This document shows positions 1 to 64,000 of a stretch of DNA of 64,000 bases, piece by piece. Under the pieces are notes generated by a model. That model saw nothing but the letters and a program-made list of their open reading frames with translations. It ran no database searches and was not told the DNA's origin. Within the stretch, counting starts at the first letter, position 1. Each line of letters begins with the position of its first letter. This stretch comes from Allokutzneria sp. A3M-2-11 16 (GTDB taxonomy: Bacteria > Actinomycetota > Actinomycetes > Mycobacteriales > Pseudonocardiaceae), in the NCBI RefSeq assembly GCF_024213555.1, contig NZ_JANAVO010000002.1:356269-420268 (forward strand). Reading direction: 5' to 3'. The position numbers and the translations under genes were made by a program.

Positions 1-965
1 TAGAGGTCGATCAGCACCGGGAAGTCCCTGCTGGGCAGGCAGTCCCCGTACCAGCTGGACTTGAGCGCGCCGCCGCGGGAGAACAGGTCGATCAGCGGCA
101 GCTCGATCTTCAGCTCCGGTGTCGGGACGCCGACCTGGACGACCGTGCCCGCGTGGTCGCGCATGTAGAACGCCTGCCGGTAGGTCTCGGCGATGCCGAC
201 CGCCTCGATCACCACGTCCGCGCCGTGCCCACCGGTCAGCTCGCGGACGGCCTCGACCGGGTCGGCCTCGCGCGAGTTGATCGTGTGCGTCGCCCCGAAA
301 CCCAGTGCGGCGTCGAGCTTCGCCTCGTCGATGTCCACCGCGGCGATCAGCCGCGCCCCGGCCACCGCGGCCCCGGCGATGGCGGCATTGCCGACGCCAC
401 CGCAGCCGATCACCGCGACCGCGTCGCCCCTGCCCACCGCGCCGGTGTTGACCGCGGCGCCGAACCCGGCCATCACCCCGCAGCCGATCAGCCCGGCCGC
501 CTCCGGCCGCGCGGCCGGGTCCACCTTGACGCACTGTCCACTGTGGACGAGCGTCTTCTCGGCGAACGCGCCGATGCCCAGGGCCGGGCTCAGCGGGGTG
601 CCGTCGGTCAGCGTCATCGGCTGCGCCGCGTTGCGGCTGTCGAAGCAGTACCAGGGCCTGCCGCGGCGGCAGGACCGGCAGCCGCCGCACGGCGCGCGCC
701 AGGCGATCACCACGTAGTCACCCGGCTCCAGGTCGGTGACGTCGGGGCCGACCGACTCCACCAGCCCGGCCGCCTCGTGCCCGAGCAGGAACGGGAACTC
801 GTCGTTGATCCCGCCCTCCCGGTAGTGCAGGTCGGTGTGGCAGACCCCGCAGGCCAGCACCCGCACCACCGCCTCGCCGGGACCCGGATCGGGAACGACG
901 ACCGTCTCGACCTCGACCGGCGCGTTGCGCTTGCGCGCCACGACGGCGCGAACCTCCTGCGGCAC
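1..965 (-). CDS. mscR: S-(hydroxymethyl)mycothiol dehydrogenase, C-terminus cut by window edge
   Basis: Zinc-dependent medium-chain alcohol dehydrogenase that oxidises the formaldehyde-mycothiol adduct, so it detoxifies formaldehyde in the cytoplasm. About 321 of the usual ~361 residues are present. Visible motifs: the catalytic-zinc region [14 protein letters not shown] and GHEAAG, the structural-zinc cysteine cluster [12 protein letters not shown], and the Rossmann motif [14 protein letters not shown]. These match mycobacterial MscR almost word for word. The GTG start at 965 has GGAGAGA about 7 nt upstream. It lies downstream of an IclR gene on the same strand, opposite a Rieske ferredoxin/reductase pair, which suggests formaldehyde arises from an oxidative demethylation. 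The missing C-terminus lies off the left edge. Confidence 0.9.
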
Positions 966-1060
966 TGGGCTCTCTCCGTTCCGTGCGGGATTTTCCGGTT
1001 TGAAGCACGTGCGAAGCGGGCATCGCGCGCACGCGCGCGCGATTGGACTAAAGGAAGGGT

Positions 1061-1069
1061 TGTTGCGCA
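1061..1069. promoter_or_regulatory. Candidate operator upstream of mscR
   Basis: The 9-mer TGTTGCGCA lies about 96 bp upstream of the mscR start. The same 9-mer recurs at 2022-2030, upstream of the Rieske ferredoxin gene, and an IclR regulator sits between the two. I infer a shared IclR-type operator half-site. Two copies are thin evidence. Confidence 0.3.
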
Positions 1070-1163
1070 TGGCGCACGGTGTTGTGGAATTGGAGACACC
1101 ATGAGGGCGCGCCAAGGGCAGTGTCAAGCCCCGCTCGACCGCCTTAATGCGCTTGGAGCAGCG

Positions 1164-1946
1164 TCAGTTGAAGCCCATTCGGCGGGATGCCTCGACGCCC
1201 GCCTCGACGACCTGCCCGGTGATCTCGTCCAACCGCTGTTCGGTCAACCGGTAGGACGGCCCGGACACGCTGATCGCGCCGACCACGGTTCCGTCGTAGG
1301 AGCGAACGGGCGCCGCGGCCGCGTTCAGGCCGATCTCCAGTTCCTCGATCGAGAAGGCGCAGCCGCTCGCACGGATCTGCACCAGCTGCTCGCGCAGCGA
1401 CTTCGTCGAGGTCACGGTGTTGTCGGTGAACCTGGCCAGCGGGCGGGAGAGCGCGACGCGCAGCCGCTCCGGCGGCAGGAAGGCCAGCAGTATCTTGCCG
1501 CTGGACGTCGCGTGCAGCGGGGTGCGCCTGCCGACCCAGTTGTGGCTGGTCACCGCAGCGGACCCGCGGACCTGCGCGACGTTGACGGCGGCGTCGTGGT
1601 CGGCGATGGCGACGTTGACGGTCTCGCCGAGCTGCGCGGCGAGCTGTTCGCACACCGGCCGGGTCTCCTGCGACAGGTCCAACCGCGCGGCGGTCGCGCC
1701 GGCCAGTCGAACGATTCCGACCCCGAGCCGGTACTTGCCGCGGTCCCCGGCCTGCTCAACCAGCCCGCGGTGTTCCAGCACGCCCAGCAGGCGGAACGCG
1801 GTCGACTTGTGCACGCCCAGTTCGGTGGCCACCTCGGTCACCCCGGCCTCGCCGTGCTTGGCCAGGATCTCCAGGACGCTGACCGCCCGGTCCACGGACT
1901 GCACAGAGTTCGCGCCACTGCGGCCCGTCCCCGATCCGTTGACCAT
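1164..1946 (-). CDS. IclR family transcriptional regulator
   Basis: 260 residues, normal length for the family. The N-terminal winged helix-turn-helix (about residues 12-75) includes VTEVATELGVHKSTAFRLLG. The C-terminal ligand-binding IclR domain follows, with the conserved GRRTPLHATSSGKILLAF and the terminal GAISVSGPSYRLT segment. The start is the ATG at 1946, because the sequence before it is not IclR-like. It lies between mscR (same strand) and the divergently read Rieske ferredoxin gene, so it probably controls one or both, with an aromatic or methylated compound as a possible inducer. The inducer cannot be read from the sequence. Confidence 0.9.
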   Translation of the reverse strand: MVNGSGTGRSGANSVQSVDRAVSVLEILAKHGEAGVTEVATELGVHKSTAFRLLGVLEHRGLVEQAGDRGKYRLGVGIVRLAGATAARLDLSQETRPVCEQLAAQLGETVNVAIADHDAAVNVAQVRGSAAVTSHNWVGRRTPLHATSSGKILLAFLPPERLRVALSRPLARFTDNTVTSTKSLREQLVQIRASGCAFSIEELEIGLNAAAAPVRSYDGTVVGAISVSGPSYRLTEQRLDEITGQVVEAGVEASRRMGFN

Positions 1947-2021
1947 GCGCCCACCGTAGCCATGGGTGAGCGCACTGCTCCAGACGGGTCTCTTGACGCC
2001 TCGGTGGCTCCGGCCGCACTC

Positions 2022-2030
2022 TGTTGCGCA
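2022..2030. promoter_or_regulatory. Candidate operator upstream of the Rieske ferredoxin gene
   Basis: TGTTGCGCA is identical to the site at 1061-1069. A matching inverted half, CGCAAC, follows at 2053-2058 (GTTGCG at 2023-2028), just before the ribosome-binding site. The site lies in the divergent gap between the IclR gene and the ferredoxin gene, where an IclR protein would act. Inferred, not proven. Confidence 0.35.
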
Positions 2031-2069
2031 CAGCACTTCAAATCTCATCATCCGCAACAAGGAGTGCCG

Positions 2070-2393
2070 ATGTTGCGCGTCTGCGATCTGTCCGAGCTGC
2101 CACCCGGTGAGTCGATCCGGATCTCCGAGTCGAACACCGCCGTGCCCGTCGCGGTGTTCAACGCGGACGGGGTGATCTACGCGGTCGACGACACCTGTTC
2201 GCACCAGGACGCGTCGCTGTCGGAGGGCTGGCTGGACGGCTGCTTCGTGGAGTGCCCCCTGCACGCCGCCTCCTTCGACCTGCGCACCGGGCTGCCCACC
2301 TGTCTACCGGCGAAGAAGCCGGTGCGAACCCACCAAGTGAGTGTTGTCGACGGTGTCATCTGGTTGCACCAAGCGGCCCAGGACGTGGCTTGA
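2070..2393 (+). CDS. Rieske-type [2Fe-2S] ferredoxin
   Basis: 107-residue soluble electron carrier. The Rieske cluster ligands are clear: C43-S-H45 and C62-P-L-H65. Small Rieske ferredoxins of this length pass electrons from a flavin reductase to a Rieske non-haem iron oxygenase. AAGGAG lies 6 nt before the ATG. The stop codon overlaps the TTG start of the next gene, a ferredoxin reductase, so the two are translationally coupled. The terminal oxygenase is not in the window and is probably to the left of mscR or elsewhere. The family ranges over aromatic dioxygenases and betaine/stachydrine demethylases. A formaldehyde dehydrogenase next door favours a demethylase, but this is inference. Confidence 0.88.
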   Translation: MLRVCDLSELPPGESIRISESNTAVPVAVFNADGVIYAVDDTCSHQDASLSEGWLDGCFVECPLHAASFDLRTGLPTCLPAKKPVRTHQVSVVDGVIWLHQAAQDVA

Positions 2394-3523
2394 AGACGAT
2401 CACCGTGGTCGGCGCGTCCCTCGCCGGGCTCTCCGCCGCCCGCGAGCTGCGCGCCCAGGGTTTCGACGGCCGTCTGGTGATCGTGGGCGAGGAACCGCAC
2501 CAGCCCTACGACCGGCCGCCGCTGTCCAAGGACTTCCTGCTCGGCCGGGCCGAGGAGGCCGACCTCGCGCTCACCGACGCCGCCGAGCGGGCCGCGCTGG
2601 AGGCGGAGTGGATGCTCGGCGTGCACGCGAACGGGCTCGACACCGGCGCGGGTGAGGTGCTGCTCGACAACGGCACCGTGCGCACCGACGGGGTGGTGAT
2701 CGCGACCGGCGCGCGGCCGAGAATCCTCGCGGGGCAAGGAAACCTCAACGGCGTGCACACCCTCCGGACGATCGAGGACGCGTTGACCCTGCGCGCCGAC
2801 CTGGAGCGCGCGGAGCGTGTCGTGGTCGTCGGAGCGGGCTTCATCGGCGCGGAGGTCGCTTCGGCGTGCGCGACCCGCGGCCTCCAGGTCACCGTCGTCG
2901 AAGCTGCTCCAAAACCGTTGGCGGGCTTGGGAGACGAGATGGCGTCGGCGTGTGCCGCGCTGCACACCGACCACGGCGTGCGGCTGCTGTGCGGCACCGG
3001 CGTCGCCGGGCTCAGCGGTGATCATCGGGTCCGCGAGGTGCTGCTGAGAGACGGGAGCTCCATCGAGGCGGACGTGGTCGTCATCGGAGTCGGCGTGGTG
3101 CCGACGACCGAGTGGCTGGACGGATCGGGCCTCAGCCTGGTCAACGGTGTCGTCTGCGATCCCGGTTGTCGCACCGATCTGCCCGATGTGGTCGCGGTCG
3201 GCGATGTGGCGAACGTCGGCGGGCACCGCGTCGAGCACTGGACCAACGCCACGCGGCAACCTCGCGTCGCCGTGCGGAACCTGCTCGCCGGGGCGCTCGT
3301 GGAGTCGTGCGCGGACGTGCCGTACTTCTGGTCCGACCAGTACGGCGTGCGCATCCAGTTCGCCGGTCGCGTGCTGCCCTCCGACAAGGTCGAGGTCGTC
3401 GAGGGCAGTGTCGAGGACCGCGCGTTCGTGGCCGTGTGGCGCCGCGAGGCCGTCGAGGTCGGCGTGCTCGCGTTCAACAACACCAAGTCCTTCAACCGCC
3501 GCCGCCGCGCCCTCCCCCTCTAG
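2390..3523 (+). CDS. NAD(P)H-dependent ferredoxin reductase (FAD)
   Basis: 377 residues, matching the rhodocoxin/BphA4-type reductases. The order is an FAD-binding N-terminus (VVGASLAGLSAARELR), the substrate-side motif PYDRPPLSKDFL, an internal NAD(P)-binding motif VVVGAGFIGAEVASACA (about residue 145), the FAD motif AVGDVAN, and a C-terminal reductase domain. The start is the TTG at 2390, which overlaps the ferredoxin stop (TTGA). Upstream sequence in frame belongs to the ferredoxin in another register. It oxidises NAD(P)H and reduces the neighbouring Rieske ferredoxin. Confidence 0.88.
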   Translation: MKTITVVGASLAGLSAARELRAQGFDGRLVIVGEEPHQPYDRPPLSKDFLLGRAEEADLALTDAAERAALEAEWMLGVHANGLDTGAGEVLLDNGTVRTDGVVIATGARPRILAGQGNLNGVHTLRTIEDALTLRADLERAERVVVVGAGFIGAEVASACATRGLQVTVVEAAPKPLAGLGDEMASACAALHTDHGVRLLCGTGVAGLSGDHRVREVLLRDGSSIEADVVVIGVGVVPTTEWLDGSGLSLVNGVVCDPGCRTDLPDVVAVGDVANVGGHRVEHWTNATRQPRVAVRNLLAGALVESCADVPYFWSDQYGVRIQFAGRVLPSDKVEVVEGSVEDRAFVAVWRREAVEVGVLAFNNTKSFNRRRRALPL

Positions 3524-3611
3524 CTCGCCATCCCCTTCCCCCATCCCATAAACTCATCCCCATGCCCCTCCACCTCACCCCCTCCACGACGGCTGAGGTG
3601 GTCTAAACCAA

Positions 3612-3676
3612 TCCCGTTTCGTACTCATAACAGCCAATGGGAGCGCTCTTTTTCCCGCTTTGAGTACGAAACGGGA
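3612..3676. repeat. Palindromic element, family 1, copy 1
   Basis: Perfect 16-bp arms (3612-3627 and 3661-3676) surround a 33-nt centre holding GGGAGCGCTC. The element lies between the convergent ferredoxin reductase and antiporter pseudogene, so it probably works as a bidirectional terminator as well as being a dispersed repeat. Identity with copy 4 extends about 12 nt beyond the left arm (from about 3599), so the repeated unit is larger than the palindrome. Confidence 0.9.
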
Positions 3677-3724
3677 ATTCGGCGCGCGCGGAAGGCGTCG
3701 GTTGGGCGTCAGTGGAGTTGAGCC

Positions 3725-4890
3725 TCAGTGGAGTTGGGCGCTGCGGAGGTCGAGTCGGCGGAGCACGCGGTCTACGGCCTGGGGGTCGGCTCCGGGTTCG
3801 GTGCGGGCGCCGAGGATCTCGCGGCGGGCGGCGGCCAGGACCTCGGTCTGGATCTCGCGGAAGAGCTGCACGGTGCGGATGCGCAGCGCCTGCTCCTCCT
3901 CGTAGTTCTGCGGTTCCTTGTCCGCGTACAGCGCCGCGAGCAGCCCCTTCTGCCTGGACTGGATCTTGGCGACCATGTCCTCGGGCAGATCGCGGACCGC
4001 GTCGAGCTCCTTCAGCCGCCGCAGTCCGGCCTTGTACGCGCGCTTCGCCAACGCCTCGTCGGCGGCCTGCTCGACATCGGATTCGGCTTGCACACCAAGG
4101 GCTTTGACCAGCACAGGCAACGTGAGCCCGGGCAGCACCATCGTCACGACGATCACCGCGAACGCGATCAGCAGCAGCTCCGCGCGGGCGGGGAACTCCG
4201 GCGGGATCGCCAACGCCAGCGCGAGCGTCGCAAGCCCGCGCATCCCGCACCACGACAGCACGAGCCCTTCGCGCCAGTTCCGCGGAGCGCGCTCGGGATC
4301 GCCGGACCGCCCGATGAGCCACGCGCCCATCCCGAGCCACACCGTCCGCACCACGATCACCACTACACAGACCAAAGCCGCGCGGCCCGCGATCTCCATC
4401 AGCTGCCCCTCGTTGGCGGCGAGGACTTCGCGCAGCTCCAAGCCGATCAGCCCGAACGCCACGCCCGTCACGAGAAGCTCGACGACCTCCCAGAACGCGC
4501 CACCGCTGAGCCGACCATCCACATCGGACTCAGCGCGCCGAGCGCCACCGCCGCCGCGATCGTGATGCCGGGCACCAGGAGCCACGCGGTGACCGCGACC
4601 GCCGCCACGGTGATCAGCACGAGGACCAGCGCTAGCAACAGGATGCTGCGCCAGCGGACCTTGAACATCGACCACGAGGTCCGCTGCGCCGTGGCGTAGA
4701 GCAGCGGCGGCAGGAACAACGGCAGGATCAGCTCCGGCGGGACGACGAGCACCGGCAGGCCGGGCACCAGGGCCACGGCGATGCCCAGGAGTGTCACGAG
4801 AACCGGGTACGGCAGCCGGACACGCTCACCGACGCCGACGAGCAGCACCGTCGCCAGCATCAGCCCGATGATCACCATGAGTTCCGCCAC
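3725..4890 (-). pseudogene. Na+/H+ antiporter (CPA1/NhaP-like), internally deleted and frameshifted
   Basis: The N-terminal part (GTG at 4890 or ATG at 4878) encodes about 120 residues of transmembrane protein up to VALGALSP, then runs out of frame and stops at 4468. The C-terminal part, from about GRLSGGAFWEVVELLV to the end at 3725, is in another frame and is a typical antiporter C-terminus with ~5 membrane helices and a charged cytoplasmic tail. Intact relatives have roughly 520-540 residues. Here about 150 are missing between the halves, including the stretch after the SP(PD) motif that holds the transport-essential Asp residues. One deletion of around 0.5 kb with loss of frame near 4520-4530 explains this. 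The product should not transport. Confidence 0.82.
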
Positions 4891-4959
4891 GGCCGGACGG
4901 TAACCGCACCGAAGGCATTCCGCTCGCGAGTGTCGGTGGTGGCAGGTAGACAGCAGGGC

Positions 4960-5322
4960 ATGACGACCCAGTCTGTGTTCCCCAGCCTGCGCTACCGCGA
5001 CGCGGCCGCCGCGATCCCCTGGCTGGTCAGCACGTTCGGTCTGGCCGAGCGCGCCGTCTACGCCGACGCGGACGGCGTGGTGCGGCGCGCGGAGCTGGGC
5101 TGGACCGACAACATCATCATGATCGGCACGTCCGAGCGGGGCACGGGCGCGGGCTGGCTCTACCTCTCCGTGGCCAACCCGGACGCGCACTTCGCGAGGG
5201 CGGTGGCGGCCGGGGCGCGGGTGGTGCGCGAGCTGGCCGACACCGAGCACGGCTCCCGCGAGTACACCGCCCGCGACCTGGAGGGCAACCTCTGGTCCTT
5301 CGGCACCTACCTCCCCGTCTGA
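4960..5322 (+). CDS. VOC (glyoxalase/bleomycin-resistance fold) family protein
   Basis: 120 residues with a single vicinal-oxygen-chelate domain: FPSLRYRDAAAAIPWL at the start, a WLYLSVANPDAHFARA segment, and the closing RDLEGNLWSFGTY. Members are metal-binding dioxygenases, lyases or drug-sequestering proteins, and the short length suggests a homodimer. The ATG at 4960 is chosen because it begins the conserved domain. It is followed 44 nt later by a TetR gene on the same strand and may be its target. Substrate unknown. Confidence 0.8.
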   Translation: MTTQSVFPSLRYRDAAAAIPWLVSTFGLAERAVYADADGVVRRAELGWTDNIIMIGTSERGTGAGWLYLSVANPDAHFARAVAAGARVVRELADTEHGSREYTARDLEGNLWSFGTYLPV

Positions 5323-5366
5323 GCGTCCACTTCGGACAGTTGGCCAGGGTCGGTAAGGTGCTGGCC

Positions 5367-5957
5367 GTGACTGGGGAGACTGGGGTGCGCGCCCGCACCC
5401 GCCGGGCCATCCTCGCCGCGGCGGCCCAGGTCTTCGCCAAGGACCGCGCGGCGTCGCTGTCGGCGGTCGCGCGGGAGGCGGGGGTGGGGCGGACCACGCT
5501 GCACCGCTACTTCCCCGACCGCGCCGCCCTGGTGCGCGGGCTGGCCTACGAGGTCGTGCGGGAGACCGGCGAGGTGCTGGCCCGCGCGGACGTGGAGCGC
5601 GGATCGGTGTGGAGCGCGATCGAGCGGGTCGTCTACGACTTCGTGGCGATGGGCGAGCGCTACTACTTCCTGCTGCACGAGCACGAGCTGGACAGCGACA
5701 CGAAGCTGGCCAGCAGCGACAGCACCGCGCTCGCCCCGTTCGCCGACCTGCTGCGGCGCGGCCAGGAGGAGGGTGTCCTGCGCTCCGACCTGCCCGTGGA
5801 GTGGCTGCTCCAGGTGACGGACGCGCTGGTCAACGCGGCGTGGGTGGCCGCACTGGAGGGCACGCTGGCGCGCGCCGAGGCCGTGCGCGCGGTCATGTTG
5901 ACCCTGCGCGGCGGCATCGCGCCCCTAGGGGAGCCGGGGTCGCAAGTTCAGGGCTGA
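5367..5957 (+). CDS. TetR family transcriptional regulator
   Basis: 196 residues. The N-terminal helix-turn-helix is RAILAAAAQVFAKDRAASLSAVAREAGVGR..., followed by HRYFPDRAALVRGLAY, the usual end of the TetR DNA-binding domain. The remaining helices form a ligand-binding/dimer domain. The start is set at GTG 5367. An in-frame TTG at 5340 would add 9 residues with no family support. It follows the VOC gene in the same direction. Ligand and targets are not evident. Confidence 0.85.
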   Translation: MTGETGVRARTRRAILAAAAQVFAKDRAASLSAVAREAGVGRTTLHRYFPDRAALVRGLAYEVVRETGEVLARADVERGSVWSAIERVVYDFVAMGERYYFLLHEHELDSDTKLASSDSTALAPFADLLRRGQEEGVLRSDLPVEWLLQVTDALVNAAWVAALEGTLARAEAVRAVMLTLRGGIAPLGEPGSQVQG

Positions 5958-6043
5958 GACCCGATCCGCGCGAGCACGCGCGCGGGCACAGTTGTGTCAT
6001 CAGCAAGCCCCGCCGGTTGCGGCGGAGAGGAGAGGACACACAC

Positions 6044-6313
6044 GTGGTCATCACCGGGTTCTTCAGCGCCATCCTGGTCGGCGCGATCATCGGCGCGCTC
6101 GGCCGACTGATCGTTCCGGGCGACCAGAAGGTCTCGGCGCTGACCACCGTCGTCGTCGGCATCGTCGCCGCCCTGATCGGCACCGCGATCGCGACCGTCT
6201 TCGGGTGGATCTTCTTCACCCTGCCGTTCCTGGCCGAACTGGCCCTCCAGGTCTGCATCGCCGCGGTCGGCGTGATCGCCGTCGCCGGCTCCAAGAACCG
6301 CCAGCCCGCCTGA
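6044..6313 (+). CDS. GlsB/YeaQ/YmgE-family small membrane protein
   Basis: 89 residues with three hydrophobic segments. The first carries the family pattern FFSAILVGAIIGALGRLIVPG, the others span about residues 35-58 and 60-82. This family of transglycosylase-associated or stress-induced inner-membrane proteins has no settled biochemical role. The GTG start has GGAGAGGAGAGGA upstream. A strong intrinsic terminator follows directly (6326-6360), shared with the convergent LCP gene. Confidence 0.8.
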   Translation: MVITGFFSAILVGAIIGALGRLIVPGDQKVSALTTVVVGIVAALIGTAIATVFGWIFFTLPFLAELALQVCIAAVGVIAVAGSKNRQPA

Positions 6314-6325
6314 CCCAGAACAGCC

Positions 6326-6360
6326 AAGCGGGGCCCCGGATCTCCCGGGGCCCCGCTTTT
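6326..6360. terminator. Bidirectional intrinsic terminator
   Basis: Perfect 12-bp arms, GCGGGGCCCCGG (6328-6339) and its complement (6345-6356), with a 5-nt loop, a flanking AA on the left and TTTT on the right. It separates the convergent GlsB-like and LCP genes. Confidence 0.9.
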
Positions 6361-6366
6361 CGCTCG

Positions 6367-7419
6367 TCAGCCGTTGACGATCACCGAGGACGGCACGTCC
6401 ACGTCGCGCTTGAGCGCGTCGAAGAGCTGGCCCGCCTTGGTCTTGTCCCACTGGACGGTGGAGCCGACGCCGGAGACGTTGCCGGTGCGGCCGATCGGCA
6501 CGGTCGTGGTCACCACGGCCCCGGTGCCCGCCCCGCGCAGCCCCCACGCCAGCCCGGCCAGGTTGTGCAGGTGGTCGTCGTTGTTCACGATCATCGCCGC
6601 TGGCACGTCGCTGAGCAGCGGGAACACCCGGAACGGGTTGAGGATCGTGCCCAGGCCGGTGGCCCTGTCCATCACCGCGGACATGAACGCGCGCTGCCGC
6701 TCGACGCGGTCGAGGTCGGCGCGGGCGGAAGCCCTGGTGCGGACGTAGCCCAGCGCCTGCGCGCCGTCGAGCTCCTGGCAGCCCGGCTGGAGGTCCAGAC
6801 CGGCCTTCGGGTCCTTCATCGCCTTGTCGATGCACATGTCCACGCCACCGAGGGAGTCCACGATGCCGACGAACCCGCCGAAGCCGATCTCGGCGTAGCG
6901 GTCGATGCGCAGCCCGGTCTCCCCCTCGATGGTGCGCACGAGCAGCTGCGGCCCGCCCATGGCGAACGCCGCGTTGAGCTTCTGCCTGCGCTTGCCGGGG
7001 ATCTGCACGTAGGAGTCGCGGGGCAGGCTGACCAGGGTCGGCTTCGCGCTGCTGGACGGCAGGTGCACCAACATCATCGTGTCGGTGCGCTTGCCCGCCG
7101 CACCTCCGGTGGCCAGTTCCTCCCGGTCCTCTTCGGACAGCCCTTCACGGCTGTCGGAGCCGACGATCAGCCAGGTGGTCCCCGGTGTCTCGGCGGGCCG
7201 CCCGGAGTACTCGGGCAACGCGTCCGTCCGGTTCAGCGAGGTGTCCACGTAGATCCACGTGCCCACGAAACCCACCGCGAGCACCAGCAGCACGACCAGC
7301 ACGATCCGGCCGACCCGTACCTTGCGACGACGAGGGCGCTGCACCGGGGCGTGCCTCCGATCGTCGTCGTAGTAGTGACCGCCCTGGTTGTGGGCAGGGC
7401 GACCGTACGGGGCGTTCAT
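6367..7419 (-). CDS. LytR-CpsA-Psr (LCP) family cell-wall glycopolymer ligase
   Basis: 350 residues: a basic, proline-rich cytoplasmic tail, one membrane anchor (VGRIVLVVLLVLAVGFVGTW, about residues 36-56), then an extracytoplasmic LCP domain. The conserved segments are WLIVGSDSREG, KRTDTMMLVHL, SLPRDSYVQIPG and GCQELDGAQALGYVRTR, with the Asp/Arg residues that bind the polyprenyl pyrophosphate head group. LCP enzymes attach arabinogalactan or other polymers to peptidoglycan. Start at ATG 7419. An upstream ATG 17 codons earlier in frame has no domain support. It is read divergently from the sigma factor gene. Confidence 0.9.
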   Translation of the reverse strand: MNAPYGRPAHNQGGHYYDDDRRHAPVQRPRRRKVRVGRIVLVVLLVLAVGFVGTWIYVDTSLNRTDALPEYSGRPAETPGTTWLIVGSDSREGLSEEDREELATGGAAGKRTDTMMLVHLPSSSAKPTLVSLPRDSYVQIPGKRRQKLNAAFAMGGPQLLVRTIEGETGLRIDRYAEIGFGGFVGIVDSLGGVDMCIDKAMKDPKAGLDLQPGCQELDGAQALGYVRTRASARADLDRVERQRAFMSAVMDRATGLGTILNPFRVFPLLSDVPAAMIVNNDDHLHNLAGLAWGLRGAGTGAVVTTTVPIGRTGNVSGVGSTVQWDKTKAGQLFDALKRDVDVPSSVIVNG

Positions 7420-7534
7420 CTTCCGTCCATTCGCACGCGGCCAACGATACGCAGATCCGGATCGGTGCAACCGGTTCGCGAAAACGGCACGACCGGGTTA
7501 GACCTTCCGGGGCACAACGGTCAAGAATGTCTGA

Positions 7535-8104
7535 ATGGCGCTGAGCCGGTTCACCCGAGCAGGCCGGGCACGGTCCGGCCGTCACACCGTGCCGCCCGCC
7601 GCCGACACCGAGCTGGTCACCACCCTCTACCAGCGCTTCGGCGGGCCGTTGCTCGGTCACGCCCTGCGGCTGACCGGCGGCGACCGGCACTGGGCCGAGG
7701 ACGTGGTGCAGGAAACCCTGGTCCGGGCGTGGCGGCACGCGGAACGGCTGGAACGAGATCCTGACCTGTTGCGGGCGTGGCTGTACACGGTCGCGCGGCG
7801 GATCGTGATCGACGCGCGGCGCAGCCGTGGCGCCCGGCCGCAGGAGGTCGATCCGGCTCCGCTGGAGCGGGTCCAGGTGCCGGACCGGACCGACGCGTCG
7901 CTGACCGCGATGGTGGTCGAGGAGGCCATGACCGCGCTCAGCCAGGAGCACCGGGACGTGCTCGTGCACACGCACCTGCAGGGCCGCAGCGTCAACGAGG
8001 CGGCGGAGCTGTTGGGTATCCCGGCGGGGACGGTGAAGTCGCGGGTCTACTACGCCCTGCGCGCGCTCCGTCGAGCCCTCGACGATCGAGGAGTCACCCA
8101 ATGA
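7535..8104 (+). CDS. ECF RNA polymerase sigma factor (SigL-like)
   Basis: 189 residues. Region 2 includes ALRLTGGDRHWAEDVVQETLVRAW and region 4 includes SVNEAAELLGIPAGTVKSRVYYALRALRR. Both resemble mycobacterial SigL. The stop overlaps the start of a zinc-finger anti-sigma gene (ATGA), and that in turn overlaps a glutaredoxin-like gene, so all three are co-translated. This pairing suggests a redox- or envelope-responsive sigma factor held inactive by its membrane anti-sigma partner. The first ATG, at 7535, is used. A GTG at about 7589 is another possible start. Confidence 0.88.
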   Translation: MALSRFTRAGRARSGRHTVPPAADTELVTTLYQRFGGPLLGHALRLTGGDRHWAEDVVQETLVRAWRHAERLERDPDLLRAWLYTVARRIVIDARRSRGARPQEVDPAPLERVQVPDRTDASLTAMVVEEAMTALSQEHRDVLVHTHLQGRSVNEAAELLGIPAGTVKSRVYYALRALRRALDDRGVTQ

Positions 8105-8745
8105 GGCCGCTGGTGGAACACACGGACCTGGGCGCCTACGTCCTCTGCGCGCTCTCCCCCGAGGAGTGCGAGGCGTTCGAGGCGCACCTGATGGACTGCG
8201 CCGAGTGCCAGCGCGAGCTGAAGTCCTTCGCCGACCTGCCGGACCTGCTCGACCAGCTCACCCCGTCGCGGGACAACGTGCTGACCGGGCTGCTGGACCG
8301 GGTCGCCACCGAGCGGCGCAAGCGGAAGCGGAACTGGCTGGTCGCCGCGGCGGCCGCGGTCGTGCTGATCGTGGTCGGCCCCGTGGTCACGTGGAGCGCG
8401 CTGACCTCGGACCCGTGGTCACCGTGGACGACCACCAGCGCGTTGAGCGCGCGCAAGGGCGAGGTCTGGGCGAACCTCAAGGTCGACGGCGTGCCCTGGG
8501 GCACCGGCGTCCGCCTGGAGCTCGGCGGGATCACGGGTCCGCTGACCTGCGGGCTGTACGCGGTCACCAGGTCCGGCGAGACCCGCGCGATGATGGACTG
8601 GATGGTGCCGCCGTACGGCTACGGCGTGCCGAGCCAGCCGAAACCGTTGGTGGCCAGCGGGATGGTCGCGCTCAAGCCCGCCGACATCGCGCGGTACGTG
8701 GTGCGCACCTCCGACGGCAGGGACCTCGTCATACTGGAGCCATGA
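8101..8745 (+). CDS. Membrane anti-sigma factor with zinc-finger (ZAS) and RskA-like domain
   Basis: 214 residues. The N-terminal anti-sigma domain carries H29-x3-C33-x2-C36, the ZAS zinc motif that can respond to thiol oxidation. A single transmembrane helix (about residues 76-98) leads to an extracytoplasmic RskA-type domain. It should bind and silence the sigma factor encoded just upstream. Overlaps of 4 nt on each side (ATGA at 8101 and at 8742) tie it to both neighbours. Confidence 0.87.
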   Translation: MRPLVEHTDLGAYVLCALSPEECEAFEAHLMDCAECQRELKSFADLPDLLDQLTPSRDNVLTGLLDRVATERRKRKRNWLVAAAAAVVLIVVGPVVTWSALTSDPWSPWTTTSALSARKGEVWANLKVDGVPWGTGVRLELGGITGPLTCGLYAVTRSGETRAMMDWMVPPYGYGVPSQPKPLVASGMVALKPADIARYVVRTSDGRDLVILEP

Positions 8746-8981
8746 GTGCGATCGTGGAGTTCTACTGGCGGCCCGGCTGCGGTTTCTGCTCGGCGCTGCG
8801 TTCCGGCCTGGCCAAGACCGACCTGACCGTCCAGGAGGTCAACATCTGGGAGGACCCGGAGGCGGCGGCGCGGGTGCGCTCGGTGGCGAACGGCAACGAG
8901 GTCGTGCCCACCGTGTTCGTCGGCGACAAGTCCTTGGTCAACCCGTCCGTCGCCCAGGTGCTGGCCGCCGCGAACCCGTAA
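8742..8981 (+). CDS. Mycoredoxin-like glutaredoxin family protein
   Basis: 79 residues with a glutaredoxin fold: EFYWRPGCGFCSAL carries the redox pair C13-G-F-C16, VVPTVFVG supplies the cis-proline, and a C-terminal helix follows. Actinobacterial mycoredoxins have the same architecture and reduce protein-mycothiol mixed disulfides. Its placement as the third gene of a sigma/anti-sigma operon suggests a feedback role on thiol status, perhaps on the ZAS cysteines. That role is inference. Confidence 0.82.
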   Translation: MSAIVEFYWRPGCGFCSALRSGLAKTDLTVQEVNIWEDPEAAARVRSVANGNEVVPTVFVGDKSLVNPSVAQVLAAANP

Positions 8982-9051
8982 ATCTGACGGTTCTGTGACG
9001 GCGGGCCCCGGTGGGGCGACAAGGGCCACGTGAGGTCCTAGCGTCGGCGGT

Positions 9052-10101
9052 GTGCGTGTACTCGTGACCGGCGGGGCCGGTTTCATCGGCTCCCACATCG
9101 CCGACGCCCTTGTGGCCCAAGGACATGAGCCCGTCCTGCTGGACGCGTTCCTTCCAGCTGCCCACACCGCGGCCGTTGTTCCCCCGTGGTGCCAGGGGTA
9201 TTCCCTTGAGCGCGGCGACATCCGCGACACCTCGCTGCTCGCCCGCCTCCTGTCCACAGTGGACGCGGTCTGTCATCAGGCGGCCATGGTGGGCCATGGC
9301 GTCGATCCGACCGATGCCCCGGATTACGCGCTGCACAACGATTTCGGCACTGCGGTCCTGCTCGCCGAGATGCATCGCGCCGGAGTGAAGCGCCTCGTTC
9401 TCGCATCGTCGATGGTGGTGTACGGCGAGGGCCGCTACCGCTGCCCCTCGCATGGCGTGGTGCGTCCGGGCCCGCGTCTTCTCTCGGACATCGAGGCGGG
9501 CGAGTTCGAGCCCCCGTGCCCGGTCTGCGGCGGCGCACTGCACTCCGAACTGATCGCCGAGGATGCTCCCCTGGACCCACGGAGTACTTATGCCGCAACG
9601 AAACTGGCCCAGGAGCACCTCGCGTCGGCGTGGGCTCGGCAAACCGGAGGTGGAGTGTGGGCGTTGCGTTACCACAACGTCTACGGTCCGCGAATGCCTC
9701 GGAACACCCCGTACGCCGGCGTGGCTTCGATGTTCCGCTCAGCCCTTGAGCGCGGCGAAGCCCCACGACTGATGGAGGACGGCGCGCAACTGCGGGACTT
9801 CGTCCACGTCACCGATGTGGCGCAGGCGAACGTCCTGGCCCTGGAAGCCGCTCCCCCGTCCGGCGCGCTAGAAGCGGTGAACGTGTGCTCCGGCGATCCG
9901 CACACCGTCGGCGACTTGGCTTTCGAACTGGCCCAAGCCCACAACGGCCCCACCCCCGTGGTCATCGGCGGCGCCCGCCCCGGCGATGTCCGGCACATCG
10001 TCGCCGACCCCGCCAAAGCCACTCGAATCCTCGGCTATCATCCGAACATGCCGTTCACCCAGGGCGTCCACGCATTCGCCACGTCCCCGCTCCGCCCCTG
10101 A
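9052..10101 (+). CDS. NAD-dependent nucleotide-sugar epimerase with zinc-ribbon insert
   Basis: 349 residues, extended short-chain dehydrogenase. The N-terminus TGGAGFIGSHIADAL binds NAD. An insert of about 55 residues after the catalytic serine carries CPSHG and CPVCGGAL, a likely zinc site, then STYAATKLAQEH holds the YxxxK active site. The insert resembles that of dTDP-L-rhamnose 4-epimerase-type proteins. GTG 9052 begins the Rossmann strand directly. By gene content this is the counterpart of galE3 in the Rv0536 region of M. tuberculosis. The sugar it handles cannot be told from sequence. Confidence 0.82.
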   Translation: MRVLVTGGAGFIGSHIADALVAQGHEPVLLDAFLPAAHTAAVVPPWCQGYSLERGDIRDTSLLARLLSTVDAVCHQAAMVGHGVDPTDAPDYALHNDFGTAVLLAEMHRAGVKRLVLASSMVVYGEGRYRCPSHGVVRPGPRLLSDIEAGEFEPPCPVCGGALHSELIAEDAPLDPRSTYAATKLAQEHLASAWARQTGGGVWALRYHNVYGPRMPRNTPYAGVASMFRSALERGEAPRLMEDGAQLRDFVHVTDVAQANVLALEAAPPSGALEAVNVCSGDPHTVGDLAFELAQAHNGPTPVVIGGARPGDVRHIVADPAKATRILGYHPNMPFTQGVHAFATSPLRP

Positions 10102-10124
10102 CCCCCTGACCCAGCGGCGCTTCC

Positions 10125-10187
10125 CCCGTTTCGTACTCATAGCCGTAAATTAGAGCGCTCTAAACCCCGTTAAGAGTACGAAACGGG
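10125..10187. repeat. Palindromic element, family 1, copy 2
   Basis: Left arm 10125-10138 (CCCGTTTCGTACTC) and right arm 10174-10187, with a centre holding TAGAGCGCTCTA, itself a palindrome. It lies between the convergent epimerase and sensor kinase genes. Confidence 0.9.
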
Positions 10188-10210
10188 AGATCTCTGGGTA
10201 GGTCGGAGTG

Positions 10211-11236
10211 CTAGTGGGGGAGGGGGATGCGGAGTTCGAAGCGGCAGCCCGGGCCGTGGTTGCGGGCGTTGATGCGGCCTTTGTGCGCCTCCACCAAGCC
10301 GCGCGCGATGGCCAGGCCCAAGCCCGCGCCGGCGGGTTGGTGGCCGTGGTCGGGAGTGCGGGCGGGGGTGCCGCGGAAAGCCACTTCGAAGACGCGGGAC
10401 AATTCGGCTTCGGGGATGCCGCCGCAGGCGTCGTCGACGGACAGCCACGCCTCGCGCTCGGTCTGCCCGGCGCGCACCACCACCGAGCCCGAAGGCGGTG
10501 TGTGGCGGATCGCGTTGGCCAGCAGGTTCCGCAGCACCCGCGACAGCTCCGGAGTGCTGGCGGAGACCACAGGCGATGCGCCGGGCTCCGTCACCAGGTG
10601 CACGCCCTTGCGTGAGGCGGCGGGGTGCGACGCGCTGACCGCCTCCTCGATCACCTCGCGGAGCGCGACCGGCGTCATGGTCAGCTTCAACGCCCCCGCG
10701 GTGATCTTGGACAGCTCGAACAGGTCCTCCACCATCGCGTTGAGCCGCACCGATTCCGCGCCGATGCGGAAGCCGTAGTCGCGGACCTCCACGGGCGCGG
10801 CGACGACCCCGTCGGAGAGCGCCTCGGCCATCGCCCGAATCCCGGCGAGCGGGGTGCGCAGGTCGTGGCTGATCCACGCGACCAGCTCGCGCCGGGACGC
10901 CTCGGCGGCGCGTTCACGGGCGCGGGCCTCGCGTTCCCACACGGTGCGCTTGGCGATGCCCCGGCCGAGCAGGACCGCCATCGGCACGGTCACCGCCGCG
11001 ACGAGCAGGCACACCAGCAGCGTGATCGTCAGGGTCGGGGTGAACATGAAGCCGCTGATCCCCACCGCCCCCGCGAAGGTCGCGACCAGCGGGATCAGGA
11101 TGAGCACGGTCATCGAGGTGGTCAGCGAGCGGTGGCGCAGCGCGTGCAGCAGCCACCCGCCGAGCAGGAACACCGGCAGCGACAACCCCACCGCGTACGG
11201 CGCGATGTGCGCGAGGTGGGCCAGGATCTCGTCCAC
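10211..11236 (-). CDS. Sensor histidine kinase (HisKA type), no adjacent response regulator
   Basis: 341 residues. There are two N-terminal pairs of hydrophobic segments (residues 13-90), a short linker, the HisKA box ELVAWISHDLRTPLAG with H124, and a HATPase_c domain with the N-box NLLANAIRHTP and G-box GAGLGLAIARGL. It is expressed downstream of a polytopic glycosyltransferase (3-nt gap), so the pair probably shares a promoter. No response regulator lies next to it, so its partner is unknown. Confidence 0.87.
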   Translation of the reverse strand: MDEILAHLAHIAPYAVGLSLPVFLLGGWLLHALRHRSLTTSMTVLILIPLVATFAGAVGISGFMFTPTLTITLLVCLLVAAVTVPMAVLLGRGIAKRTVWEREARARERAAEASRRELVAWISHDLRTPLAGIRAMAEALSDGVVAAPVEVRDYGFRIGAESVRLNAMVEDLFELSKITAGALKLTMTPVALREVIEEAVSASHPAASRKGVHLVTEPGASPVVSASTPELSRVLRNLLANAIRHTPPSGSVVVRAGQTEREAWLSVDDACGGIPEAELSRVFEVAFRGTPARTPDHGHQPAGAGLGLAIARGLVEAHKGRINARNHGPGCRFELRIPLPH

Positions 11237-11239
11237 AGG

Positions 11240-12514
11240 TCACCAGTTCGTCAGCAGGAGATGGTTCACGGCGAGCGCGGTCACCGCTTGGGCGGCCAGC
11301 CAGCCGCGCCGGTCCCGCTCCGGGAGCAGGGCCACCGCGGGCAGCAGCCAGACCGCGAACGGTAGCCAGATGCGCTCGACTTCGGCCTTGCTGAGCCCCG
11401 AAAGGGTGGCGGCCAGCACCGCGAGCACGGCGGCTCCGACAAGCAGTAGAAGCAGCCGGTCTCGTGCGAGCCTACGCAGTCCGGGGGCCACGGCGGGCCC
11501 GGCCGCCAGGAGCAGGCACGCGAGATTGGCCCACACCCAGTACCAATACGGCCGGTGGAGCCCGATTCCCTGGTAGTACCGGTCGATCACCAGGTGGTAG
11601 CCGTCCAGCCACCAGAACCCCGCCAGCGTGAACACCGCCACGACACCGAGCGCGCCGAGCACCGCGTAGCCGACCGCGCGCCACCGGCCGCTCATCAGCG
11701 CGACCACCAAAGCCAAGGGCCCCAGCAACACCAGGCCGTAGGACAGGTAGATGCCGAAGCCGAGCACTGCTCCCCCGGCGAGCCATGTCATCCTGCGACC
11801 GAGCGCCACCAACGCGATCCCGCACGCGGTCACCCCGGCGAACAGCCCGTCGGCCGACGCACCGACCCACACCGCGCCGGGGAAAAGCACGAGGAACGGC
11901 AGCACCGCGCGGGCGGCCGAAGGGGCTCCGAGCGCGCGGAGCATCACCGGGATCGCGATCACCACGGAGGCTCCGACCACCACGCACGCGACGCCCGCCC
12001 AAGCCCCGCCGCCGAGTCCGATGCGGTCGAGCCACACGAAGACCAGGGTCGCACCGGGCGGGTGACCGGAAACGTGAGTAGTCCACGAATCCGGTTGGTA
12101 GTCAAGGATTCTGGCCGCGAATCCGCGCAGCATCGCAGGGATGTCGGTGATGCCGGGAACCTCGTGCAGGTACTCGTCGCGACTGGCGAGCTTGTCCGCG
12201 AAGCCCGACTGCCACCCGTCGATCATGGCCAGCGCGAAGGTCCACGCCAGAGCGGCGCCGTAGCCGGACAGCAGGGCACGCCGCCACGGCAGCCGGGCGG
12301 CGAGGCCGGGACCCCACGCGCACACCGCGATCGCGAGCAGCACCGCGAAGGGCGTTCCGGGTCCGATGTGCGGCGCCCACTCGCCGAAAACCGGTGCTGC
12401 GCGGGCGAAAATCGGGGCGCCGATCGAGTTCAGGTAGGAGCCGACCGCGACCGCGGCGGCGAGCAGAACGGCCGCGACGGTCCCGGCGACGAGGTCGGCG
12501 CGACGCGTCGTCAT
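11240..12514 (-). CDS. Polytopic membrane glycosyltransferase (GT-C type, methylthioxylose-transferase-like)
   Basis: 424 residues with ten or more hydrophobic helices. A first extracytoplasmic loop carries charged residues (DEYLHEVPGITD), followed by a HVSGHPPGATLVFVWLDRI segment. These are typical of GT-C enzymes that take polyprenyl-phosphate sugars outside the membrane. The neighbourhood (epimerase, GT2, DUF2064) parallels Rv0536-Rv0541c, in which the membrane protein Rv0541c has been assigned a methylthioxylose transfer role. I carry that across as a hypothesis only. It sits upstream of, and almost touches, the orphan sensor kinase. Confidence 0.7.
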   Translation of the reverse strand: MTTRRADLVAGTVAAVLLAAAVAVGSYLNSIGAPIFARAAPVFGEWAPHIGPGTPFAVLLAIAVCAWGPGLAARLPWRRALLSGYGAALAWTFALAMIDGWQSGFADKLASRDEYLHEVPGITDIPAMLRGFAARILDYQPDSWTTHVSGHPPGATLVFVWLDRIGLGGGAWAGVACVVVGASVVIAIPVMLRALGAPSAARAVLPFLVLFPGAVWVGASADGLFAGVTACGIALVALGRRMTWLAGGAVLGFGIYLSYGLVLLGPLALVVALMSGRWRAVGYAVLGALGVVAVFTLAGFWWLDGYHLVIDRYYQGIGLHRPYWYWVWANLACLLLAAGPAVAPGLRRLARDRLLLLLVGAAVLAVLAATLSGLSKAEVERIWLPFAVWLLPAVALLPERDRRGWLAAQAVTALAVNHLLLTNW

Positions 12515-12656
12515 GGCCGCAGACTAAGGCCAACGGCGACGGAAGACACCCCCTCGCACGAGTCCGTCAGACTTCCGTAATACCCGGCGCGACGTCATGA
12601 TTTGTTAAGCACCACAAGGGTTCCGATGCTTTCACGGCCGCCATAGCTTGCGTTTC

Positions 12657-13310
12657 GTGAATGAGATCGACGTGGTGTTCCCGTGCCTGGACGAAGCGGC
12701 GGCGCTGCCGGGCGTGCTCGCGGCGCTGCCCTTCGGCTACCGCGCGATTGTGGTGGACAACGGTTCGAGCGACGGCTCCCCCGAAGTCGCTCGGGCGCAC
12801 GGCGCGACGGTCGTGCACGAGCCCAGCCCCGGCTACGGAGCCGCCGTGCACGCGGGCGTGCTCGCCAGCCGGTCGCCGCTCGTGTGCGTGTTGGACGCGG
12901 ACGGTTCGCTCGACCCCGGGGAACTGCCCAAGCTCGTGTACGCCGTGGCCAGCGGCCGGGCCGACCTCGCGATGGGGCGCCGGGTTCCCGCCGAGCGCGG
13001 TGCTTGGCCGTGGCACGCCCGCGTGGGCAACGCGGTGCTGGCGATGCTCTTGCGCCGCAAGGGTTTGCACGTGAAGGACATCGGCCCGATCCGTGTCACC
13101 CATCGGGATGCGTTGCTGGCGTTGGACATCCGTGACCGCCGCTTCGGCTACCCGTTGGAGTTGCTGTTGCGGGCCGGCGCGGCGAGCTGGCGCGTTGAGG
13201 AGTTCGATGTCGCATATCGGCCGCGCACGGCGGGAACTCGCTCCAAGGTCTCCGGCTCAGTGAAGGGCACTCTTCGCGCCGTGCACGACATGGCGGGGGT
13301 GCTTCGATGA
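12657..13310 (+). CDS. Family 2 glycosyltransferase, polyprenyl-phosphate sugar synthase-like
   Basis: 217 residues, one GT-A domain without membrane helices. The start IDVVFPCLDEAAALPGVL, the IVVDNGSSDGS nucleotide-binding segment and LDADGSLDPGELP (the DxD equivalent) are clear. The likely reaction moves a sugar from a nucleotide to polyprenyl phosphate, supplying the membrane GT-C enzyme encoded divergently. The GTG at 12657 is preferred over the TTG at 12648. A CATAGCT about 9-15 nt upstream suggests a leaderless transcript. The 3' end overlaps the next gene by 4 nt. Confidence 0.8.
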   Translation: MNEIDVVFPCLDEAAALPGVLAALPFGYRAIVVDNGSSDGSPEVARAHGATVVHEPSPGYGAAVHAGVLASRSPLVCVLDADGSLDPGELPKLVYAVASGRADLAMGRRVPAERGAWPWHARVGNAVLAMLLRRKGLHVKDIGPIRVTHRDALLALDIRDRRFGYPLELLLRAGAASWRVEEFDVAYRPRTAGTRSKVSGSVKGTLRAVHDMAGVLR

Positions 13311-13954
13311 GGGGCGCGCTTCTCGTTGTGGCGAAAGCACCTGTGCCGGGTTTGGCGAAGACACGGTTGTGCCCGCCCGCGACTCCTCAGCAAGCAGCCG
13401 AGATCGCCGCCGCGGCGCTATTGGACACTTTGGACACAGTACTCCGTACTCCGCGAACAGTGCCGTACGTAGCCTTCACCGGCGACCTGCGAAAAGCCCG
13501 CCGCAGCAAGGAGATCTCCGCGCTCTTGGAGAAGTGCGAAGTCTTCGAGCAGCGTGGCGACACCTTCGCGGACAGGCTCGCCGAGGCTCACGCGGAGGTC
13601 GCGCGGCGCTGTCCAGGGCAACCGGTCGTGCAGATCGGCATGGACACACCGCAGATCACGCCGTCGTTGCTGGCCTCATGCTTCCCGGTGCGAGACGCGG
13701 CGATCGGTCGCGCGCACGACGGCGGCTGGTGGGCGCTCGGCCTGAACGACCCGAACGCCGCAGGAGCACTGCGCGCGGTGCCCATGTCCAAGGACAACAC
13801 CGGCGATCTCACCGTGAAGGCTTTACAGGACAGAGGGCTTGAGGTGTTCGCACTCCCCCAACTGTCCGATGTGGACACCATGACCGACGCACGAGTAGTC
13901 GCCAAGGCAACCCCCAACGGCCGCTTCGCCCGAGCCGTGGAGGCAGTGCGATGA
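13307..13954 (+). CDS. DUF2064 / TIGR04282-type glycosyltransferase-fold protein
   Basis: 215 residues with the nucleotidyltransferase-like start LLVVAKAPVPGLAKTRL, a central VVQIGMDTPQITP (DxD equivalent) and AHDGGWWALGLND, the signature of DUF2064 proteins. Relatives are found in arsenosugar clusters and next to Rv0539 in mycobacteria. The activity is presumed sugar-nucleotide formation or transfer. Overlaps of 4 nt join it to the GT2 gene before it and the methyltransferase after it. Confidence 0.8.
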   Translation: MRGALLVVAKAPVPGLAKTRLCPPATPQQAAEIAAAALLDTLDTVLRTPRTVPYVAFTGDLRKARRSKEISALLEKCEVFEQRGDTFADRLAEAHAEVARRCPGQPVVQIGMDTPQITPSLLASCFPVRDAAIGRAHDGGWWALGLNDPNAAGALRAVPMSKDNTGDLTVKALQDRGLEVFALPQLSDVDTMTDARVVAKATPNGRFARAVEAVR

Positions 13955-14553
13955 CGGTTTTCGACGAAGCACTGCTCGGCTCACCGAGCTGGTTGCACAC
14001 CGCGGGCGGAGAGCGCAGGGAGCTGCATCCGGACCGCTGGATCGCCGGAGCGGACGCGGCCGACGAAGTGATGCTCGCGGGGTGTCGCGGTCCGAGCCTG
14101 GACATCGGGTGCGGCCCAGGCAGGCTGACGGTGGCGCTCGCCGCTCGCGGAGTTCCGGCTCTGGGCATCGACATCTCAGCCGTCGCGGTGCGACTGACCA
14201 CCAGGCGCGGCGGATTGGCATTGCGCCGCAACGTATTCGACCCCCTCCCAGCCGAAGGCCGATGGCGGAACGCGTTGCTGGCGGACGGCAACGTCGGCAT
14301 CGGCGGTGATCCTGTCGCCCTGCTGAGCCGCGTCGGCGAACTGCTCTCGGTGGACGGGCGCGCGGTTGTCGAGGTGGATCCTCCGGGCGGTGGCGTGCGT
14401 CGCGAGCGGGCCCGCATGGCGGAAGGTCCGTGGTTCGACTGGGCCTGGGTGGGCGCGGAGTCGATCGGCACGGTCGCGGCCGTCGCGGGCCTCATCACAC
14501 AAAGGATCACCGAACATTCCGGCCGTTGGTTCGCAGAACTGGAAAAGCCATGA
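13951..14553 (+). CDS. SAM-dependent methyltransferase (class I)
   Basis: 200 residues. Motif I LDIGCGPGRLTVALAARG (about residues 51-68) is followed by the acidic end of strand 2 (ALGIDIS) and a motif IV region, VEVDPPGGG. It probably methylates a sugar, lipid carrier or small molecule in the cell-surface glycan pathway of this operon. Stop and start overlap (ATGA) with both neighbours. Confidence 0.8.
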   Translation: MTVFDEALLGSPSWLHTAGGERRELHPDRWIAGADAADEVMLAGCRGPSLDIGCGPGRLTVALAARGVPALGIDISAVAVRLTTRRGGLALRRNVFDPLPAEGRWRNALLADGNVGIGGDPVALLSRVGELLSVDGRAVVEVDPPGGGVRRERARMAEGPWFDWAWVGAESIGTVAAVAGLITQRITEHSGRWFAELEKP

Positions 14554-15605
14554 AACTGCGCTTCCGCTCCCCCGTACACGACGAGCGCGTGGCAGCGAAG
14601 CTCGGGCTGTGGCTCGGTGTCGCGTTTGGACTGTGCTTCGTCACCGGCCTGCTCAGCCACGGCATCCAGTACCCGCCGAGCTGGTTCACCTGGCCCACTC
14701 GCCCGGTCAACCTGTACCGGATCACCCAGGGCGTCCACGTGATCTCCGGTATCGCGGCGATCCCCCTGCTGCTCGCGAAGCTGTGGAGCGTCTACCCCAA
14801 GCTGTTCGGCCGCGCGCACATCCTGGAGCGCGGATCGATTCTCGTACTTGTCTGCGCCGCGTTCTTCGAGCTGTTCACCGGTCTGTTCAACGTCTCGCAG
14901 AACTACGCGTGGTCGTTCTTCTTCCCTGACGCCCACTACGCGGTGGCTTGGATCGCGGTCGGCGCATTGCTGGTGCACGTCGCGGTGAAGCTGCCGGTGG
15001 TCAAGAGGGTCTTGAAGACCCCCGAACCCAACCTGTCGCGCCGCGCCTTCCTACGAGGCACCGGCGTGATGACGGGGGCGGCCGTGCTCGCGACCGCGGG
15101 TGTCACCGTGCCGTGGCTGCGGGACGTCTCAGTGCTCGCGTGGCGCCCGGGCAAAGGCGTCCCGGTCAACCGAACGGCCCTCGACGCCGGAGTGACCCGC
15201 GTCGATCCACAGTGGACCTTGGAGGTGATCGGAAAGCACACGAAGCGGTTCACACTCGCGCAGCTCCAGGCCATGCCCCAGGTCGAGGCGGAGCTGCCGA
15301 TCGCGTGCGTCGAAGGCTGGAGCGCCTCCGCCCACTGGTCCGGAGTATGCGTCGCTGACCTGCTGAGATCGGTCGGCGCGGAACCAATGTCCACAGTGGT
15401 CGTTGAGTCATTGGAGCGCGCGGGCCGCTACCGGGCGAGCGTGTTGCCGCCCAACCACGCGGCGGACCCGCTGACGTTGCTGGCGCTGCGGCTCAACGGT
15501 CAAGAGCTGGACATCGACCACGGTTACCCGTGCCGACTGATCGCGCCGAGCCGACCTGGCGTGCTCCAGACCAAGTGGGTCTCGCAGTTGAAGGTGATGT
15601 CATGA
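14550..15605 (+). CDS. Membrane-anchored molybdopterin oxidoreductase (MsrP/sulfite-oxidase fold)
   Basis: 351 residues in two parts. Residues 15-155 hold about four transmembrane helices of cytochrome b561/ferric-reductase type. After a twin-arginine-like SRRAFLRG (163-170) and another hydrophobic stretch, an extracytoplasmic molybdopterin domain follows with LPIACVEGWSASAHW, whose C253 should ligate molybdenum. This fuses in one chain what MsrPQ does in two proteins. It overlaps the methyltransferase gene by 4 nt and the next gene by 4 nt. Substrate unknown; a sulfoxide is possible given the suspected methylthio-sugar context, but that is speculation. Confidence 0.78.
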   Translation: MKLRFRSPVHDERVAAKLGLWLGVAFGLCFVTGLLSHGIQYPPSWFTWPTRPVNLYRITQGVHVISGIAAIPLLLAKLWSVYPKLFGRAHILERGSILVLVCAAFFELFTGLFNVSQNYAWSFFFPDAHYAVAWIAVGALLVHVAVKLPVVKRVLKTPEPNLSRRAFLRGTGVMTGAAVLATAGVTVPWLRDVSVLAWRPGKGVPVNRTALDAGVTRVDPQWTLEVIGKHTKRFTLAQLQAMPQVEAELPIACVEGWSASAHWSGVCVADLLRSVGAEPMSTVVVESLERAGRYRASVLPPNHAADPLTLLALRLNGQELDIDHGYPCRLIAPSRPGVLQTKWVSQLKVMS

Positions 15606-16084
15606 CGCGCTGGGTGATCGGCGCCATCGGTGTCGCATGTGGACTGTGGGGAGCCTCGCTCGCCCTTCCCCTGGTCAGCTGGTCCTTCGTCACCTGGCTG
15701 CTCGGCGGGCCGATCGTGCACGACGTCCTGGTGGCGCCCCTGGTCGGCGGGATCGGCCTGCTGCTGGCCCAGGCGTGCCCACCCCACTGGGCACGCCTGA
15801 TCGCGGGCGGGCTCGCGACCAGCGGAATCCTCGCGCTGATCGCGGCACCGCTGGCGAACGGCACGGGACTGCTCGTGGCGCTCGGCGTCGTCTGGCTGGT
15901 GGTCGCCGCGGCGGGACTGGGACGAGTCGGGCTAGGACGAAAGAATTCCGCGAATCGTCCAGAGCCCGCCCAGCACCACGGCTCCGACGATGGCGGCGAT
16001 CGATGTGGCAGCGGAGTCGAGCATTCCGAGCACCCCGATCGTCATGCCGAACAGGATGGTCAAAACCAGCAGGGCCTTTCCTGA
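15602..16084 (+). CDS. Small membrane protein, C-terminal tail probably non-functional
   Basis: Residues 1-110 contain four hydrophobic segments and look like a real membrane protein, started by the ATG at 15602 that overlaps the preceding stop. The last ~50 residues are polar, low in complexity and rich in His, Gln and Asp, with a lower third-position G+C than the rest. They lie exactly opposite a well-formed small gene on the other strand (15932-16099). The tail may simply be read-through to the next stop after loss of an earlier one. Function unknown. Confidence 0.6.
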   Translation: MTRWVIGAIGVACGLWGASLALPLVSWSFVTWLLGGPIVHDVLVAPLVGGIGLLLAQACPPHWARLIAGGLATSGILALIAAPLANGTGLLVALGVVWLVVAAAGLGRVGLGRKNSANRPEPAQHHGSDDGGDRCGSGVEHSEHPDRHAEQDGQNQQGLS

Positions 16085-16099
16085 CGTCTTCTCATTCAT
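15932..16099 (-). CDS. Small hydrophobic protein, 55 residues, antisense to the tail of its neighbour
   Basis: Reading from ATG 16099 to TAG at 15932 gives MNEKTSGKALLVLTILFG, then a short Gly/Met/Asp turn, then a second hydrophobic segment ending TIRGILSS. This is a two-helix membrane hairpin. Third positions are about 78% G or C, better than the opposite strand's 60%, which supports coding on this strand. There is no clear Shine-Dalgarno. It lies divergent from the sensor kinase gene at 16236. Function unknown. Confidence 0.55.
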   Translation of the reverse strand: MNEKTSGKALLVLTILFGMTIGVLGMLDSAATSIAAIVGAVVLGGLWTIRGILSS

Positions 16100-16235
16100 G
16101 GCGGTAAAGCTAGGAATTCCCGCGCTCGCCGGGCACCACCCGGTTGCGGACCACCCGCGTCCACCGGCCGGTGGACCCCTGGGGTACGCGACCAGGTCGA
16201 TGGACAGCCCCTGGCGGCTCTGTCACGGTCTTGTG

Positions 16236-17411
16236 GTGAGTTCCCCAGACGACGCGTGGCAGAACTCGGCGGGCGGCTGGCACCTGGGCTTCGCCGCCCT
16301 CGGCCTGCTGACCGTCACCGCGGCGTTCCCGCTGTCCCAGCCCGCGAACCAGATCATGGCGATCTTCCTGCTGATCGCCCTCGGCGTCTGGTACGCGGTG
16401 ACCGGCGCGGAGATGATCGGCGTCGAACCCGGCAGGCTCGGCTACGTCTACCTCGCCGGGGCCGTTCCGCTCACGCTCGCGATCCTCTGGTTCACCCCGG
16501 CCGGGGTGCTGGTGCTGTTCGTGCTCTACCCGCACGTGTGGATGATGCTGCCGACCCGCTGGGCCGCGGCGACCACCGTCACCACGGTCTGCGCGGTGGG
16601 CGCGATCATGGTCATCCGGGAGGGGTTCAGTCCGGCTTCCGTGCTGCTGGTCGCCGGGATCACGGCGGTGTGCCTGCTGCTCGGGCTGGGGCTGGGCCTG
16701 TGGATCACCAGGATCATCCGGCAGAGCGCCGGGCGCGCCGCCACCCTCGCCGAACTGGAGGCGACCCGGGCGGAGCTGGCCGAGGTCAGCCACGACGCCG
16801 GGGTGCTCGCCGAGCGGGAACGGCTGGCCCGGGAGATCCACGACACCCTGGCGCAGGGCTTCACCAGCATGGTGATGATGCTCCAGGCCCTCGAACCGGA
16901 GATCGACGACGACCGCGACGCCGCCCAGCGCAGGCGGGCCCAGCTGGAGGAGATCGCCCGCGGGAACCTGGCCGAGGCGCGGTCGCTGGTGGCGCTGCTG
17001 ACCCCGACCCACCTCGAAGCGGCCCCGCTCGCCGAGGCGGTGGAACGGCTCGTCGCGCAGGTCGGCCGCGAGCTGGGCATCACCGCGACCATGCTGCTCT
17101 CCGGCGAGCAACGGCCGCTGCCCACCAACCACGAGGTCGTGCTGCTGCGCGGCACCCAGGAAGCCCTCGCCAACGTGCGCAAGCACTCCGGCGCCAGCTC
17201 CGTGAGCGTGGAGCTGAGCTACGAGGAGGACCGCGTGACGCTGGAGGTGTGCGACAACGGCAAGGGCTTCGACGGCACCACGCAGGACGGGTTCGGCCTC
17301 GCCGGGATGCGCGCGCGGGTGACGCAGGTCGGTGGCACGATGCAGCTGGCCGCGCCCTCCGGTGGCGGAGCGTCGTTGCTGGTGGACCTGCCGATCGGGG
17401 GTGTTGCATGA
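16236..17411 (+). CDS. Sensor histidine kinase, NarL/HisKA_3 type
   Basis: 391 residues. Five to six N-terminal transmembrane segments (about residues 15-160) precede a coiled-coil linker, the HisKA_3 box LAREIHDTLAQGFTSMVMML and a HATPase domain with the G-box DGFGLAGMRARV. It partners the LuxR-type response regulator whose start overlaps its stop (ATGA at 17408). GTG 16236 is used, and GTG 16233 is equally possible. Signal unknown. Confidence 0.9.
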   Translation: MSSPDDAWQNSAGGWHLGFAALGLLTVTAAFPLSQPANQIMAIFLLIALGVWYAVTGAEMIGVEPGRLGYVYLAGAVPLTLAILWFTPAGVLVLFVLYPHVWMMLPTRWAAATTVTTVCAVGAIMVIREGFSPASVLLVAGITAVCLLLGLGLGLWITRIIRQSAGRAATLAELEATRAELAEVSHDAGVLAERERLAREIHDTLAQGFTSMVMMLQALEPEIDDDRDAAQRRRAQLEEIARGNLAEARSLVALLTPTHLEAAPLAEAVERLVAQVGRELGITATMLLSGEQRPLPTNHEVVLLRGTQEALANVRKHSGASSVSVELSYEEDRVTLEVCDNGKGFDGTTQDGFGLAGMRARVTQVGGTMQLAAPSGGGASLLVDLPIGGVA

Positions 17412-18037
17412 ACGTTCGCGTGATACTGGCCGATGATCACCCCGTGGTCCGCGCGGGGCTGCGCGACATGCTCTCGATCGACCCGGTCATCGAGGTGGTC
17501 GGCGAGTGCTCCGACGGTGCGGAGGCGGTGCGCCTCGCCGCGGAGCTGCGGCCGCACGTGGTGCTCATGGACCTGCGCATGCCGGAGACCGACGGTGTCG
17601 CGGCGACCGCGCAGATCACCGAAGCGGGCTCGGCGAGGGTGCTCGTGCTGACCACCTACGACAGCGACAGCGACATCCTGCGCGCGATCGAGGCGGGCGC
17701 GGCGGGCTACCTCCTCAAGGACACTCCGCGCGCACAGCTCGCCGAGGCCGTCGTCGCGGCGGCGCGCGGGGCCACCGTGCTGGCGCCGCCCATCGCCGCG
17801 CGGCTGGTCACGCGGGTGCGCGAACCGAAGCTGCCGTCGCTGACCGCGCGCGAGGTCGAAGTGCTCGGCCTGGTGGCCAGGGGAATGTCCAATCCGGAGA
17901 TCGCCGGGGTGCTGGGCATCGGCGAGGCCACGGTGAAGACGCACCTGTTGCGCACCTTCGAAAAGCTCGGGGTGCGGGACCGGACGGCGGCCGTGGTGAC
18001 CGCGCTGGCGAAGGGCGTTCTTGTTTCGCCTGGGTGA
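17408..18037 (+). CDS. LuxR/NarL family response regulator
   Basis: 209 residues. The receiver domain has the acidic pair D9/D10, the phosphorylation site D55 in VVLMDLRMPETDG and K105 or thereabouts in YLLKDTP. A C-terminal LuxR helix-turn-helix follows (LTAREVEVLGLVARGMSNPEIAGVLG and TVKTHLLRTFEKLG). It is co-translated with the upstream kinase. The urease operon begins 52 nt later on the same strand and could be read through or regulated by it. Confidence 0.92.
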   Translation: MNVRVILADDHPVVRAGLRDMLSIDPVIEVVGECSDGAEAVRLAAELRPHVVLMDLRMPETDGVAATAQITEAGSARVLVLTTYDSDSDILRAIEAGAAGYLLKDTPRAQLAEAVVAAARGATVLAPPIAARLVTRVREPKLPSLTAREVEVLGLVARGMSNPEIAGVLGIGEATVKTHLLRTFEKLGVRDRTAAVVTALAKGVLVSPG

Positions 18038-18089
18038 ACTGGGGCCGGAAACCCTTGGTGGCAGCGGCTTTCGCCCCTAGGTTCGGGTG

Positions 18090-18392
18090 ATGCACCTTTC
18101 CCCCAGGGAGCAGGAGAAGCTGCTCGTCCACGTCGCGGCGGACCTGGCGCACCGCCGCCGGGCCAGGGGGTTGCGGCTCAACTACCCCGAGGCGGTCGCG
18201 GTGATCACCGCGTTCGTGCTGGAGAGCGCGCGTGACGGCCGCACGGTCGCGGAGCTGATGTCGTCCGGGCGCGACGTGCTCGGCCGCGACGACGTGCAGG
18301 ACGGCGTGCCGGAGATGCTGCACTCCGTGCAGGTCGAGGCGACGTTCCCGGACGGCACGAAGCTCGTCACGATCCACGAGCCGATCCCGTGA
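18090..18392 (+). CDS. ureA: Urease gamma subunit
   Basis: 100 residues, standard length, beginning [20 protein letters not shown] and containing [11 protein letters not shown], both diagnostic. It is part of the nickel enzyme that hydrolyses urea to ammonia and carbamate. The ATG at 18090 matches the conserved N-terminus. A GTG one codon upstream is also in frame. It overlaps ureB by 4 nt (GTGA). Confidence 0.97.
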
Positions 18393-18691
18393 TCCCGGGC
18401 GAGGTCTTCGCCGAGGACGGCGACATCGAGCTCAACGCCGGGCGCGAGCGCGTCACGCTGCGCGTGGTCAACACCGGCGACCGGCCCGTGCAGGTCGGCT
18501 CGCACTACCACTTCCCCGAGGCCAACTCGGCGCTCTCCTTCGACCGCGAGGCCGCTTCTGGCAAGCGCCTGGACGTGCCCGCCGGGACGTCCGTGCGGTT
18601 CGAACCCGGCGTCGCGCGCGAGGTCACGCTGGTCGAGCTGGGCGGGCGCGGTGTGGTTCCGGGGCTGAGCTTGGGAAAGGGTGAGAAGTGA
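18389..18691 (+). CDS. ureB: Urease beta subunit
   Basis: 100 residues with the family start [15 protein letters not shown] and the conserved [14 protein letters not shown]. It forms the (alpha-beta-gamma)3 urease with its neighbours. The GTG start overlaps the ureA stop, and the ureB stop overlaps the ureC start. Confidence 0.97.
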
Positions 18692-20391
18692 GCCGGATCA
18701 GCCGCGCCGACTACGCCAGGCGCTACGGGCCCACCACCGGCGACCGCGTCCGCCTCGCCGACACGAACCTGCTGATCGAGGTCACCGAGGACCTGTGCGG
18801 CGGGCCGGGTCGCGCGGGCGAGGAGGCGATCTTCGGCGGTGGCAAGGTGATCCGCGAGTCGATGGGGCAGGCCGCGGTGACCCGCGCCGAGGGCGCGCCC
18901 GACCTGGTGATCACCGGAGCGGTGGTGCTCGACCACTGGGGCGTGGTGAAGGCCGACGTCGGCGTGCGGGACGGCCGGATCGTCGCACTGGGCAAGGCGG
19001 GCAACCCCGACACGATGGACGGCGTGCACCCCGAGCTGGTGATCGGTCCGTCCACGGAGATCCTGTCCGGCAACGGAATGATCCTGACGGCGGGCGCGGT
19101 CGACGCGCACGTGCACCTGATCTGCCCGCAACAGATTCCCGAGGCGCTGGCCAGCGGCGTCACCACGATCGTCGGCGGCGGCACGGGACCGGCCGAGGGC
19201 ACACGTGCCACGACGGTCACGCCCGGCGCGTGGAACATCGAACGGATGCTGGTCGCGCTCGACGGCTACCCGGTGAACGTCGCCTTGCTGGGCAAGGGGA
19301 ACACGGTCTCCGAAGAGGCGATGTGGGAGCAGCTGCGCGCCGGGGCCAGCGGCTTCAAGCTGCACGAGGACTGGGGCACGACGCCCGCGGCGATCGACGC
19401 GTGCCTGCGGGTCTGCGACGCCTCCGGAGTGCAGGTCGCGATCCACACGGACACCTTGAACGAGGCCGGTTTCCTTGAGTCCACTGTGGACGCTATCGCG
19501 GGCAGGAGCATCCACGCCTACCACACCGAGGGCGCGGGCGGCGGGCACGCGCCGGACGTGATCCGGATGGCGGGCGAGCCGCACGTGCTGCCGTCCTCGA
19601 CCAACCCCACGCGGCCGTTCACGGTGAACACCCTGGACGAGCACCTGGACATGCTGATGGTGTGCCACCACCTCGACCCGTCGATCCCGGAGGACCTGGC
19701 CTTCGCCGAGTCGCGGATGCGGCCGAGCACGATGGCCGCCGAGGACGTCCTGCACGACCTCGGCGCGATCTCGATCATCAGCTCCGACTCGCAGGCCATG
19801 GGCCGGGTCGGCGAGACGATCGTCCGCACCTGGCAGACCGCGCACGTGAACAAGGACCGCTTCGGCGCGTTGCCCGGCGATGGGCGTGCGGACAACAACC
19901 GCGCCCGGCGCTACGTCGCCAAGTACACGATCTGCCCGGCCGTGGCGCACGGCCTGGACGCCGAGGTGGGTTCGGTGGAGGTCGGCAAGCTCGCCGACCT
20001 CGTGCTCTGGGACCCGGCGTTCTTCGCCGTCCGCCCGCATGTCGTGGTGAAGGGCGGCATGATCGCGTGGGCGGCGATGGGCGACCCGGGCGCCTCGATC
20101 CCCACGCCGCAACCCGTGCTGTCCCGGCCGATGTGGGGTGCTTCGGCGGCGTCCTCCCTTTCAGTGCACTTCGTTGCGCCTATTGCTCTTTCGTCAGAGA
20201 TTCCTGTTCAGCGCCGGGTGGTTCCGGTGCGTGACACCCGTGCTCTGACGAAGGCGGATCTGCCCAACAACACCGCGCTTCCCCGCATCGACGTCGACCC
20301 CGACACGTTCACCGTGCACATCGACGGCTCACTGGTGACTCCAGCGCCGCCCGCGTCGCTTCCGCTCGCGCAACGGTATTTCCTCTTCTGA
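18688..20391 (+). CDS. ureC: Urease alpha subunit (catalytic)
   Basis: 567 residues, full length. The metal ligands are in DAHVHLICP, the carbamylated lysine is in [14 protein letters not shown], and the flap histidine is in [20 protein letters not shown]. All key active-site residues are present, so the enzyme should be active once nickel is loaded. The operon order ureABCFGD lacks ureE, which is usual in actinomycetes. The allantoicase at 51 kb provides an internal source of urea. Confidence 0.98.
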
Positions 20392-21008
20392 TGGTCAGCG
20401 CGGGGTTGTTGCTGCTGGGCGACTCGCGAGTGCCCGCGGGCGGACACGTCCACTCCGGCGGCATCGAAGCGGCGTGGCGCGCCGGGTTGGTCACGGATGT
20501 GGCTTCGCTGCGGGATTTCCTGGTCGGCAGGCTCACGACGACCGGTCGTGTGTGCGCCTCCTTCGCTGCCTGCGCCGCACGGATGACGCCTGATGATGAT
20601 TGGGCTCTGCTCGACGAGGAGTTCGACGCGCGCACGCCATCCGCCGCGCAGAGGGCGGCTTCGCGCCAGCAGGGCCGGGGGTTGATGCGCGCTTATCCAG
20701 GTGCCGCGCCGTGGCTCGGGCCGAAACCGCACCAGCCCATCGCTTTCGGCGTGCTCAGCGGAGCTTCGCCGGAGGAGGTGGCCGTTGCGACGGCGCTCGC
20801 TTCTGTGACCGCTCCGGCTTCGGCGGCGCTGCGGCTGCTCGCCCTCGACCCGTTCGCGGTGCACCGCATGCTCGTCACACTGACGTCCACTGTGGACTCC
20901 GTTGCGGCGGAGGCCGCTCGCGATGGGCTGGCCGATGACTGCGCTCCGCTGCTCGACGTGCTCGCGGAAGCCCACCACCAATCGGAAGGACAGCTCTTTG
21001 TCTCGTAA
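20391..21008 (+). CDS. ureF: Urease accessory protein UreF
   Basis: 205 residues. It starts with the [24 protein letters not shown] segment typical of UreF and ends with ECF-type helices around [13 protein letters not shown]. UreF acts with UreD and UreG to load nickel and carbon dioxide into the urease active site. Its ATG overlaps the last base of the ureC stop. Confidence 0.93.
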
Positions 21009-21678
21009 CCACGGCGACGGTCCCCACGACTTCGGACACGACCCGCACGCGCACGGCCACGACCACAGGCTGGGAGCCAGCCCGCGCATCGGCATCGGCG
21101 GCCCCGTCGGCTCCGGCAAGACCGCGCTCGTCGCCGCGCTGTGCCGAACCCTGCGCGACCGGCTCAGCATCGGCGTGGTGACCAACGACATCTACACCAC
21201 CGAGGACGCGGAGTTCCTGCGCCGCAACGCCATCCTCGACGACGACCGGATCAGCGCCGTGAAGACCGGGTGCTGTCCGCACACCGCGATCCGCGACGAC
21301 ATCACCGCCAACCTCGACGCCATCGAGGACCTGGAGGCGCGGCACGGCGCGTTCGACCTGGTGCTCGTGGAGAGCGGCGGCGACAACCTCACCGCCACCT
21401 TCAGCAAGGGCTTGGTGGACCGGCAGATCTTCGTGGTCGACGTGGCCGGTGGCGACAAGGTGCCGCGCAAGGGCGGGCCCGGCGTCACCCTCGCCGACCT
21501 CCTCGTGATCAACAAGACCGACCTCGCCGGGCTCGTCGGCGCCGACCTCTCGGTGATGGCCCGCGACGCCGAGGCCGTGCGCCGCGGACTGCCCGTGCTG
21601 TTCACCTCGCTGCCCGAGGACCCCGCCGCGTCGAAGGTCGCCGACTGGGTGCTCCAGCAGCTCGCCGAACTCGCGTGA
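20998..21678 (+). CDS. ureG: Urease accessory GTPase UreG
   Basis: 226 residues. A His-rich N-terminus ([14 protein letters not shown]), which could bind nickel and make up for the missing UreE, precedes the P-loop [13 protein letters not shown]. The CPH nickel motif ([12 protein letters not shown]), the [12 protein letters not shown] signature and VINKTDLA (NKxD) follow. The TTG start at 20998 overlaps the end of ureF by 11 nt. No later start retains the His-rich tail. Confidence 0.95.
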
Positions 21679-22382
21679 AGGCCCACGCCGCCCTCACCGT
21701 GGCCCGGCGGGGTGAGCGCAGCGTCATCACCGAGCTGCGCTCCGCTCCCCCGCTGACCTTGCGCCGCACCGGGATTCCCGGCGCGACCGCACAGGTGCAC
21801 GTGGTCGGCACGGCCGCGGGCCCGCTCGGCGGCGATTCCCTGCGCTTGGACGTGTCCGTGCTCGACGGAGCTTCCCTGGAACTGCGGTCGACCGGCGCCC
21901 AGATCGCGCTGCGCGGCACATCTTCTGTCCACTTTGGACTACAAGTGGACGGCTCGGCGGTCATCCGCCAGGAGCCGACCGTGCTTGCTCGGGGCTGCTT
22001 GGTGCACAACCACTCTGTTGCTTCGCTGAGCGAGGGCGCGCGGTTGCTGTGGCAGGACCTCGTTGTTCTTGGGCGGCACGGGGAGGAGCCCGGGAAGCTC
22101 GTGCAGCATTGGAATGTGACTCGGGCTGGGCGTCCCGTGTTGCGCACGACGACGACGTTGGTCGACCCGTCGTTGTACCGATCTCCGGCGATCATCGGTT
22201 CCGCTTCTGTGCTGGGGACGGCGCTTGTGGTTGCTCCTGGGTTGTCGGTTCACGCTCGTTCTTTTCGTTGCGGCGCAGTGCATGCGCTGCGAGGGGCCGC
22301 GTTGGTGACAGTGCTTGGTTCGGATGCTGTTGAGGTTTCTTCGCTGTTGGATTCGTTGGCTTCCAGCGCGGGGTCGGCTTGA
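21675..22382 (+). CDS. ureD: Urease accessory protein UreD
   Basis: 235 residues with the UreD pattern [24 protein letters not shown], then TGAQIALRG. It acts as scaffold and nickel tunnel in the UreFGD complex. GTG 21675 overlaps the ureG stop. The last four codons and the stop lie inside the left 22-bp terminal repeat of the HNH element (22370-22391), so an insertion may have supplied the present C-terminus. The body of the protein looks intact. Confidence 0.92.
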
Positions 22383-22391
22383 CCTGGGGCC
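22370..22391. repeat. Left terminal inverted repeat of the HNH element
   Basis: 22 bp, perfectly inverted relative to 23891-23912. It overlaps the last codons and stop of ureD. Confidence 0.9.
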
Positions 22392-22593
22392 CCTTGCGCG
22401 TGCCCTTGGGCCTCTCAGGGGCACGGGGATGAAACCCCGGCCCTCGCGGGAAGCGTATGGCACGCGCACCCCAGGTAAAGCCGACCGTTCCAGCGGCGGC
22501 TCACGCCTGGTTTTTCCTTGTGTGGCAACGATTTGTACGCGCCGGGAAGGTGTGATTAAGTGGAGGTATCCGCATGGGAGAGGAGGTGTGATC

Positions 22594-23814
22594 ATGTTGG
22601 ATACCAAGGCAATCAAGGATCTACTCGCCGCGCAGCTGGCGGCCAACGACTCATATCAGTTGTCCGAGAACGATCATCTAGAGTTCCTGTCGGAGTTGGA
22701 GACGATCGGCAGGCTCCTCGCCGCTGTGAAGACCGACGCCGACACTCAGGCCGATGAGCGTGTCTTGCACTCCACGTACGGGTGCAAGGACCTGGCGATG
22801 TTGTTGTGCACCAAGCTGCAGATCCATCCCGGTGAGGCCAAGCGGCGCACGAGGTTGGTGCGCGAGCTACCGACACTCCCGCATACCCGGGAGGCGATGT
22901 ACGCGGGTGAGATCAGTGGTGAACACGCGCTGGTGATCTCCGATGCGATCAAGCGTCTCCCGTCAGAGCATGTCGAGGGTGCGGAGCGTGTGCTGGCGGA
23001 TGTGGCGCCGACGTTGGACCCGGAGTTTCTGATGCGTGCCGGAAAATACGTGCGGACGGTGGTCGACCCTGACGGTGTCTACCGCGACGAGCGGGAGGCG
23101 ATTGAGCGGCGTGCGGCGCGGATGTCCCGTGGCAAGGACGGGAGCCTGCGCTTCCAGGTCACCGTTGACGCGCTCAACGGAGAGAAGATCCGGAACCTGT
23201 TCCTCGCCATGGCCAAACCCCGATCCGTGGACGGGGAGAAAGACCCCCGCACCTTCGAACAGCGGTTGGCCGACGCCTTCATCGAAGCCATGACGATCGC
23301 GATGGCCCACCACGACATCCCGGGTTTGCCGCGTTCCCTGCTGGTCATGACGATGAACGCGGACAACCTGAAGGACAAGACCGGGTGCGCTCGGACTGAC
23401 ACCGGGCAGCCGGTGTCCCCGGACCTGGCCCAGCATGTCGCTTGTGATGCCGACATCGCCCACATCGTGCTCGGGGAGAAGGGGGAACCCCTCGCCTACG
23501 GGCGCGGACGACGGCTCGCCTCACTCGCTCAGCGGCGGGCGTTGGCGGTGCGGGACAAGGGATGCGCCTTCCCGGGCTGTGATCGGCCTCCTTCATGGAC
23601 GGAAGCTCATCACGTGGTGCATTGGATCGACGGCGGGCCGACCGACCTCGACAACCTCGTCCTGCTCTGCGTGTATCACCATCACGTGATACACGCACAA
23701 GACTGGGAGATCATCTTCGACCACGGGATGCCGAGCTTCATCCCTCCACAGTGGATCGACCCGGACCAGGTGCCGTTGCGGAACATCAGGGTGGACTGCC
23801 CATTGACGCTATAG
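22594..23814 (+). CDS. DUF222 / HNH endonuclease-domain protein (13E12 repeat family)
   Basis: 406 residues. The DUF222 region (about 1-300) precedes a C-terminal HNH nuclease domain, CAFPGCDRPPSWTEAHHVVHW, then GGPTDLDNLVLLCVYHHHVIH, holding two zinc-type Cys, the catalytic His pair, Asn and final His. AGGAGG lies about 8 nt before the ATG. Base composition and codon use are less G+C-rich than the urease genes next door, which hints at transfer. A hairpin follows the stop. The protein may cut DNA or RNA in the service of the element carrying it. Confidence 0.9.
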   Translation: MLDTKAIKDLLAAQLAANDSYQLSENDHLEFLSELETIGRLLAAVKTDADTQADERVLHSTYGCKDLAMLLCTKLQIHPGEAKRRTRLVRELPTLPHTREAMYAGEISGEHALVISDAIKRLPSEHVEGAERVLADVAPTLDPEFLMRAGKYVRTVVDPDGVYRDEREAIERRAARMSRGKDGSLRFQVTVDALNGEKIRNLFLAMAKPRSVDGEKDPRTFEQRLADAFIEAMTIAMAHHDIPGLPRSLLVMTMNADNLKDKTGCARTDTGQPVSPDLAQHVACDADIAHIVLGEKGEPLAYGRGRRLASLAQRRALAVRDKGCAFPGCDRPPSWTEAHHVVHWIDGGPTDLDNLVLLCVYHHHVIHAQDWEIIFDHGMPSFIPPQWIDPDQVPLRNIRVDCPLTL

Positions 23815-23838
23815 GCAGGAGGTCTCGGGAACGGCGCA

Positions 23839-23864
23839 ACGCTGGAACGTGATGGTTCCAGCGT
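23839..23864. terminator. Hairpin after the HNH gene
   Basis: 10-bp perfect arms (23839-23848 and 23855-23864) with a 6-nt loop, 25 nt past the stop and without a T-run. It is a likely terminator or part of the element's right end. Confidence 0.6.
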
Positions 23865-23890
23865 GGTACAGGCGCGGACTGGAAGGCAAA

Positions 23891-23912
23891 GGCCCCAGGT
23901 CAAGCCGACCCC
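23891..23912. repeat. Right terminal inverted repeat of the HNH element
   Basis: 22 bp (GGCCCCAGGTCAAGCC...), the exact reverse complement of 22370-22391. Confidence 0.9.
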
Positions 23913-23921
23913 ACGCAGGAA

Positions 23922-24365
23922 CTAGATCTTGGTGAGGAGTTCCTTGAGCTTCGCCACGATCGTCCACGCGCCCTTGTCGCACGCCTCCTGGTGCGCGACG
24001 TAGTAGCCGTCGACGGTTTTCCGTTCCGCCGCATAGCGATCCGCGACGAACTTCGCCATCTTGGCGCGCGAGTCGGCGGCGCACGGGTCGGGGAACTTGT
24101 ACAGCTCGTGCCAGACGGCGTTGACGAGCTTCTTCACCGGATCGGGCATCTTCTTGGTCTGCTTGGCGATGACGTCGGTGCCCGCGAGCACGAACCGCAC
24201 GCCCTTCTTCTGCGCGCAGGCGGCGTCGAAGCTCTCCCCGACAGCCTTCACCGCGGCACCGATATCGCCCTTGGGCACGGGCGCGGGTGGGGCTGCCGCA
24301 GCGGACGGGGCGGCGAGACAGAGTGCGACCGGAACGCAGAACACCGCGACGAGGGGACGCTTCAT
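23922..24365 (-). CDS. Secreted protein of unknown function
   Basis: 147 residues beginning with a signal peptide (MKRPLVAVFCVPVALCLAAP, cleavage near SAAAA-PP). The mature part is lysine-rich and mainly helical, with three cysteines (AACAQKK, DPCAAD, EACDKG) that could form one disulfide. I do not recognise a family. It lies just outside the right end of the HNH element and convergent to the HNH gene. Actinomycete secreted proteins of this size are often haemophore-like or cell-wall associated, but nothing here shows it. Confidence 0.65.
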   Translation of the reverse strand: MKRPLVAVFCVPVALCLAAPSAAAAPPAPVPKGDIGAAVKAVGESFDAACAQKKGVRFVLAGTDVIAKQTKKMPDPVKKLVNAVWHELYKFPDPCAADSRAKMAKFVADRYAAERKTVDGYYVAHQEACDKGAWTIVAKLKELLTKI

Positions 24366-24433
24366 GCTCGCGACAGTAGGCAGGCGCGCGGAAACCGGCA
24401 GGGCGCGGTCGGGGCGTTCGATCGAAGGTGTGA

Positions 24434-26815
24434 TCAGCCGAAGGTGTCCAGCGCCGCCCGGGCCTCCGCGAGCAGCTTGCGGTTGCCCAGCTCCTCCGCG
24501 TACTCCAGGGCCAGCCGGAGGTGCTCGCGGGCTCGCTCCCGCTCACCGAGCAGGTGGTGGACCTTGCCGAGGCCGATGTGGGCGAGACCCATCGCCCAGC
24601 GGTCACCGCCCTGGGTGGCGTTGTCCAGGGCGCGCCGCTGGTAGCGCAGCGCCTCCTCGTAGTTGCCGAGCCTGCGGTTCATCGCGCCCAGCGAACTGAT
24701 CGCCAAGCCCCACGACCACCGGTCGCCGAGCCGTTCGCTGAGTTCGAGCGCCCGCTCGAACCGGGACCGGGCGAGCTCGTCATCGCCCTCGTCGGCGTCG
24801 ATCAGGCCGAGGTTGGTCAGCGCCAGGCTCTGCGCCCACAGGTCACCGGTGGCCTCGCTCAACGTCAGCGCCCGGTCGAGTTCCTTGCGCGCCAACGTGA
24901 AATCGCCGCGCTGCCGGTACGCGCTGCCCAGGCCCAGGATCGACGGCGCGCGCCCGAAGTCCACGCCCAGCTTCTGGTACAGCTCGTCGGAGCGCGCGAA
25001 GTTGGCCACCGCCTCCTCGTAGTCGCCCCGCCAGTCGTGCAGCAGCCCGAGCCGACCGCGCGTCCTGGCCTCGAAGCGCTCGTTGCCGGTGGCGAGGTCG
25101 CGCTCCAACGCCTCCTGCAGCTGCGCGAGCGCCTGGTCGACGCGGCCGAGGCGCCAGTTCAGCATGCCCAGGTTCTTCAGGATCTCCGCGCGGGCGTCCA
25201 GATCGCCGAGCCGGTCGGTGGCGGCGAGCGCGGCCTCGTGGGTGCGCAACCAGTCCTGGCTGTAGCCCCGCGTGAGGAAGAACTGCCACAGCACAAGGGA
25301 AATCCGCCACGCGTGCTCGTCGGTGCAGTGCTCGACGACCGCGACCAGGTTGGCCCGTTCCGCCTCCAGCCAGCGCGCCGCCACGGTGTGGTCGGCGAGG
25401 TCCGGCAGCCGTTCGTCGGGCTCCTCCTCCGAGGACTCCGCGCGTTCATAGGCGCGGGTCGCCAGGCTCGCGGCCGCCAGGTAGTAGTCCCACAGCCTGT
25501 CGAGCGCCTCGGTCAGCGCGGCCGGGTCCTCCTCGGCGGAGGCCGTGCTCGCGGCGTGCTCACGGAGCAGGTCGTGCAGCTGGTACCGGCCGGGCTCGCG
25601 CTGCTGCACGAGGTGAACGTCCACAAGGGACTCCAGCAGGTCCTCCGCGTCCAGCGGTGCGATCCCGGCGAGCGCGGCGGCGGCGTGCACGTCGACGTCG
25701 GCTCCCGGGTGCAGGCCGAGCAGGCGGAACATGCGCCGCTGCGCGTCGTCGAGGTACTGGTGGGACAGGGCGAACACCGCGTTCAGCTCGGTCGGCCTGC
25801 GGGTGTTGCGGCCCAGCCGCTGGTTCAGGTGCTCCACCGTCCACACAGGACGGTCGCGGAGCCGGGCGGCGGCGATCCTGATGGCCAGCGGCAGGTATCC
25901 GCACAGCCGCACGCACTCGCGGACCGCCGCGTCCTCGCCCCGCCCGGACCCGGCGATGCGGAGGAACAGCCCGACCGCCTCGTCCTCGCGGAGCACGTCC
26001 AACGCGAGCGTGCTCGCCCCGTCAAGGTCGGTCAGCCGCCTGCGGCTGGTGACCAGGGTCAGGCAGCCGGGGTGCCCGGGGATCAGCGGTCGCACGTGCG
26101 CCGCGTCGGCGGCGTTGTCCAGCACCAGCAGCACGCGGCGTCCCGCGAGCGTCGACCGCCACAGCGCGGCGCGCTGCTCGACGGTCGGCGGGATGCTCTC
26201 GCCCGGCACGTCCACCGCGCGCAGCAGCGTCTCCAGCGCGGCGGCCGGGCTCAGCGGCGGATGCCCCGGGGTGTGCGCGTGCAGGTCGACGAAGAACTGG
26301 CCGTCCGGGTAGCGCTGCGCGAGCCGGTGGGCGCAGCGCACGACGAGCGAGGTCTTGCCGACCCCGCCCATGCCGTCGATCGCGTGCACGGGCACGGTCC
26401 GCCCGTCCGCGGCCACGACGGCGGCCAGCAGCGCGTCCAGCTCGGCGTCCCGGCCGGTGAAGTCGCCGATGTCCCTCGGCAGCTCGTTGCGCGGGCGCCA
26501 GCCGTCGCCGCCGGGCCGCTCGGCGACGGTGGCTGCGGTCACTTCGGAGACGGCGGCTTCGGCGAACTCCCACAGCCTGCGCAGCCTGGCCAGTTCCCTG
26601 CGGTTGGCGCCGCACGCCGCGGCCAGCTGCCCGACCAGGCGGAAGTCCGGCGGGAGGACCGTCCCGGCGCAGTAGCGGTGCAGGGTCGAGCTGCTCGTCC
26701 CGGTGCGATGGGCGAGCGCGGCGAAACTGCGCCCCGACCGCTCCTTGAGCCCCCGCAGCACGGCGGCGAACTCGGCAACCGCGTCGGTCCCTCCCACCGG
26801 CCCATCATCCCGCAC
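24434..26815 (-). CDS. XRE / NB-ARC / TPR regulator (STAND family)
   Basis: 793 residues. An N-terminal XRE-type helix-turn-helix (about 17-70) precedes an NB-ARC NTPase with P-loop GMGGVGKTS (148-156), Walker B VLLVLDNAAD and a GLPL-like GYLPLAIRIAA. A winged-helix/arm region follows, then about eight TPR units (about 530-785; repeated GDxxxA blocks such as LGDLDARAEILKNLG). Such proteins switch between ADP- and ATP-bound states in response to a signal sensed by the repeats and regulate transcription. Streptomyces relatives affect development and antibiotic genes. It is read divergently from a secreted protein gene, a candidate target. Confidence 0.9.
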   Translation of the reverse strand: MRDDGPVGGTDAVAEFAAVLRGLKERSGRSFAALAHRTGTSSSTLHRYCAGTVLPPDFRLVGQLAAACGANRRELARLRRLWEFAEAAVSEVTAATVAERPGGDGWRPRNELPRDIGDFTGRDAELDALLAAVVAADGRTVPVHAIDGMGGVGKTSLVVRCAHRLAQRYPDGQFFVDLHAHTPGHPPLSPAAALETLLRAVDVPGESIPPTVEQRAALWRSTLAGRRVLLVLDNAADAAHVRPLIPGHPGCLTLVTSRRRLTDLDGASTLALDVLREDEAVGLFLRIAGSGRGEDAAVRECVRLCGYLPLAIRIAAARLRDRPVWTVEHLNQRLGRNTRRPTELNAVFALSHQYLDDAQRRMFRLLGLHPGADVDVHAAAALAGIAPLDAEDLLESLVDVHLVQQREPGRYQLHDLLREHAASTASAEEDPAALTEALDRLWDYYLAAASLATRAYERAESSEEEPDERLPDLADHTVAARWLEAERANLVAVVEHCTDEHAWRISLVLWQFFLTRGYSQDWLRTHEAALAATDRLGDLDARAEILKNLGMLNWRLGRVDQALAQLQEALERDLATGNERFEARTRGRLGLLHDWRGDYEEAVANFARSDELYQKLGVDFGRAPSILGLGSAYRQRGDFTLARKELDRALTLSEATGDLWAQSLALTNLGLIDADEGDDELARSRFERALELSERLGDRWSWGLAISSLGAMNRRLGNYEEALRYQRRALDNATQGGDRWAMGLAHIGLGKVHHLLGERERAREHLRLALEYAEELGNRKLLAEARAALDTFG

Positions 26816-26861
26816 CCGTCCCGGCTACCCGGAAAAGGAGTTCAATGCCTATGCTCCGAAT

Positions 26862-27710
26862 GTGCTCAGAACAATCGCGGCCACCCTGTCGCTTTTATCC
26901 GTTTGCGCGTTCTCGCCCGCCCAGTCGGGCTGGCAGCCGGTCGGCTCCGGAATCACCTCCGGGGTCAGCGGCTCGGCACTCACCGCACGTGGTGACCTGA
27001 TGATCGTTCGGGACAACAAGAAATCGGGAGAAAATCGCGCCGCCCTTGTCTCATTTCCCGGCGCGCGGGTGACACCGCTGACGTGGGTCGGCCCCGTGCC
27101 GGCGGACCTGGAGGCGCTGGCCGCCGTGCCGGGGCGGCCGGACGAGTTCGTCGCACTGGCCAGCTCGGGCAAGGGCGCGCGGATCTCCTTGCGCGGCAAC
27201 GAAGTTCACGTCCTCGGCGAGTTCACCGTTCCGGCGGTCGACGACGATGACAACTACGAGGGCTTCGCGCTGACTGTGCTCGGCGGGCGCACCGTCGCGG
27301 CGTGGGCCGACCGCGGGCAGGACGAGCGACCGGGCAGGCTGATCGCGGCCGAGGTCGATATCGACCGGATGACATTCGGACCGGTTACTTCGCTCACGAT
27401 TCGGGCGAGCTACCCGCAAAGGGATGTCCGGCACATCTCGGATATCGCGATCACGGATTCCGGAGAAGTTCTCGCGGCCTCGGCGTCGGACCCGGGCGAC
27501 GAGGGCCCGTTCGACTCCTCCCTTTATCGCTCCGCGCGCATTTCCGCCGAGGGCGGCGCGGTGGCGCTGCGGCCGATCGGCGAACACCAGGAGATCGCCC
27601 GGTACGGCGGCCACAAGATCGAAGCGGTGACCTGCACGGCCGCTCCCTGCGACCACCGCGTGCTGGGCACCGACGACGAATCGGCGGGCGGCGCCGTCCG
27701 GTTCGACTGA
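26862..27710 (+). CDS. Secreted protein of unknown function
   Basis: 282 residues. From GTG 26862 the N-terminus is a signal peptide (VLRTIAATLSLLSVCAFSPA). The mature chain is rich in short beta strands separated by Gly/Asp turns, with FVALASSGKGARISL, GRTVAAWADRG and EVLAASASDPGDEG occurring about every 50 residues, which suggests a beta-propeller. Two cysteines near the C-terminus (TCTAAPCD) may pair. The start is uncertain: GGAG lies 22 nt upstream, too far for a normal site. It is divergent from the NB-ARC regulator. Confidence 0.6.
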   Translation: MLRTIAATLSLLSVCAFSPAQSGWQPVGSGITSGVSGSALTARGDLMIVRDNKKSGENRAALVSFPGARVTPLTWVGPVPADLEALAAVPGRPDEFVALASSGKGARISLRGNEVHVLGEFTVPAVDDDDNYEGFALTVLGGRTVAAWADRGQDERPGRLIAAEVDIDRMTFGPVTSLTIRASYPQRDVRHISDIAITDSGEVLAASASDPGDEGPFDSSLYRSARISAEGGAVALRPIGEHQEIARYGGHKIEAVTCTAAPCDHRVLGTDDESAGGAVRFD

Positions 27711-28220
27711 TCCGTCCCGCCACCGCCCGGCTCCGCGCGCGATCACCGCAGGTCAGGGGGCATCTTTGTCCCACGGCATCCCAGCGCCCTGGTCGAGTCC
27801 CGCCCACGCCGGGCAGGCTTCCAGCCATGCGGACGCCTGAGGGGGCGGACGCGGTGACCGGGGGAAAGGTCACTCTGGGGGCAGTGCGGTGGGATCTCTC
27901 TAACCCGAAGAGGTCCCACCGTTGCCCTGCCCGGACCTTTCGCGCACGGCCGGTACAGCGGCCGGTCCGGGGAGTCATCGACCACGAGTCCGATCGCGGC
28001 GTCGGATCGGGAAACCCCTCTACTCGCGGGCGTTACCGTCCGGCCATGCTCCGCGCCGGTGGTTGGGGTGTCTTCAAGTACCCCCGACCCCGCCGTTGAT
28101 CACCAAAAACCGCCCCCAACCCGCTGCTCCTGCCCGGGGGGTTGGGGGCGGTTTTCGGTGATCGTTTGGGGGGTTCGTTGTACTTGAAGACGCCCTGACC
28201 ACCGTGGGGGCGGTTCGTGG
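27711..28220. other. 510-bp convergent intergenic region with long palindrome
   Basis: No convincing gene in any frame. Holds the family 2 palindrome at 28065-28196 and, at 27889-27920, a smaller inverted pair (GGTGGGA / TCCCACC). The rest shows nothing I can interpret. Confidence 0.6.
28065..28196. repeat. Palindromic element, family 2, copy 1
   Basis: Outer arms GTGTCTTCAAGTAC (to 28081) and GTACTTGAAGACGC (from about 28181) enclose a second, inner pair of ~25-bp arms (about 28098-28122 and 28139-28163, cores ACCGCCCCCAACCC / GGGTTGGGGGCGGT). The same outer arms recur at 62187-62317. It lies between convergent genes. Confidence 0.85.
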
Positions 28221-28400
28221 TCAGGGGAGTTCGGTGAGTTCGACGGCGGTGGTGAGGACGGTGATCAGCTGCCGGGCGGTGTCCTGGTCGAGGACCATGA
28301 CGGTGCCCAGCGAGGTGGTCAGCAGCACCTGGCGGCCTCGGACCCGCACGTCGAGGGAAGCCGAGCGCCGGGGGCGCCGGGCTCCGTCGGTCGAGTCCAT
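28221..28400 (-). CDS. Small conserved-looking protein of unknown function
   Basis: 59 residues from ATG 28400, preceded by GGGGGGTGGG. A basic N-terminus precedes a compact domain, RVRGRQVLLTTSLGTVMVLD, with the helix TARQLITVLTTAVEL, which looks like a folded alpha/beta mini-domain. The reading frame is open further upstream to 28505 (MTPFSP...), giving a 95-residue alternative. The regular core suggests a real gene; its role is unknown. Confidence 0.5.
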   Translation of the reverse strand: MDSTDGARRPRRSASLDVRVRGRQVLLTTSLGTVMVLDQDTARQLITVLTTAVELTELP

Positions 28401-28549
28401 CCCACCCCCCGTTATGCCCCTGAGACTCTCGCCTGAGCGTGCGTACCGTGGATCGACCGTTAGTGCAAAGGGGTCCTCGTCACCCTGATCCGGCGAGAAC
28501 GGCGTCATCGGGCGCGGAGCGCGTTGTCTCCCTCGCGGAGGTGACGCAC

Positions 28550-28591
28550 ATGTCCGCGTCCGATGACCGGCGGGAGCACCGCTGTGTCTGA
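28550..28591 (+). CDS. Possible 13-residue leader peptide
   Basis: MSASDDRREHRCV from ATG 28550 with GGAGGTGA 5-12 nt upstream, an excellent ribosome-binding site. Its stop overlaps the GTG of the next gene by 8 nt, so translation could be coupled. It may regulate the downstream gene, or the site may simply deliver ribosomes. Confidence 0.35.
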   Translation: MSASDDRREHRCV

Positions 28592-28889
28592 CCTGATCGC
28601 ACCGTTCCTGTTCACCATCCTCTCGCTCCTCTTCGTCGCCGCGTGGGACAGCCCGTCCTGGCGGCACCTCCGGGCCCGCCGCCGCAGCCGCCGGGCCATC
28701 CGCGAGATCCGCTCCGCCTGCCCGTTCGCCCGGTTGGTCGTACGGTCGCCGGGCGGCAGGCACCGGGCCCGTCCCGTCCGAGGTCTTCCCCTGTCCACAA
28801 TGGACTTGAATCGGGCGACCGGGCGCATCGCGGTGGCCCGGCACCACCGGTCACGGCGGCGGAGTGTGGGCTTGGAACACATGGGCTGA
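28584..28889 (+). CDS. Small protein with N-terminal membrane helix, unknown function
   Basis: 101 residues from GTG 28584. One membrane segment (LIAPFLFTILSLLFVAAW) is followed by an arginine-rich cytoplasmic region, [19 protein letters not shown]. Third positions are strongly G/C, as in real genes here. The better ribosome-binding site serves the short leader at 28550, with which it overlaps. The tail beyond residue 70 is less convincing. Family not recognised. Confidence 0.42.
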   Translation: MSDLIAPFLFTILSLLFVAAWDSPSWRHLRARRRSRRAIREIRSACPFARLVVRSPGGRHRARPVRGLPLSTMDLNRATGRIAVARHHRSRRRSVGLEHMG

Positions 28890-28939
28890 GATCCACATCA
28901 CCCTTACCGTCGGTGCACAACGCGGTCGGGGAGGGCGCC

Positions 28940-30253
28940 ATGGCGGGCAGGTCCAACACGCTCAGGGTGGTCGGCGCCAGTCTCGCCGGCACCACGGTGG
29001 AGTGGTACGACTTCTACATCTACGGCACGGCCGCGGCGCTGGTGTTCAACAAGCTGTTCTTCCCGGCCTCCGATCCGCTGGTCGGCACGCTGCTGGCCTT
29101 CGTGACCTACGCGATCGGGTTCCTGGCCCGGCCGCTGGGCGGGTTGGTGTTCGGCCACTACGGCGACCGGCTCGGGCGGAAGAAACTGCTGGTCGCGAGC
29201 CTGCTGCTGATGGGTGTCGCGACGTTCGCGATGGGGCTGCTGCCCACCTACGCCTCGATCGGCGTCGGCGCGCCGATCCTGCTCACGCTGCTGCGCCTGG
29301 TCCAGGGCTTCGCGGTGGGCGGCGAGTGGGGCGGCGCGGTGCTGATCGTCTCCGAGCACGGCTCGGACAAGCACCGCGGTTTCTGGTCGTCCTGGCCGCA
29401 GGCGGGCGTGCCGGGCGGCAACATCCTCGCCTCGGCGGCGATGGCGGTGCTCTCGGCGACGCAGAGCAACGAGGACTTCCTGTCCTGGGGCTGGCGGGTG
29501 CCGTTCCTGTTCTCCGGCGTGCTGGTGCTGATCGGCCTGTGGATCCGGCTCTCCATCGCGGAGTCGCCGGTCTTCGTGGAGGCGGCCGAGCGCGCGGAGG
29601 GCACGGTCGAGCGGCCTCCGGTGTCGGTGGTGTTCACCCGCTACCGCAAGGAAATCCTGATCACGATGGGCGCCCGTTTCGCGGAGAACGCGGGCTACTA
29701 CCTGATCACCGCGTTCGTCCTGGTGTACGTGGAGCAGCACCTCAAGCTCGACCGCGGCGTCGCGCTGAACGCGGTGCTGATCGCCTCGGCGATCCACTTC
29801 GTGGTGATCCCGTTGTGGGGAGCGGCTTCCGACCGCGTCGGCAGGCGCCCGATCTACCTGCTCGGCGCGGTGGGCACGGGCGTGTGGGCGTTCGGCTTCT
29901 TCGCGCTGCTGGACCTGCGGTCGTTCGGCGCGATCACGCTCGCGGTGACCATCGGGCTGGTCTTCCACGGCGCGATGTACGGGCCGCAGGCCGCCTACTT
30001 CGCGGAGATGTTCGGCACCCGGGTCCGCTACTCCGGCTCCTCGATCGGCTACCAGCTGGCGTCGGTCTTCGCGGGCTCGCTGGCGCCGATCATCGCGACG
30101 GCGCTGCTCGCGGCCTACGGCGGCTGGCTGGCGATCGCGATCTACCTGGCGGCGATGTCGCTGATCTCGGTCGTCGCGGTCGCGCTCTCCCCCGAGACGC
30201 GCCACCGCGACCTCCGGGCCGACCCGGGTCAGGTCGCCGTGCCCCATAGTTGA
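28940..30253 (+). CDS. MHS-family metabolite:H+ symporter (MFS)
   Basis: 437 residues, twelve transmembrane segments. The start VVGASLAGTTVEWYDFYIYGTAAAL is the MHS hallmark, followed by GHYGDRLGRKK (MFS loop 2-3) and GAASDRVGRRP (loop 8-9). The family imports organic acids such as citrate, alpha-ketoglutarate, shikimate or betaine. GGGGAGGGCGCC precedes the ATG. A PucR-type regulator starts 3 nt after its stop, so its own control is likely local. The substrate cannot be assigned. Confidence 0.88.
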   Translation: MAGRSNTLRVVGASLAGTTVEWYDFYIYGTAAALVFNKLFFPASDPLVGTLLAFVTYAIGFLARPLGGLVFGHYGDRLGRKKLLVASLLLMGVATFAMGLLPTYASIGVGAPILLTLLRLVQGFAVGGEWGGAVLIVSEHGSDKHRGFWSSWPQAGVPGGNILASAAMAVLSATQSNEDFLSWGWRVPFLFSGVLVLIGLWIRLSIAESPVFVEAAERAEGTVERPPVSVVFTRYRKEILITMGARFAENAGYYLITAFVLVYVEQHLKLDRGVALNAVLIASAIHFVVIPLWGAASDRVGRRPIYLLGAVGTGVWAFGFFALLDLRSFGAITLAVTIGLVFHGAMYGPQAAYFAEMFGTRVRYSGSSIGYQLASVFAGSLAPIIATALLAAYGGWLAIAIYLAAMSLISVVAVALSPETRHRDLRADPGQVAVPHS

Positions 30254-30256
30254 GGC

Positions 30257-31264
30257 GTGACGGTGGTCGAGCGGTTGGTGGCCGTTGCCGCGGCGGGCGG
30301 CGGTGCCGGTGGTCTCGCCGAGGTGGTGGCCGACTGGCTCGGCGGCGTCGTGGTGATCACCGACGCGGAGGGGCGGGAGCTGGCCCGCGCCGGACGCGGG
30401 CGCGGCGGCCGGACCCTCAAGATCGCGGCGATCGCGCACGGGCGGCGGGTCGGCGAGGTCAGCCGCTCCGGACCGGAACTCGACGGCGACGGGCGGCGGA
30501 ACCTGGACGTGGCCGCCTCGGTGATCGCGCTGGAGCTGCTGGTCCGCGCCTGCGCCTTCGCCGCGGAGGAGCGGGAGCGCGGGCAGGTGCTCGCCGACCT
30601 CATCGCCGGGCGCCCCGATGTGCAGGCGCGGGCCGAGCGGTTCGGGGTCGACCTCGACGCGCCGCACTCCGTCGTGGTGCTCACCGGCCCGCCTCGGCTC
30701 GCGGCCGCCGCCGCGCACTTCGCGAGCGCGCACGGCGGGCTCTCGGTGGAGCACGAAGATCACGTCGTGTTGTTGCTGCCCGGGGCGGACGCGGCCGACC
30801 ACGCCGACCGCAGCTCTCGCGTGCTCGGCGCGGAGCTGCGCAAGCCGGTGACCGCGGGCGCCGCGCACGGCGAGATCGCCTCGGCGCACGCGGAAGCCCG
30901 GCGCTGCCTGACCGCGCTGCTCGCGCTGGGCGGGGCCGGGCGGGGCGCGAGCGCGGAGCGGCTGGGGTTCGTCGGCCTGGTGCTCGGGGACGAGCCGGAG
31001 CCGCGGCGGTTCGTCCGGGCGACGCTCGGGGTGCTGCTGGACCACGACGCGCGGCGCGGGACCCACCTGGTGCCGACGCTGCGCGCCTACTTCGCCGCGG
31101 GCCGCAGCCCGACGCGGGCGAAGGAGCTGCTGAACGTGCACGTCAACACGGTCACCCAGCGGCTGGAGCGGATCTCGTCACTGCTCGGGCCGGGCTGGCA
31201 GGAGCCGGGGCGGGCGCTGGAGGCCGAACTCGCGCTGCGACTGCTCGACCTGATCCGAATGTGA
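30257..31264 (+). CDS. PucR family transcriptional regulator (short form)
   Basis: 335 residues. An alpha/beta sensory region is followed by the C-terminal PucR helix-turn-helix, TRAKELLNVHVNTVTQRLERISSLLG. It lacks the long N-terminal PucR domain found in the protein at 38916-40448. It is co-transcribed with the MHS transporter upstream and probably regulates it. Start GTG 30257. Confidence 0.85.
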   Translation: MTVVERLVAVAAAGGGAGGLAEVVADWLGGVVVITDAEGRELARAGRGRGGRTLKIAAIAHGRRVGEVSRSGPELDGDGRRNLDVAASVIALELLVRACAFAAEERERGQVLADLIAGRPDVQARAERFGVDLDAPHSVVVLTGPPRLAAAAAHFASAHGGLSVEHEDHVVLLLPGADAADHADRSSRVLGAELRKPVTAGAAHGEIASAHAEARRCLTALLALGGAGRGASAERLGFVGLVLGDEPEPRRFVRATLGVLLDHDARRGTHLVPTLRAYFAAGRSPTRAKELLNVHVNTVTQRLERISSLLGPGWQEPGRALEAELALRLLDLIRM

Positions 31265-31352
31265 ACATCTGTGTAAGTGTGAAAAAATCTATTACCCCGC
31301 TAATGGACCTGTCCGGCCGACAATATCGAACTTATCCTTGGTAATTGTCATA

Positions 31353-31366
31353 GCCCCAGGTCAAGC
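31353..31366. repeat. Solo match to the HNH-element terminal repeat
   Basis: GCCCCAGGTCAAGC matches 14 nt of the element's right terminal repeat (23892-23905). It lies in a locally A+T-rich gap (about 31265-31355). It may be an excision scar or a chance match. Confidence 0.3.
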
Positions 31367-31480
31367 AGGCAGAGTCAGAGCGCAGGGCGGGGTGATGCGG
31401 TGCCCCTGAAAAGAGCCGAAGCGCGTCCGGTAAACGGACAACTGTGTACGTTACCCGCTGGTACCTCTAGGCTGCGGGGC

Positions 31481-32620
31481 GTGGTGACCCGGCGCGACAA
31501 CGACGGGGCGAGCGGCTGGCTGCCCAGCGGGGCGGACTGCCGCTACGCGGTGGTGCTCGCGGTACTCGTGCTCTCCGGCTCGACGCTCATCGGCGAGCTG
31601 GTGGAGGAGGCGCGACCGCCGGACGCGTGGGGCTTCGGGCTCGCGATGATCAGTTCGGCCGCGCTGGCCTGGCGCCGGAAGGCCCCCATGGCCGCGCTCG
31701 CCGTCACGGTGGTGGCGGTCGGCGTCTACACGCTGCTCGGCAATCCTTACGGCCCGATCCACCTGTGCATGGTGCTGGCGATGTTCGAGGTCGCGTTGCG
31801 CCGCCCGGTCGCGTCGTCCTGCCTCGCCTGCGGCGCCGCCGCGGTGGCCGGGGTGGCCTTCGCCCTGCCCCGGTTGGTCGCCGACTTCCGGGAGCCGGTG
31901 GTGATGGTCCTGGCGTGGACCGGCTGGTTCATCGTGCCCTGGCTGCTGGGCAGGCTCGCCCAGGTCCGGCAGGCCGCGGCGGACCGGATGCGGCACGCGC
32001 TGATGGCCAAGGCCGCGCTGGAGGAGCGGATGCGGATCGCCCGCGAGGTGCACGACGTGGCCGGGCACGGGTTCGCGGTGGTGGCCATGCAGGCCGGGGC
32101 GGCGCAGGTGGCGCTGGACGCCCGGCCGGACCAGACCAAGGCCGCGCTGGAGGCGATCCGGCTGACCAGCACCCAGGCGCTGGCCGAGCTGCGGTCGGCG
32201 CTGGACACGATCCACGCGAGGGACACCTGTCCCTCGGCCACCGGGCTGCGCGGACTGCCCGCGCTCATGTCGAGGGTGCGCGCGGGCGGGATGCTGGTGG
32301 AGCAGGAGGTCAGCCTGGCGGGCGAGGACCTGCCGGAGGATATCGACGCGGCGGTCTACCGGGTGGTGCAGGAGTCGCTGACCAACGTGCTGCGGCACGC
32401 CGGGCCGACCAGCGCGAAGGTGCGGGTCTGCCGGGAGGCGGGCGAGATCGTGGTCGAGGTCGCCGATCGCGGCCGCGGGATCGTGCAGCGGGCCAAGCCC
32501 CCGGGGCGCGGGCTCACCGGCATGCGGGCCAGGGTCGAGGCGGCCGGTGGCAGCTTCCTCGCTGGTCCGCGCACCGGTGGCGGGTTCGAGGTGCGCGCCC
32601 GCTTCCCCTGCGGGAACTAG
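31481..32620 (+). CDS. Sensor histidine kinase, NarL/HisKA_3 type, no adjacent regulator
   Basis: 379 residues from GTG 31481 (GTG 31484 also possible). Four to five N-terminal helices (about residues 20-160) precede the HisKA_3 box RIAREVHDVAGHGFAVVAMQAG and a HATPase domain ending PGRGLTGMRARVEAAGG. A TAGGCT about 10 nt before the start suggests a leaderless transcript. Kinases of this type nearly always sit next to a LuxR-type regulator, but neither neighbour is one. Confidence 0.88.
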   Translation: MVTRRDNDGASGWLPSGADCRYAVVLAVLVLSGSTLIGELVEEARPPDAWGFGLAMISSAALAWRRKAPMAALAVTVVAVGVYTLLGNPYGPIHLCMVLAMFEVALRRPVASSCLACGAAAVAGVAFALPRLVADFREPVVMVLAWTGWFIVPWLLGRLAQVRQAAADRMRHALMAKAALEERMRIAREVHDVAGHGFAVVAMQAGAAQVALDARPDQTKAALEAIRLTSTQALAELRSALDTIHARDTCPSATGLRGLPALMSRVRAGGMLVEQEVSLAGEDLPEDIDAAVYRVVQESLTNVLRHAGPTSAKVRVCREAGEIVVEVADRGRGIVQRAKPPGRGLTGMRARVEAAGGSFLAGPRTGGGFEVRARFPCGN

Positions 32621-32634
32621 ACCCGCCGCCACCG

Positions 32635-33090
32635 TCAGCGCCGGTAGAGACGCGTCTGCTGGCCGCAGACGTCCTTGCCGTCGTTCATCTTGCGGCAGAC
32701 CCGGAACCGCATGCCCTCGGGTCCGGCGATGCTCGTCATGTGCATGTTCTTCGGCCCGGCGGTCGCCCTGTTGTACCCGGGACCGACGAAGTACCTCCAG
32801 TCCGTGTCGGGGAGGTTGTTGTAGACGACCGTCCACTGCACACCGGTGCGGCCGTGGCCGTCCTTGGGATCGGAGGTGAGGGTCAGCTCGAAGGGCCACT
32901 TGCTGTGCGGGCCCGCCGGGCCGTCCTGCCGCGGCTTCCAGACGATCTTCCCCCAGCCGTAGCCGTCCTCGCTCTCGAACCTGGCGATGTTCTCGGCCAG
33001 CGCGGGGGTGGCCCCCGCGACGGTGAGCACGGCCGCGAGCGCGACGGGCAGCGCGACGCGGGTGCGGGTCAGGAGCTGTCGTTCTCTCAT
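32635..33090 (-). CDS. Secreted protein of unknown function
   Basis: 151 residues. Signal peptide to about residue 32 (VALPVALAAVLTVAG, then TPALA-EN). The mature domain is strand-rich and aromatic, GYGWGKIVWKPRQDGP and WRYFVGPGYNR, with two cysteines (RVCRKMNDGKDVCG) that probably form a disulfide. I do not recognise the family. It is divergent from the MarR-GNAT gene. Confidence 0.65.
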   Translation of the reverse strand: MRERQLLTRTRVALPVALAAVLTVAGATPALAENIARFESEDGYGWGKIVWKPRQDGPAGPHSKWPFELTLTSDPKDGHGRTGVQWTVVYNNLPDTDWRYFVGPGYNRATAGPKNMHMTSIAGPEGMRFRVCRKMNDGKDVCGQQTRLYRR

Positions 33091-33176
33091 GCCGGTAGTC
33101 CACCTCGGAGGACCCGCCGACGCGAACGCGAATGAAGGTTTCGGCCGCCTTTCGGGTGGGAGCGGAGGATAACTCT

Positions 33177-33200
33177 TGACTGCGTCAACTATATTGTTGA
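33177..33200. promoter_or_regulatory. MarR-type self-operator
   Basis: TTGAC-TGC-GTCAA (33177-33189) runs into GTCAAC-TATATT-GTTGAC (33184-33201). Two overlapping inverted repeats share the half-site GTCAA and end at the start codon. This is where a MarR regulator would repress its own gene. Confidence 0.6.
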
Positions 33201-33201
33201 C

Positions 33202-34107
33202 ATGGTCAAAGATTCGCTGGTCTCGTCGGTGCGCGCGTTCTCGCGCTTCTACACCAACTCCGTTGGCGCGCTGCGCTACGGCGCCTACTCGCTGACCGAG
33301 GCGCGCGTGCTGTTCGAGCTGGCGCAGTGCGAGTCGGCCGACGTCGCCGATCTGCGCAGGGACCTCGACGTGGACGCCGGGTACCTGAGCAGGCTGCTCA
33401 CCCGCTTCGACGCCGACGGGCTCATCACCCGCGCGAAGTCCACTGTGGACGCCCGCCGCCAGGTGATCGGCCTGACCGACAAGGGCAGGGCGGCCCAGCG
33501 CGAGCTGGACGACGCCTCCTCGGCGCAGGCCGCCGCGCTGCTGGACGGGCTCACCGAGGAGCAGCGCGGACAGGTCGTCGGCGCCATGGACACGATCCGC
33601 CACCTGCTGGGCGGTGCGGCGGAGGACCGCACCCTGGTGCTGCGCCCGGCGCGGGTCGGCGACTACGGCTGGGTCGTGCAGCGGCACGGCGAGCTCTACG
33701 CGCGGGAGTTCGGCTGGGACGCGACGTTCGAGGCGCTGGTCGCGCGGATCGTCGCGGACTTCATCGACGATCACGACCCCGCGCGCGAGGCCGGGTGGAT
33801 CGCCGAGGTCAACGGCGAGCGGGTCGGCTGCATCTTCTGCATGAAGGCGGACGACCACACCGCGAAGCTGCGAATCCTTCTGGTGGAGCCGAGTGCGCGC
33901 GGTCTGGGCGTCGGCGCACGGCTGGTCGACGAGTGCGTGCGCTTCGCCGAGGCGGCCGGGTACAAGCGGATCACCTTGTGGACCAACGACGTTCTCAGCA
34001 CGGCGCGGCGGATCTACCAGCGGGCCGGGTTCACGCTGGTGAACGAGGAACCGCACCGCAGCTTCGGCGCCGAGCTCACCGGGCAGTACTGGACGAAGGA
34101 GTTCTGA
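33202..34107 (+). CDS. MarR regulator fused to GNAT acetyltransferase
   Basis: 301 residues. Residues 1-140 form a MarR winged helix (ADVADLRRDLDVDAGYLSRLLTRFDADGLI, then VDARRQVIGLTDKG). Residues about 146-300 form a GNAT domain with acetyl-CoA motif LLVEPSARGLGVGARLVDECVRFA and ITLWTNDVLSTARRIYQRAGF. The fusion is a known architecture in which DNA binding may be tied to acetylation of a small molecule or protein. Its own operator precedes it. The ATG at 33202 directly abuts the operator. Confidence 0.9.
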   Translation: MVKDSLVSSVRAFSRFYTNSVGALRYGAYSLTEARVLFELAQCESADVADLRRDLDVDAGYLSRLLTRFDADGLITRAKSTVDARRQVIGLTDKGRAAQRELDDASSAQAAALLDGLTEEQRGQVVGAMDTIRHLLGGAAEDRTLVLRPARVGDYGWVVQRHGELYAREFGWDATFEALVARIVADFIDDHDPAREAGWIAEVNGERVGCIFCMKADDHTAKLRILLVEPSARGLGVGARLVDECVRFAEAAGYKRITLWTNDVLSTARRIYQRAGFTLVNEEPHRSFGAELTGQYWTKEF

Positions 34108-34118
34108 AAGCGCTCTCA
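34105..34118. promoter_or_regulatory. CebR/LacI-type operator upstream of the GH3 gene
   Basis: TGAAAGCGCTCTCA, one mismatched pair from a perfect 14-bp palindrome, fits the actinomycete cellobiose-repressor consensus TGGGAGCGCTCCCA. It lies 93 bp before the GH3 start and overlaps the stop codon of the preceding gene. Confidence 0.65.
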
Positions 34119-34210
34119 CCCGTTCTGCCCTGTCCCCGGGGGCGACTCGGCCGTCATTGTTGTGGCTCACAACAATCCCGCCGCCGAACACGACCCGAGG
34201 AGGAGTTCGG

Positions 34211-36430
34211 ATGAGAGCGCGTGTGGCGTTGGCCCTCGCGACGGCGGGGCTGATGCTGACATCGGTGATGACGGCCTCAGCGCAAGCGGTCGTGTACACG
34301 GACAAGAACGCGTCGGTGCGGGACCGCGTGAGCGACCTGATGGCGCGGATGTCGTTGGCGGACAAGCTCGGGCAGATGGTGCAGACCGAGCGCAAGGCCG
34401 TGCAGCCCGCCGATCTGACCACGCACCGGATCGGCTCGCTGCTCTCCGGCGGCGGCTCGGCCCCCACGCCGAACACGGCGACGAGCTGGGCCGACATGTA
34501 CGACAACTTCCAGCGAGCGGCGCTGGCCACGCCGCTGCGCATCCCGATGATCTACGGCGTGGACGCGGTGCACGGGCACAACAACGTGCACGGCGCGACG
34601 ATCTTCCCGCACAACATCGGCCTCGGCGCCGCCCGCGATCCGGAGCTGGTGCAGCGCATCGGTCGCGCCACCGCCGAGGAGGTCTCCGGCACCGGCATCG
34701 ACTGGAACTTCGCGCCGTGCCTGTGCGTGGCCCGCAACGATCGCTGGGGCCGCACGTACGAGTCCTTCGGCGAGGAAGCCGAGCTGGCCACCGCGATGAC
34801 CACGCTGGTGACCGGCTTGCAGGGCGGAGCGCTGAACGCGCCCGGGTCGGTGCTGGCGACGGCGAAGCACTGGGTCGGCGACGGTGGCACCACCGGCGGC
34901 AAGGACCAGGGCGACACCGAGGTCTCCGAGGCGGAGCTGCGCTCGCGGCACATCACGCCGTTCCGCGAGGCGGTCCGGCGCGGCGTCGGCTCGGTGATGA
35001 TCTCCTACAGCAGCTGGAACGGCGTGAAGCTGCACGCGCACCGCTACCTGGTGACCGATGTGCTCAAGGCGGAGCTGGGCTTCTCCGGCATCGTGATCTC
35101 CGACTGGGACGCCATCGACAAGATTGACGGTCAGCCGGGGTTCACGCCGGAGGAGGTCCGCGCCTCGGTCAACGCGGGCATCGACATGATCATGGTGTCG
35201 GCGGAGTGGCGGCGGTTCCTCGACCTGCTGCGCGCCGAGGTCGAGTCGGGCCGCGTGCCGATGTCGCGGGTGGACGACGCCAACCGCCGCATCCTGACCA
35301 AGAAGTTCGAGCTCGGCCTGTTCGAGAAGCCGTTCACCGATCGCTCGTACACCTCGACCGTCGGCAGCCCGGAACACCGTTCGCTGGCAAGGGAAGCCGT
35401 GCGCAAGTCGCAGGTGCTGCTCAAGAACCGCAACGGCGTGCTCCCGCTGCCCAAGACCGCGGACAAGCTCTTCGTCGCGGGCAAGAGCGCGTCGGACATC
35501 GGCAACCAGTCCGGTGGCTGGACGATCGAGTGGCAGGGCAAGAGCGGCCCGATCACCCCGGGAACCACGGTCCTGCAAGGGATTCAGCAAGCCGTGCACG
35601 GAACGGCGGTGACGTACAACCGCAACGGCGACGGCATCAACGACACCTACAAGGCTGCCATCGCGGTGGTCGGCGAGACGCCGTACGCGGAGTACAACGG
35701 CGACCGGCCGGACGGGCTCGGCCTGGACGCGGAGGACTTGGCGACGCTCGCGAAGCTGAAGGCGTCCGGTGTGCCCGTGGTCGTGGTGCTGGTGTCGGGG
35801 CGGCCCATGGACATCGCGGCCCAGCTGCCCGACTGGGACGCGTTGGTCGCGGCGTGGCTCCCCGGCACCGAAGGCGCGGGCGTCGCGGACGTGCTCTTCG
35901 GTGATCACCAGGTGTCCGGGAAGCTGCCGGTGAGCTGGATGCGTTCGGTGTCGCAGCAGCCGATCAACAACGGTGACGGCAAGCCCGCGTTGTTCGGCTA
36001 CGGCCACGGCGAGTCCTTCCCCGCGGCGCAGGACGCGTACCAGATGATCGGCGCGGCCTACTACGACGAGCAACGCGGCACCGGAGTGCAGCGGTGCACC
36101 GACAGTGGCTGCGGCCAGAACGTCGGGTGGATCGCGAACGGCGACCACCTGGGCTTCGCCGATGTGGACTTCGGCGCCGCGTCAGCCGCCCGGGTGACGA
36201 CGCGGTTCGCTTCGGGGGCCGCGGCCGGTGGCTCGCTGGAGTACCGCTTGGATTCGCCGACCGGTCCCGTGGTGGCGACTCAGGCGATCACTCCGACCGG
36301 TGGCTGGCAGACCTGGGCCAGCGCGACCACCGCGGTCACCGGCGCGACGGGCAAGCACCGCCTCCACGTGGTGGCCCGCGGCGGAAGCGGCGACTTCACC
36401 AACCTGAACTGGTTCCAATTCTCCCGCTAG
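34211..36430 (+). CDS. Secreted family 3 glycoside hydrolase with C-terminal carbohydrate-binding domain
   Basis: 739 residues. Signal peptide to about residue 28 (ASAQA). The GH3 TIM-barrel carries MIYGVDAVHGHNNVHGATIFPHN, ATAKHWVGDGGT and the nucleophile region GIVISDWDAIDKI. The second GH3 domain (VLLKNRNGVLPLPK, VVGETPYAEYNGDRP) follows, then a CBM6-like beta-sandwich of about 120 residues ending FTNLNWFQFSR. It probably removes glucose from beta-1,3 or beta-1,4 glucans outside the cell. A cellobiose-repressor-like site precedes it and GAGGAGGAG lies before the ATG. Confidence 0.93.
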   Translation: MRARVALALATAGLMLTSVMTASAQAVVYTDKNASVRDRVSDLMARMSLADKLGQMVQTERKAVQPADLTTHRIGSLLSGGGSAPTPNTATSWADMYDNFQRAALATPLRIPMIYGVDAVHGHNNVHGATIFPHNIGLGAARDPELVQRIGRATAEEVSGTGIDWNFAPCLCVARNDRWGRTYESFGEEAELATAMTTLVTGLQGGALNAPGSVLATAKHWVGDGGTTGGKDQGDTEVSEAELRSRHITPFREAVRRGVGSVMISYSSWNGVKLHAHRYLVTDVLKAELGFSGIVISDWDAIDKIDGQPGFTPEEVRASVNAGIDMIMVSAEWRRFLDLLRAEVESGRVPMSRVDDANRRILTKKFELGLFEKPFTDRSYTSTVGSPEHRSLAREAVRKSQVLLKNRNGVLPLPKTADKLFVAGKSASDIGNQSGGWTIEWQGKSGPITPGTTVLQGIQQAVHGTAVTYNRNGDGINDTYKAAIAVVGETPYAEYNGDRPDGLGLDAEDLATLAKLKASGVPVVVVLVSGRPMDIAAQLPDWDALVAAWLPGTEGAGVADVLFGDHQVSGKLPVSWMRSVSQQPINNGDGKPALFGYGHGESFPAAQDAYQMIGAAYYDEQRGTGVQRCTDSGCGQNVGWIANGDHLGFADVDFGAASAARVTTRFASGAAAGGSLEYRLDSPTGPVVATQAITPTGGWQTWASATTAVTGATGKHRLHVVARGGSGDFTNLNWFQFSR

Positions 36431-36439
36431 GCCGCTTTT

Positions 36440-36490
36440 CCCGTTTCGTACTCATAGCGGGCTTGCGGACCGCTATGAGTACGAAACGGG
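36440..36490. repeat. Palindromic element, family 1, copy 3
   Basis: The tightest copy: perfect 21-bp arms (36440-36460 and 36470-36490) with a 9-nt loop. It begins 9 nt after the GH3 stop and ends 20 nt before the end of the convergent secreted-protein gene. Confidence 0.95.
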
Positions 36491-36510
36491 GTTCTGGGGA
36501 GGTTGAGTGC

Positions 36511-36894
36511 CTACGATCCGACTCGGTTGCCGATGAAGACCGAGGGGCCGCAGTCGTCGTTGTTCGCGCGGCAGATGCTCACGTGGGCGTACCACCAGAT
36601 CGAGGCCGTCTCCGCGTGCAGCGCGATGGTTCCCGGTCCGCACTGCGTCTCGGAGCGGGGGCTTTCGAGCCAGAACTCGTGCTTCATCTTGACGTAGAAG
36701 CACCCTGGCTGCGTCACCACGAGATTGCCCTTGATCCTGACGCCGCCGGGAAGCCCGCGGATGTAGCTCCACTCGGCGGCGGTGACCGACGTTCCGTGGT
36801 GCGGTGCCGGGGTGAACGGCTTGGCGGCCGAGGCGACGCCAGCACCGAGGAACATCGACACGGCCGCGAGGCCCACGAGAAGTGTCTTTCGCAT
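36511..36894 (-). CDS. Secreted protein of unknown function
   Basis: 127 residues with a clear signal peptide (MRKTLLVGLAAVSMFLGAGV, cleavage near ASA-AK). The mature domain is strand-rich and contains four cysteines (QPGCFYV, ETQCGPG, SICRANN, DDCGPS), enough for two disulfides, and aromatic runs such as SIWWYAH. No family recognised. It sits downstream of the RlpA-like gene on the same strand. Confidence 0.65.
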   Translation of the reverse strand: MRKTLLVGLAAVSMFLGAGVASAAKPFTPAPHHGTSVTAAEWSYIRGLPGGVRIKGNLVVTQPGCFYVKMKHEFWLESPRSETQCGPGTIALHAETASIWWYAHVSICRANNDDCGPSVFIGNRVGS

Positions 36895-36927
36895 GCGACG
36901 ACGCTATGGACCGCGCTTATCGCGGAT

Positions 36928-37296
36928 TTATCCGTTGTCACGCAAAACAGTGACCGCAACGTCAACCGGGGCGACGCCCATGGACAACGGCGAGATCTTC
37001 TCGAAGGCGCCGCGGGTCAGGTTCACGCACCGGTCCCCCTGCGCGGCGAATCGGTCGTTGATGCGGACCTCGACGGACAAGCCGGTGCGGCGGTGCGTGA
37101 CCTTCACCTTGGTGTCGAACGGCAGAGTCGCGTGGGCGGCGGTCATCGCGGCCGGGTCCAGCACTTCCCCGCTGGCCGTGTAGACCGGCGTGGTCGCGTC
37201 CGGGTTGCCGTACCAGCTCGCCGTGCAGGCGGGCGGCTCCGACGCGGCGGCGGGGACGGCGAGACCGAGCATGAGCACTGCCGCGGCGAAAATCAC
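36928..37296 (-). CDS. Secreted RlpA-like double-psi beta-barrel protein
   Basis: 122 residues from GTG 37296, with GAGGAG 7-12 nt upstream. Signal peptide (VIFAAAVLMLGLAVPAAAS), then a DPBB domain with TASWYGNPDATT, TASGEVLDPAAMTAAHATLPFDTKV and VRINDRF, close to RlpA. Such domains act on or bind peptidoglycan. It lies 28 nt after the MaoC gene in the same direction. Confidence 0.85.
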   Translation of the reverse strand: MIFAAAVLMLGLAVPAAASEPPACTASWYGNPDATTPVYTASGEVLDPAAMTAAHATLPFDTKVKVTHRRTGLSVEVRINDRFAAQGDRCVNLTRGAFEKISPLSMGVAPVDVAVTVLRDNG

Positions 37297-37324
37297 CGAG
37301 AGACTCCTCTGTCGAAGGACTTGA

Positions 37325-38137
37325 TCAACTGTAGGTGAACGCGCCCCGGTCCAGCACCACCGCACCGGCGGAGTCGGCCGTCCGGAACGCCACTTCACCC
37401 GGTCCGGTGCGCCACGCCGAGACCACCAGCTCCGCCCCGGGCACGACCGGCAGCGAGAACCGGCCGAACATCCGCCGCACCCGGGCGGCTCCGCAGAACT
37501 CGCGGATCAGCAGTCGACAGGTGATGCCGTACGTGCACAGCCCGTGCAGGATCGGCCGGTCGAAGCCGCCCCGCGCGGCGAACTCGGGGTCCACGTGCAG
37601 CGGGTTGTGATCACCCGTGAGCCGGTAGAGCAGCGCCTGGTTGGCCGAAGTGGTGAACCGCAGCGACACGTCGGGCGGACGTGCGGGCGGCTCCCAGTCC
37701 AGCGACGGTCCGCGCTCGCCGCCGAAGCCGCCTTCCCCGCGCACGAAGACCGACGAAGACGTTGACAGCAAAGGCTTTCCGGAATCGTCGGTGGCGTCCC
37801 ACCTGCTGGCGACGAGCGCACCGGTGCCCTTGTCGAACACATCGGTCACCGTGCGCAGCACCGACACCGAACCGCTCGGTGGAAGTGGTTGGCGCACAAC
37901 GATCTCCTGTTCGCCGTGCAGCAGGAGGGCCGGATCGTAGTCGCCCAGCCGCTCGTCGAACGCGCCGAACTGGGCGAGCACGATGCCGAACGTCGGCAGC
38001 GCCTCCTGCCCGGTGCTCCACGCCAGTTCCTCTTGTCCCGCACCGACCGCGAGCGCGTAGAGGGCGGTGTCGGTCGCGGTCCAGCTCCGCCGCCACGGCC
38101 CGGCGGTCTGGCCGACCAGGCTCTGGAAGATCGCCAT
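37325..38137 (-). CDS. MaoC-family (R)-specific enoyl-CoA hydratase
   Basis: 270 residues as two hot-dog folds. The N-terminal one is of the FAS1-like dehydratase type (WRRSWTATDTALYALAVGAGQ). The C-terminal one carries the hydratase 2 motif NQALLYRLTGDHNPLHVDP with catalytic Asp and His, then GGFDRPILHGLCTYG. It hydrates trans-2-enoyl-CoA to the (R)-3-hydroxyacyl-CoA. The SDR encoded 2 nt upstream would oxidise that product, so the pair resembles a split peroxisomal multifunctional enzyme type 2. Confidence 0.87.
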   Translation of the reverse strand: MAIFQSLVGQTAGPWRRSWTATDTALYALAVGAGQEELAWSTGQEALPTFGIVLAQFGAFDERLGDYDPALLLHGEQEIVVRQPLPPSGSVSVLRTVTDVFDKGTGALVASRWDATDDSGKPLLSTSSSVFVRGEGGFGGERGPSLDWEPPARPPDVSLRFTTSANQALLYRLTGDHNPLHVDPEFAARGGFDRPILHGLCTYGITCRLLIREFCGAARVRRMFGRFSLPVVPGAELVVSAWRTGPGEVAFRTADSAGAVVLDRGAFTYS

Positions 38138-38139
38138 CG

Positions 38140-38901
38140 TCAGCCCCGGGGTCCGCCGTCGACGTAGAGCACCTGGCCGGTGATGAAGGACGCGCCGTCG
38201 CCGACGAGGAAGGCAACTGCGTTGGCGATGTCCTCGGGCTGGCCGATCCGGCGCAGCGGCACCGCGTCGGCGATCGCCTTCTGGAACGCGTCGAACTCCA
38301 TGCCGATCCGGCTGGCCGTCGCGGCGGTCATGTCGGTGGCGATGAAGCCCGGCGCGACGGCGTTCACGTTGATGCCGAACGGGCCCAGCTCGATCGCCAG
38401 CGTCTTGGTGAAGCCTTGGACACCCGCCTTCGCGGCCGAGTAGTTGGCCTGGCCGCGGTTGCCGAGCGCGGACGTGCTGGACAGGTTGACGATCTTGCCG
38501 TGGCGCTGCTCGACCATGTGCTTCTGCGCAGCCTGGCTGCACAGGAACGCGCCGCGCAGGTGCACGTTCATGACCGTGTCCCAGTCGTCGTCGGTCATCT
38601 TGAACAGCATGTTGTCCCGGATGACCCCGGCGTTGTTGACCAGGATGTGCAGCCCGCCGAGCTCGGCGACAACGCGGTCCACAGCGGCTTCGACGGCGGC
38701 GCGCTCCGACACGTCGGCGCCGATCCCGATCGCCTTTCCTCCCGCGGAGGTGATCGCGTCGACGGTCTCGGCGCAGGCCGACTCGTCGAGGTCGATCACG
38801 GCGATGGTGGCCCCCTGAGCGGCGAGGGTGCGCGCGGTGGCCGCACCGATCCCACGCGCCGCTCCCGTCACCATCGCGACCCGTCCCTGCAAGCTGCTCA
38901 C
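38140..38901 (-). CDS. FabG-like 3-hydroxyacyl-CoA dehydrogenase (SDR)
   Basis: 253 residues. VTGAARGIGAATARTLA binds NAD(P), NNAG is present, and the catalytic Ser, Tyr and Lys lie in VNLSSTSALGNRGQANYSAAKAG. The C-terminal GFIATDMTA and ITGQVLYVDGG are typical. It pairs with the MaoC hydratase that follows (2-nt gap). GTG 38901, with AAAGGGG upstream. It lies 14 nt after the PucR gene on the same strand, so these three may be one transcript. Confidence 0.88.
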   Translation of the reverse strand: MSSLQGRVAMVTGAARGIGAATARTLAAQGATIAVIDLDESACAETVDAITSAGGKAIGIGADVSERAAVEAAVDRVVAELGGLHILVNNAGVIRDNMLFKMTDDDWDTVMNVHLRGAFLCSQAAQKHMVEQRHGKIVNLSSTSALGNRGQANYSAAKAGVQGFTKTLAIELGPFGINVNAVAPGFIATDMTAATASRIGMEFDAFQKAIADAVPLRRIGQPEDIANAVAFLVGDGASFITGQVLYVDGGPRG

Positions 38902-38915
38902 CCGTCGAACCCCTT

Positions 38916-40448
38916 TCAGCCCAGCTCCAGTGCCAGATAAAGGTCTACCCGATCCGGAAAAGATCCCAGATCGCGTCCGGTCAGCTCCTCGATCCTGCTC
39001 AGCCGATATCGCAGCGTGTTGACGTGCACGTGCAACTGCGCCGCGCTCCTGGTCGGTGAGCCCGCGCAGTCCAGGAACACCCGCAGCGTCTGCACCAGCT
39101 CGCCCTTGTGCGCGGCGTCGTAGGCGAGCAGCGGCCCGAGCAGCTTGGCGCGGAAGGACTTCCGCAGTTCGTCGGGCACGGTGGCCAGCAACAGCAGGTG
39201 CGAGGCCAGCTCGGCGGCGGTGGCCACCTTCGCCCGCCCCGGCCGGTGTTCGGCCAGCCGCCGCGCCTGCCGCGCCTCCTCGACCGCGCCACGCAGCCCC
39301 GCCACGGTCGCCAGCCCGCTGACGCCGACGACCAGGCGCGCGTCGCCGAGCCCCGGCTCCATGGTGCGCACGGCCTCGTCGATCTCCTCCAACGCCGCGG
39401 CCAACCCTTCGGCGTCCGCGGAGAGCAGGGCCAGCGCCTCCTGCCCAGCCACCGCGACGAACCCGCGCGCGGGGGCACCGTGGACGAGCTCGCCCAGCAC
39501 GACGGGCGCCAGTCCGGGCCCGCCGCCGGAGGTCGTCGCGGCGAGCACGCACAGCGGCTCTCCCCTGGCGAACCCGAGCGCGCCCAGCCGGGCGTCGACC
39601 TCGCTCGCGTCGACCTCTCCGTGCATCGCCGACAGCAGCAGCGGCCCGGCGAGCCTGCTCTCCAGCCGCTGCCGTTCCTCGCGCCGCGAGCGTTCCAGCG
39701 CGATCAGCGTGGCCAGCTCGGCCGCGGTCTCGCTCGCGCCGGGGTCCCACTGCTCGTGATCGCCTTCGACGACGAGGAACCAGCTCGCCAGCCGTTGCCC
39801 GGCCCGGCTCGCCGACGGCAGCAGCGACACCGGCTCGCCGGAGCGTTCCCGCGCGGTCTTCGGCAGCCGGTCGGCGTGCAGGAACTGCTGCACCAGCAAC
39901 CGCCGCCGGTCCGAAGAAAGCACAGTGTGCGCGCTGCCGCCGATCAACCGCCCCGAAGGCGAGAGCACCCAGCACTGCGCGTCCAGCCGCGCCGCGCCCA
40001 GCTCCAAGACCGCGGCCAGCCCGCCGCCGTCCACGGCCGCGGCGACCATCCGGCGGTGCCAGTCGAACTCGCCGCGCTCTCCGGCCAGCGCCAGCACCAC
40101 CCGTTCGGTGATGGTCGCGAAGGAGACGTCGACGGGGACGCCGAGCAGGGGCACCCCGTGCTCGCGGCACGCCTCGACCAGGTCGGCGGGCACTGCCCCG
40201 AACTCCGCGTCGCCCGCGGCCAGCGCGGTCACCCCGGCCGCGGCCAGCGCCGCGACGAACGCCATCGAGTCCTCCGCCGAGCGGCGCCAGACCAGGCCGG
40301 TGAGCACCAGCTCGCCGCCGGAGAGGTAGCGGCTGGGATCGCGCAGGTCAGTGGTGTAGATCCACCTGATCGGGCGGTCGAGCTGATCGGAGCCGGTGAG
40401 CAGGGCCAAGTGCAGGTCGGCGGCCTCCACCAGATCCCGCAGCCTCAT
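38916..40448 (-). CDS. pucR: PucR family regulator, probable controller of purine catabolism
   Basis: 510 residues, full-length PucR architecture. The N-terminal purine-catabolism domain (LRDLVEAADLHLALLTGSDQLDRPIRW through the first ~130 residues) precedes a GGDEF-like middle region and the C-terminal helix-turn-helix SAAQLHVHVNTLRYRLSRIEELTG. It is transcribed away from the OHCU decarboxylase/HIU hydrolase/uricase operon and shares its 143-bp promoter region. In Bacillus, PucR activates the uricase and allantoin genes. The effector is probably an allantoin-pathway intermediate. Confidence 0.87.
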   Translation of the reverse strand: MRLRDLVEAADLHLALLTGSDQLDRPIRWIYTTDLRDPSRYLSGGELVLTGLVWRRSAEDSMAFVAALAAAGVTALAAGDAEFGAVPADLVEACREHGVPLLGVPVDVSFATITERVVLALAGERGEFDWHRRMVAAAVDGGGLAAVLELGAARLDAQCWVLSPSGRLIGGSAHTVLSSDRRRLLVQQFLHADRLPKTARERSGEPVSLLPSASRAGQRLASWFLVVEGDHEQWDPGASETAAELATLIALERSRREERQRLESRLAGPLLLSAMHGEVDASEVDARLGALGFARGEPLCVLAATTSGGGPGLAPVVLGELVHGAPARGFVAVAGQEALALLSADAEGLAAALEEIDEAVRTMEPGLGDARLVVGVSGLATVAGLRGAVEEARQARRLAEHRPGRAKVATAAELASHLLLLATVPDELRKSFRAKLLGPLLAYDAAHKGELVQTLRVFLDCAGSPTRSAAQLHVHVNTLRYRLSRIEELTGRDLGSFPDRVDLYLALELG

Positions 40449-40591
40449 CCCGTCAACCTACCGCCAGGGTTTGGAGGATGTTACGAAAGGCTCACCCGGC
40501 TGCGCGCTCACGTTCATGCGTTCTCGCCATAGTCGCGGCGAGTGCGCACGTGTGTACTGCGAACCGCTCTCGGATACGAGGAGGGACATCG

Positions 40592-41086
40592 GTGTCCACC
40601 GCCCTTGACGAGCTCAACGCGCGTCCGGACCGGGATGCGCTGCTCGCCTGCTGCGCCAACCCCCTGTGGGCGGAGCGCGTCGCGCGGTCGCGGCCGTTCC
40701 CCGACGCGGACGCACTGGTGGCGTGCGGCGCGAAGGAGCTGGCAGCGCTGGACTGGGACCAGCTCAAGGTGGCCGTGGACGCGCACCCCCGGATCGGCCA
40801 GCGGGCAGGCGGCGACGGGCGGGAGGCCCGGTGGTCGCGGGGCGAGCAGTCCGCGGCGGCCACGGAGGACGAACGGGTGCGCGCGGAGCTTGTCGCGGGC
40901 AACATCGCCTACGAAGATCGGTTCGGTCACGTGTTCCTGATCTGCGCGACCGGGCTCTCGGCGGCGCACGTGCTGGCCGCGCTGCGCGAGCGGCTGGACA
41001 ACGACGAGACCGCGGAGCGCGCGGTCGTGCGGGAGGAGCTGGACAGGATCGTGGAGCTGCGATTGCGGAAGCTGGTGGCGGCATGA
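40592..41086 (+). CDS. 2-oxo-4-hydroxy-4-carboxy-5-ureidoimidazoline (OHCU) decarboxylase
   Basis: 164 residues, all-helical. Visible motifs are LLACCANPLWAERVARSRPF, the catalytic VDAHPRIGQRAGG and the final FGHVFLICATGLSA. It converts OHCU to S-allantoin, the last step of urate degradation to allantoin. GTG 40592 has GAGGAGGG upstream. It is the first gene of the operon and overlaps the HIU hydrolase gene by 4 nt. Confidence 0.93.
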   Translation: MSTALDELNARPDRDALLACCANPLWAERVARSRPFPDADALVACGAKELAALDWDQLKVAVDAHPRIGQRAGGDGREARWSRGEQSAAATEDERVRAELVAGNIAYEDRFGHVFLICATGLSAAHVLAALRERLDNDETAERAVVREELDRIVELRLRKLVAA

Positions 41087-41418
41087 GCCTCTCCACGCAT
41101 GTGCTGGACACCAACAGCGGTGTGCCCGCGGCGGGCATGGCCGTGCGGCTGGACCGGCTGAGCCAGGCCGGGTGGGAGCCGCTGGCCGCGGAGAAGACCA
41201 ACTCCGATGGCCGGATCACCGGCTGGGGCCCGGCGGTCGAGGTACCGCCCGCCACCTACCGGCTGGTCTTCGAGACCGCGGACTACCTGACGGCGCAAGG
41301 GCTTCCGGTGTTCTTCCCGGAGGTCGCCATCACTTTCGTGATCACTGACGGCGCCCGGCACCACCACGTGCCGCTGCTGTTGAGCCCGTACGCGTACTCG
41401 ACCTACCGGGGGAGCTGA
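41083..41418 (+). CDS. 5-Hydroxyisourate hydrolase (transthyretin-like)
   Basis: 111 residues. The N-terminal STHVLDTNSGVPAAGMAV and the C-terminal tetrapeptide pattern YSTYRGS are diagnostic, and the catalytic His and Arg are present. It opens 5-hydroxyisourate from uricase to give OHCU. The start overlaps the decarboxylase stop, and uricase follows after 2 nt, so consecutive pathway enzymes are adjacent. Confidence 0.95.
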   Translation: MSLSTHVLDTNSGVPAAGMAVRLDRLSQAGWEPLAAEKTNSDGRITGWGPAVEVPPATYRLVFETADYLTAQGLPVFFPEVAITFVITDGARHHHVPLLLSPYAYSTYRGS

Positions 41419-41420
41419 CA

Positions 41421-42278
41421 ATGGCCATCACGCTCGGCGGCAACCAGTACGGCAAGGCGGAGGTGCGCCTGGTCCGGGTCGACCGCGACGGGGAGCGGCA
41501 CCGGGTCACCGACCTCAACGTCAGCGTCGCGCTGTCGGGCGACCTCACCGGCACGCACCTCACCGGGGACAACAGCAAGGTCCTGCCGACCGACACGCAG
41601 AAGAACACCGTCTACGCCTTCGCCAGAGACGGGGTCGGCGAGGTCGAGGAGTTCGGGTTGCGGCTCGGCGAGCACTTCGTGGGCTCGCAGCCGTCGATCC
41701 ACCGGGCCCGCGTCGAGTTCGAGCAGTACAGCTGGGACCGCATCGGCGACAAGCCGCATTCCTTCTCCCGCAACGGTTCCGGCACGCGGACCGCGATCGT
41801 CACGTGGACCGGGGACGGCGCGCAGGTGGTGTCCGGGCTCACCGGGCTGACCGTCATGAACACCACGGACTCGGAGTTCTGGGGCTACATCAAGGACGGC
41901 TACACCACGCTTCCTGAGACCAACGACCGGATTCTCGCGACGGCGGTCGACGCGAAGTGGCGCCACCACACGCATCCCAGCGACTGGGCGGAGTCCTTCG
42001 AGCAGGCCAAGGACGACCTGCTGACCGCGTTCGCGGAGACGCACAGCCTTTCCCTGCAACAGACTCTCTACGCGATGGGTCAGCGGGTGCTGGACAAGCA
42101 GCCCGGTATCGCCGAGATCCGCCTCGCCCTGCCGAACAAACACCACTTCCTCGTGGACCTTTCCCCGTTCGGGCTGGACAATCCGAACGAGGTCTTCTTC
42201 GCCGCCGATCGGCCGTACGGGTTGATCGAGGGCACTGTGCGCCGCGATGACCTACCTGAAGGCGATCCGGTGTGGTGA
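41421..42278 (+). CDS. Urate oxidase (uricase)
   Basis: 285 residues, cofactor-free oxidase. Visible: YGKAEVRLVRV with the catalytic Lys, PTDTQKNTVYAFA with the catalytic Thr, the FxRNG-type region FSRNGSGTR, and LPNKHHFLVDLSPFGLDNPNEVFF at the C-terminus. It oxidises urate to 5-hydroxyisourate and peroxide. It overlaps the permease gene by 7 nt. Confidence 0.96.
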   Translation: MAITLGGNQYGKAEVRLVRVDRDGERHRVTDLNVSVALSGDLTGTHLTGDNSKVLPTDTQKNTVYAFARDGVGEVEEFGLRLGEHFVGSQPSIHRARVEFEQYSWDRIGDKPHSFSRNGSGTRTAIVTWTGDGAQVVSGLTGLTVMNTTDSEFWGYIKDGYTTLPETNDRILATAVDAKWRHHTHPSDWAESFEQAKDDLLTAFAETHSLSLQQTLYAMGQRVLDKQPGIAEIRLALPNKHHFLVDLSPFGLDNPNEVFFAADRPYGLIEGTVRRDDLPEGDPVW

Positions 42279-43600
42279 AAGATCCGGTCGACGAGATCCC
42301 CAGGCCCGGCCCGCTTGTCGCGCTGGGCTTGCAGCACGTGCTCGCCATGTACGCGGGCGCGGTCGCGGTACCGCTGATCCTCGGCAACGCGATGCACCTG
42401 TCCACAGAGGACATCGCGTATCTGATCAACGCGGATCTGCTGATCTCCGGCGTTGCCACGATCCTCCAGTGCGTCGGCGTGTGGCGGTTCGGCGCGCGGT
42501 TGCCGTTGATGCAGGGTTGCACGTTCGCCGCGGTGACCCCGATGGTGCTGATCGGGACACAGGGCGGCGGGCTGCCCGCGATCTACGGCGCGGTGATCGT
42601 CGGCGGGCTGTTCCTGGTGTTGTTCGCCCCGGTGTTCGGCAAGCTCGTGCGGCACTTCCCGCCGCTGGTCACGGGCACGGTGATCCTGATCATCGGGCTC
42701 TCGCTGCTGCCCGTCGCGGTGAGCTGGGCCGCCGGTGGCGCCGGAGCGGCAGATCACGGCGCGCCGAAGCACCTCGCGCTCGCACTTGGCGTTCTGCTCT
42801 TCATCCTTGTGCTGCAACGGTTCGGTCGCGGCTTCATCGGCAGGGTCGCGGTGTTGCTCGGTCTCGCCTTGGGGACACTCGTCGCGATCCCACTGGGGTA
42901 TCAGGGTTTCTCCGAGATCGGTACAGGCCCGCTGTTCGCGGTGAGCACGCCGTTCCACTTCGGGCTTCCCGTGTTCGAGCTGACCGCGATCGTCTCCATC
43001 GCCGTGGTGATGCTGGTGACGATGGCCGAGACCACCGGAGACGTCCTCGCCATCGGTGAGATCGTGAAGCAACCGGTCGACGCACGGCGCGTCGCCGACA
43101 CCCTGCGCGCCGATGGCCTGTCGACCGCGTTGGGCGGTGTGTTCAACACCTTCCCGTACACGGCGTTCGCACAGAACGTCGGCCTGGTCAGGTTGACCAG
43201 GGTGCACAGCCGCTACGTGGTCGCGGCGGGCGGCGTGATCCTGGTGCTGCTCGGGCTCGTACCCGTGCTCGGCCGGGTCGTCGCCGCGATCCCGGCACCG
43301 GTGCTCGGCGGTGCGGGCATCGCGATGTTCGGCGCGGTCGCGGCGAGCGGGGTGCAGACCCTCACCAAGGTGTCCTTCACCGGCAACGGCAACCTGGCGG
43401 TGGTCGCGGCCTCGCTGGGCGCGGGGCTCGCGCCGGTGTTCGTGCCGACGCTCTACGAGCAGTTCCCCGTGTGGTTCCAGATCATCGCCCAGTCCGGTAT
43501 CAGTGTCGGCTGCCTCGCCGCGGTCGGCCTCAACCTGCTCTTCAACGGCCCGACTACCACCTCCGGAGGTGTCCACAGTGGACTTCATTCGGCCGACTAG
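42272..43600 (+). CDS. Uracil/xanthine/urate permease (NCS2 family)
   Basis: 442 residues, twelve or more membrane helices. The NCS2 signatures are present: LGLQHVLAMYAGAVAVPLIL, the half-helix LMQGCTFAAVTPM and the substrate-site segment MAETTGDVLAIG. Context (uricase before, xanthine dehydrogenase after) favours urate or xanthine uptake driven by protons. GTG 42272 or 42275. The 3' end overlaps the next gene by 23 nt. Confidence 0.92.
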   Translation: MVKDPVDEIPRPGPLVALGLQHVLAMYAGAVAVPLILGNAMHLSTEDIAYLINADLLISGVATILQCVGVWRFGARLPLMQGCTFAAVTPMVLIGTQGGGLPAIYGAVIVGGLFLVLFAPVFGKLVRHFPPLVTGTVILIIGLSLLPVAVSWAAGGAGAADHGAPKHLALALGVLLFILVLQRFGRGFIGRVAVLLGLALGTLVAIPLGYQGFSEIGTGPLFAVSTPFHFGLPVFELTAIVSIAVVMLVTMAETTGDVLAIGEIVKQPVDARRVADTLRADGLSTALGGVFNTFPYTAFAQNVGLVRLTRVHSRYVVAAGGVILVLLGLVPVLGRVVAAIPAPVLGGAGIAMFGAVAASGVQTLTKVSFTGNGNLAVVAASLGAGLAPVFVPTLYEQFPVWFQIIAQSGISVGCLAAVGLNLLFNGPTTTSGGVHSGLHSAD

Positions 43601-44456
43601 CCTCGCCGAGGCCTTGCGGGCCAAGGCCGAGGTCCCCGAGGCGGTGCCGATCGCCGGGGGGACCGACGTGATGGTCGAACTGAACTTCGACCGGCGCAGG
43701 CCGCCCGCGCTGCTGGACCTCAACGCGGTCGGCGAGATCGCCAAGTGGTCCGAAGTGGACGGACGAATCCGGCTCGGCGCCGCGGTGCCGTACGTGCGGG
43801 TGATCGACGAGCTCGGCGACCGGCTGCCCGGCCTGGCGATGGCCGCGCGGACGGTGGGCTCGCCGCAGATCCGCAACCGGGGCACGGTGGGCGGCAACCT
43901 CGCCGCGGCCTCCCCCGCCGGGGACTCGCACCCGCCGCTGCTCGCCTCGGACGCGGTGGTCGAGGTGGCCTCGGTCCGCGGCACCAGGACCATCCCGATC
44001 ACCGAGTTCTACCTGGGCGTCAAGCGGAGCGCGCTCGAACCGGACGAGTTGATCACGGCGGTCCTGCTGCCCCCGGCGGACGGGCCGCAGCAGTTCTCGA
44101 AGGTCGGCACCCGCAACGCCATGGTGATCGCGGTGTGCTCGTTCGCCGTGGCGCTGCACCCGGCGAGCGGGACCGTGGGCACCGGGCTCGGCTCGGCGGC
44201 CCCGACTCCGCGCCGCGCGCCCGAAGCCGAGGACTACATCGCCGGGGAGCTGTCCGCGCTGTGGCAGTCCCCCGCTCCCCTCGCCGACTCCGTGCTGCGG
44301 CGGTTCGGTGAGCTCGTCGGCGCCGCGGCACAACCCATTGACGACGTCCGGGGCAGCGCCGCGTACCGGCGGCACGCCCTGGCCGTGCTCGCCCGCCGCA
44401 CGCTCGGCTGGGCCTGGCACGACTACTGCGAAGGGCGGGTGACGGCATGCGCGTGA
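43578..44456 (+). CDS. Xanthine dehydrogenase, FAD-binding subunit
   Basis: 292 residues. The FAD sites AVPIAGGTDVMVELNFD and GSPQIRNRGTVGGNLAAASPAGDS are clear, and a C-terminal CO-dehydrogenase flavoprotein domain follows. It passes electrons from the molybdenum and iron-sulfur centres to NAD+. GTG 43578 has GGAGGT 8-13 nt upstream and lies inside the permease gene. The start codon is part of the repeated 12-mer GTCCACAGTGGA. Confidence 0.92.
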   Translation: MDFIRPTSLAEALRAKAEVPEAVPIAGGTDVMVELNFDRRRPPALLDLNAVGEIAKWSEVDGRIRLGAAVPYVRVIDELGDRLPGLAMAARTVGSPQIRNRGTVGGNLAAASPAGDSHPPLLASDAVVEVASVRGTRTIPITEFYLGVKRSALEPDELITAVLLPPADGPQQFSKVGTRNAMVIAVCSFAVALHPASGTVGTGLGSAAPTPRRAPEAEDYIAGELSALWQSPAPLADSVLRRFGELVGAAAQPIDDVRGSAAYRRHALAVLARRTLGWAWHDYCEGRVTACA

Positions 44457-44926
44457 AGTTCACGGTGAACGGCGAGGAGCGCACCGCTGACGACGTGTGG
44501 GAAGGCGAGAGCCTGCTCTACGTGCTGCGCGAACGGCTCGGCCTCCCCGGTGCCAAGAACGCTTGCGAGCAAGGCGAATGCGGCTCGTGCACGGTGTACC
44601 TGGACGACACCCCGGTCTGCGCGTGCCTGGTCGCGGCCGGTCAGGTCCAGGACCGTGAAGTCCGCACCGTGGAAGGGCTCGGCTCCGAGGAGGAGCTGGA
44701 CCCGGTGCAGCAGGCGTTCATCGAGCGCGGCGCCGTGCAGTGCGGCTTCTGCACGCCCGGCCTGATCGTCGCGGCGCACGACCTCATCCGCCGCAACCCC
44801 TGCCCGAAAGACGCGGAGATCCGCGAAGCGCTCGCCGGGAACCTGTGTCGCTGCACGGGATACGAGAAGATCATCGACGCCGTGCACACCGCGGCGGCGC
44901 ATTCGCGCGGGGAGGCCACGTCATGA
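44447..44926 (+). CDS. Xanthine dehydrogenase, [2Fe-2S] subunit
   Basis: 159 residues with both iron-sulfur clusters: NACEQGECGSCTVYLDDTPVC (plant-type) and VQCGFCTPG with NLCRCTGYEKI (second cluster). It sits between the FAD and molybdenum subunits and carries electrons between them. It overlaps both neighbours by a few bases. Confidence 0.95.
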   Translation: MRVKFTVNGEERTADDVWEGESLLYVLRERLGLPGAKNACEQGECGSCTVYLDDTPVCACLVAAGQVQDREVRTVEGLGSEEELDPVQQAFIERGAVQCGFCTPGLIVAAHDLIRRNPCPKDAEIREALAGNLCRCTGYEKIIDAVHTAAAHSRGEATS

Positions 44927-46284
44927 GGACAGTCATCAACGGCGCCCACATCGCGACAGTGGACGGCTCGGGATCGGAGTTCGCCTCCGGTCACGTGGTC
45001 GTCGAGGACGGCGTGATCGTCTCGGTAGGTGAAGGTGCGGCCGAAACCCGCGAGGGCGACCAGGTCGTCAACGGCTCCGGTTGCCTGGTGACCCCGGGTC
45101 TGGTGAACACCCACCACCACCTCTACCAGTGGGCGACGCGCGGTTTCGCCCAGCAGGCAACGCTTTTCGAGTGGCTGGTCGCGCTCTACCCGGTGTGGTC
45201 GGGCATCGACGAGCGAGTGGTGCACGCGACCACCAGCGCGGGGCTGGCGTGGATGGCCAAGTCCGGCTGCACCACCGCGGCCGACCACCACTACGTCTTC
45301 CCCTCGGACAGCGGTGACCTGATGGCCGCCCTCGTCGACGGTGGCAAGCGCGTCGGAACCCGGCTGCACGTGGTCCGGGGCTCGATGGACTGCGGGAAGT
45401 CGCAGGGCGGCCTGCCGCCGGACTCCATTGTGGAGTCCACCGAGAAGGCTTTGCTGGCAACGGAAGAAGCGATCACCACCTACCACGGCGCGTCAGCGGA
45501 GTCGCGCGTCCAGATCGCGGTGGGGCCGTGCTCGCCGTTCTCCGCGAGCGGTGAACTGATGCGCGAGGGTGCAGCGCTCGCACGTCGCTATGGCGTGCAG
45601 ATGCACACCCACCTCGCCGAGACGACCGATGAGGAAGAGCACTGCGTCGAGCAGTTCGGCTGTACTCCATTGGAGTACGCGGACAAGCTCGGCTGGCTCG
45701 GCCCGGACGTGTGGCTGGCGCACGGAATCCACTTCTCCGACAAGGAGATCCAGCGCCTGGGCGCGACGAAAACCGGCGTGGCGCACTGCCCCAGCTCCAA
45801 CGCGAGGCTGGGCGCGGGCATCGCGCGGGTGCGCGACCTGCTCGACGTCGGCTGCCCGGTCGGGCTCGGCGTGGACGGTGCCGCGTCGAACGAGGCCGGT
45901 GGGCTCGGCGACGAGCTGCGGCAGTCGCTCTACCTCGCCCGGCTCCGTGGTGGACCGGCGGCGTTCACCGTGCGCGAGTCGTTGTGGCTGGGCACGATGG
46001 GCGGGGCGCGCTGCCTCGGCCGGGCGGACCACATCGGCTCCATCGAGGTTGGCAAGCAGGCCGACATCGCGGTGTGGCGGGTGGACGGCCTCGCGCACGC
46101 GGGTATCGCCGATCCGGTCGCGGCACTCGTGCTGGGCTCGTTGCCTCCGTTGGAGCTGCTGCTGGTCGGCGGTGACCCGGTGGTGCGGCTCGGCCAACTG
46201 ACCACTGTGGACGAACAGCAGCTAGCCGAGGACCTGGCGACGGCCTCCCGTGTCCTCGCCGAACGGGCTGGGGTGACGGCATGA
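44923..46284 (+). CDS. 8-Oxoguanine/guanine-type deaminase (amidohydrolase)
   Basis: 453 residues, metal-dependent TIM barrel. The sequence NTHHHLYQWATRGFAQ, MHTHLAETTDEEE, WLAHGIHFSDKEI and GLGVDGAASNE supplies the His and Asp ligands. It is closest to 8-oxoguanine deaminase and hydroxydechloroatrazine aminohydrolase. In this operon, sandwiched between xanthine dehydrogenase subunits, it should feed guanine or an oxidised guanine into xanthine or urate. Overlaps of 4 nt on both sides. Confidence 0.88.
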   Translation: MRTVINGAHIATVDGSGSEFASGHVVVEDGVIVSVGEGAAETREGDQVVNGSGCLVTPGLVNTHHHLYQWATRGFAQQATLFEWLVALYPVWSGIDERVVHATTSAGLAWMAKSGCTTAADHHYVFPSDSGDLMAALVDGGKRVGTRLHVVRGSMDCGKSQGGLPPDSIVESTEKALLATEEAITTYHGASAESRVQIAVGPCSPFSASGELMREGAALARRYGVQMHTHLAETTDEEEHCVEQFGCTPLEYADKLGWLGPDVWLAHGIHFSDKEIQRLGATKTGVAHCPSSNARLGAGIARVRDLLDVGCPVGLGVDGAASNEAGGLGDELRQSLYLARLRGGPAAFTVRESLWLGTMGGARCLGRADHIGSIEVGKQADIAVWRVDGLAHAGIADPVAALVLGSLPPLELLLVGGDPVVRLGQLTTVDEQQLAEDLATASRVLAERAGVTA

Positions 46285-48581
46285 CGCAGATGACTCGAAC
46301 GTCGAATCCGCCGCTGACCACGCCGATCACCGGCGGTGTTGGCGAGAGTCCGCTTCGGCCGGACGGTGCTTTGAAGGTGCGCGGCGAGTTCGCGTACTCG
46401 TCCGACCTGTGGGCCGACAACATGTTGTGGGGCGTGACGCTGCGGACTCCGCACCCGTACGCCCGCATCCGTTCGATCGACGTGGGCCCGGCTCTGGCGC
46501 TGCCCGGCGTCTACGCGGCCCTCACCCACGAGGACGTGCCCGGCCAGAACGCGTACGGGCTTGAGCACATCGACCAGCCGGTGCTGGCGGTGGACGTCGT
46601 TCGCTACCAAGGAGAAGCGGTCGCGATCGTGGCCGCCGACCATCCGGAGACAGCACGCAGGGCAGCCGCCGCGATCGTGGTGGACTACGAAGTCCTGGAG
46701 CCAGTGGACAACGCGGAGACCGCGATCTTCGGCGAGGGTGTGCCGAAGCTGCACGAGGGCGGGAACCTCGTGCGCTACGTGCCGATCCTGTTCGGCGACC
46801 AGGACGCGACCGCCGAGGTCGTGGTCAGCGGGACCTACGAGGTCGGCATGCAGGACCAGGCTTTCCTCGGCCCGGAGTCCGGCATGGCGGTGCCCGCCGA
46901 GGACGGTGGCGTCGACCTGTACGTCGCGACGCAGTGGCTGCACGTGGACCAGCAGCAGATCGCGCCCGCGCTGAACCTCCCGCAGGACAAGGTGAGGATC
47001 ACCCTGGCCGGTGTCGGCGGAGCCTTCGGCGCGCGCGAGGACCTGTCGATGCAGGTGCACGCCTGCATGTTGGCCTTGCACACCAACAAGCCGGTGAAGA
47101 TGGTCTACACCCGCGAAGAGTCGTTCTTCGGGCACGTGCACCGTCATCCCGCCGTCATGCACTACGAGCACGGCGCGGACCGCGACGGGAAACTGGTCTA
47201 CGTCAGGGCGAAGATGTTCCTCGATGGCGGCGCCTACGCATCGAGCACGGGAGCGGTCGTCGCGAACGCCGCAACGCTCGGCGTCGGCCCGTACAACGTT
47301 CCCAACGTCAAGATCGAGGGATGGGGCGCGTACACCAACAACCCGCCCTGTGGCGCCATGCGTGGATTCGGCGCTGTTCAAGCCTGTTTCGCGTATGAGT
47401 CCCAAATGGACAAGCTCGCCGAGGCGATCGGTGTCGACCCGGTGGAGATCCGGCTGCGCAACGCCCTGAGCGAAGGCTCGGTGATGCCGACCGGACAGCT
47501 GGTCGACTCCGCCGCTCCGGTCAGGGAGCTGATGGAACGGGTGCGCGACAAGCCCATGCCCCCGGCTCGTACGTCCGAAGTGGACATTCGAACCATGCCG
47601 GGTGGCGCGTCCAACACCACGCACGGTGAAGGTGTTGTGCGCGGTGTCGGCTACGGCGTCGGCATCAAGAACATCTGCTTCTCCGAAGGCTTCGACGACT
47701 ACTCCACCGCACGCGTGCGCTTGGAGGTGATCGGCGGGGAGCCGGTCGCGATGGTGCACACGGCGGCCGTTGAGGTGGGACAGGGCCTGGTAACTCTGCA
47801 AGCGCAGATCGCACGGACTGAGCTGGGCGTGCAACGGGTGACCATCCAGCCCGCCGACACCTCCGTGGGCAGCGCCGGTTCCACGTCGGCATCGCGGCAG
47901 AGCTACGTCACCGGCGGCGCCGTGCAGTCCGCTTGCGCCGCTGTGCGCGCGGAGGTGTTCGACCTCGCCCGCGAGCGGTTCGGTGTGAGTGATTTGGCTC
48001 TGGAAGGCGGAAAAGTCGTCTCCGCGAGCCGTGGCGTGCTCGCCGATCTCAGCGACGTCCTCGGAGATCGGGCGGTCGAGCACACCCGCGAGTACCGGCA
48101 CCGCCCGTCGTTCCCGATCGATCCGCTCACCGGCCAGGGCAATGCCCACGTGCAGTACGGCTTCGCCGCCCACCGCGCGGTGGTGGACGTCGACGTCGAC
48201 CTCGGGCTGGTGCGCGTGGTCGAGCTGGCGTGCGCCCAGGACGTCGGCAAGGCGATGAACCCGGACGCCGTCATCGGGCAGATCCAGGGCGGTTCGGCGC
48301 AGGGCCTCGGGCTGGCGGTGATGGAGGAGATCCAGCTCTCCGGAGCCAAGATCCGCAACCCGTCGTTCACCGACTACCTGATCCCGACGATCCTGGACAT
48401 GCCGCCGATGACCATCGACGTGCTGGAGCTGGCCGACCCGAACGCGCCGTACGGCCTGCGCGGGGTCGGCGAGCCGCCCACGATCTCGTCCACCCCGGCG
48501 ATCGTCGCGGCCATCCGCGATGCCACCAAGCTGGCGCTGAAGCGCATCCCGGTGCGCCCCGAGCACATCACTGGGACGTGA
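46281..48581 (+). CDS. Xanthine dehydrogenase, molybdenum-binding subunit
   Basis: 766 residues, full length. Visible: GESPLRPDGALKVRGEFAY start, the molybdopterin region GVGGAFGAREDLSMQVHAC, the substrate Arg motif PPCGAMRGFGAVQ, and the catalytic Glu in RGVGEPPTISSTPAIVAAI. It hydroxylates hypoxanthine and xanthine to urate. It starts in overlap with the deaminase gene and is followed after 1 nt by the XdhC gene. Confidence 0.94.
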   Translation: MTQMTRTSNPPLTTPITGGVGESPLRPDGALKVRGEFAYSSDLWADNMLWGVTLRTPHPYARIRSIDVGPALALPGVYAALTHEDVPGQNAYGLEHIDQPVLAVDVVRYQGEAVAIVAADHPETARRAAAAIVVDYEVLEPVDNAETAIFGEGVPKLHEGGNLVRYVPILFGDQDATAEVVVSGTYEVGMQDQAFLGPESGMAVPAEDGGVDLYVATQWLHVDQQQIAPALNLPQDKVRITLAGVGGAFGAREDLSMQVHACMLALHTNKPVKMVYTREESFFGHVHRHPAVMHYEHGADRDGKLVYVRAKMFLDGGAYASSTGAVVANAATLGVGPYNVPNVKIEGWGAYTNNPPCGAMRGFGAVQACFAYESQMDKLAEAIGVDPVEIRLRNALSEGSVMPTGQLVDSAAPVRELMERVRDKPMPPARTSEVDIRTMPGGASNTTHGEGVVRGVGYGVGIKNICFSEGFDDYSTARVRLEVIGGEPVAMVHTAAVEVGQGLVTLQAQIARTELGVQRVTIQPADTSVGSAGSTSASRQSYVTGGAVQSACAAVRAEVFDLARERFGVSDLALEGGKVVSASRGVLADLSDVLGDRAVEHTREYRHRPSFPIDPLTGQGNAHVQYGFAAHRAVVDVDVDLGLVRVVELACAQDVGKAMNPDAVIGQIQGGSAQGLGLAVMEEIQLSGAKIRNPSFTDYLIPTILDMPPMTIDVLELADPNAPYGLRGVGEPPTISSTPAIVAAIRDATKLALKRIPVRPEHITGT

Positions 48582-48582
48582 C

Positions 48583-49620
48583 ATGCACGAGATCGCCGGA
48601 GAGCTGGCGCGGTGGGGTGACGCGGACTTCGCCGTGGCCACCGTGATCGACGTGCGCGGCAGCGCTCCGCGCAGTCCTGGCGCTGCCATGGCCGTGCGCA
48701 GCGACGGCGCGGTGGTGGGCAGCGTTTCCGGGGGCTGCGTGGAGGGCGCCGTCTACGAGCTGGCGCAACAGGTCCTCAGCGAGGGCGGGGTCCTGCGGCA
48801 CAGCTTCGGCTATTCGGCGGACGATCCGTTCGCGGTCGGCCTGACCTGCGGCGGCGAGATCGAGGTGTTCGTCCGAAGTGGACGATCGACCGCGATGGCC
48901 GCCGCGGTCACGGCCGCGAGGGACGCGCAGGCCGTCGCGTTGGTCACCGTGCTCGGCACCGGCGCGGAGGTCGCCGTCTTCGCCGATCACCACATCGGCG
49001 ACTCGTTGCCCGATGTGCACGGCGTGGCAAGGGAAATGCTGCTCACCGGGCGCACGGGCCTGCGAACGCTCCCCGATGGGACGGAGATCTTCGTCGAGTC
49101 GATCGCGGCTCCGCCGAGGATGCTCGTGTTCGGCGCGGTCGACTACGCGGGCGCGGTGTCCAGGATCGGGCGTTTCCTCGGCTACCACGTGACGATCTGC
49201 GACGCGCGCGCGGTTTTCGCGACCGTGGAGCGGTTTCCCGACGCCGACGAGGTCGTTGTCGAGTGGCCGCACCGCTACCTGGCGAGCACGCACACCGACG
49301 CGCGGACCGTGGTCTGCGTGCTCACGCACGACGAGAAGTTCGACATCCCCGTCCTGGCCGAGGCACTGCGGATGCCCCTGACCTTCGTGGGCGCGCTCGG
49401 TTCGCGGCGTACCAACGGAGCGCGGCTGGAACGGCTGCGCGCGGCCGGGGTGAGCGAGGCGGACCTGGCCAGGCTGCGTGCGCCGATCGGGCTCGACCTG
49501 GGCGCACGCAGCCCCGAGGAGACCGCCGTGTCGATCGCGGCGGAGATCGTCGCGGCCCGCCACGGCGGATCCGGACGACCACTATCCGAAGTAGACGGAC
49601 CGATCCATCGGCACGGCTGA
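48583..49620 (+). CDS. XdhC-family molybdenum cofactor maturation protein
   Basis: 345 residues. The N-terminal XdhC/CoxI domain (VIDVRGSAPRSPGAAMAV, VVGSVSGGCVEGAVYE) is followed by a Rossmann-type C-terminal domain (LVFGAVDYAGAVSRIGRFLGY, GALGSRRTNGARLERL). XdhC binds the molybdenum cofactor and promotes its sulfuration before insertion into xanthine dehydrogenase, whose catalytic subunit is encoded immediately upstream. Confidence 0.92.
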   Translation: MHEIAGELARWGDADFAVATVIDVRGSAPRSPGAAMAVRSDGAVVGSVSGGCVEGAVYELAQQVLSEGGVLRHSFGYSADDPFAVGLTCGGEIEVFVRSGRSTAMAAAVTAARDAQAVALVTVLGTGAEVAVFADHHIGDSLPDVHGVAREMLLTGRTGLRTLPDGTEIFVESIAAPPRMLVFGAVDYAGAVSRIGRFLGYHVTICDARAVFATVERFPDADEVVVEWPHRYLASTHTDARTVVCVLTHDEKFDIPVLAEALRMPLTFVGALGSRRTNGARLERLRAAGVSEADLARLRAPIGLDLGARSPEETAVSIAAEIVAARHGGSGRPLSEVDGPIHRHG

Positions 49621-49660
49621 GTCATCAGCTAGGTCATCGGCTGAGTAATCGGAGGCGGTA

Positions 49661-50050
49661 ATGGCACTGCTGTTCCTCAACGGCGGCGGCATGCGCGGCG
49701 GCCCGTTGCACCACCAGCTCCAGGGCGCGGAACCGGTGCGCATCGCCCGCAGCGCACCGAAGTACCGGTACTTCTCCGTCGGCAACAGGTTCCCCGCCAT
49801 GCACGAGGTCGGCGAGGGCGGGCACAGCGTCGTCGGCGAGCTCTACGACGTGCCGCTGGAGACCCTGCTGCACCACCTCCTGCCCGCCGAGCCCGCGGAA
49901 CTGGAGCTCGGCGTGATCGAGCTTGAGGACGGAACCGCTTGCCTGGCAACGGTCCTGCGCAAGTCACACGGCGGCGCCGACCAACTGATCGACATCTCCG
50001 AGGTCGGTGACTGGCGCAAGTGGTGCGCCTCGCAAGGAAATCCGCAGTGA
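49661..50050 (+). CDS. Allophanate-hydrolase-C-terminal-domain / AIG2-like protein
   Basis: 129 residues. [32 protein letters not shown] and [19 protein letters not shown] match the stand-alone form of the allophanate hydrolase C-terminal domain, related to the gamma-glutamylcyclotransferase fold. No amidase domain accompanies it. Its place between XdhC and allantoinase suggests a ureide function. Ureidoglycolate lyase is the only step after allantoicase without an obvious gene here, so this is a candidate, without direct support. It overlaps allantoinase by 4 nt. Confidence 0.7.
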
Positions 50051-51354
50051 CCACGTACGACCTGGTCGTCCGCTCACGGTGCGTCTACCTACCGGACAGC
50101 GTCCGCCCAGCCGCGGTCTGCGTGAAGGACGGCAGGATCGCCGCGATCATCGACGACCACGATTCCACTGTGGACACTCGCGAGAATGTGGACCTGGGTG
50201 AACTGGCCCTCCTGCCGGGGCTCGTCGACACCCACGTGCACATCAACGAACCCGGCCGAACAGAGTGGGAGGGTTTCGCGACGGCGACGCGAGCGGCGGC
50301 GGCAGGCGGTGTCACCACGCTGATCGACATGCCGCTGAACTCGTTACCGCCCACGGTGAGCGCCGCGGCGTTGGAAACCAAACGTGCTGCCGCACAAGGG
50401 AAGTGCTACGTCGACGTGGGCTTCTGGGGCGGAGCGATCCCGGGCAACACCCACCACCTCGCCGACCTGCACGAGGCCGGGGTCTTCGGCTTCAAGTGCT
50501 TCACCTCACCGTCCGGAGTGGACGAGTTCCCCCCGCTGTCCTGGGCAGAGCTGCCCGAAGTGCTCGCGGAGCTGCGGCGGATGGACGCGCTGCTCATCGT
50601 GCACGCCGAAGATCCCGCCGAGCTGGCCGAAGCCCCGGACAGCGACGACTACGCGGGATTCCTCGCGTCGCGCCCACCCCGCGCGGAGGACAGGGCGATC
50701 GCCCGGCTCGCGGGGTTGGCCGAGCGGGCGCGGGCGCGCGTGCACGTGCTGCACCTGTCGTCGGCGTCCGCGCTGGCGGAGATCCGCTCGTCCTCGATCA
50801 CCGCGGAGAGCTGCCCGCACTACCTGACCCTCGACGCCAAGGAAATCCCGGACGGCGCAACGGCTTTCAAGTGCTGTCCGCCGATCCGCGGCCGGGACAA
50901 CGCCGACGAGCTGTGGCGTGCGCTGGCCGACGGCACGATCACCTGCGTCGTGTCCGACCACTCCCCCTGCACCACGAGCTTGAAGGAAGGCAGCTTCGGC
51001 ACGGCGTGGGGCGGGATCTCCTCGCTCCAGCTCGGGCTGCCGGTGATGTGGACCGAGGCCCGGCGGCGCGGCCACGAGCTGGCCGACGTCGTGCGGTGGA
51101 TGAGCTCGGGCCCCGCCGAGCTGGCCGGGCTGACCGGCCGCAAGGGCGCCATCGCGGTGGGCGCCGACGCCGACCTCGTCGCGTTCGACCCCGAAGCGGA
51201 GTTCACTGTGGACGCCGGGGAACTGTTGCACCGCAACCCTGTCACGCCGTACGCGGGCCGAACCCTGCGCGGTGTGGTGACCGAGACCTGGCTGCGCGGC
51301 ACCCCGGCAGGCCAGGAACCCGCTGGAGAACTGCTCAGGAGGGACACCAGGTGA
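50047..51354 (+). CDS. Allantoinase
   Basis: 435 residues, cyclic amidohydrolase. The order is [36 protein letters not shown] (carbamylated Lys), [35 protein letters not shown] and CVVSDHSPC, a complete binuclear metal site. It opens the hydantoin ring of allantoin to allantoate. GTG 50047 overlaps the preceding stop, and its own stop overlaps the allantoicase GTG. Confidence 0.95.
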
Positions 51355-52469
51355 CCGACCAGCCAGACCTCCCCGACCTCGCCGCCCGCTCGCTCGGCGG
51401 TTCGGTGATCGCGGCCAACGACGAGTTCTTCGCGGAGAAGGAGAACCTGATCAAGTCGGAGCCGCCGACCTTCCGGCCGCACACCTTCACCCCCAAGGGG
51501 CAGGAGTACGACGGCTGGGAGACCCGGCGGCGGCGCGGAGAACCCGGCTCCGACTGGGTGATCGTGCGGCTCGGGGCGCCCGGTGTGATCCGGTCCGTGG
51601 TGGTGGACACCGCGTTCTTCGTCGGCAACTTCCCGGAGAGCTGCACGGTCGAGGCCACGGCGATCGAGGGCTACCCGGCGCCTGGGGAGCTGGACAGGCA
51701 CACCTGGGTCGAGCTGGTGCCGCGCAGTCCGCTCCAGGGCGGCACCGCGAACACGTTCCAGGTGTCGGACCCTCAGCGCTTCACCCACGTGCGGCTGACC
51801 ATCCACCCGGACGGCGGCGTCGCGCGGTTGCGCGTGCTCGGCGAACCGCTTCCCGACCCGCGCGAGCTGGTCGACATGCCGCTGGACCTGGTGGCGCTGC
51901 TCAACGGCGGCCGGACCACGGCGTGCAGCGACAGCTTCTTCTCCCCGCCCAACAACATGTTGCAGCCCGGCGAGTCCAAGTTCATGAGCGACGGCTGGGA
52001 AACCGCGCGGCGGCGGGGCGAGGGCAACGACTGGGCGGTGTTGCGCCTGGCCGGGGCGGCCGTGCCGAAGGTGGCCGAACTGTCCACATTGCACTACAAG
52101 GGCAATCCCCCGCACGCGATCACCTTGTCGGGAAGCGAGGACGGCATCTCGTGGTTCCCGTTGCTGGAGCGGACCGAGGTTCAACCGGACACCCGGCATC
52201 GCTTCCGGCTCACCGGAAACGCCCCCGTGACGCACGTCCGGCTGGACATCCACCCCGATGGCGGGGTGGCGCGGTTCCGGTTGTGGGGCAAGCTGACCGA
52301 GGACGCCGGGACCGGTCTGGCGTTGAGCTGGTTCAACCTGCTGCCCGCCGAACACGCGGTCGCGGTGCTGACCGGCGACTGTGGACTGACGGAGGCGGCG
52401 GCCGCCGAGGTGGTCGCGGCCCGCCCCGTCGCGGAGCTACCGGAGGAACTGGCGTTGATCCTGCGATGA
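51351..52469 (+). CDS. Allantoicase with extra C-terminal segment
   Basis: 372 residues. Two tandem allantoicase repeats are visible, each with a [18 protein letters not shown] or [17 protein letters not shown] motif and a [17 protein letters not shown] close. It splits allantoate to ureidoglycolate and urea. A segment of about 50 residues after the second repeat ([20 protein letters not shown] through [13 protein letters not shown]) weakly resembles the N-terminus of OHCU decarboxylase and may be a fusion remnant. GTG 51351 overlaps the allantoinase stop. Confidence 0.93.
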
Positions 52470-53035
52470 ACCAGGCGGCCGGGATCGTGTTGGCCGCGGG
52501 CGCGGGCGTGCGGTACGGCGGGCCCAAGGCGCTCGTCGAGCTGCACGGCGAGCTGCTCGTGGAGCGCGCGGTGCGGACGCTGCGCGAGGCCGGCGTCGAC
52601 CCGGTGGTCGTGGTGGTCGGGGCGCGGGGCGACGAGGTCCGCGCCCGCGCTTCGCTCGACGGCGCGCTGCTCGTGCACAACCCGGAGTGGGCCAGCGGTA
52701 TGGGCTCCTCGCTGCGCGCCGGGCTGATGGGCCTGATCTCCTGCCGGGCGGCCGCGGTGCTCGTGCTCCCGGTGGACATGCCGGGCGTCACCCCCGCCGC
52801 CGTCCGCCGGGTGACCGAGCTGTCCACGCCCGACGTGCTAGCCGCGGCGTCCTTCGACGGCGTCCGGGGCCACCCCGTCCTCCTCGGCCGAGCCCACTGG
52901 GCCGCTGTGGCCACCTCCGCGACCGGCGACCAGGGCGCCCGCACCTACCTGCGCGAACACCCGCCCGTGCTCGTGGCCTGCGACGACGTCGCCTCCGGCG
53001 CCGATGTCGACCGCCCCGAGGACCTGCCCACCTAA
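52466..53035 (+). CDS. MobA-like NTP transferase, molybdenum cofactor cytidylyltransferase type
   Basis: 189 residues. AAGIVLAAGAGVRYGGPKALVEL is the nucleotide-binding signature, and VLVLPVDMPGVTP and GVRGHPVLLGRAHW match MocA-type enzymes that add CMP to molybdopterin. Xanthine dehydrogenases of this three-subunit type often use the cytosine-dinucleotide form, which explains the gene's place at the end of the operon. It overlaps allantoicase by 4 nt. A family 1 palindrome follows. Confidence 0.85.
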   Translation: MNQAAGIVLAAGAGVRYGGPKALVELHGELLVERAVRTLREAGVDPVVVVVGARGDEVRARASLDGALLVHNPEWASGMGSSLRAGLMGLISCRAAAVLVLPVDMPGVTPAAVRRVTELSTPDVLAAASFDGVRGHPVLLGRAHWAAVATSATGDQGARTYLREHPPVLVACDDVASGADVDRPEDLPT

Positions 53036-53050
53036 CGCCCCAGCCGCTTT

Positions 53051-53115
53051 TCCCGTTTCGTACTCTTACCGGCCTTTTGGAGCGCGCCAATTCCCGCTAT
53101 GAGTACGAAACGGGA
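53051..53115. repeat. Palindromic element, family 1, copy 4
   Basis: Perfect 15-bp arms (53051-53065 and 53101-53115) around a 35-nt centre. Identity with copy 1, in inverted orientation, continues outward to about 53129 (GGATTGGTTTGGACCAC). It lies at the convergent ends of the purine operon and a DUF3817 gene. Confidence 0.92.
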
Positions 53116-53175
53116 TTGGTTTGGACCACGCCGGCCCACGATGAGGGGCACGCGGGTGTGGCGCATGGACACATC

Positions 53176-53508
53176 TTAGAGCTTCTCGCCCGCGTTGACG
53201 CGGCGCACGACCTGCTTCTCGGCGTAGAAGGAGACGAAGGGGATCGTGCCCGCGATGAGCACCAGCAGCGTGCCCTTGGCCGACCACTTGCAGCGCTGCG
53301 CGAGGTCGAAGGCGGCCACCAGGTAGATCATGTAGAGGAAGCCGTGCGCGGGCGCGACGATCGCCGACGGCGCGGTGATCTCGGTGGTCAGCCGCAGCAC
53401 CATCGCCGCCAGCAGCGCCAGCAGCGCGAAACCGACGATGTACGCCATCACCCGGTACCGCACGAGCGCCTTGGCGTGGGTCGGCTGCGTTTCCTGCTGC
53501 TGCGTCAT
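53176..53508 (-). CDS. DUF3817 integral membrane protein
   Basis: 110 residues. Three membrane segments (VMAYIVGFALLALLAAMVLR, then the region of VAPAHGFLYMIYLVAAFDLA, then GTLLVLIAGTIPFVSFYAE) match the DUF3817 family, small actinobacterial membrane proteins of unknown role. The gene overlaps its upstream partner by 4 nt (ATGA). Confidence 0.82.
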   Translation of the reverse strand: MTQQQETQPTHAKALVRYRVMAYIVGFALLALLAAMVLRLTTEITAPSAIVAPAHGFLYMIYLVAAFDLAQRCKWSAKGTLLVLIAGTIPFVSFYAEKQVVRRVNAGEKL

Positions 53509-53882
53509 CTCGTCTCCTGGTCGCGGAGTTCGCGGAGGTAGCGGTTGTACTCGTCCAGCTCGGGGTCGGCCTCGTCCGGCGCCGCGGTCACCACGGGCCG
53601 TCTCCCGTAGCTCGTCGGCTTCGCCGGGGCGGGCTCGGCGGGCTCCTGCGGGGCCTCCCCGCGGTCCTCGGCCAGCTGCATCCGCACCGTGCGCACCCAC
53701 ATGTAGACGCCGAAGAGCGCGAAGAGCGGCCACTGCAGGGCGTAGCCGAGGTTGAGGTAGCTGCCGCCCGCGGACTGCGAGCGTTCCCACTGCCACCAGC
53801 CGAGCGCGCAGCAGATGACCACCCAGAGCACGGCCAGCACATGCAGCACCAACCAGCGGGGAGTCAACAGCCTGGCGAGCAC
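53505..53882 (-). CDS. Small membrane protein, usual partner of DUF3817
   Basis: 125 residues from GTG 53882. Two hydrophobic segments (WLVLHVLAVLWVVICCALGWWQW and PLFALFGVYMWVRTV) are followed by a Pro/Glu-rich cytoplasmic tail ending ELDEYNRYLRELRDQETR. The YNRYLxxL end and the LARLLTPRWLVLH start recall a family of actinobacterial membrane proteins that sit beside DUF3817 genes. Function unknown. The reading frame is open further upstream, but those residues do not look like protein. Confidence 0.72.
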   Translation of the reverse strand: MLARLLTPRWLVLHVLAVLWVVICCALGWWQWERSQSAGGSYLNLGYALQWPLFALFGVYMWVRTVRMQLAEDRGEAPQEPAEPAPAKPTSYGRRPVVTAAPDEADPELDEYNRYLRELRDQETR

Positions 53883-54123
53883 AGGTCGACGGTACACCGC
53901 CCCATCGGGGGAACGCGTGACGGTGTGCTGCCACCGCGACTCCCGTCCGGTGACGATCCACCCCACGATCGGCCCAGCGCCGCACACAGCGTCGAGATCG
54001 GCACCCCGCGCGTACCCCCACGGCGGCGTGAAGAACTCCTGCGGGGTGCACTTCGTTGCGGCACAAGGATTCCCGGGGTGAGCTGGAAGAGATCGAACCC
54101 GCTGACCGCAGGAGGTCCCCGTC

Positions 54124-54405
54124 GTGTCCCGCACCTCACGAGTGGCCCAGCTCACCGTCGCCGCGCTCGCCGCGCTCGCGTTGCCCGTCGCGATCGCCCC
54201 CTCGGCGTCGGCGGATGTCGGGCACTGCCTGAAGTACCTGGAGCGCGTGGGGATCGACACCGGCCGCACCCACGACAACGCGTGCTGGCACGGCGAGCGC
54301 GGATTCGACTCCGACTACCACTTCGAGCGCTGCGTGGACGAACTGCTGGAGATCGGCGTCAAGGCGTACGACGCCCGAAGAGCTTGTGAGCGTGCGACAT
54401 GGTGA
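54124..54405 (+). CDS. Small secreted cysteine-containing protein
   Basis: 93 residues from GTG 54124 with GCAGGAGG upstream. Signal peptide (VAQLTVAALAALALPVAIAP, cleavage ASA-DV) and a helical mature domain of about 60 residues with four cysteines (GHCLKYL, NACWHGE, ERCVDEL, RACERAT), pairing as two disulfides. No family recognised. Similar small secreted proteins are common and species-specific in actinomycetes. Confidence 0.65.
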   Translation: MSRTSRVAQLTVAALAALALPVAIAPSASADVGHCLKYLERVGIDTGRTHDNACWHGERGFDSDYHFERCVDELLEIGVKAYDARRACERATW

Positions 54406-54564
54406 CCGAATGCGTTCGCGCGGGGGCTGAACACACCGCATCGATGACGACAGCGCCCGCGCCGCGGTGGATCCGGCCGTGGCCCCGAGACCCCTTACCC
54501 GCGCGGTGAAGCACCACTCGACCCCGCGGCCGCCCCGCGTTGAACGCGGACGAGCGGCCCTCGC

Positions 54565-54610
54565 AGCGGCGGGCGGCCAAGCCACTCCTCACGTGGTGCC
54601 GCCCGCCGCT
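54565..54610. terminator. Hairpin terminator between convergent genes
   Basis: 12-bp arms AGCGGCGGGCGG (54565-54576) and CCGCCCGCCGCT (54599-54610), followed by TT. It lies directly at the 3' end of the MocR gene and about 160 bp after the secreted-protein gene. Confidence 0.7.
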
Positions 54611-54611
54611 T

Positions 54612-55985
54612 TCACATTGCTGTCGGGGTGTACGGGGGATAGGGGCGGGCGGCCTCGGCCAAGGCGTCGGCGACCACGTCCACTTCGGACAGTGGGAGCA
54701 CCGCCGTGGTGATCCGCAGGTGGTTCGACCCGGTGGGGCGGACCAGGAACGGCGAGCCGGGGGCGGCGCCGATGCCCTGTGCGGCGAGGACGACGAGAGC
54801 TTCTCGTTCCCGCTCCACCTCGACCCACAGGTTGATGCCGTCAGCCCCGATCGACCGCACTCCCCGAGCCTCCAGGGCCGCGCGCAGTGCCTCCCGGCGC
54901 GCCGCGTAGGCCGCCCGCGCCCGCGCCACCGCAGCGATGCTGCCCGGATCGGTGAGCATGCCGACCAAGATCTCCTGGAGCAGCCTGCTCGACCACGCCG
55001 CGCCCAGGTGCCGCCGCGCGACGAGGGGCCCGACGAGCGCAGCAGGACCTCCCAGAGCGGCTAACCGCAGGTCAGGACCATGGGACTTGGAGAAGCTCTG
55101 GATGCGCACCACGCGCTCCGGCAGGGCCGTGGCGAGGCTCACCGGCGCGGCCATCGCGACGTCACCGACGTGGTCGTCCTCGATCACCACCACTCCGGGG
55201 GCCTCCGCGAGCAACGCGGCGAGTTCGGCTGCCCGGCGGGCGGAGGTGCTGGTGCCGGTCGGGTTCTGCGCGCGGGGCTGCATCAGCAACGCGGTGGGCT
55301 CCTCGGCCAGCGCGGCGCGCAACCCGTCCGGGCACATCCCCTCGGCGTCCATGGGCACGGGCAGCGGGGTGGCGCCGACCGCGTCCAGCAGGTCCAGGAA
55401 CGGCGGGAACGTCGGGTTCTCCACGATCACCCGGTCGCCGAGCGCGACGAGCTGGCTGAGCGCCCGGTCGATGCCGTCCAGCGAGCCGTTGACGATGGTC
55501 AGCTCCTGCGGCTCGCAGAAGCCTCGCCACGACTCCCGGACCAGCCGCTCCAGCTCGGGCAGCACCGGCGTGTCCAGGTACCCCGACAGCGGCGGCTGGC
55601 CGTCGATGCGGGCCAGCGCCGGGCCGAGCGGGGGCAGCAGGCCGGGGTCCGGGACGCCTGCGGAAAGGTCCCTGGTGAAGCGGCCGGTGGCCCCGGCGAG
55701 CCGCCAGAACCGGGCGGGCTCGGCGCGGCGCTGCCGCCCGGTCACGAACGTGCCGTTGCGGCCCCTGGTCTCGATCGCCCCGATCCGGGTCAGCGAGCGC
55801 CACGACTCGCTGACCGTGGTCGGGCTGACGCCGATCGCGCGGGCCAGCGCGCGCACCGTGGGCAGCTTGCCGCCGATCGCCAGCTCACCGGCCCTGATCA
55901 GCCGGTTCACCGAGGCGGCGATGCCCTCGGCCGAGGTGTTCTCGATCTTCTCCGCGAGCCAGCTGAGATCAACGTCCATGGTCAT
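54612..55985 (-). CDS. MocR-type regulator (GntR helix-turn-helix fused to aminotransferase-like domain)
   Basis: 457 residues. The GntR winged helix (IGGKLPTVRALARAIGVSPTTVSESWRSL, about 35-75) is followed by a fold-type I aminotransferase domain with the PLP lysine in IQSFSKSHGPDLRLA and Asp in VVIEDDHVGD. MocR proteins use PLP or an amino-compound adduct as effector. It is divergent from the pyrimidine operon, and a palindrome plus direct repeats lie in the shared promoter. A likely effector is beta-alanine or a related product. ATG 55985; ATG 55979 is also possible. Confidence 0.9.
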   Translation of the reverse strand: MTMDVDLSWLAEKIENTSAEGIAASVNRLIRAGELAIGGKLPTVRALARAIGVSPTTVSESWRSLTRIGAIETRGRNGTFVTGRQRRAEPARFWRLAGATGRFTRDLSAGVPDPGLLPPLGPALARIDGQPPLSGYLDTPVLPELERLVRESWRGFCEPQELTIVNGSLDGIDRALSQLVALGDRVIVENPTFPPFLDLLDAVGATPLPVPMDAEGMCPDGLRAALAEEPTALLMQPRAQNPTGTSTSARRAAELAALLAEAPGVVVIEDDHVGDVAMAAPVSLATALPERVVRIQSFSKSHGPDLRLAALGGPAALVGPLVARRHLGAAWSSRLLQEILVGMLTDPGSIAAVARARAAYAARREALRAALEARGVRSIGADGINLWVEVEREREALVVLAAQGIGAAPGSPFLVRPTGSNHLRITTAVLPLSEVDVVADALAEAARPYPPYTPTAM

Positions 55986-56017
55986 CCCGTCAGAGGGCCA
56001 CCGGCAGCCGGGTGAAA

Positions 56018-56037
56018 AGTTTGTCCGGTAACAAACT
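56018..56037. promoter_or_regulatory. MocR operator in the divergent promoter
   Basis: AGTTTGT-CCGGTA-ACAAACT is a perfect 7-bp palindrome. Part of it (TGTCCGGT) is repeated directly about 33 bp on as TGTTCCGGT near 56052-56060. Palindrome plus direct repeat is the usual layout of MocR sites. Confidence 0.6.
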
Positions 56038-56111
56038 ACGTATTGCACCAGTGTGTTCCGGTTCATAGGTTCTACACCCTCTACCGCCCATCCCCGCAGG
56101 GAGCTTCTGGC

Positions 56112-56954
56112 ATGGCCAACGTGGTGCGCGCGGCGCTCGTCCAGACCAAGTGGACCGGCGACGCCGAGTCGATGATCGAGCTGCACGAGAAGTACGCCCG
56201 TGACGCCGCCGCGCAGGGCGCGAAGATCATGGGCTTCCAGGAGGTCTTCAACGCCCCGTACTTCTGCCAGGTGCAGGAGCCGGAGCACTACAGGTGGGCC
56301 GAGCCGGTGCCGGACGGCCCCACCGTGAAGCGGATGCAGGCGCTGGCCAAGGAGACCGGCATGGTGCTGGTCGTGCCGATCTACGAGGTCGAGCAGGCGG
56401 GCTTCTACTACAACACCGCCGCGGTGATCGACGCCGACGGCTCCTACCTCGGCAAGTACCGCAAGCACCACATCCCGCAGGTCAAGGGCTTCTGGGAGAA
56501 GTACTACTTCAAGCCGGGCAACCTGGGCTGGCCGGTGTTCGACACCGCGGTCGGCAAGGTCGGCGTCTACATCTGCTACGACCGGCACTTCCCGGAGGGC
56601 TGGCGCGCGCTGGGCCTGGCGGGCGCGCAGATCGTCTACAACCCCTCCGCCACCCACCGCGGCCTCTCCTCGTACCTGTGGAAGCTGGAGCAGCCCGCCG
56701 CGGCCGTGGCCAACGAGTACTTCGTGGCCGCGATCAACCGGGTCGGCGTCGAGGAGTACGGCGACAACGACTTCTACGGCACCAGCTACTTCGTGGACCC
56801 GCGCGGCCAGTTCGTCGGCGAGCCCGCCAGCGCGCACGACGAGGAGCTGGTCGTGCGCGACCTGGACCTGGACCTCATCGACGAAGTGCGTCAGCAGTGG
56901 GCGTTCTACCGCGACCGCCGCCCGGACGCCTACGGCCCGCTGACGGAGGCGTGA
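56112..56954 (+). CDS. Beta-ureidopropionase (N-carbamoyl-beta-alanine amidohydrolase), nitrilase superfamily
   Basis: 280 residues. The nitrilase triad is present: Glu in IMGFQEVFNAPYF, Lys in GKYRKHHIPQVKGFWEKYYF and Cys in VGVYICYDRHFPEGWRALG. The last two are typical of beta-ureidopropionases. It releases beta-alanine (or 3-aminoisobutyrate), CO2 and ammonia. It is the first gene of the reductive pyrimidine operon, with the product of dihydropyrimidinase (58264) as substrate. Confidence 0.93.
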   Translation: MANVVRAALVQTKWTGDAESMIELHEKYARDAAAQGAKIMGFQEVFNAPYFCQVQEPEHYRWAEPVPDGPTVKRMQALAKETGMVLVVPIYEVEQAGFYYNTAAVIDADGSYLGKYRKHHIPQVKGFWEKYYFKPGNLGWPVFDTAVGKVGVYICYDRHFPEGWRALGLAGAQIVYNPSATHRGLSSYLWKLEQPAAAVANEYFVAAINRVGVEEYGDNDFYGTSYFVDPRGQFVGEPASAHDEELVVRDLDLDLIDEVRQQWAFYRDRRPDAYGPLTEA

Positions 56955-56959
56955 TCGAC

Positions 56960-58267
56960 ATGGGGACGCACGCCGACCTGTACAAGCGGCACCAGGCGGT
57001 CATGCCGAGCTGGATCGCCACCTACTACGACCCGCCCATCGAGCTGGACCGCGGCGAGGGCCGCCACGTCTGGGACGCCGAGGGCAACCGCTACCTGGAC
57101 TTCTTCGGCGGCATCCTGACCACGATGACGGCGCACGCGCTGCCCGAGGTCACCAAGGCCATCACCGAGCAGGCCGGGAAGATCCTGCACACCTCCACGG
57201 TCTACATGAGCCGCCAGATGATCGAGCTGGCGGAGCAGATCGCGGCGGTGTCGGGCATCCCGGACGCGCGGGTCTTCTTCACCACCAGCGGCACCGAGGC
57301 CAACGACGCCGCGCTGCTGCTGGCCACCAGCTACCGCCGGTCCAACCAGGTGCTGGCGATGCGCAACAGCTACCACGGCCGGTCGTTCTCGGCGGTGTCG
57401 ATCACCGGGAACTCGGCGTGGTCGGCGACCAGCCTGTCGCCGTTCCAGACCTTCTACGTGCACGGCGCCAACAGCTTCCGCAGCCCGTTCAAGGACCTGC
57501 CGAAGGGCGAGTACATCGCCGCGTGCGTCGCGGACCTGCGCGAGGTGCTGGACCAGACCGCGAAGAACGTCGCGTGCCTGATCGCCGAGCCGATCCAGGG
57601 CGTCGGCGGGTTCAGCGTGCCGCCGGACGGCCTCTACGGCGCCTTCAAGGAGGTGCTGGACGAGCACGGCATCCTGTGGATCAGCGATGAGGTGCAGACC
57701 GGGTGGGGCCGCACCGGCGAGAACTTCTGGGGCTGGCAGGCCCATGCGCCGGAGGGCGTCACGCCGGACATCGTGACCTTCGCCAAGGGCATCGGCAACG
57801 GCTCGTCCATCGGCGGCGTGATCGCGCGCGCCGACGTGATGAACTGCTTGCAGGCCAACTCGTTGTCCACCTTCGGCGGCAGCCCGATCACCATGGCGGC
57901 GGGCCTGGCGAACCTGAAGTACTTGCTGGACAACGACCTTCCGGCGAACTCGCGTGAGGTCGGCGGCTGGCTGATCGAACAGTTGCGCGCGGTCGGTGCT
58001 GAGCTGCCGGTTGTCGCCGATGTGCGCGGCAAGGGCCTGATGATCGGCGTCGAACTGGTCAAGCCGGGCACACTCGACCCGGCTCCGGCCGCCGCGACCG
58101 CCGCTTTGAACGCGGCGCGCGAGGGCGGTCTGCTGATCGGCAAGGGTGGCTTGCACGGCAACGTGTTGCGCCTCGCACCGCCGCTGTCGCTGACGCGCGC
58201 TGAGGCCGAAGAGGGCCTGCGGGTTCTGACGCACGCCCTCACCGTCGCGCAGGAGGTGTCGGCATGA
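56960..58267 (+). CDS. Class III aminotransferase, probable beta-alanine:pyruvate type
   Basis: 435 residues. Visible: FFGGILTTMTAHALPEV, the SGTEANDAALLLA phosphate-binding loop, WISDEVQTGWGRTGENFW and the PLP lysine in VTFAKGIGNGSSIGG. These resemble AGXT2-like omega-aminotransferases. It should turn beta-alanine into malonic semialdehyde, the substrate of the dehydrogenase at 59678. ATG 56960 has GGAGG 9 nt upstream. A GTG at 56951 overlapping the previous stop is the alternative. It overlaps the next gene by 4 nt. Confidence 0.9.
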   Translation: MGTHADLYKRHQAVMPSWIATYYDPPIELDRGEGRHVWDAEGNRYLDFFGGILTTMTAHALPEVTKAITEQAGKILHTSTVYMSRQMIELAEQIAAVSGIPDARVFFTTSGTEANDAALLLATSYRRSNQVLAMRNSYHGRSFSAVSITGNSAWSATSLSPFQTFYVHGANSFRSPFKDLPKGEYIAACVADLREVLDQTAKNVACLIAEPIQGVGGFSVPPDGLYGAFKEVLDEHGILWISDEVQTGWGRTGENFWGWQAHAPEGVTPDIVTFAKGIGNGSSIGGVIARADVMNCLQANSLSTFGGSPITMAAGLANLKYLLDNDLPANSREVGGWLIEQLRAVGAELPVVADVRGKGLMIGVELVKPGTLDPAPAAATAALNAAREGGLLIGKGGLHGNVLRLAPPLSLTRAEAEEGLRVLTHALTVAQEVSA

Positions 58268-59667
58268 GGACGGTCATCCAGAACGGCCTCGTGATCAACT
58301 CCTCCGACGAGCTGCGCGCAGACGTGCTGATCGAGGACGACAAGGTCGTGGCGCTCGCGGTCACCGGCTCCGAGCTGGCGTCCTCGTGGACTGCCAATGC
58401 GGACAAGGTGATCGACGCGACCGGCAAGTACGTGCTGCCCGGCGGCGTCGACGCGCACACGCACATGGAGATGCCGTTCGGTGGCACAGTCGCCGCGGAC
58501 ACCTTCGAGACCGGCACGCGCGCGGCGGCGTGGGGCGGCACCACGACGATCGTGGACTTCGCCATCCAGCAGAAGGGTTCCTCGCTGCGCGAGGGCCTGG
58601 ACGCGTGGCACGCCAAGGCCGAGAGCCAGTGCGCCATCGACTACGCGTTCCACATGATCGTCAGCGACGTGAACGACCAGTCGCTGAAGGAGATGGACAC
58701 CCTCGTCGGCGAGGGCGTGACCAGCTTCAAGCTGTTCATGGCCTATCCGGGCGTGCTCTACAGCGACGACGGCCAGATCCTCCGCGCGATGCAGCGCGCC
58801 GGGGACAACGGCGGCCTGATCATGATGCACGCCGAGAACGGCATCGCGATCGACGTCCTTGCCGCGCAAGCACTTGAGCGCGGTCAGACCGATCCGAAGT
58901 ACCACGGTGTCGTGCGCCGCGAGCTGCTGGAGTCCGAGGCGACGCACCGCGCCATCCAGCTCGCCCGCGTGGCCGGATCGCCGCTCTACATCGTGCACCT
59001 CTCGGCGTCACAGGCCCTGGACGAGGTCGCGGGCGCGCGGAACATGGGGCTCAACGTCTTCGCCGAGACGTGCCCGCAGTACCTGTATCTGTCCACTGAG
59101 GACTTGGCGAAGCCGGGCTTCGAGGGTTCGAAGTACGTGTGCTCGACCCCGCTGCGGCCGATGGAGCACCAGGCCCAGCTGTGGAAGGGCTTGCGCACCA
59201 ACGACCTGTCGGTCGTGTCCACCGACCACTGCCCCTTCTGCTTCAACGACCAGAAGGTGCTCGGCATCGGGGACTTCACCAAGATCCCCAACGGGTTGCC
59301 GGGCGTGGAGAACCGAATGGACCTGCTCCACCAGGGCGTCGTCGACGGCCACATCAGCCGCCGCCGGTGGGTCGAGATCGCCTGCGCCACCCCGGCGCGG
59401 ATGTTCGGCCTGTACGGGCGCAAGGGCGTGCTGGCCCCCGGCGCCGACGCCGATGTGGTGATCTACGACCCGAAGGCGGAGCAGGTGCTGTCCGCCGAGA
59501 CGCACCACATGGCCGTCGACTACTCCTGCTACGAGGGCAAGCGGATCACCGGCAAGGTCGAGACCGTGCTGTCCAGGGGCCGCGTGCTGATCGAGGGCAA
59601 CGCCTACCACGGCCGCAAGGGCGACGGCGCGTACGTGCCGCGCGAGACCTGCCAGTACCTGACCTAG
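58264..59667 (+). CDS. hydA: Dihydropyrimidinase (D-hydantoinase)
   Basis: 467 residues. Metal and active-site motifs: GGVDAHTHMEMPFGG, VTSFKLFMAYPGVLYSD (carbamylated Lys), IMMHAENGIAID, YIVHLSASQAL, ETCPQYLYL and STDHCPFCFNDQ. It hydrolyses dihydrouracil or dihydrothymine to the N-carbamoyl amino acid taken up by beta-ureidopropionase. Its ATG overlaps the aminotransferase stop. Confidence 0.95.
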   Translation: MRTVIQNGLVINSSDELRADVLIEDDKVVALAVTGSELASSWTANADKVIDATGKYVLPGGVDAHTHMEMPFGGTVAADTFETGTRAAAWGGTTTIVDFAIQQKGSSLREGLDAWHAKAESQCAIDYAFHMIVSDVNDQSLKEMDTLVGEGVTSFKLFMAYPGVLYSDDGQILRAMQRAGDNGGLIMMHAENGIAIDVLAAQALERGQTDPKYHGVVRRELLESEATHRAIQLARVAGSPLYIVHLSASQALDEVAGARNMGLNVFAETCPQYLYLSTEDLAKPGFEGSKYVCSTPLRPMEHQAQLWKGLRTNDLSVVSTDHCPFCFNDQKVLGIGDFTKIPNGLPGVENRMDLLHQGVVDGHISRRRWVEIACATPARMFGLYGRKGVLAPGADADVVIYDPKAEQVLSAETHHMAVDYSCYEGKRITGKVETVLSRGRVLIEGNAYHGRKGDGAYVPRETCQYLT

Positions 59668-59677
59668 GAGCTCGTTG

Positions 59678-61165
59678 GTGAAGACGATCAACCACTGGAT
59701 CGGCGGCAAGCTCAGCGAGGGCACCTCGGGGCGCTTCGGTCCGGTGACGAACCCGGCGACCGGTGAGCAGACGGGACAGGTCGCGCTCGCATCTGTGTCC
59801 GATGTGGACACTGCCGTCGCGACGGCGAAGAAGGCTTTCGCGTCGTGGCGCAACGCCTCGCTGGCGAAGCGCTCGCAGATCCTGTTCGCCTACCGGGAAC
59901 TGCTGCACCGCAACCGCGACGAGATCGCGACGCTGCTGACCTCGGAGCACGGCAAGGTGCACTCCGACGCGCTCGGCGAGGTCGCGCGCGGCCTTGAGGT
60001 CGTGGAATTCGCTTGCGGCATCCCGCAGTTGCTGAAGGGCGGGTACTCCGAGGGCGCTTCCACCTCGGTGGACGTGTACTCGCTGCGCCAGCCGCTCGGT
60101 GTGGTCGCGGGCATCACGCCGTTCAACTTCCCGGCGATGGTTCCACTGTGGATGTTCCCGATCGCCATCGCCTGCGGCAACACCTTCGTGCTCAAGCCGA
60201 GCGAGAAGGACCCGTCGGCGGCGCTGCGCGTGGCGGAGCTGTTCGGCGAGGCCGGATTGCCCGCGGGCGTGCTGAACGTCGTGCACGGCGACGCCACGGC
60301 GGTGAACGCGCTGCTGGACCACTCCGACGTGAAGGCGGTGTCGTTCGTCGGCTCCACGCCGATCGCGCAGCACGTGTACTCGCGTGGAACCACTGCGGGC
60401 AAACGGGTTCAGGCCCTCGGCGGCGCGAAGAACCACATGATCGTGCTGCCGGACGCGGACATGGACCTGGCCGCGGACGCCGCTGTCTCGGCCGCCTACG
60501 GCTCGGCGGGCGAGCGCTGCATGGCGGTCTCCGTGCTCGTCGCGGTCGGCGCGGCGGGCGATGAGCTGGTCCCGAGGATCACCGAGCGGATCGCGAACCT
60601 GCGCATCGGCCCCGGTGACGACCCGAAGTCCGAGATGGGTCCGCTGATCACTCGCGAACACCGCGACAAGGTGGCGTCCTATGTGGACGCAGGTGCCGCC
60701 GCAGGCGCTTCGGTCGTTGTGGACGGTCGTGAGCTTTCCGTTGACGGGGACGGGTTCTTCCTCGGCGTGAGCCTGATCGACAACGTCACGCCGGAGATGA
60801 GCGTCTACACCGACGAGATCTTCGGCCCGGTGCTGTCGGTGGTCCGGGCGGACAGCTACGACGAGGCCGTCGAGCTGATCAACTCCAACCAGTGGGGCAA
60901 CGGCGCGGCGATCTTCACCAGGGACGGTGGGGCGGCGCGGAAGTTCCAGAACGAGGTGGAGGCGGGCATGGTCGGCGTGAACGTGCCGATCCCGGTGCCG
61001 GTGTCCTACTACTCCTTCGGTGGCTGGAAAGCGTCGCTTTTCGGTGACAGCCACGCGTACGGGCCGGAGGGTGTGCACTTCTACACCCGTGGCAAGGTCG
61101 TCACGTCGCGCTGGCCCAACCCGGCCGACCGCGGCATCGATCTCGGTTTCCCGCAGAACCGCTAG
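59678..61165 (+). CDS. mmsA: CoA-acylating (methyl)malonate-semialdehyde dehydrogenase
   Basis: 495 residues. INHWIGGKLSEGTSGRFGPVTNPATGE is the usual start, ITPFNFPAMVPLWMFPIAIACGN is the MmsA hallmark, and the catalytic Cys lies in SAGERCMAVSV. No separate general-base Glu motif is obvious, as expected for a CoA-acylating member. It converts malonic semialdehyde to acetyl-CoA (or methylmalonic semialdehyde to propionyl-CoA), which completes pyrimidine breakdown. GTG 59678 has AGGAG 8 nt upstream. Confidence 0.93.
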   Translation: MKTINHWIGGKLSEGTSGRFGPVTNPATGEQTGQVALASVSDVDTAVATAKKAFASWRNASLAKRSQILFAYRELLHRNRDEIATLLTSEHGKVHSDALGEVARGLEVVEFACGIPQLLKGGYSEGASTSVDVYSLRQPLGVVAGITPFNFPAMVPLWMFPIAIACGNTFVLKPSEKDPSAALRVAELFGEAGLPAGVLNVVHGDATAVNALLDHSDVKAVSFVGSTPIAQHVYSRGTTAGKRVQALGGAKNHMIVLPDADMDLAADAAVSAAYGSAGERCMAVSVLVAVGAAGDELVPRITERIANLRIGPGDDPKSEMGPLITREHRDKVASYVDAGAAAGASVVVDGRELSVDGDGFFLGVSLIDNVTPEMSVYTDEIFGPVLSVVRADSYDEAVELINSNQWGNGAAIFTRDGGAARKFQNEVEAGMVGVNVPIPVPVSYYSFGGWKASLFGDSHAYGPEGVHFYTRGKVVTSRWPNPADRGIDLGFPQNR

Positions 61166-61174
61166 GAGAACGTC

Positions 61175-62173
61175 ATGGACTTCGGCATGGTGTTGCAGAC
61201 CGATCCCCCCGCGTCCGGGGTGATCGAGCTGATGAAGCGGTCCGAGGACGCCGGGTTCGGCTACGGCTGGACCTTCGACTCCTGCATCCTCTGGCAGGAG
61301 CCGTTCGTGATCTACAGCCAGATCCTGGCGCAGACCTCGTCCATGGTCGTCGGGCCGATGGTGACCAACCCGGGCACCCGGGACTGGTCGGTGACGGCCT
61401 CGCTGTTCGCCACCCTCAACGACATGTACGGCAACCGCACGGTCTGCGGGATCGGCCGCGGCGACTCCGCGATGCGCGTTGTCGGCAACAAGCCGAACAC
61501 CTTGGCGCGCCTCGGCGAGGCCATGCACGTGATCAAGGAGCTGGCGGAGGGCCGCTCGGTCCACATCAACGACAAGGACGTCCAGATCCCCTGGGTTCGC
61601 GATGGTTCGCTGCCCGTGTGGATGGCGGCGTACGGGCCGAAGGCGTTGGAGCTGACCGGAAAGCAGGCCGACGGCTTCATCCTCCAGCTCGCCGACCCGT
61701 ACCTCACCGAGTGGATGGTCAAGGCCGTGCGCTCCGCCGCGGCTTCTGCTGGGCGCGACCCTTCGTCGGTCAAGGTCTGCGTGGCCGCGCCCGCGTACGT
61801 CAGCGAGGACCTCGACCACGCGCGGTCGCAGTGCCGGTGGTTCGGCGGCATGGTCGGCAACCACGTCGCGGACCTGGTGTCGCGCTATGGCGAGCACTCG
61901 GAGATGGTTCCGGAGGCGCTGACCGCGTACATCAAGGAGCGGCAGGGCTACGACTACAGCCACCACGGCAAGGCGGGCAACCCGAGCACCGACTTCGTGC
62001 CCGACGAGATCGTGGACCGCTTCTGCCTCATCGGCCCGCCCGAGCGCCACATCGAGAAGCTGGAACACCTGCGCTCGCTCGGCGTCGACCAGTTCGCCGT
62101 CTACAACATGCACGACGCCAAGGAGGCCACCATCGCCGCCTACGGCACCAAGATCATCCCCGCTCTCTCCTGA
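61175..62173 (+). CDS. Luciferase-like (F420- or FMN-dependent) oxidoreductase, TIGR03842-like
   Basis: 332 residues, bacterial-luciferase-like TIM barrel. DFGMVLQTDPPASGVIELMK, GPMVTNPGTRDWSVTAS and GIGRGDSAMRVVG are typical of the Mer-like subfamily. Other members also lie next to hydantoinase and MmsA genes as far as I recall. It ends the pyrimidine operon, 9 nt after mmsA. As no dihydropyrimidine dehydrogenase is present, this enzyme might reduce uracil or act on another intermediate. The cofactor is not decided by sequence alone. A long hairpin follows. Confidence 0.85.
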   Translation: MDFGMVLQTDPPASGVIELMKRSEDAGFGYGWTFDSCILWQEPFVIYSQILAQTSSMVVGPMVTNPGTRDWSVTASLFATLNDMYGNRTVCGIGRGDSAMRVVGNKPNTLARLGEAMHVIKELAEGRSVHINDKDVQIPWVRDGSLPVWMAAYGPKALELTGKQADGFILQLADPYLTEWMVKAVRSAAASAGRDPSSVKVCVAAPAYVSEDLDHARSQCRWFGGMVGNHVADLVSRYGEHSEMVPEALTAYIKERQGYDYSHHGKAGNPSTDFVPDEIVDRFCLIGPPERHIEKLEHLRSLGVDQFAVYNMHDAKEATIAAYGTKIIPALS

Positions 62174-62186
62174 CCCAGCGCGGGTT

Positions 62187-62317
62187 GGGCGGTCTTCAAG
62201 TACCACGCACCCCCGCCCCACCCACCTATAACGACAGCTAACCCCCGTGCCTCGGCTGGGGGTTAGCTGCCGTTAGAGACCGTTTCAGGTGGGGTCTGCC
62301 GTACTTGAAGACGCCCC
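62187..62317. repeat. Palindromic element, family 2, copy 2
   Basis: Outer arms GGTCTTCAAGTAC (to 62203) and GTACTTGAAGACGCCCC (62301-62317) match those at 28065-28196, but the inner hairpin has a different sequence. So the outer arms are conserved and the inside varies. Confidence 0.85.
62229..62275. terminator. Strong hairpin after the pyrimidine operon
   Basis: 18-bp arms (62229-62246 and 62258-62275) with one mismatch and an 11-nt loop, inside the family 2 element and 56 nt past the last operon gene. It has no T-run. Confidence 0.7.
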
Positions 62318-62331
62318 TTCTCGGCGGGCTT

Positions 62332-62389
62332 ACGTACCCAATGCGGCATTCGTTACGTCTGACGTAACCGATGCCACATTGGGTACGTC
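62332..62389. repeat. Imperfect palindrome
   Basis: Arms of about 28 nt (core ACGTACCCAATG.GGCAT / ATGCC.CATTGGGTACGT) with three mismatches meet almost without a loop at TACGTCTGACGTA. Confidence 0.75.
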
Positions 62390-62537
62390 AACGGGGGCGG
62401 AGATCGCTCGGATGTGCGCGCTTTCCTTGGCTGAGCCCGGGTTCGCCGGTCTTCAAGTCCTCCGAACCCCACCTCCACGCGTCTCAAACCGCCCCCAACC
62501 CCGCGCTCCGCCAACGCCGCCTTTGGGGCGTTGGGTT

Positions 62538-62588
62538 CCCTGAACGGGTCGTTCGGGGCGTTCAGTGCCCTCAACGACCCGTTCAGGG
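62538..62588. repeat. Perfect 16-bp-arm palindrome
   Basis: CCCTGAACGGGTCGTT (62538-62553) is inverted at 62573-62588, with a 19-nt loop. It lies just upstream of the MFS gene. Confidence 0.8.
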
Positions 62589-62652
62589 CATAACCCCACG
62601 CGGTGGCGGGAGCGCGGGCGCGGAATGGAACAGTGGTGTACCGTTTTGGGCT

Positions 62653-63918
62653 GTGGGGGTTCCTGGGAGGGTGAAGGGCACCGAGCGCGGGCGTGCGGCG
62701 GTGTGGTGCCTGCTCGGCGCGACCGGGTTGTCGGTGATGGGCAACTCGGTGGTGGCGATGGCGCTGCCGTGGCTGATCCTGCAACGCACGGGCAGCGCGA
62801 CGGCGGCGGGGCTCGTGGCCTCCGCGGCGGTGCTGCCGGGCGTGCTGTCGGCGATGTTCGGCAGCGCGTTGATCGACCGCGTCGGCCGCAAGCTGATCAG
62901 CAACGGGGCGGATGTGCTCAGCGCGCTGGCGGTGGCGGCGGTGCCGATCGTCGACGCGCTGTTCGGGCTGAACGCGGCGATCGTGGCGTTGTTGGTGGCG
63001 ATCGGCGCGACCTTCGACGGCCCGGGCATGGCCGCGCGCGAGTCACTGCGCCCGGACGTGGCCAAGCACTGCGGCGTCCCGCTGGTGAAGCTCAACGCGT
63101 GGGGCGAGACGATCGACAGCCTCGGCGCGTTCGGCGGCCCCGCGGTCGCGGGCGTGCTGATCGGCTTCGTCGGACCGGCGAACACGCTGTGGGTGACGGT
63201 CGGCATGTTCCTGGTGGCCGTCGCGCTGGTGTGGTTCGGCGTGCCGAGGGTGCCGCCGCGCCCGCAGGCCCGCGAGGAGTCCTACCTCCGGTCGGTGCGC
63301 ACCGGGCTGGTGTTCGTGCTGCGCGATCCCGTGCTGCGCTCGGTCACCGTGATGTCGGTGATCGCGATGATCTTCCTGAGCTCGATCGACCCGGTGTTCT
63401 TCCCGGCCTACCTCCAGGGCGAGGCGGTCCCGCCCGCGCTGGCCGGGCTCGTGCTGGCGGCGTTCCCGATCGGCACGGTGATCGGCGCGCTGGGCTACGG
63501 CATGGTCGCGGAGCGGCTGAACATGCGGCTCACCCTGACCGGCGGGCTGCTGCTGGCCGGGGTCGGACTCTCGCTGTACGTGTTCACGCCGCCGGTCTAC
63601 GGCATGATCGCGCTCGCCGTGGCGATCGGGATCGTGGCGGGCCCGCTGAACCCGATCGTCGCGACGGCGCACCAGCAGCGCACGCCGGACCACCTGCGCG
63701 GGCGCGTGATCGGCACGGTCGTCGCGCTGAGCACGGCGCTCACCCCGGTCGGCCTGCTCGCCGCGGGCCCGGTGGTCGACGGGTTCGGCGCGCCGTTCGG
63801 CTTCGTGGTGATCGGGGCCGGATGCGCCCTCACCGCCCTGTACTGCTTCTTCAGCAAGGGAATCCGGGCGATCGACTCCCCTCAGCCCAGCCCCGCCTTG
63901 CCGTCGGCGACCGTGTAG
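62653..63918 (+). CDS. MFS transporter (multidrug/efflux type)
   Basis: Twelve membrane helices over 421 residues. Visible: LLGATGLSVMGNSVVAMALPWLILQRTGS, the loop 2-3 motif DRVGRKLISNGAD, and a second half beginning around DPVLRSVTVMSVIAMIF. The family (MFS_3-like) exports drugs, siderophores or macrolides. The start is unclear: GTG 62653 is preferred over GTG 62671, because the GGGAGG before the latter leaves no spacing. It is separated from the pyrimidine operon by palindromes and is probably unrelated to it. The 3' end overlaps the convergent partial gene by 37 nt. Confidence 0.82.
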   Translation: MGVPGRVKGTERGRAAVWCLLGATGLSVMGNSVVAMALPWLILQRTGSATAAGLVASAAVLPGVLSAMFGSALIDRVGRKLISNGADVLSALAVAAVPIVDALFGLNAAIVALLVAIGATFDGPGMAARESLRPDVAKHCGVPLVKLNAWGETIDSLGAFGGPAVAGVLIGFVGPANTLWVTVGMFLVAVALVWFGVPRVPPRPQAREESYLRSVRTGLVFVLRDPVLRSVTVMSVIAMIFLSSIDPVFFPAYLQGEAVPPALAGLVLAAFPIGTVIGALGYGMVAERLNMRLTLTGGLLLAGVGLSLYVFTPPVYGMIALAVAIGIVAGPLNPIVATAHQQRTPDHLRGRVIGTVVALSTALTPVGLLAAGPVVDGFGAPFGFVVIGAGCALTALYCFFSKGIRAIDSPQPSPALPSATV

Positions 63919-64000
63919 GTCTTCGCCACGCTCCTGGTGACCTTGGCCGGATTGGGTTCCAGGGCGTTGGAAATGGTGAAGTACTGCGTCGTCAGCTTCT
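63882..64000 (-). CDS. 3' end of an unidentified gene, cut by window edge
   Basis: The last 38 residues are readable: LTTQYFTISNALEPNPAKVT, then RSVAKTYTVADGKAGLG and a TGA at 63882-63884. Third positions are G/C-rich, as in real genes here, and the frame is open to the edge. The piece is too short to assign a family. It is convergent with, and overlaps, the MFS gene. Confidence 0.6.
   Translation of the reverse strand, partial: KLTTQYFTISNALEPNPAKVTRSVAKTYTVADGKAGLG

Follow-up and report, generated by a model that had tools for sequence, protein, structure and literature searches.

Here, I describe a short palindrome that is dispersed in about 260 paired copies over the 8.81-Mb, 43-contig genome of the soil actinobacterium Allokutzneria sp. 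A3M-2-11 16, that sits for the most part between converging genes, that fills gaps which are empty in a relative, that keeps its arms nearly invariant, and that has a sister family in another genus. With a probability of about one half, I regard it as a MITE/REP-like mobile palindrome which works as a two-sided 3'-end hairpin and whose arms are read by a trans-acting factor. I infer that it acts at gene ends and that a factor recognises it, along the following lines: copies would insert beside stop codons, converging gene pairs being preferred; the hairpin would serve the neighbouring genes as a 3'-end element, either a terminator or a 3' stabiliser; and the factor, be it a transposase or a DNA- or RNA-binding protein, would read the word GTTTCGT[A/C]CTC as an inverted pair, which is the reason proposed for the constancy of the 14-bp arms.

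Four palindromes in the window and their spread over the genome

In what follows the own genome is G000, C11 is one of its contigs, and the window is the whole 64,000-nt stretch of DNA that was analysed. The window contains exactly eight sites of the 14-mer CCCGTTTCGTACTC, counted in both orientations, and these form four exact facing pairs (Table 1), in agreement with the four palindromes of a preliminary description. This description also rightly had no further copies in 64 kb, the only other site with at most three mismatches to the 14-mer being at 10232, and arms of differing length, namely 16 bp perfect, 21 bp perfect and 22 bp at 91% among the three copies listed. Of the 10 convergent gaps in the window, 8 measure 60 bp or more; each of the four copies is inside such a gap. 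Gene calls come from a purpose-written dicodon script and are uncurated; 7 of the 8 genes flanking the copies have a Pfam family match. Copy 1 scores 128 bits with the covariance model R1, of which it is itself a part. The Rfam covariance models gave 0 matches in the window at gathering score, and a plasmid search with copy 3 and its flanks returned no match. Two more strong inverted repeats (62332-62388 and 62538-62588) share one intergenic stretch of the window.

Table 1. Positions of the palindromes and of the features around them in the window, and gaps that are empty in G034
Feature	Position	Strand	Remarks
Pyridine nucleotide-disulphide oxidoreductase gene	2405..3523	+	left of copy 1; own gene call, Pfam
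Promoter-like box TAAACT and leaderless 14-codon frame	3549..3606	+	box 3549-3554, ATG 3562-3564, TAA 3604-3606
Copy 1	3613..3675	.	63-bp palindrome, arms CCCGTTTCGTACTC / GAGTACGAAACGGG
Na/H exchanger domain gene	3725..4522	-	right of copy 1; own gene call, Pfam
NAD-dependent epimerase gene	9064..10101	+	left of copy 2; own gene call, Pfam
Copy 2	10125..10187	.	63-bp palindrome, without promoter/frame side
Histidine kinase gene	10211..11236	-	right of copy 2; own gene call, Pfam
F2 palindrome	28070-28191		second family
Glycosyl hydrolase family 3 gene with CBM6	34211..36430	+	left of copy 3; own gene call, Pfam
Copy 3	36440..36490	.	51-bp palindrome, arms 21 bp, perfect
Gene without Pfam match	36511..36876	-	right of copy 3; own gene call
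MobA-like NTP transferase gene	52466..53035	+	left of copy 4; own gene call, Pfam
Copy 4	53052..53114	.	63-bp palindrome
Promoter-like box TAAGAT and ATG	53115..53178	-	box 53178-53173, ATG 53166-53164, 52 nt before copy 4
DUF3817 gene	53176..53508	-	right of copy 4; own gene call, Pfam
F2 palindrome	62192-62312		second family
Gaps empty or nearly empty in G034	C11:87189, 287424, 479544, 500274, 546601, 589911, 698184, 750383, 761195; window copy 4

Genome-wide, the full pattern with 14-bp arms occurs 213 times and its reversed control 0 times, and a pair pattern of the 11-bp cores finds 258 copies, or 260 if the gap may be wider and one letter is left free. The 11-mer GAGTACGAAAC is present 262 times on one strand and 268 times on the other, 516 of these 530 words being paired and 14 single. 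Identical interiors recur at many sites. Own copies with identical 40-bp flanks (e.g. C11:750383 and 761195) were merged, leaving 59 for detailed study, of which 54 have a palindrome of 63 bp, other lengths being 62, 61 and 51.

The claim that every copy stands between convergent genes holds in the window (4/4) and not in the genome: the 29 copies of C11:1-1200000 comprise 20 convergent, 8 tandem, 1 divergent and 0 coding ones, with overlaps of called gene ends in 2 of the 20 and 1 of the 8. Convergent gaps make up 25.7 of the 150.8 kb of intergenic DNA there (17%), and the binomial P of the excess is ~9e-10, or 8e-8 when only the 18 clean convergent copies are counted. Likewise, 28 further copies on other contigs include 17 convergent, 9 tandem and 1 divergent, with 1 at an edge. 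The preference for convergent gaps is strong and not absolute, about 30% of copies being elsewhere; with neither an even spread nor an absence of further copies, the original idea survives its genome-wide check.

The stops that flank the copies (n=42) read CTGA (15), CTAG (14), CTAA (9) or otherwise (4), and a C precedes the stop in 38/42 vs 228/372 in element-free convergent pairs. Incidentally, CTAG has 404 sites in C11:1-1200000 vs ~3350 expected from base composition, being about eight-fold rarer, and gene stops hold 126 of the 404.

Insertion, unit borders and arm constancy

Thirty-four copies (30 in C11 and 4 in the window) were tried against G034, which I take to be A. albata, and 21 could be mapped. 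The orthologous gap is empty or nearly so in 10 of these 21, the flanking alignments being no more than 43 bp apart (Table 1), and therefore copies have inserted, at sites empty in relatives as is the case for MITEs. Opposite copy 4 only 4 bp separate the alignments, and at the site of C11:287424 the sequence of G034 is AAGGGCTAGACG. The added DNA is bordered by CTAG on both sides at C11:287424, 500274 and 546601; other sites differ. Elsewhere the gaps of window copies 1 and 2 are taken in G034 by other hairpins, and that of copy 3 by one which shares the inner stem and differs in the outer; the counterpart of C11:515147 is a diverged version of the palindrome, and that of C11:246577 a neighbouring hairpin present in both genomes. 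The palindrome is absent from the 54- and 51-bp gaps corresponding to C11:377932 and 663754; C11:495075 and 495277 are within ~1 kb of DNA added relative to G034, and C11:72463 and 586121 stand opposite unrelated DNA, 475 and 515 bp long.

Among the matches listed, the named ones all belong to Allokutzneria sp. NRRL B-24872, the own genome possibly having been omitted, and G068 is taken as this strain because stretches are identical. Four gaps are occupied both in the own genome and in NRRL B-24872 (window copy 3, C11:246577, 515147 and 1183423), therefore part of the copy set is old; in the pair C2:95115 the copies of the two genomes are in neighbouring, not the same, gaps. As for the borders of the unit, those of type A (e.g. 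C11:495075, 546601 and 976925) have TIR-like inverted ends GTGTCCTGCAAG at the neighbouring stop codons, a word that the own genome has in exact form at 12 places. Ends resembling GTGTCCTGCAAG also flank a copy of another palindrome family (F2, see below) at C11:1130578.

The arms are best judged from two unbiased scans of 1.2 Mb, one tolerant of mismatches and one with the covariance model; the 59 own copies, those of G068 and the cross-species pairs were picked by exact 11-bp cores, which by itself accounts for part of the identity of their arms. The mismatch-tolerant scan found perfect arms in 27 copies, one mismatch per 28 positions in 3 and five in 1 (C11:167781), so that one mismatch over 28 positions is the maximum in 30 of 31 copies, and there were no copies with 2-4 arm mismatches. 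With default filters, the covariance model reported the same 31 places as the top 31 of the mismatch scan; a separate place with six arm mismatches, C11:1055324, went without a report from it. Along the same line, the four gaps filled in both species show 1 arm difference in 112 positions, or 1 in 140 over five pairs once the neighbouring-gap pair C2:95115 (L032/L113) is added, bearing in mind the selection by cores. In the 8 copies of type C, identity is 99% in the arms (where the exact 11-bp cores of the selection pattern fix most positions), 66% in the interior and 46% in the promoter/frame region. Pairing within the interior of own copies is no better than in shuffled halves. The constant letters of the arms are not needed by the hairpin alone. 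Between type A and type C units the interior was also observed to have opposite orientations with respect to the promoter side, as though it had been turned over between its arms, the identity being 0.67 when one is flipped vs 0.53.

The position of the palindrome might also be that of a purely selfish MITE, reflecting target preference and tolerance, with insertion at CTAG-like stop-codon sites and no host benefit, a reading I hold to be possible, if somewhat unlikely. It would draw on the rarity of CTAG and its concentration at gene stops, on the C before the flanking stops, on the TIR-like words beside stop codons in type A units, and on the identical interiors at many sites. Yet decayed copies, to be expected of a family that is neutral and old, are almost absent from the 1.2 Mb, and four gaps are filled in two species, while clean duplications are few and GTGTCCTGCAAG has so few exact sites.

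Relatives and the promoter-like side

The family is unevenly represented among the three genomes of the genus: copies defined by 11-bp cores number 258 in the own genome, 52 in G068 and 1 in G034, and the pattern GTTTCGTNCTC...GAGNACGAAAC gives 260, 53 and 1. Besides its one exact copy, G034 has a few diverged ones among the best 15 model candidates scored per genome, hence the genus can nearly do without the palindrome. In G068, pairs account for 104 of the 141 core occurrences and the arms look less tidy, for which contig ends may account in part; 25 of its copies divide into 11 convergent, 8 tandem, 5 at a contig edge (unclassed) and 1 called coding.

Among 390 genomes of the family, GTTTCGTNCTC...GAGNACGAAAC occurs in 21, which belong to 2 of 46 genera. 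The second genus, g16, presumably Amycolatopsis, carries a sister family in 18 of its 80 genomes, with 1 to 62 copies each and the core GTTTCGTCCTC in all places listed. A draw of 397 genomes from the whole order included 318 from other families, none of which matched (80 and 318 are my own counts from tables). The g16 copies were first met with a covariance model of the Allokutzneria unit, the best E value being 1.3e-7 in G015; model R1 was scored on the best 15 candidates per genome and its counts are lower bounds, and a single match to it in G120 (E 0.009) does not seem to be related. The 26 distinct g16 elements, not independent of each other as one locus may appear in several species (e.g. 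L258, L269 and L271), are 58 or 59 bp long; 18 are convergent, 8 tandem and none divergent or coding, and 25 of the 26 have a called gene boundary no more than 12 bp away, on one side or on both. In the 59-mers (n=12), inner stem position 13 is paired in 92% vs 49% in shuffles, with compensating changes; in the 58-mers (n=14), position 21 is paired in 7% vs 38%. Within 100 kb of G156 there are five copies, three of them exact, one with 2 mismatches and one with a broken arm. A plasmid search with a g16 locus matched only the uvrB gene.

Two other palindromes were noticed. The gap of G034 that matches window copy 1 (in L165-L168) is filled by one with GACTCATTC-like arms, and 14-mers of this kind recur six times in 320 kb of G034, which may thus have a repeated palindrome of its own. 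In the own genome, the sole match of the search pattern among the three genus members, a second family, F2, measures 108-152 bp between constant arms GTCTTCAAGTAC / GTACTTGAAGAC, and its 28 copies in C11:1-1200000 are 16 convergent, 11 tandem and 1 divergent.

It is quite improbable, in my view, that the palindrome is a binding site at convergent ends for a chromosome-organising or other DNA-binding protein, concerned with the handling of supercoils, the hairpin being incidental. Invariant arms around a variable interior would fit such a site, as would a core and an overall spacing nearly alike in two genera; but a duplex site does not need the covariation seen at some g16 inner stem positions, the length is not fixed even in the own genome (62, 61 and 51 bp besides 63), and G034 retains the stem at copy 3 with different outer letters on both sides.

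One side of the unit resembles a promoter. A TANNNT box with a start codon 51-54 nt before the palindrome is found in 29 of the 59 own copies, on one side and never on both, and in 25 of these 29 the frame has 14-15 codons and stops 5-6 nt before the palindrome. In 1.2 Mb, 12 of the 13 TAAACT-N5-7-ATG motifs sit 51-53 nt before a palindrome. The 14-codon frame of copy 1 stops 6 nt ahead of it; that of copy 4 has no in-frame stop up to the end of the palindrome. The layout might define a family of tiny genes, in which a promoter, a leaderless 15-codon frame and the hairpin make up a small transcript, a peptide or sRNA whose end is the palindrome. The near-exclusive spacing of the TAAACT motifs, the regular stops and the recurrence of the layout in a second species, G068, are what such genes would leave. 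Nevertheless, I consider them very improbable, for about half of the own copies lack the layout, G068 has box and start in 11 of 25 copies and keeps the stop 5 nt before the palindrome in 6 of these 11, and in the g16 copies looked at neither box nor frame was found at the distance seen in the own genome. Variation by codon position 1, 2 and 3 is 0.29, 0.37 and 0.26, hence no selection on the peptide is seen and a selected peptide is unsupported.

A bolder extension of the preferred reading, with the mobile palindrome as a recognised 3'-end hairpin, is a "portable gene end" system common to two genera within one family, in which a dedicated factor would recognise the paired GTTTCGTNCTC, plant or maintain the hairpin between overlapping convergent stop codons, and keep hundreds of arm pairs identical while loops drift, the word changing in concert between genera. 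I regard this as unlikely.

Hairpins at gene ends and comparison with known systems

The predicted RNA hairpins have energies of -28.9 to -39.8 kcal/mol (5 sequences, both strands) and, as in an intrinsic terminator, a stable predicted hairpin stands beside the stop codon. In a folding test of gaps of 50-250 bp, scored by their best 50-nt energy, 86 convergent gaps comprise 16 with the main family, 13 with F2 and 57 with neither. These 57 have a median energy of -31.2 and a z below -3 in 39%, vs -20.3 and 5% for 129 divergent gaps and -21.5 and 14% for 237 tandem ones. Repeat-free convergent gaps thus often hold strong hairpins, and the palindrome therefore occupies a place often taken by a unique hairpin. 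Gaps bearing the palindrome are unremarkable in this test (median z -0.3), whose folding window is shorter than the palindrome. The suggestion of a bidirectional terminator keeps its plausibility in so far as the position would suit a two-sided 3'-end hairpin, to judge by the strong predicted hairpins of family-free convergent gaps.

The 10 nt after the stem contain on average 2.55 T in own copies vs 1.39 further out, a modest rise, and a low 1.57 in g16; TTTT lies within 9 nt of the stem on 10 of 118 sides, and a terminator consensus scan around copy 3 found none. In Streptomyces terminators, according to part of PMC12207403, 3-4 of the first 10 nt past the hairpin are U, the own copies being somewhat under this figure, and the argument that a palindrome with no T-run is not an ordinary intrinsic terminator is a weak one.

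A mobile repeat seems to become the standard 3' end for many genes, which makes it testable how convergent transcription is ended in high-GC actinobacteria; an arm-pair probe could fish for the factor, and naturally empty and filled sites provide matched controls. Among the papers listed by a literature search that included the arm letters themselves, there was no description of the palindrome.

The neisserial DNA uptake sequence occurs singly, also within genes, and its inverted pairs act as terminators. It is a short word with dialects (PMC3630211, in part), and the palindrome resembles it in its constant short word, its genus-specific variants and its inverted pairs at gene ends. As an identity it was rejected, given that 516 of 530 words are paired (14 single) and that 0 of the 29 copies in 1.2 Mb are coding.

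REP/BIME and GTAG- or CGTC-tagged palindromes are described, in part of PMC3733652, as high-copy, extragenic and mostly located between convergent and unidirectional genes; the words Actinobacteria, Streptomyces and actinomycet do not occur in the main text of this paper. The Allokutzneria palindrome is likewise high-copy, extragenic and mostly in convergent or unidirectional gaps, and in its dispersal and its insertion at sites empty in G034 the notion of a REP-like mobile palindrome stands. Strict membership does not: at 63 bp it exceeds the 20-40 bp given there for REP/BIME, and its unit is larger and asymmetric, with a promoter-like box and frame; by eye, no constant GTAG or CGTC tag was found in the flanks of the 59 own copies; and the Y1_Tnp domain of the REP-associated transposase (RAYT, PF01797), positive in 5 of 14 controls, is absent from all 3 genus genomes, so an element mobilised by RAYT was rejected.

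With the U-poor terminators of Streptomyces, as far as part of PMC12207403 describes them, the palindrome shares a long stable hairpin downstream of a gene with few U after it; those are general hairpins, whereas its stem letters are common to hundreds of sites. Finally, like prokaryotic MITEs such as Correia elements (part of PMC10969869), it is short, lacks a transposase gene, and has inverted repeats, a promoter-like box and insertions at new sites; unlike them, as they appear in the same source, it carries its invariant arms inside the added DNA, beside stop codons, with a target-site duplication that is clear in few cases.
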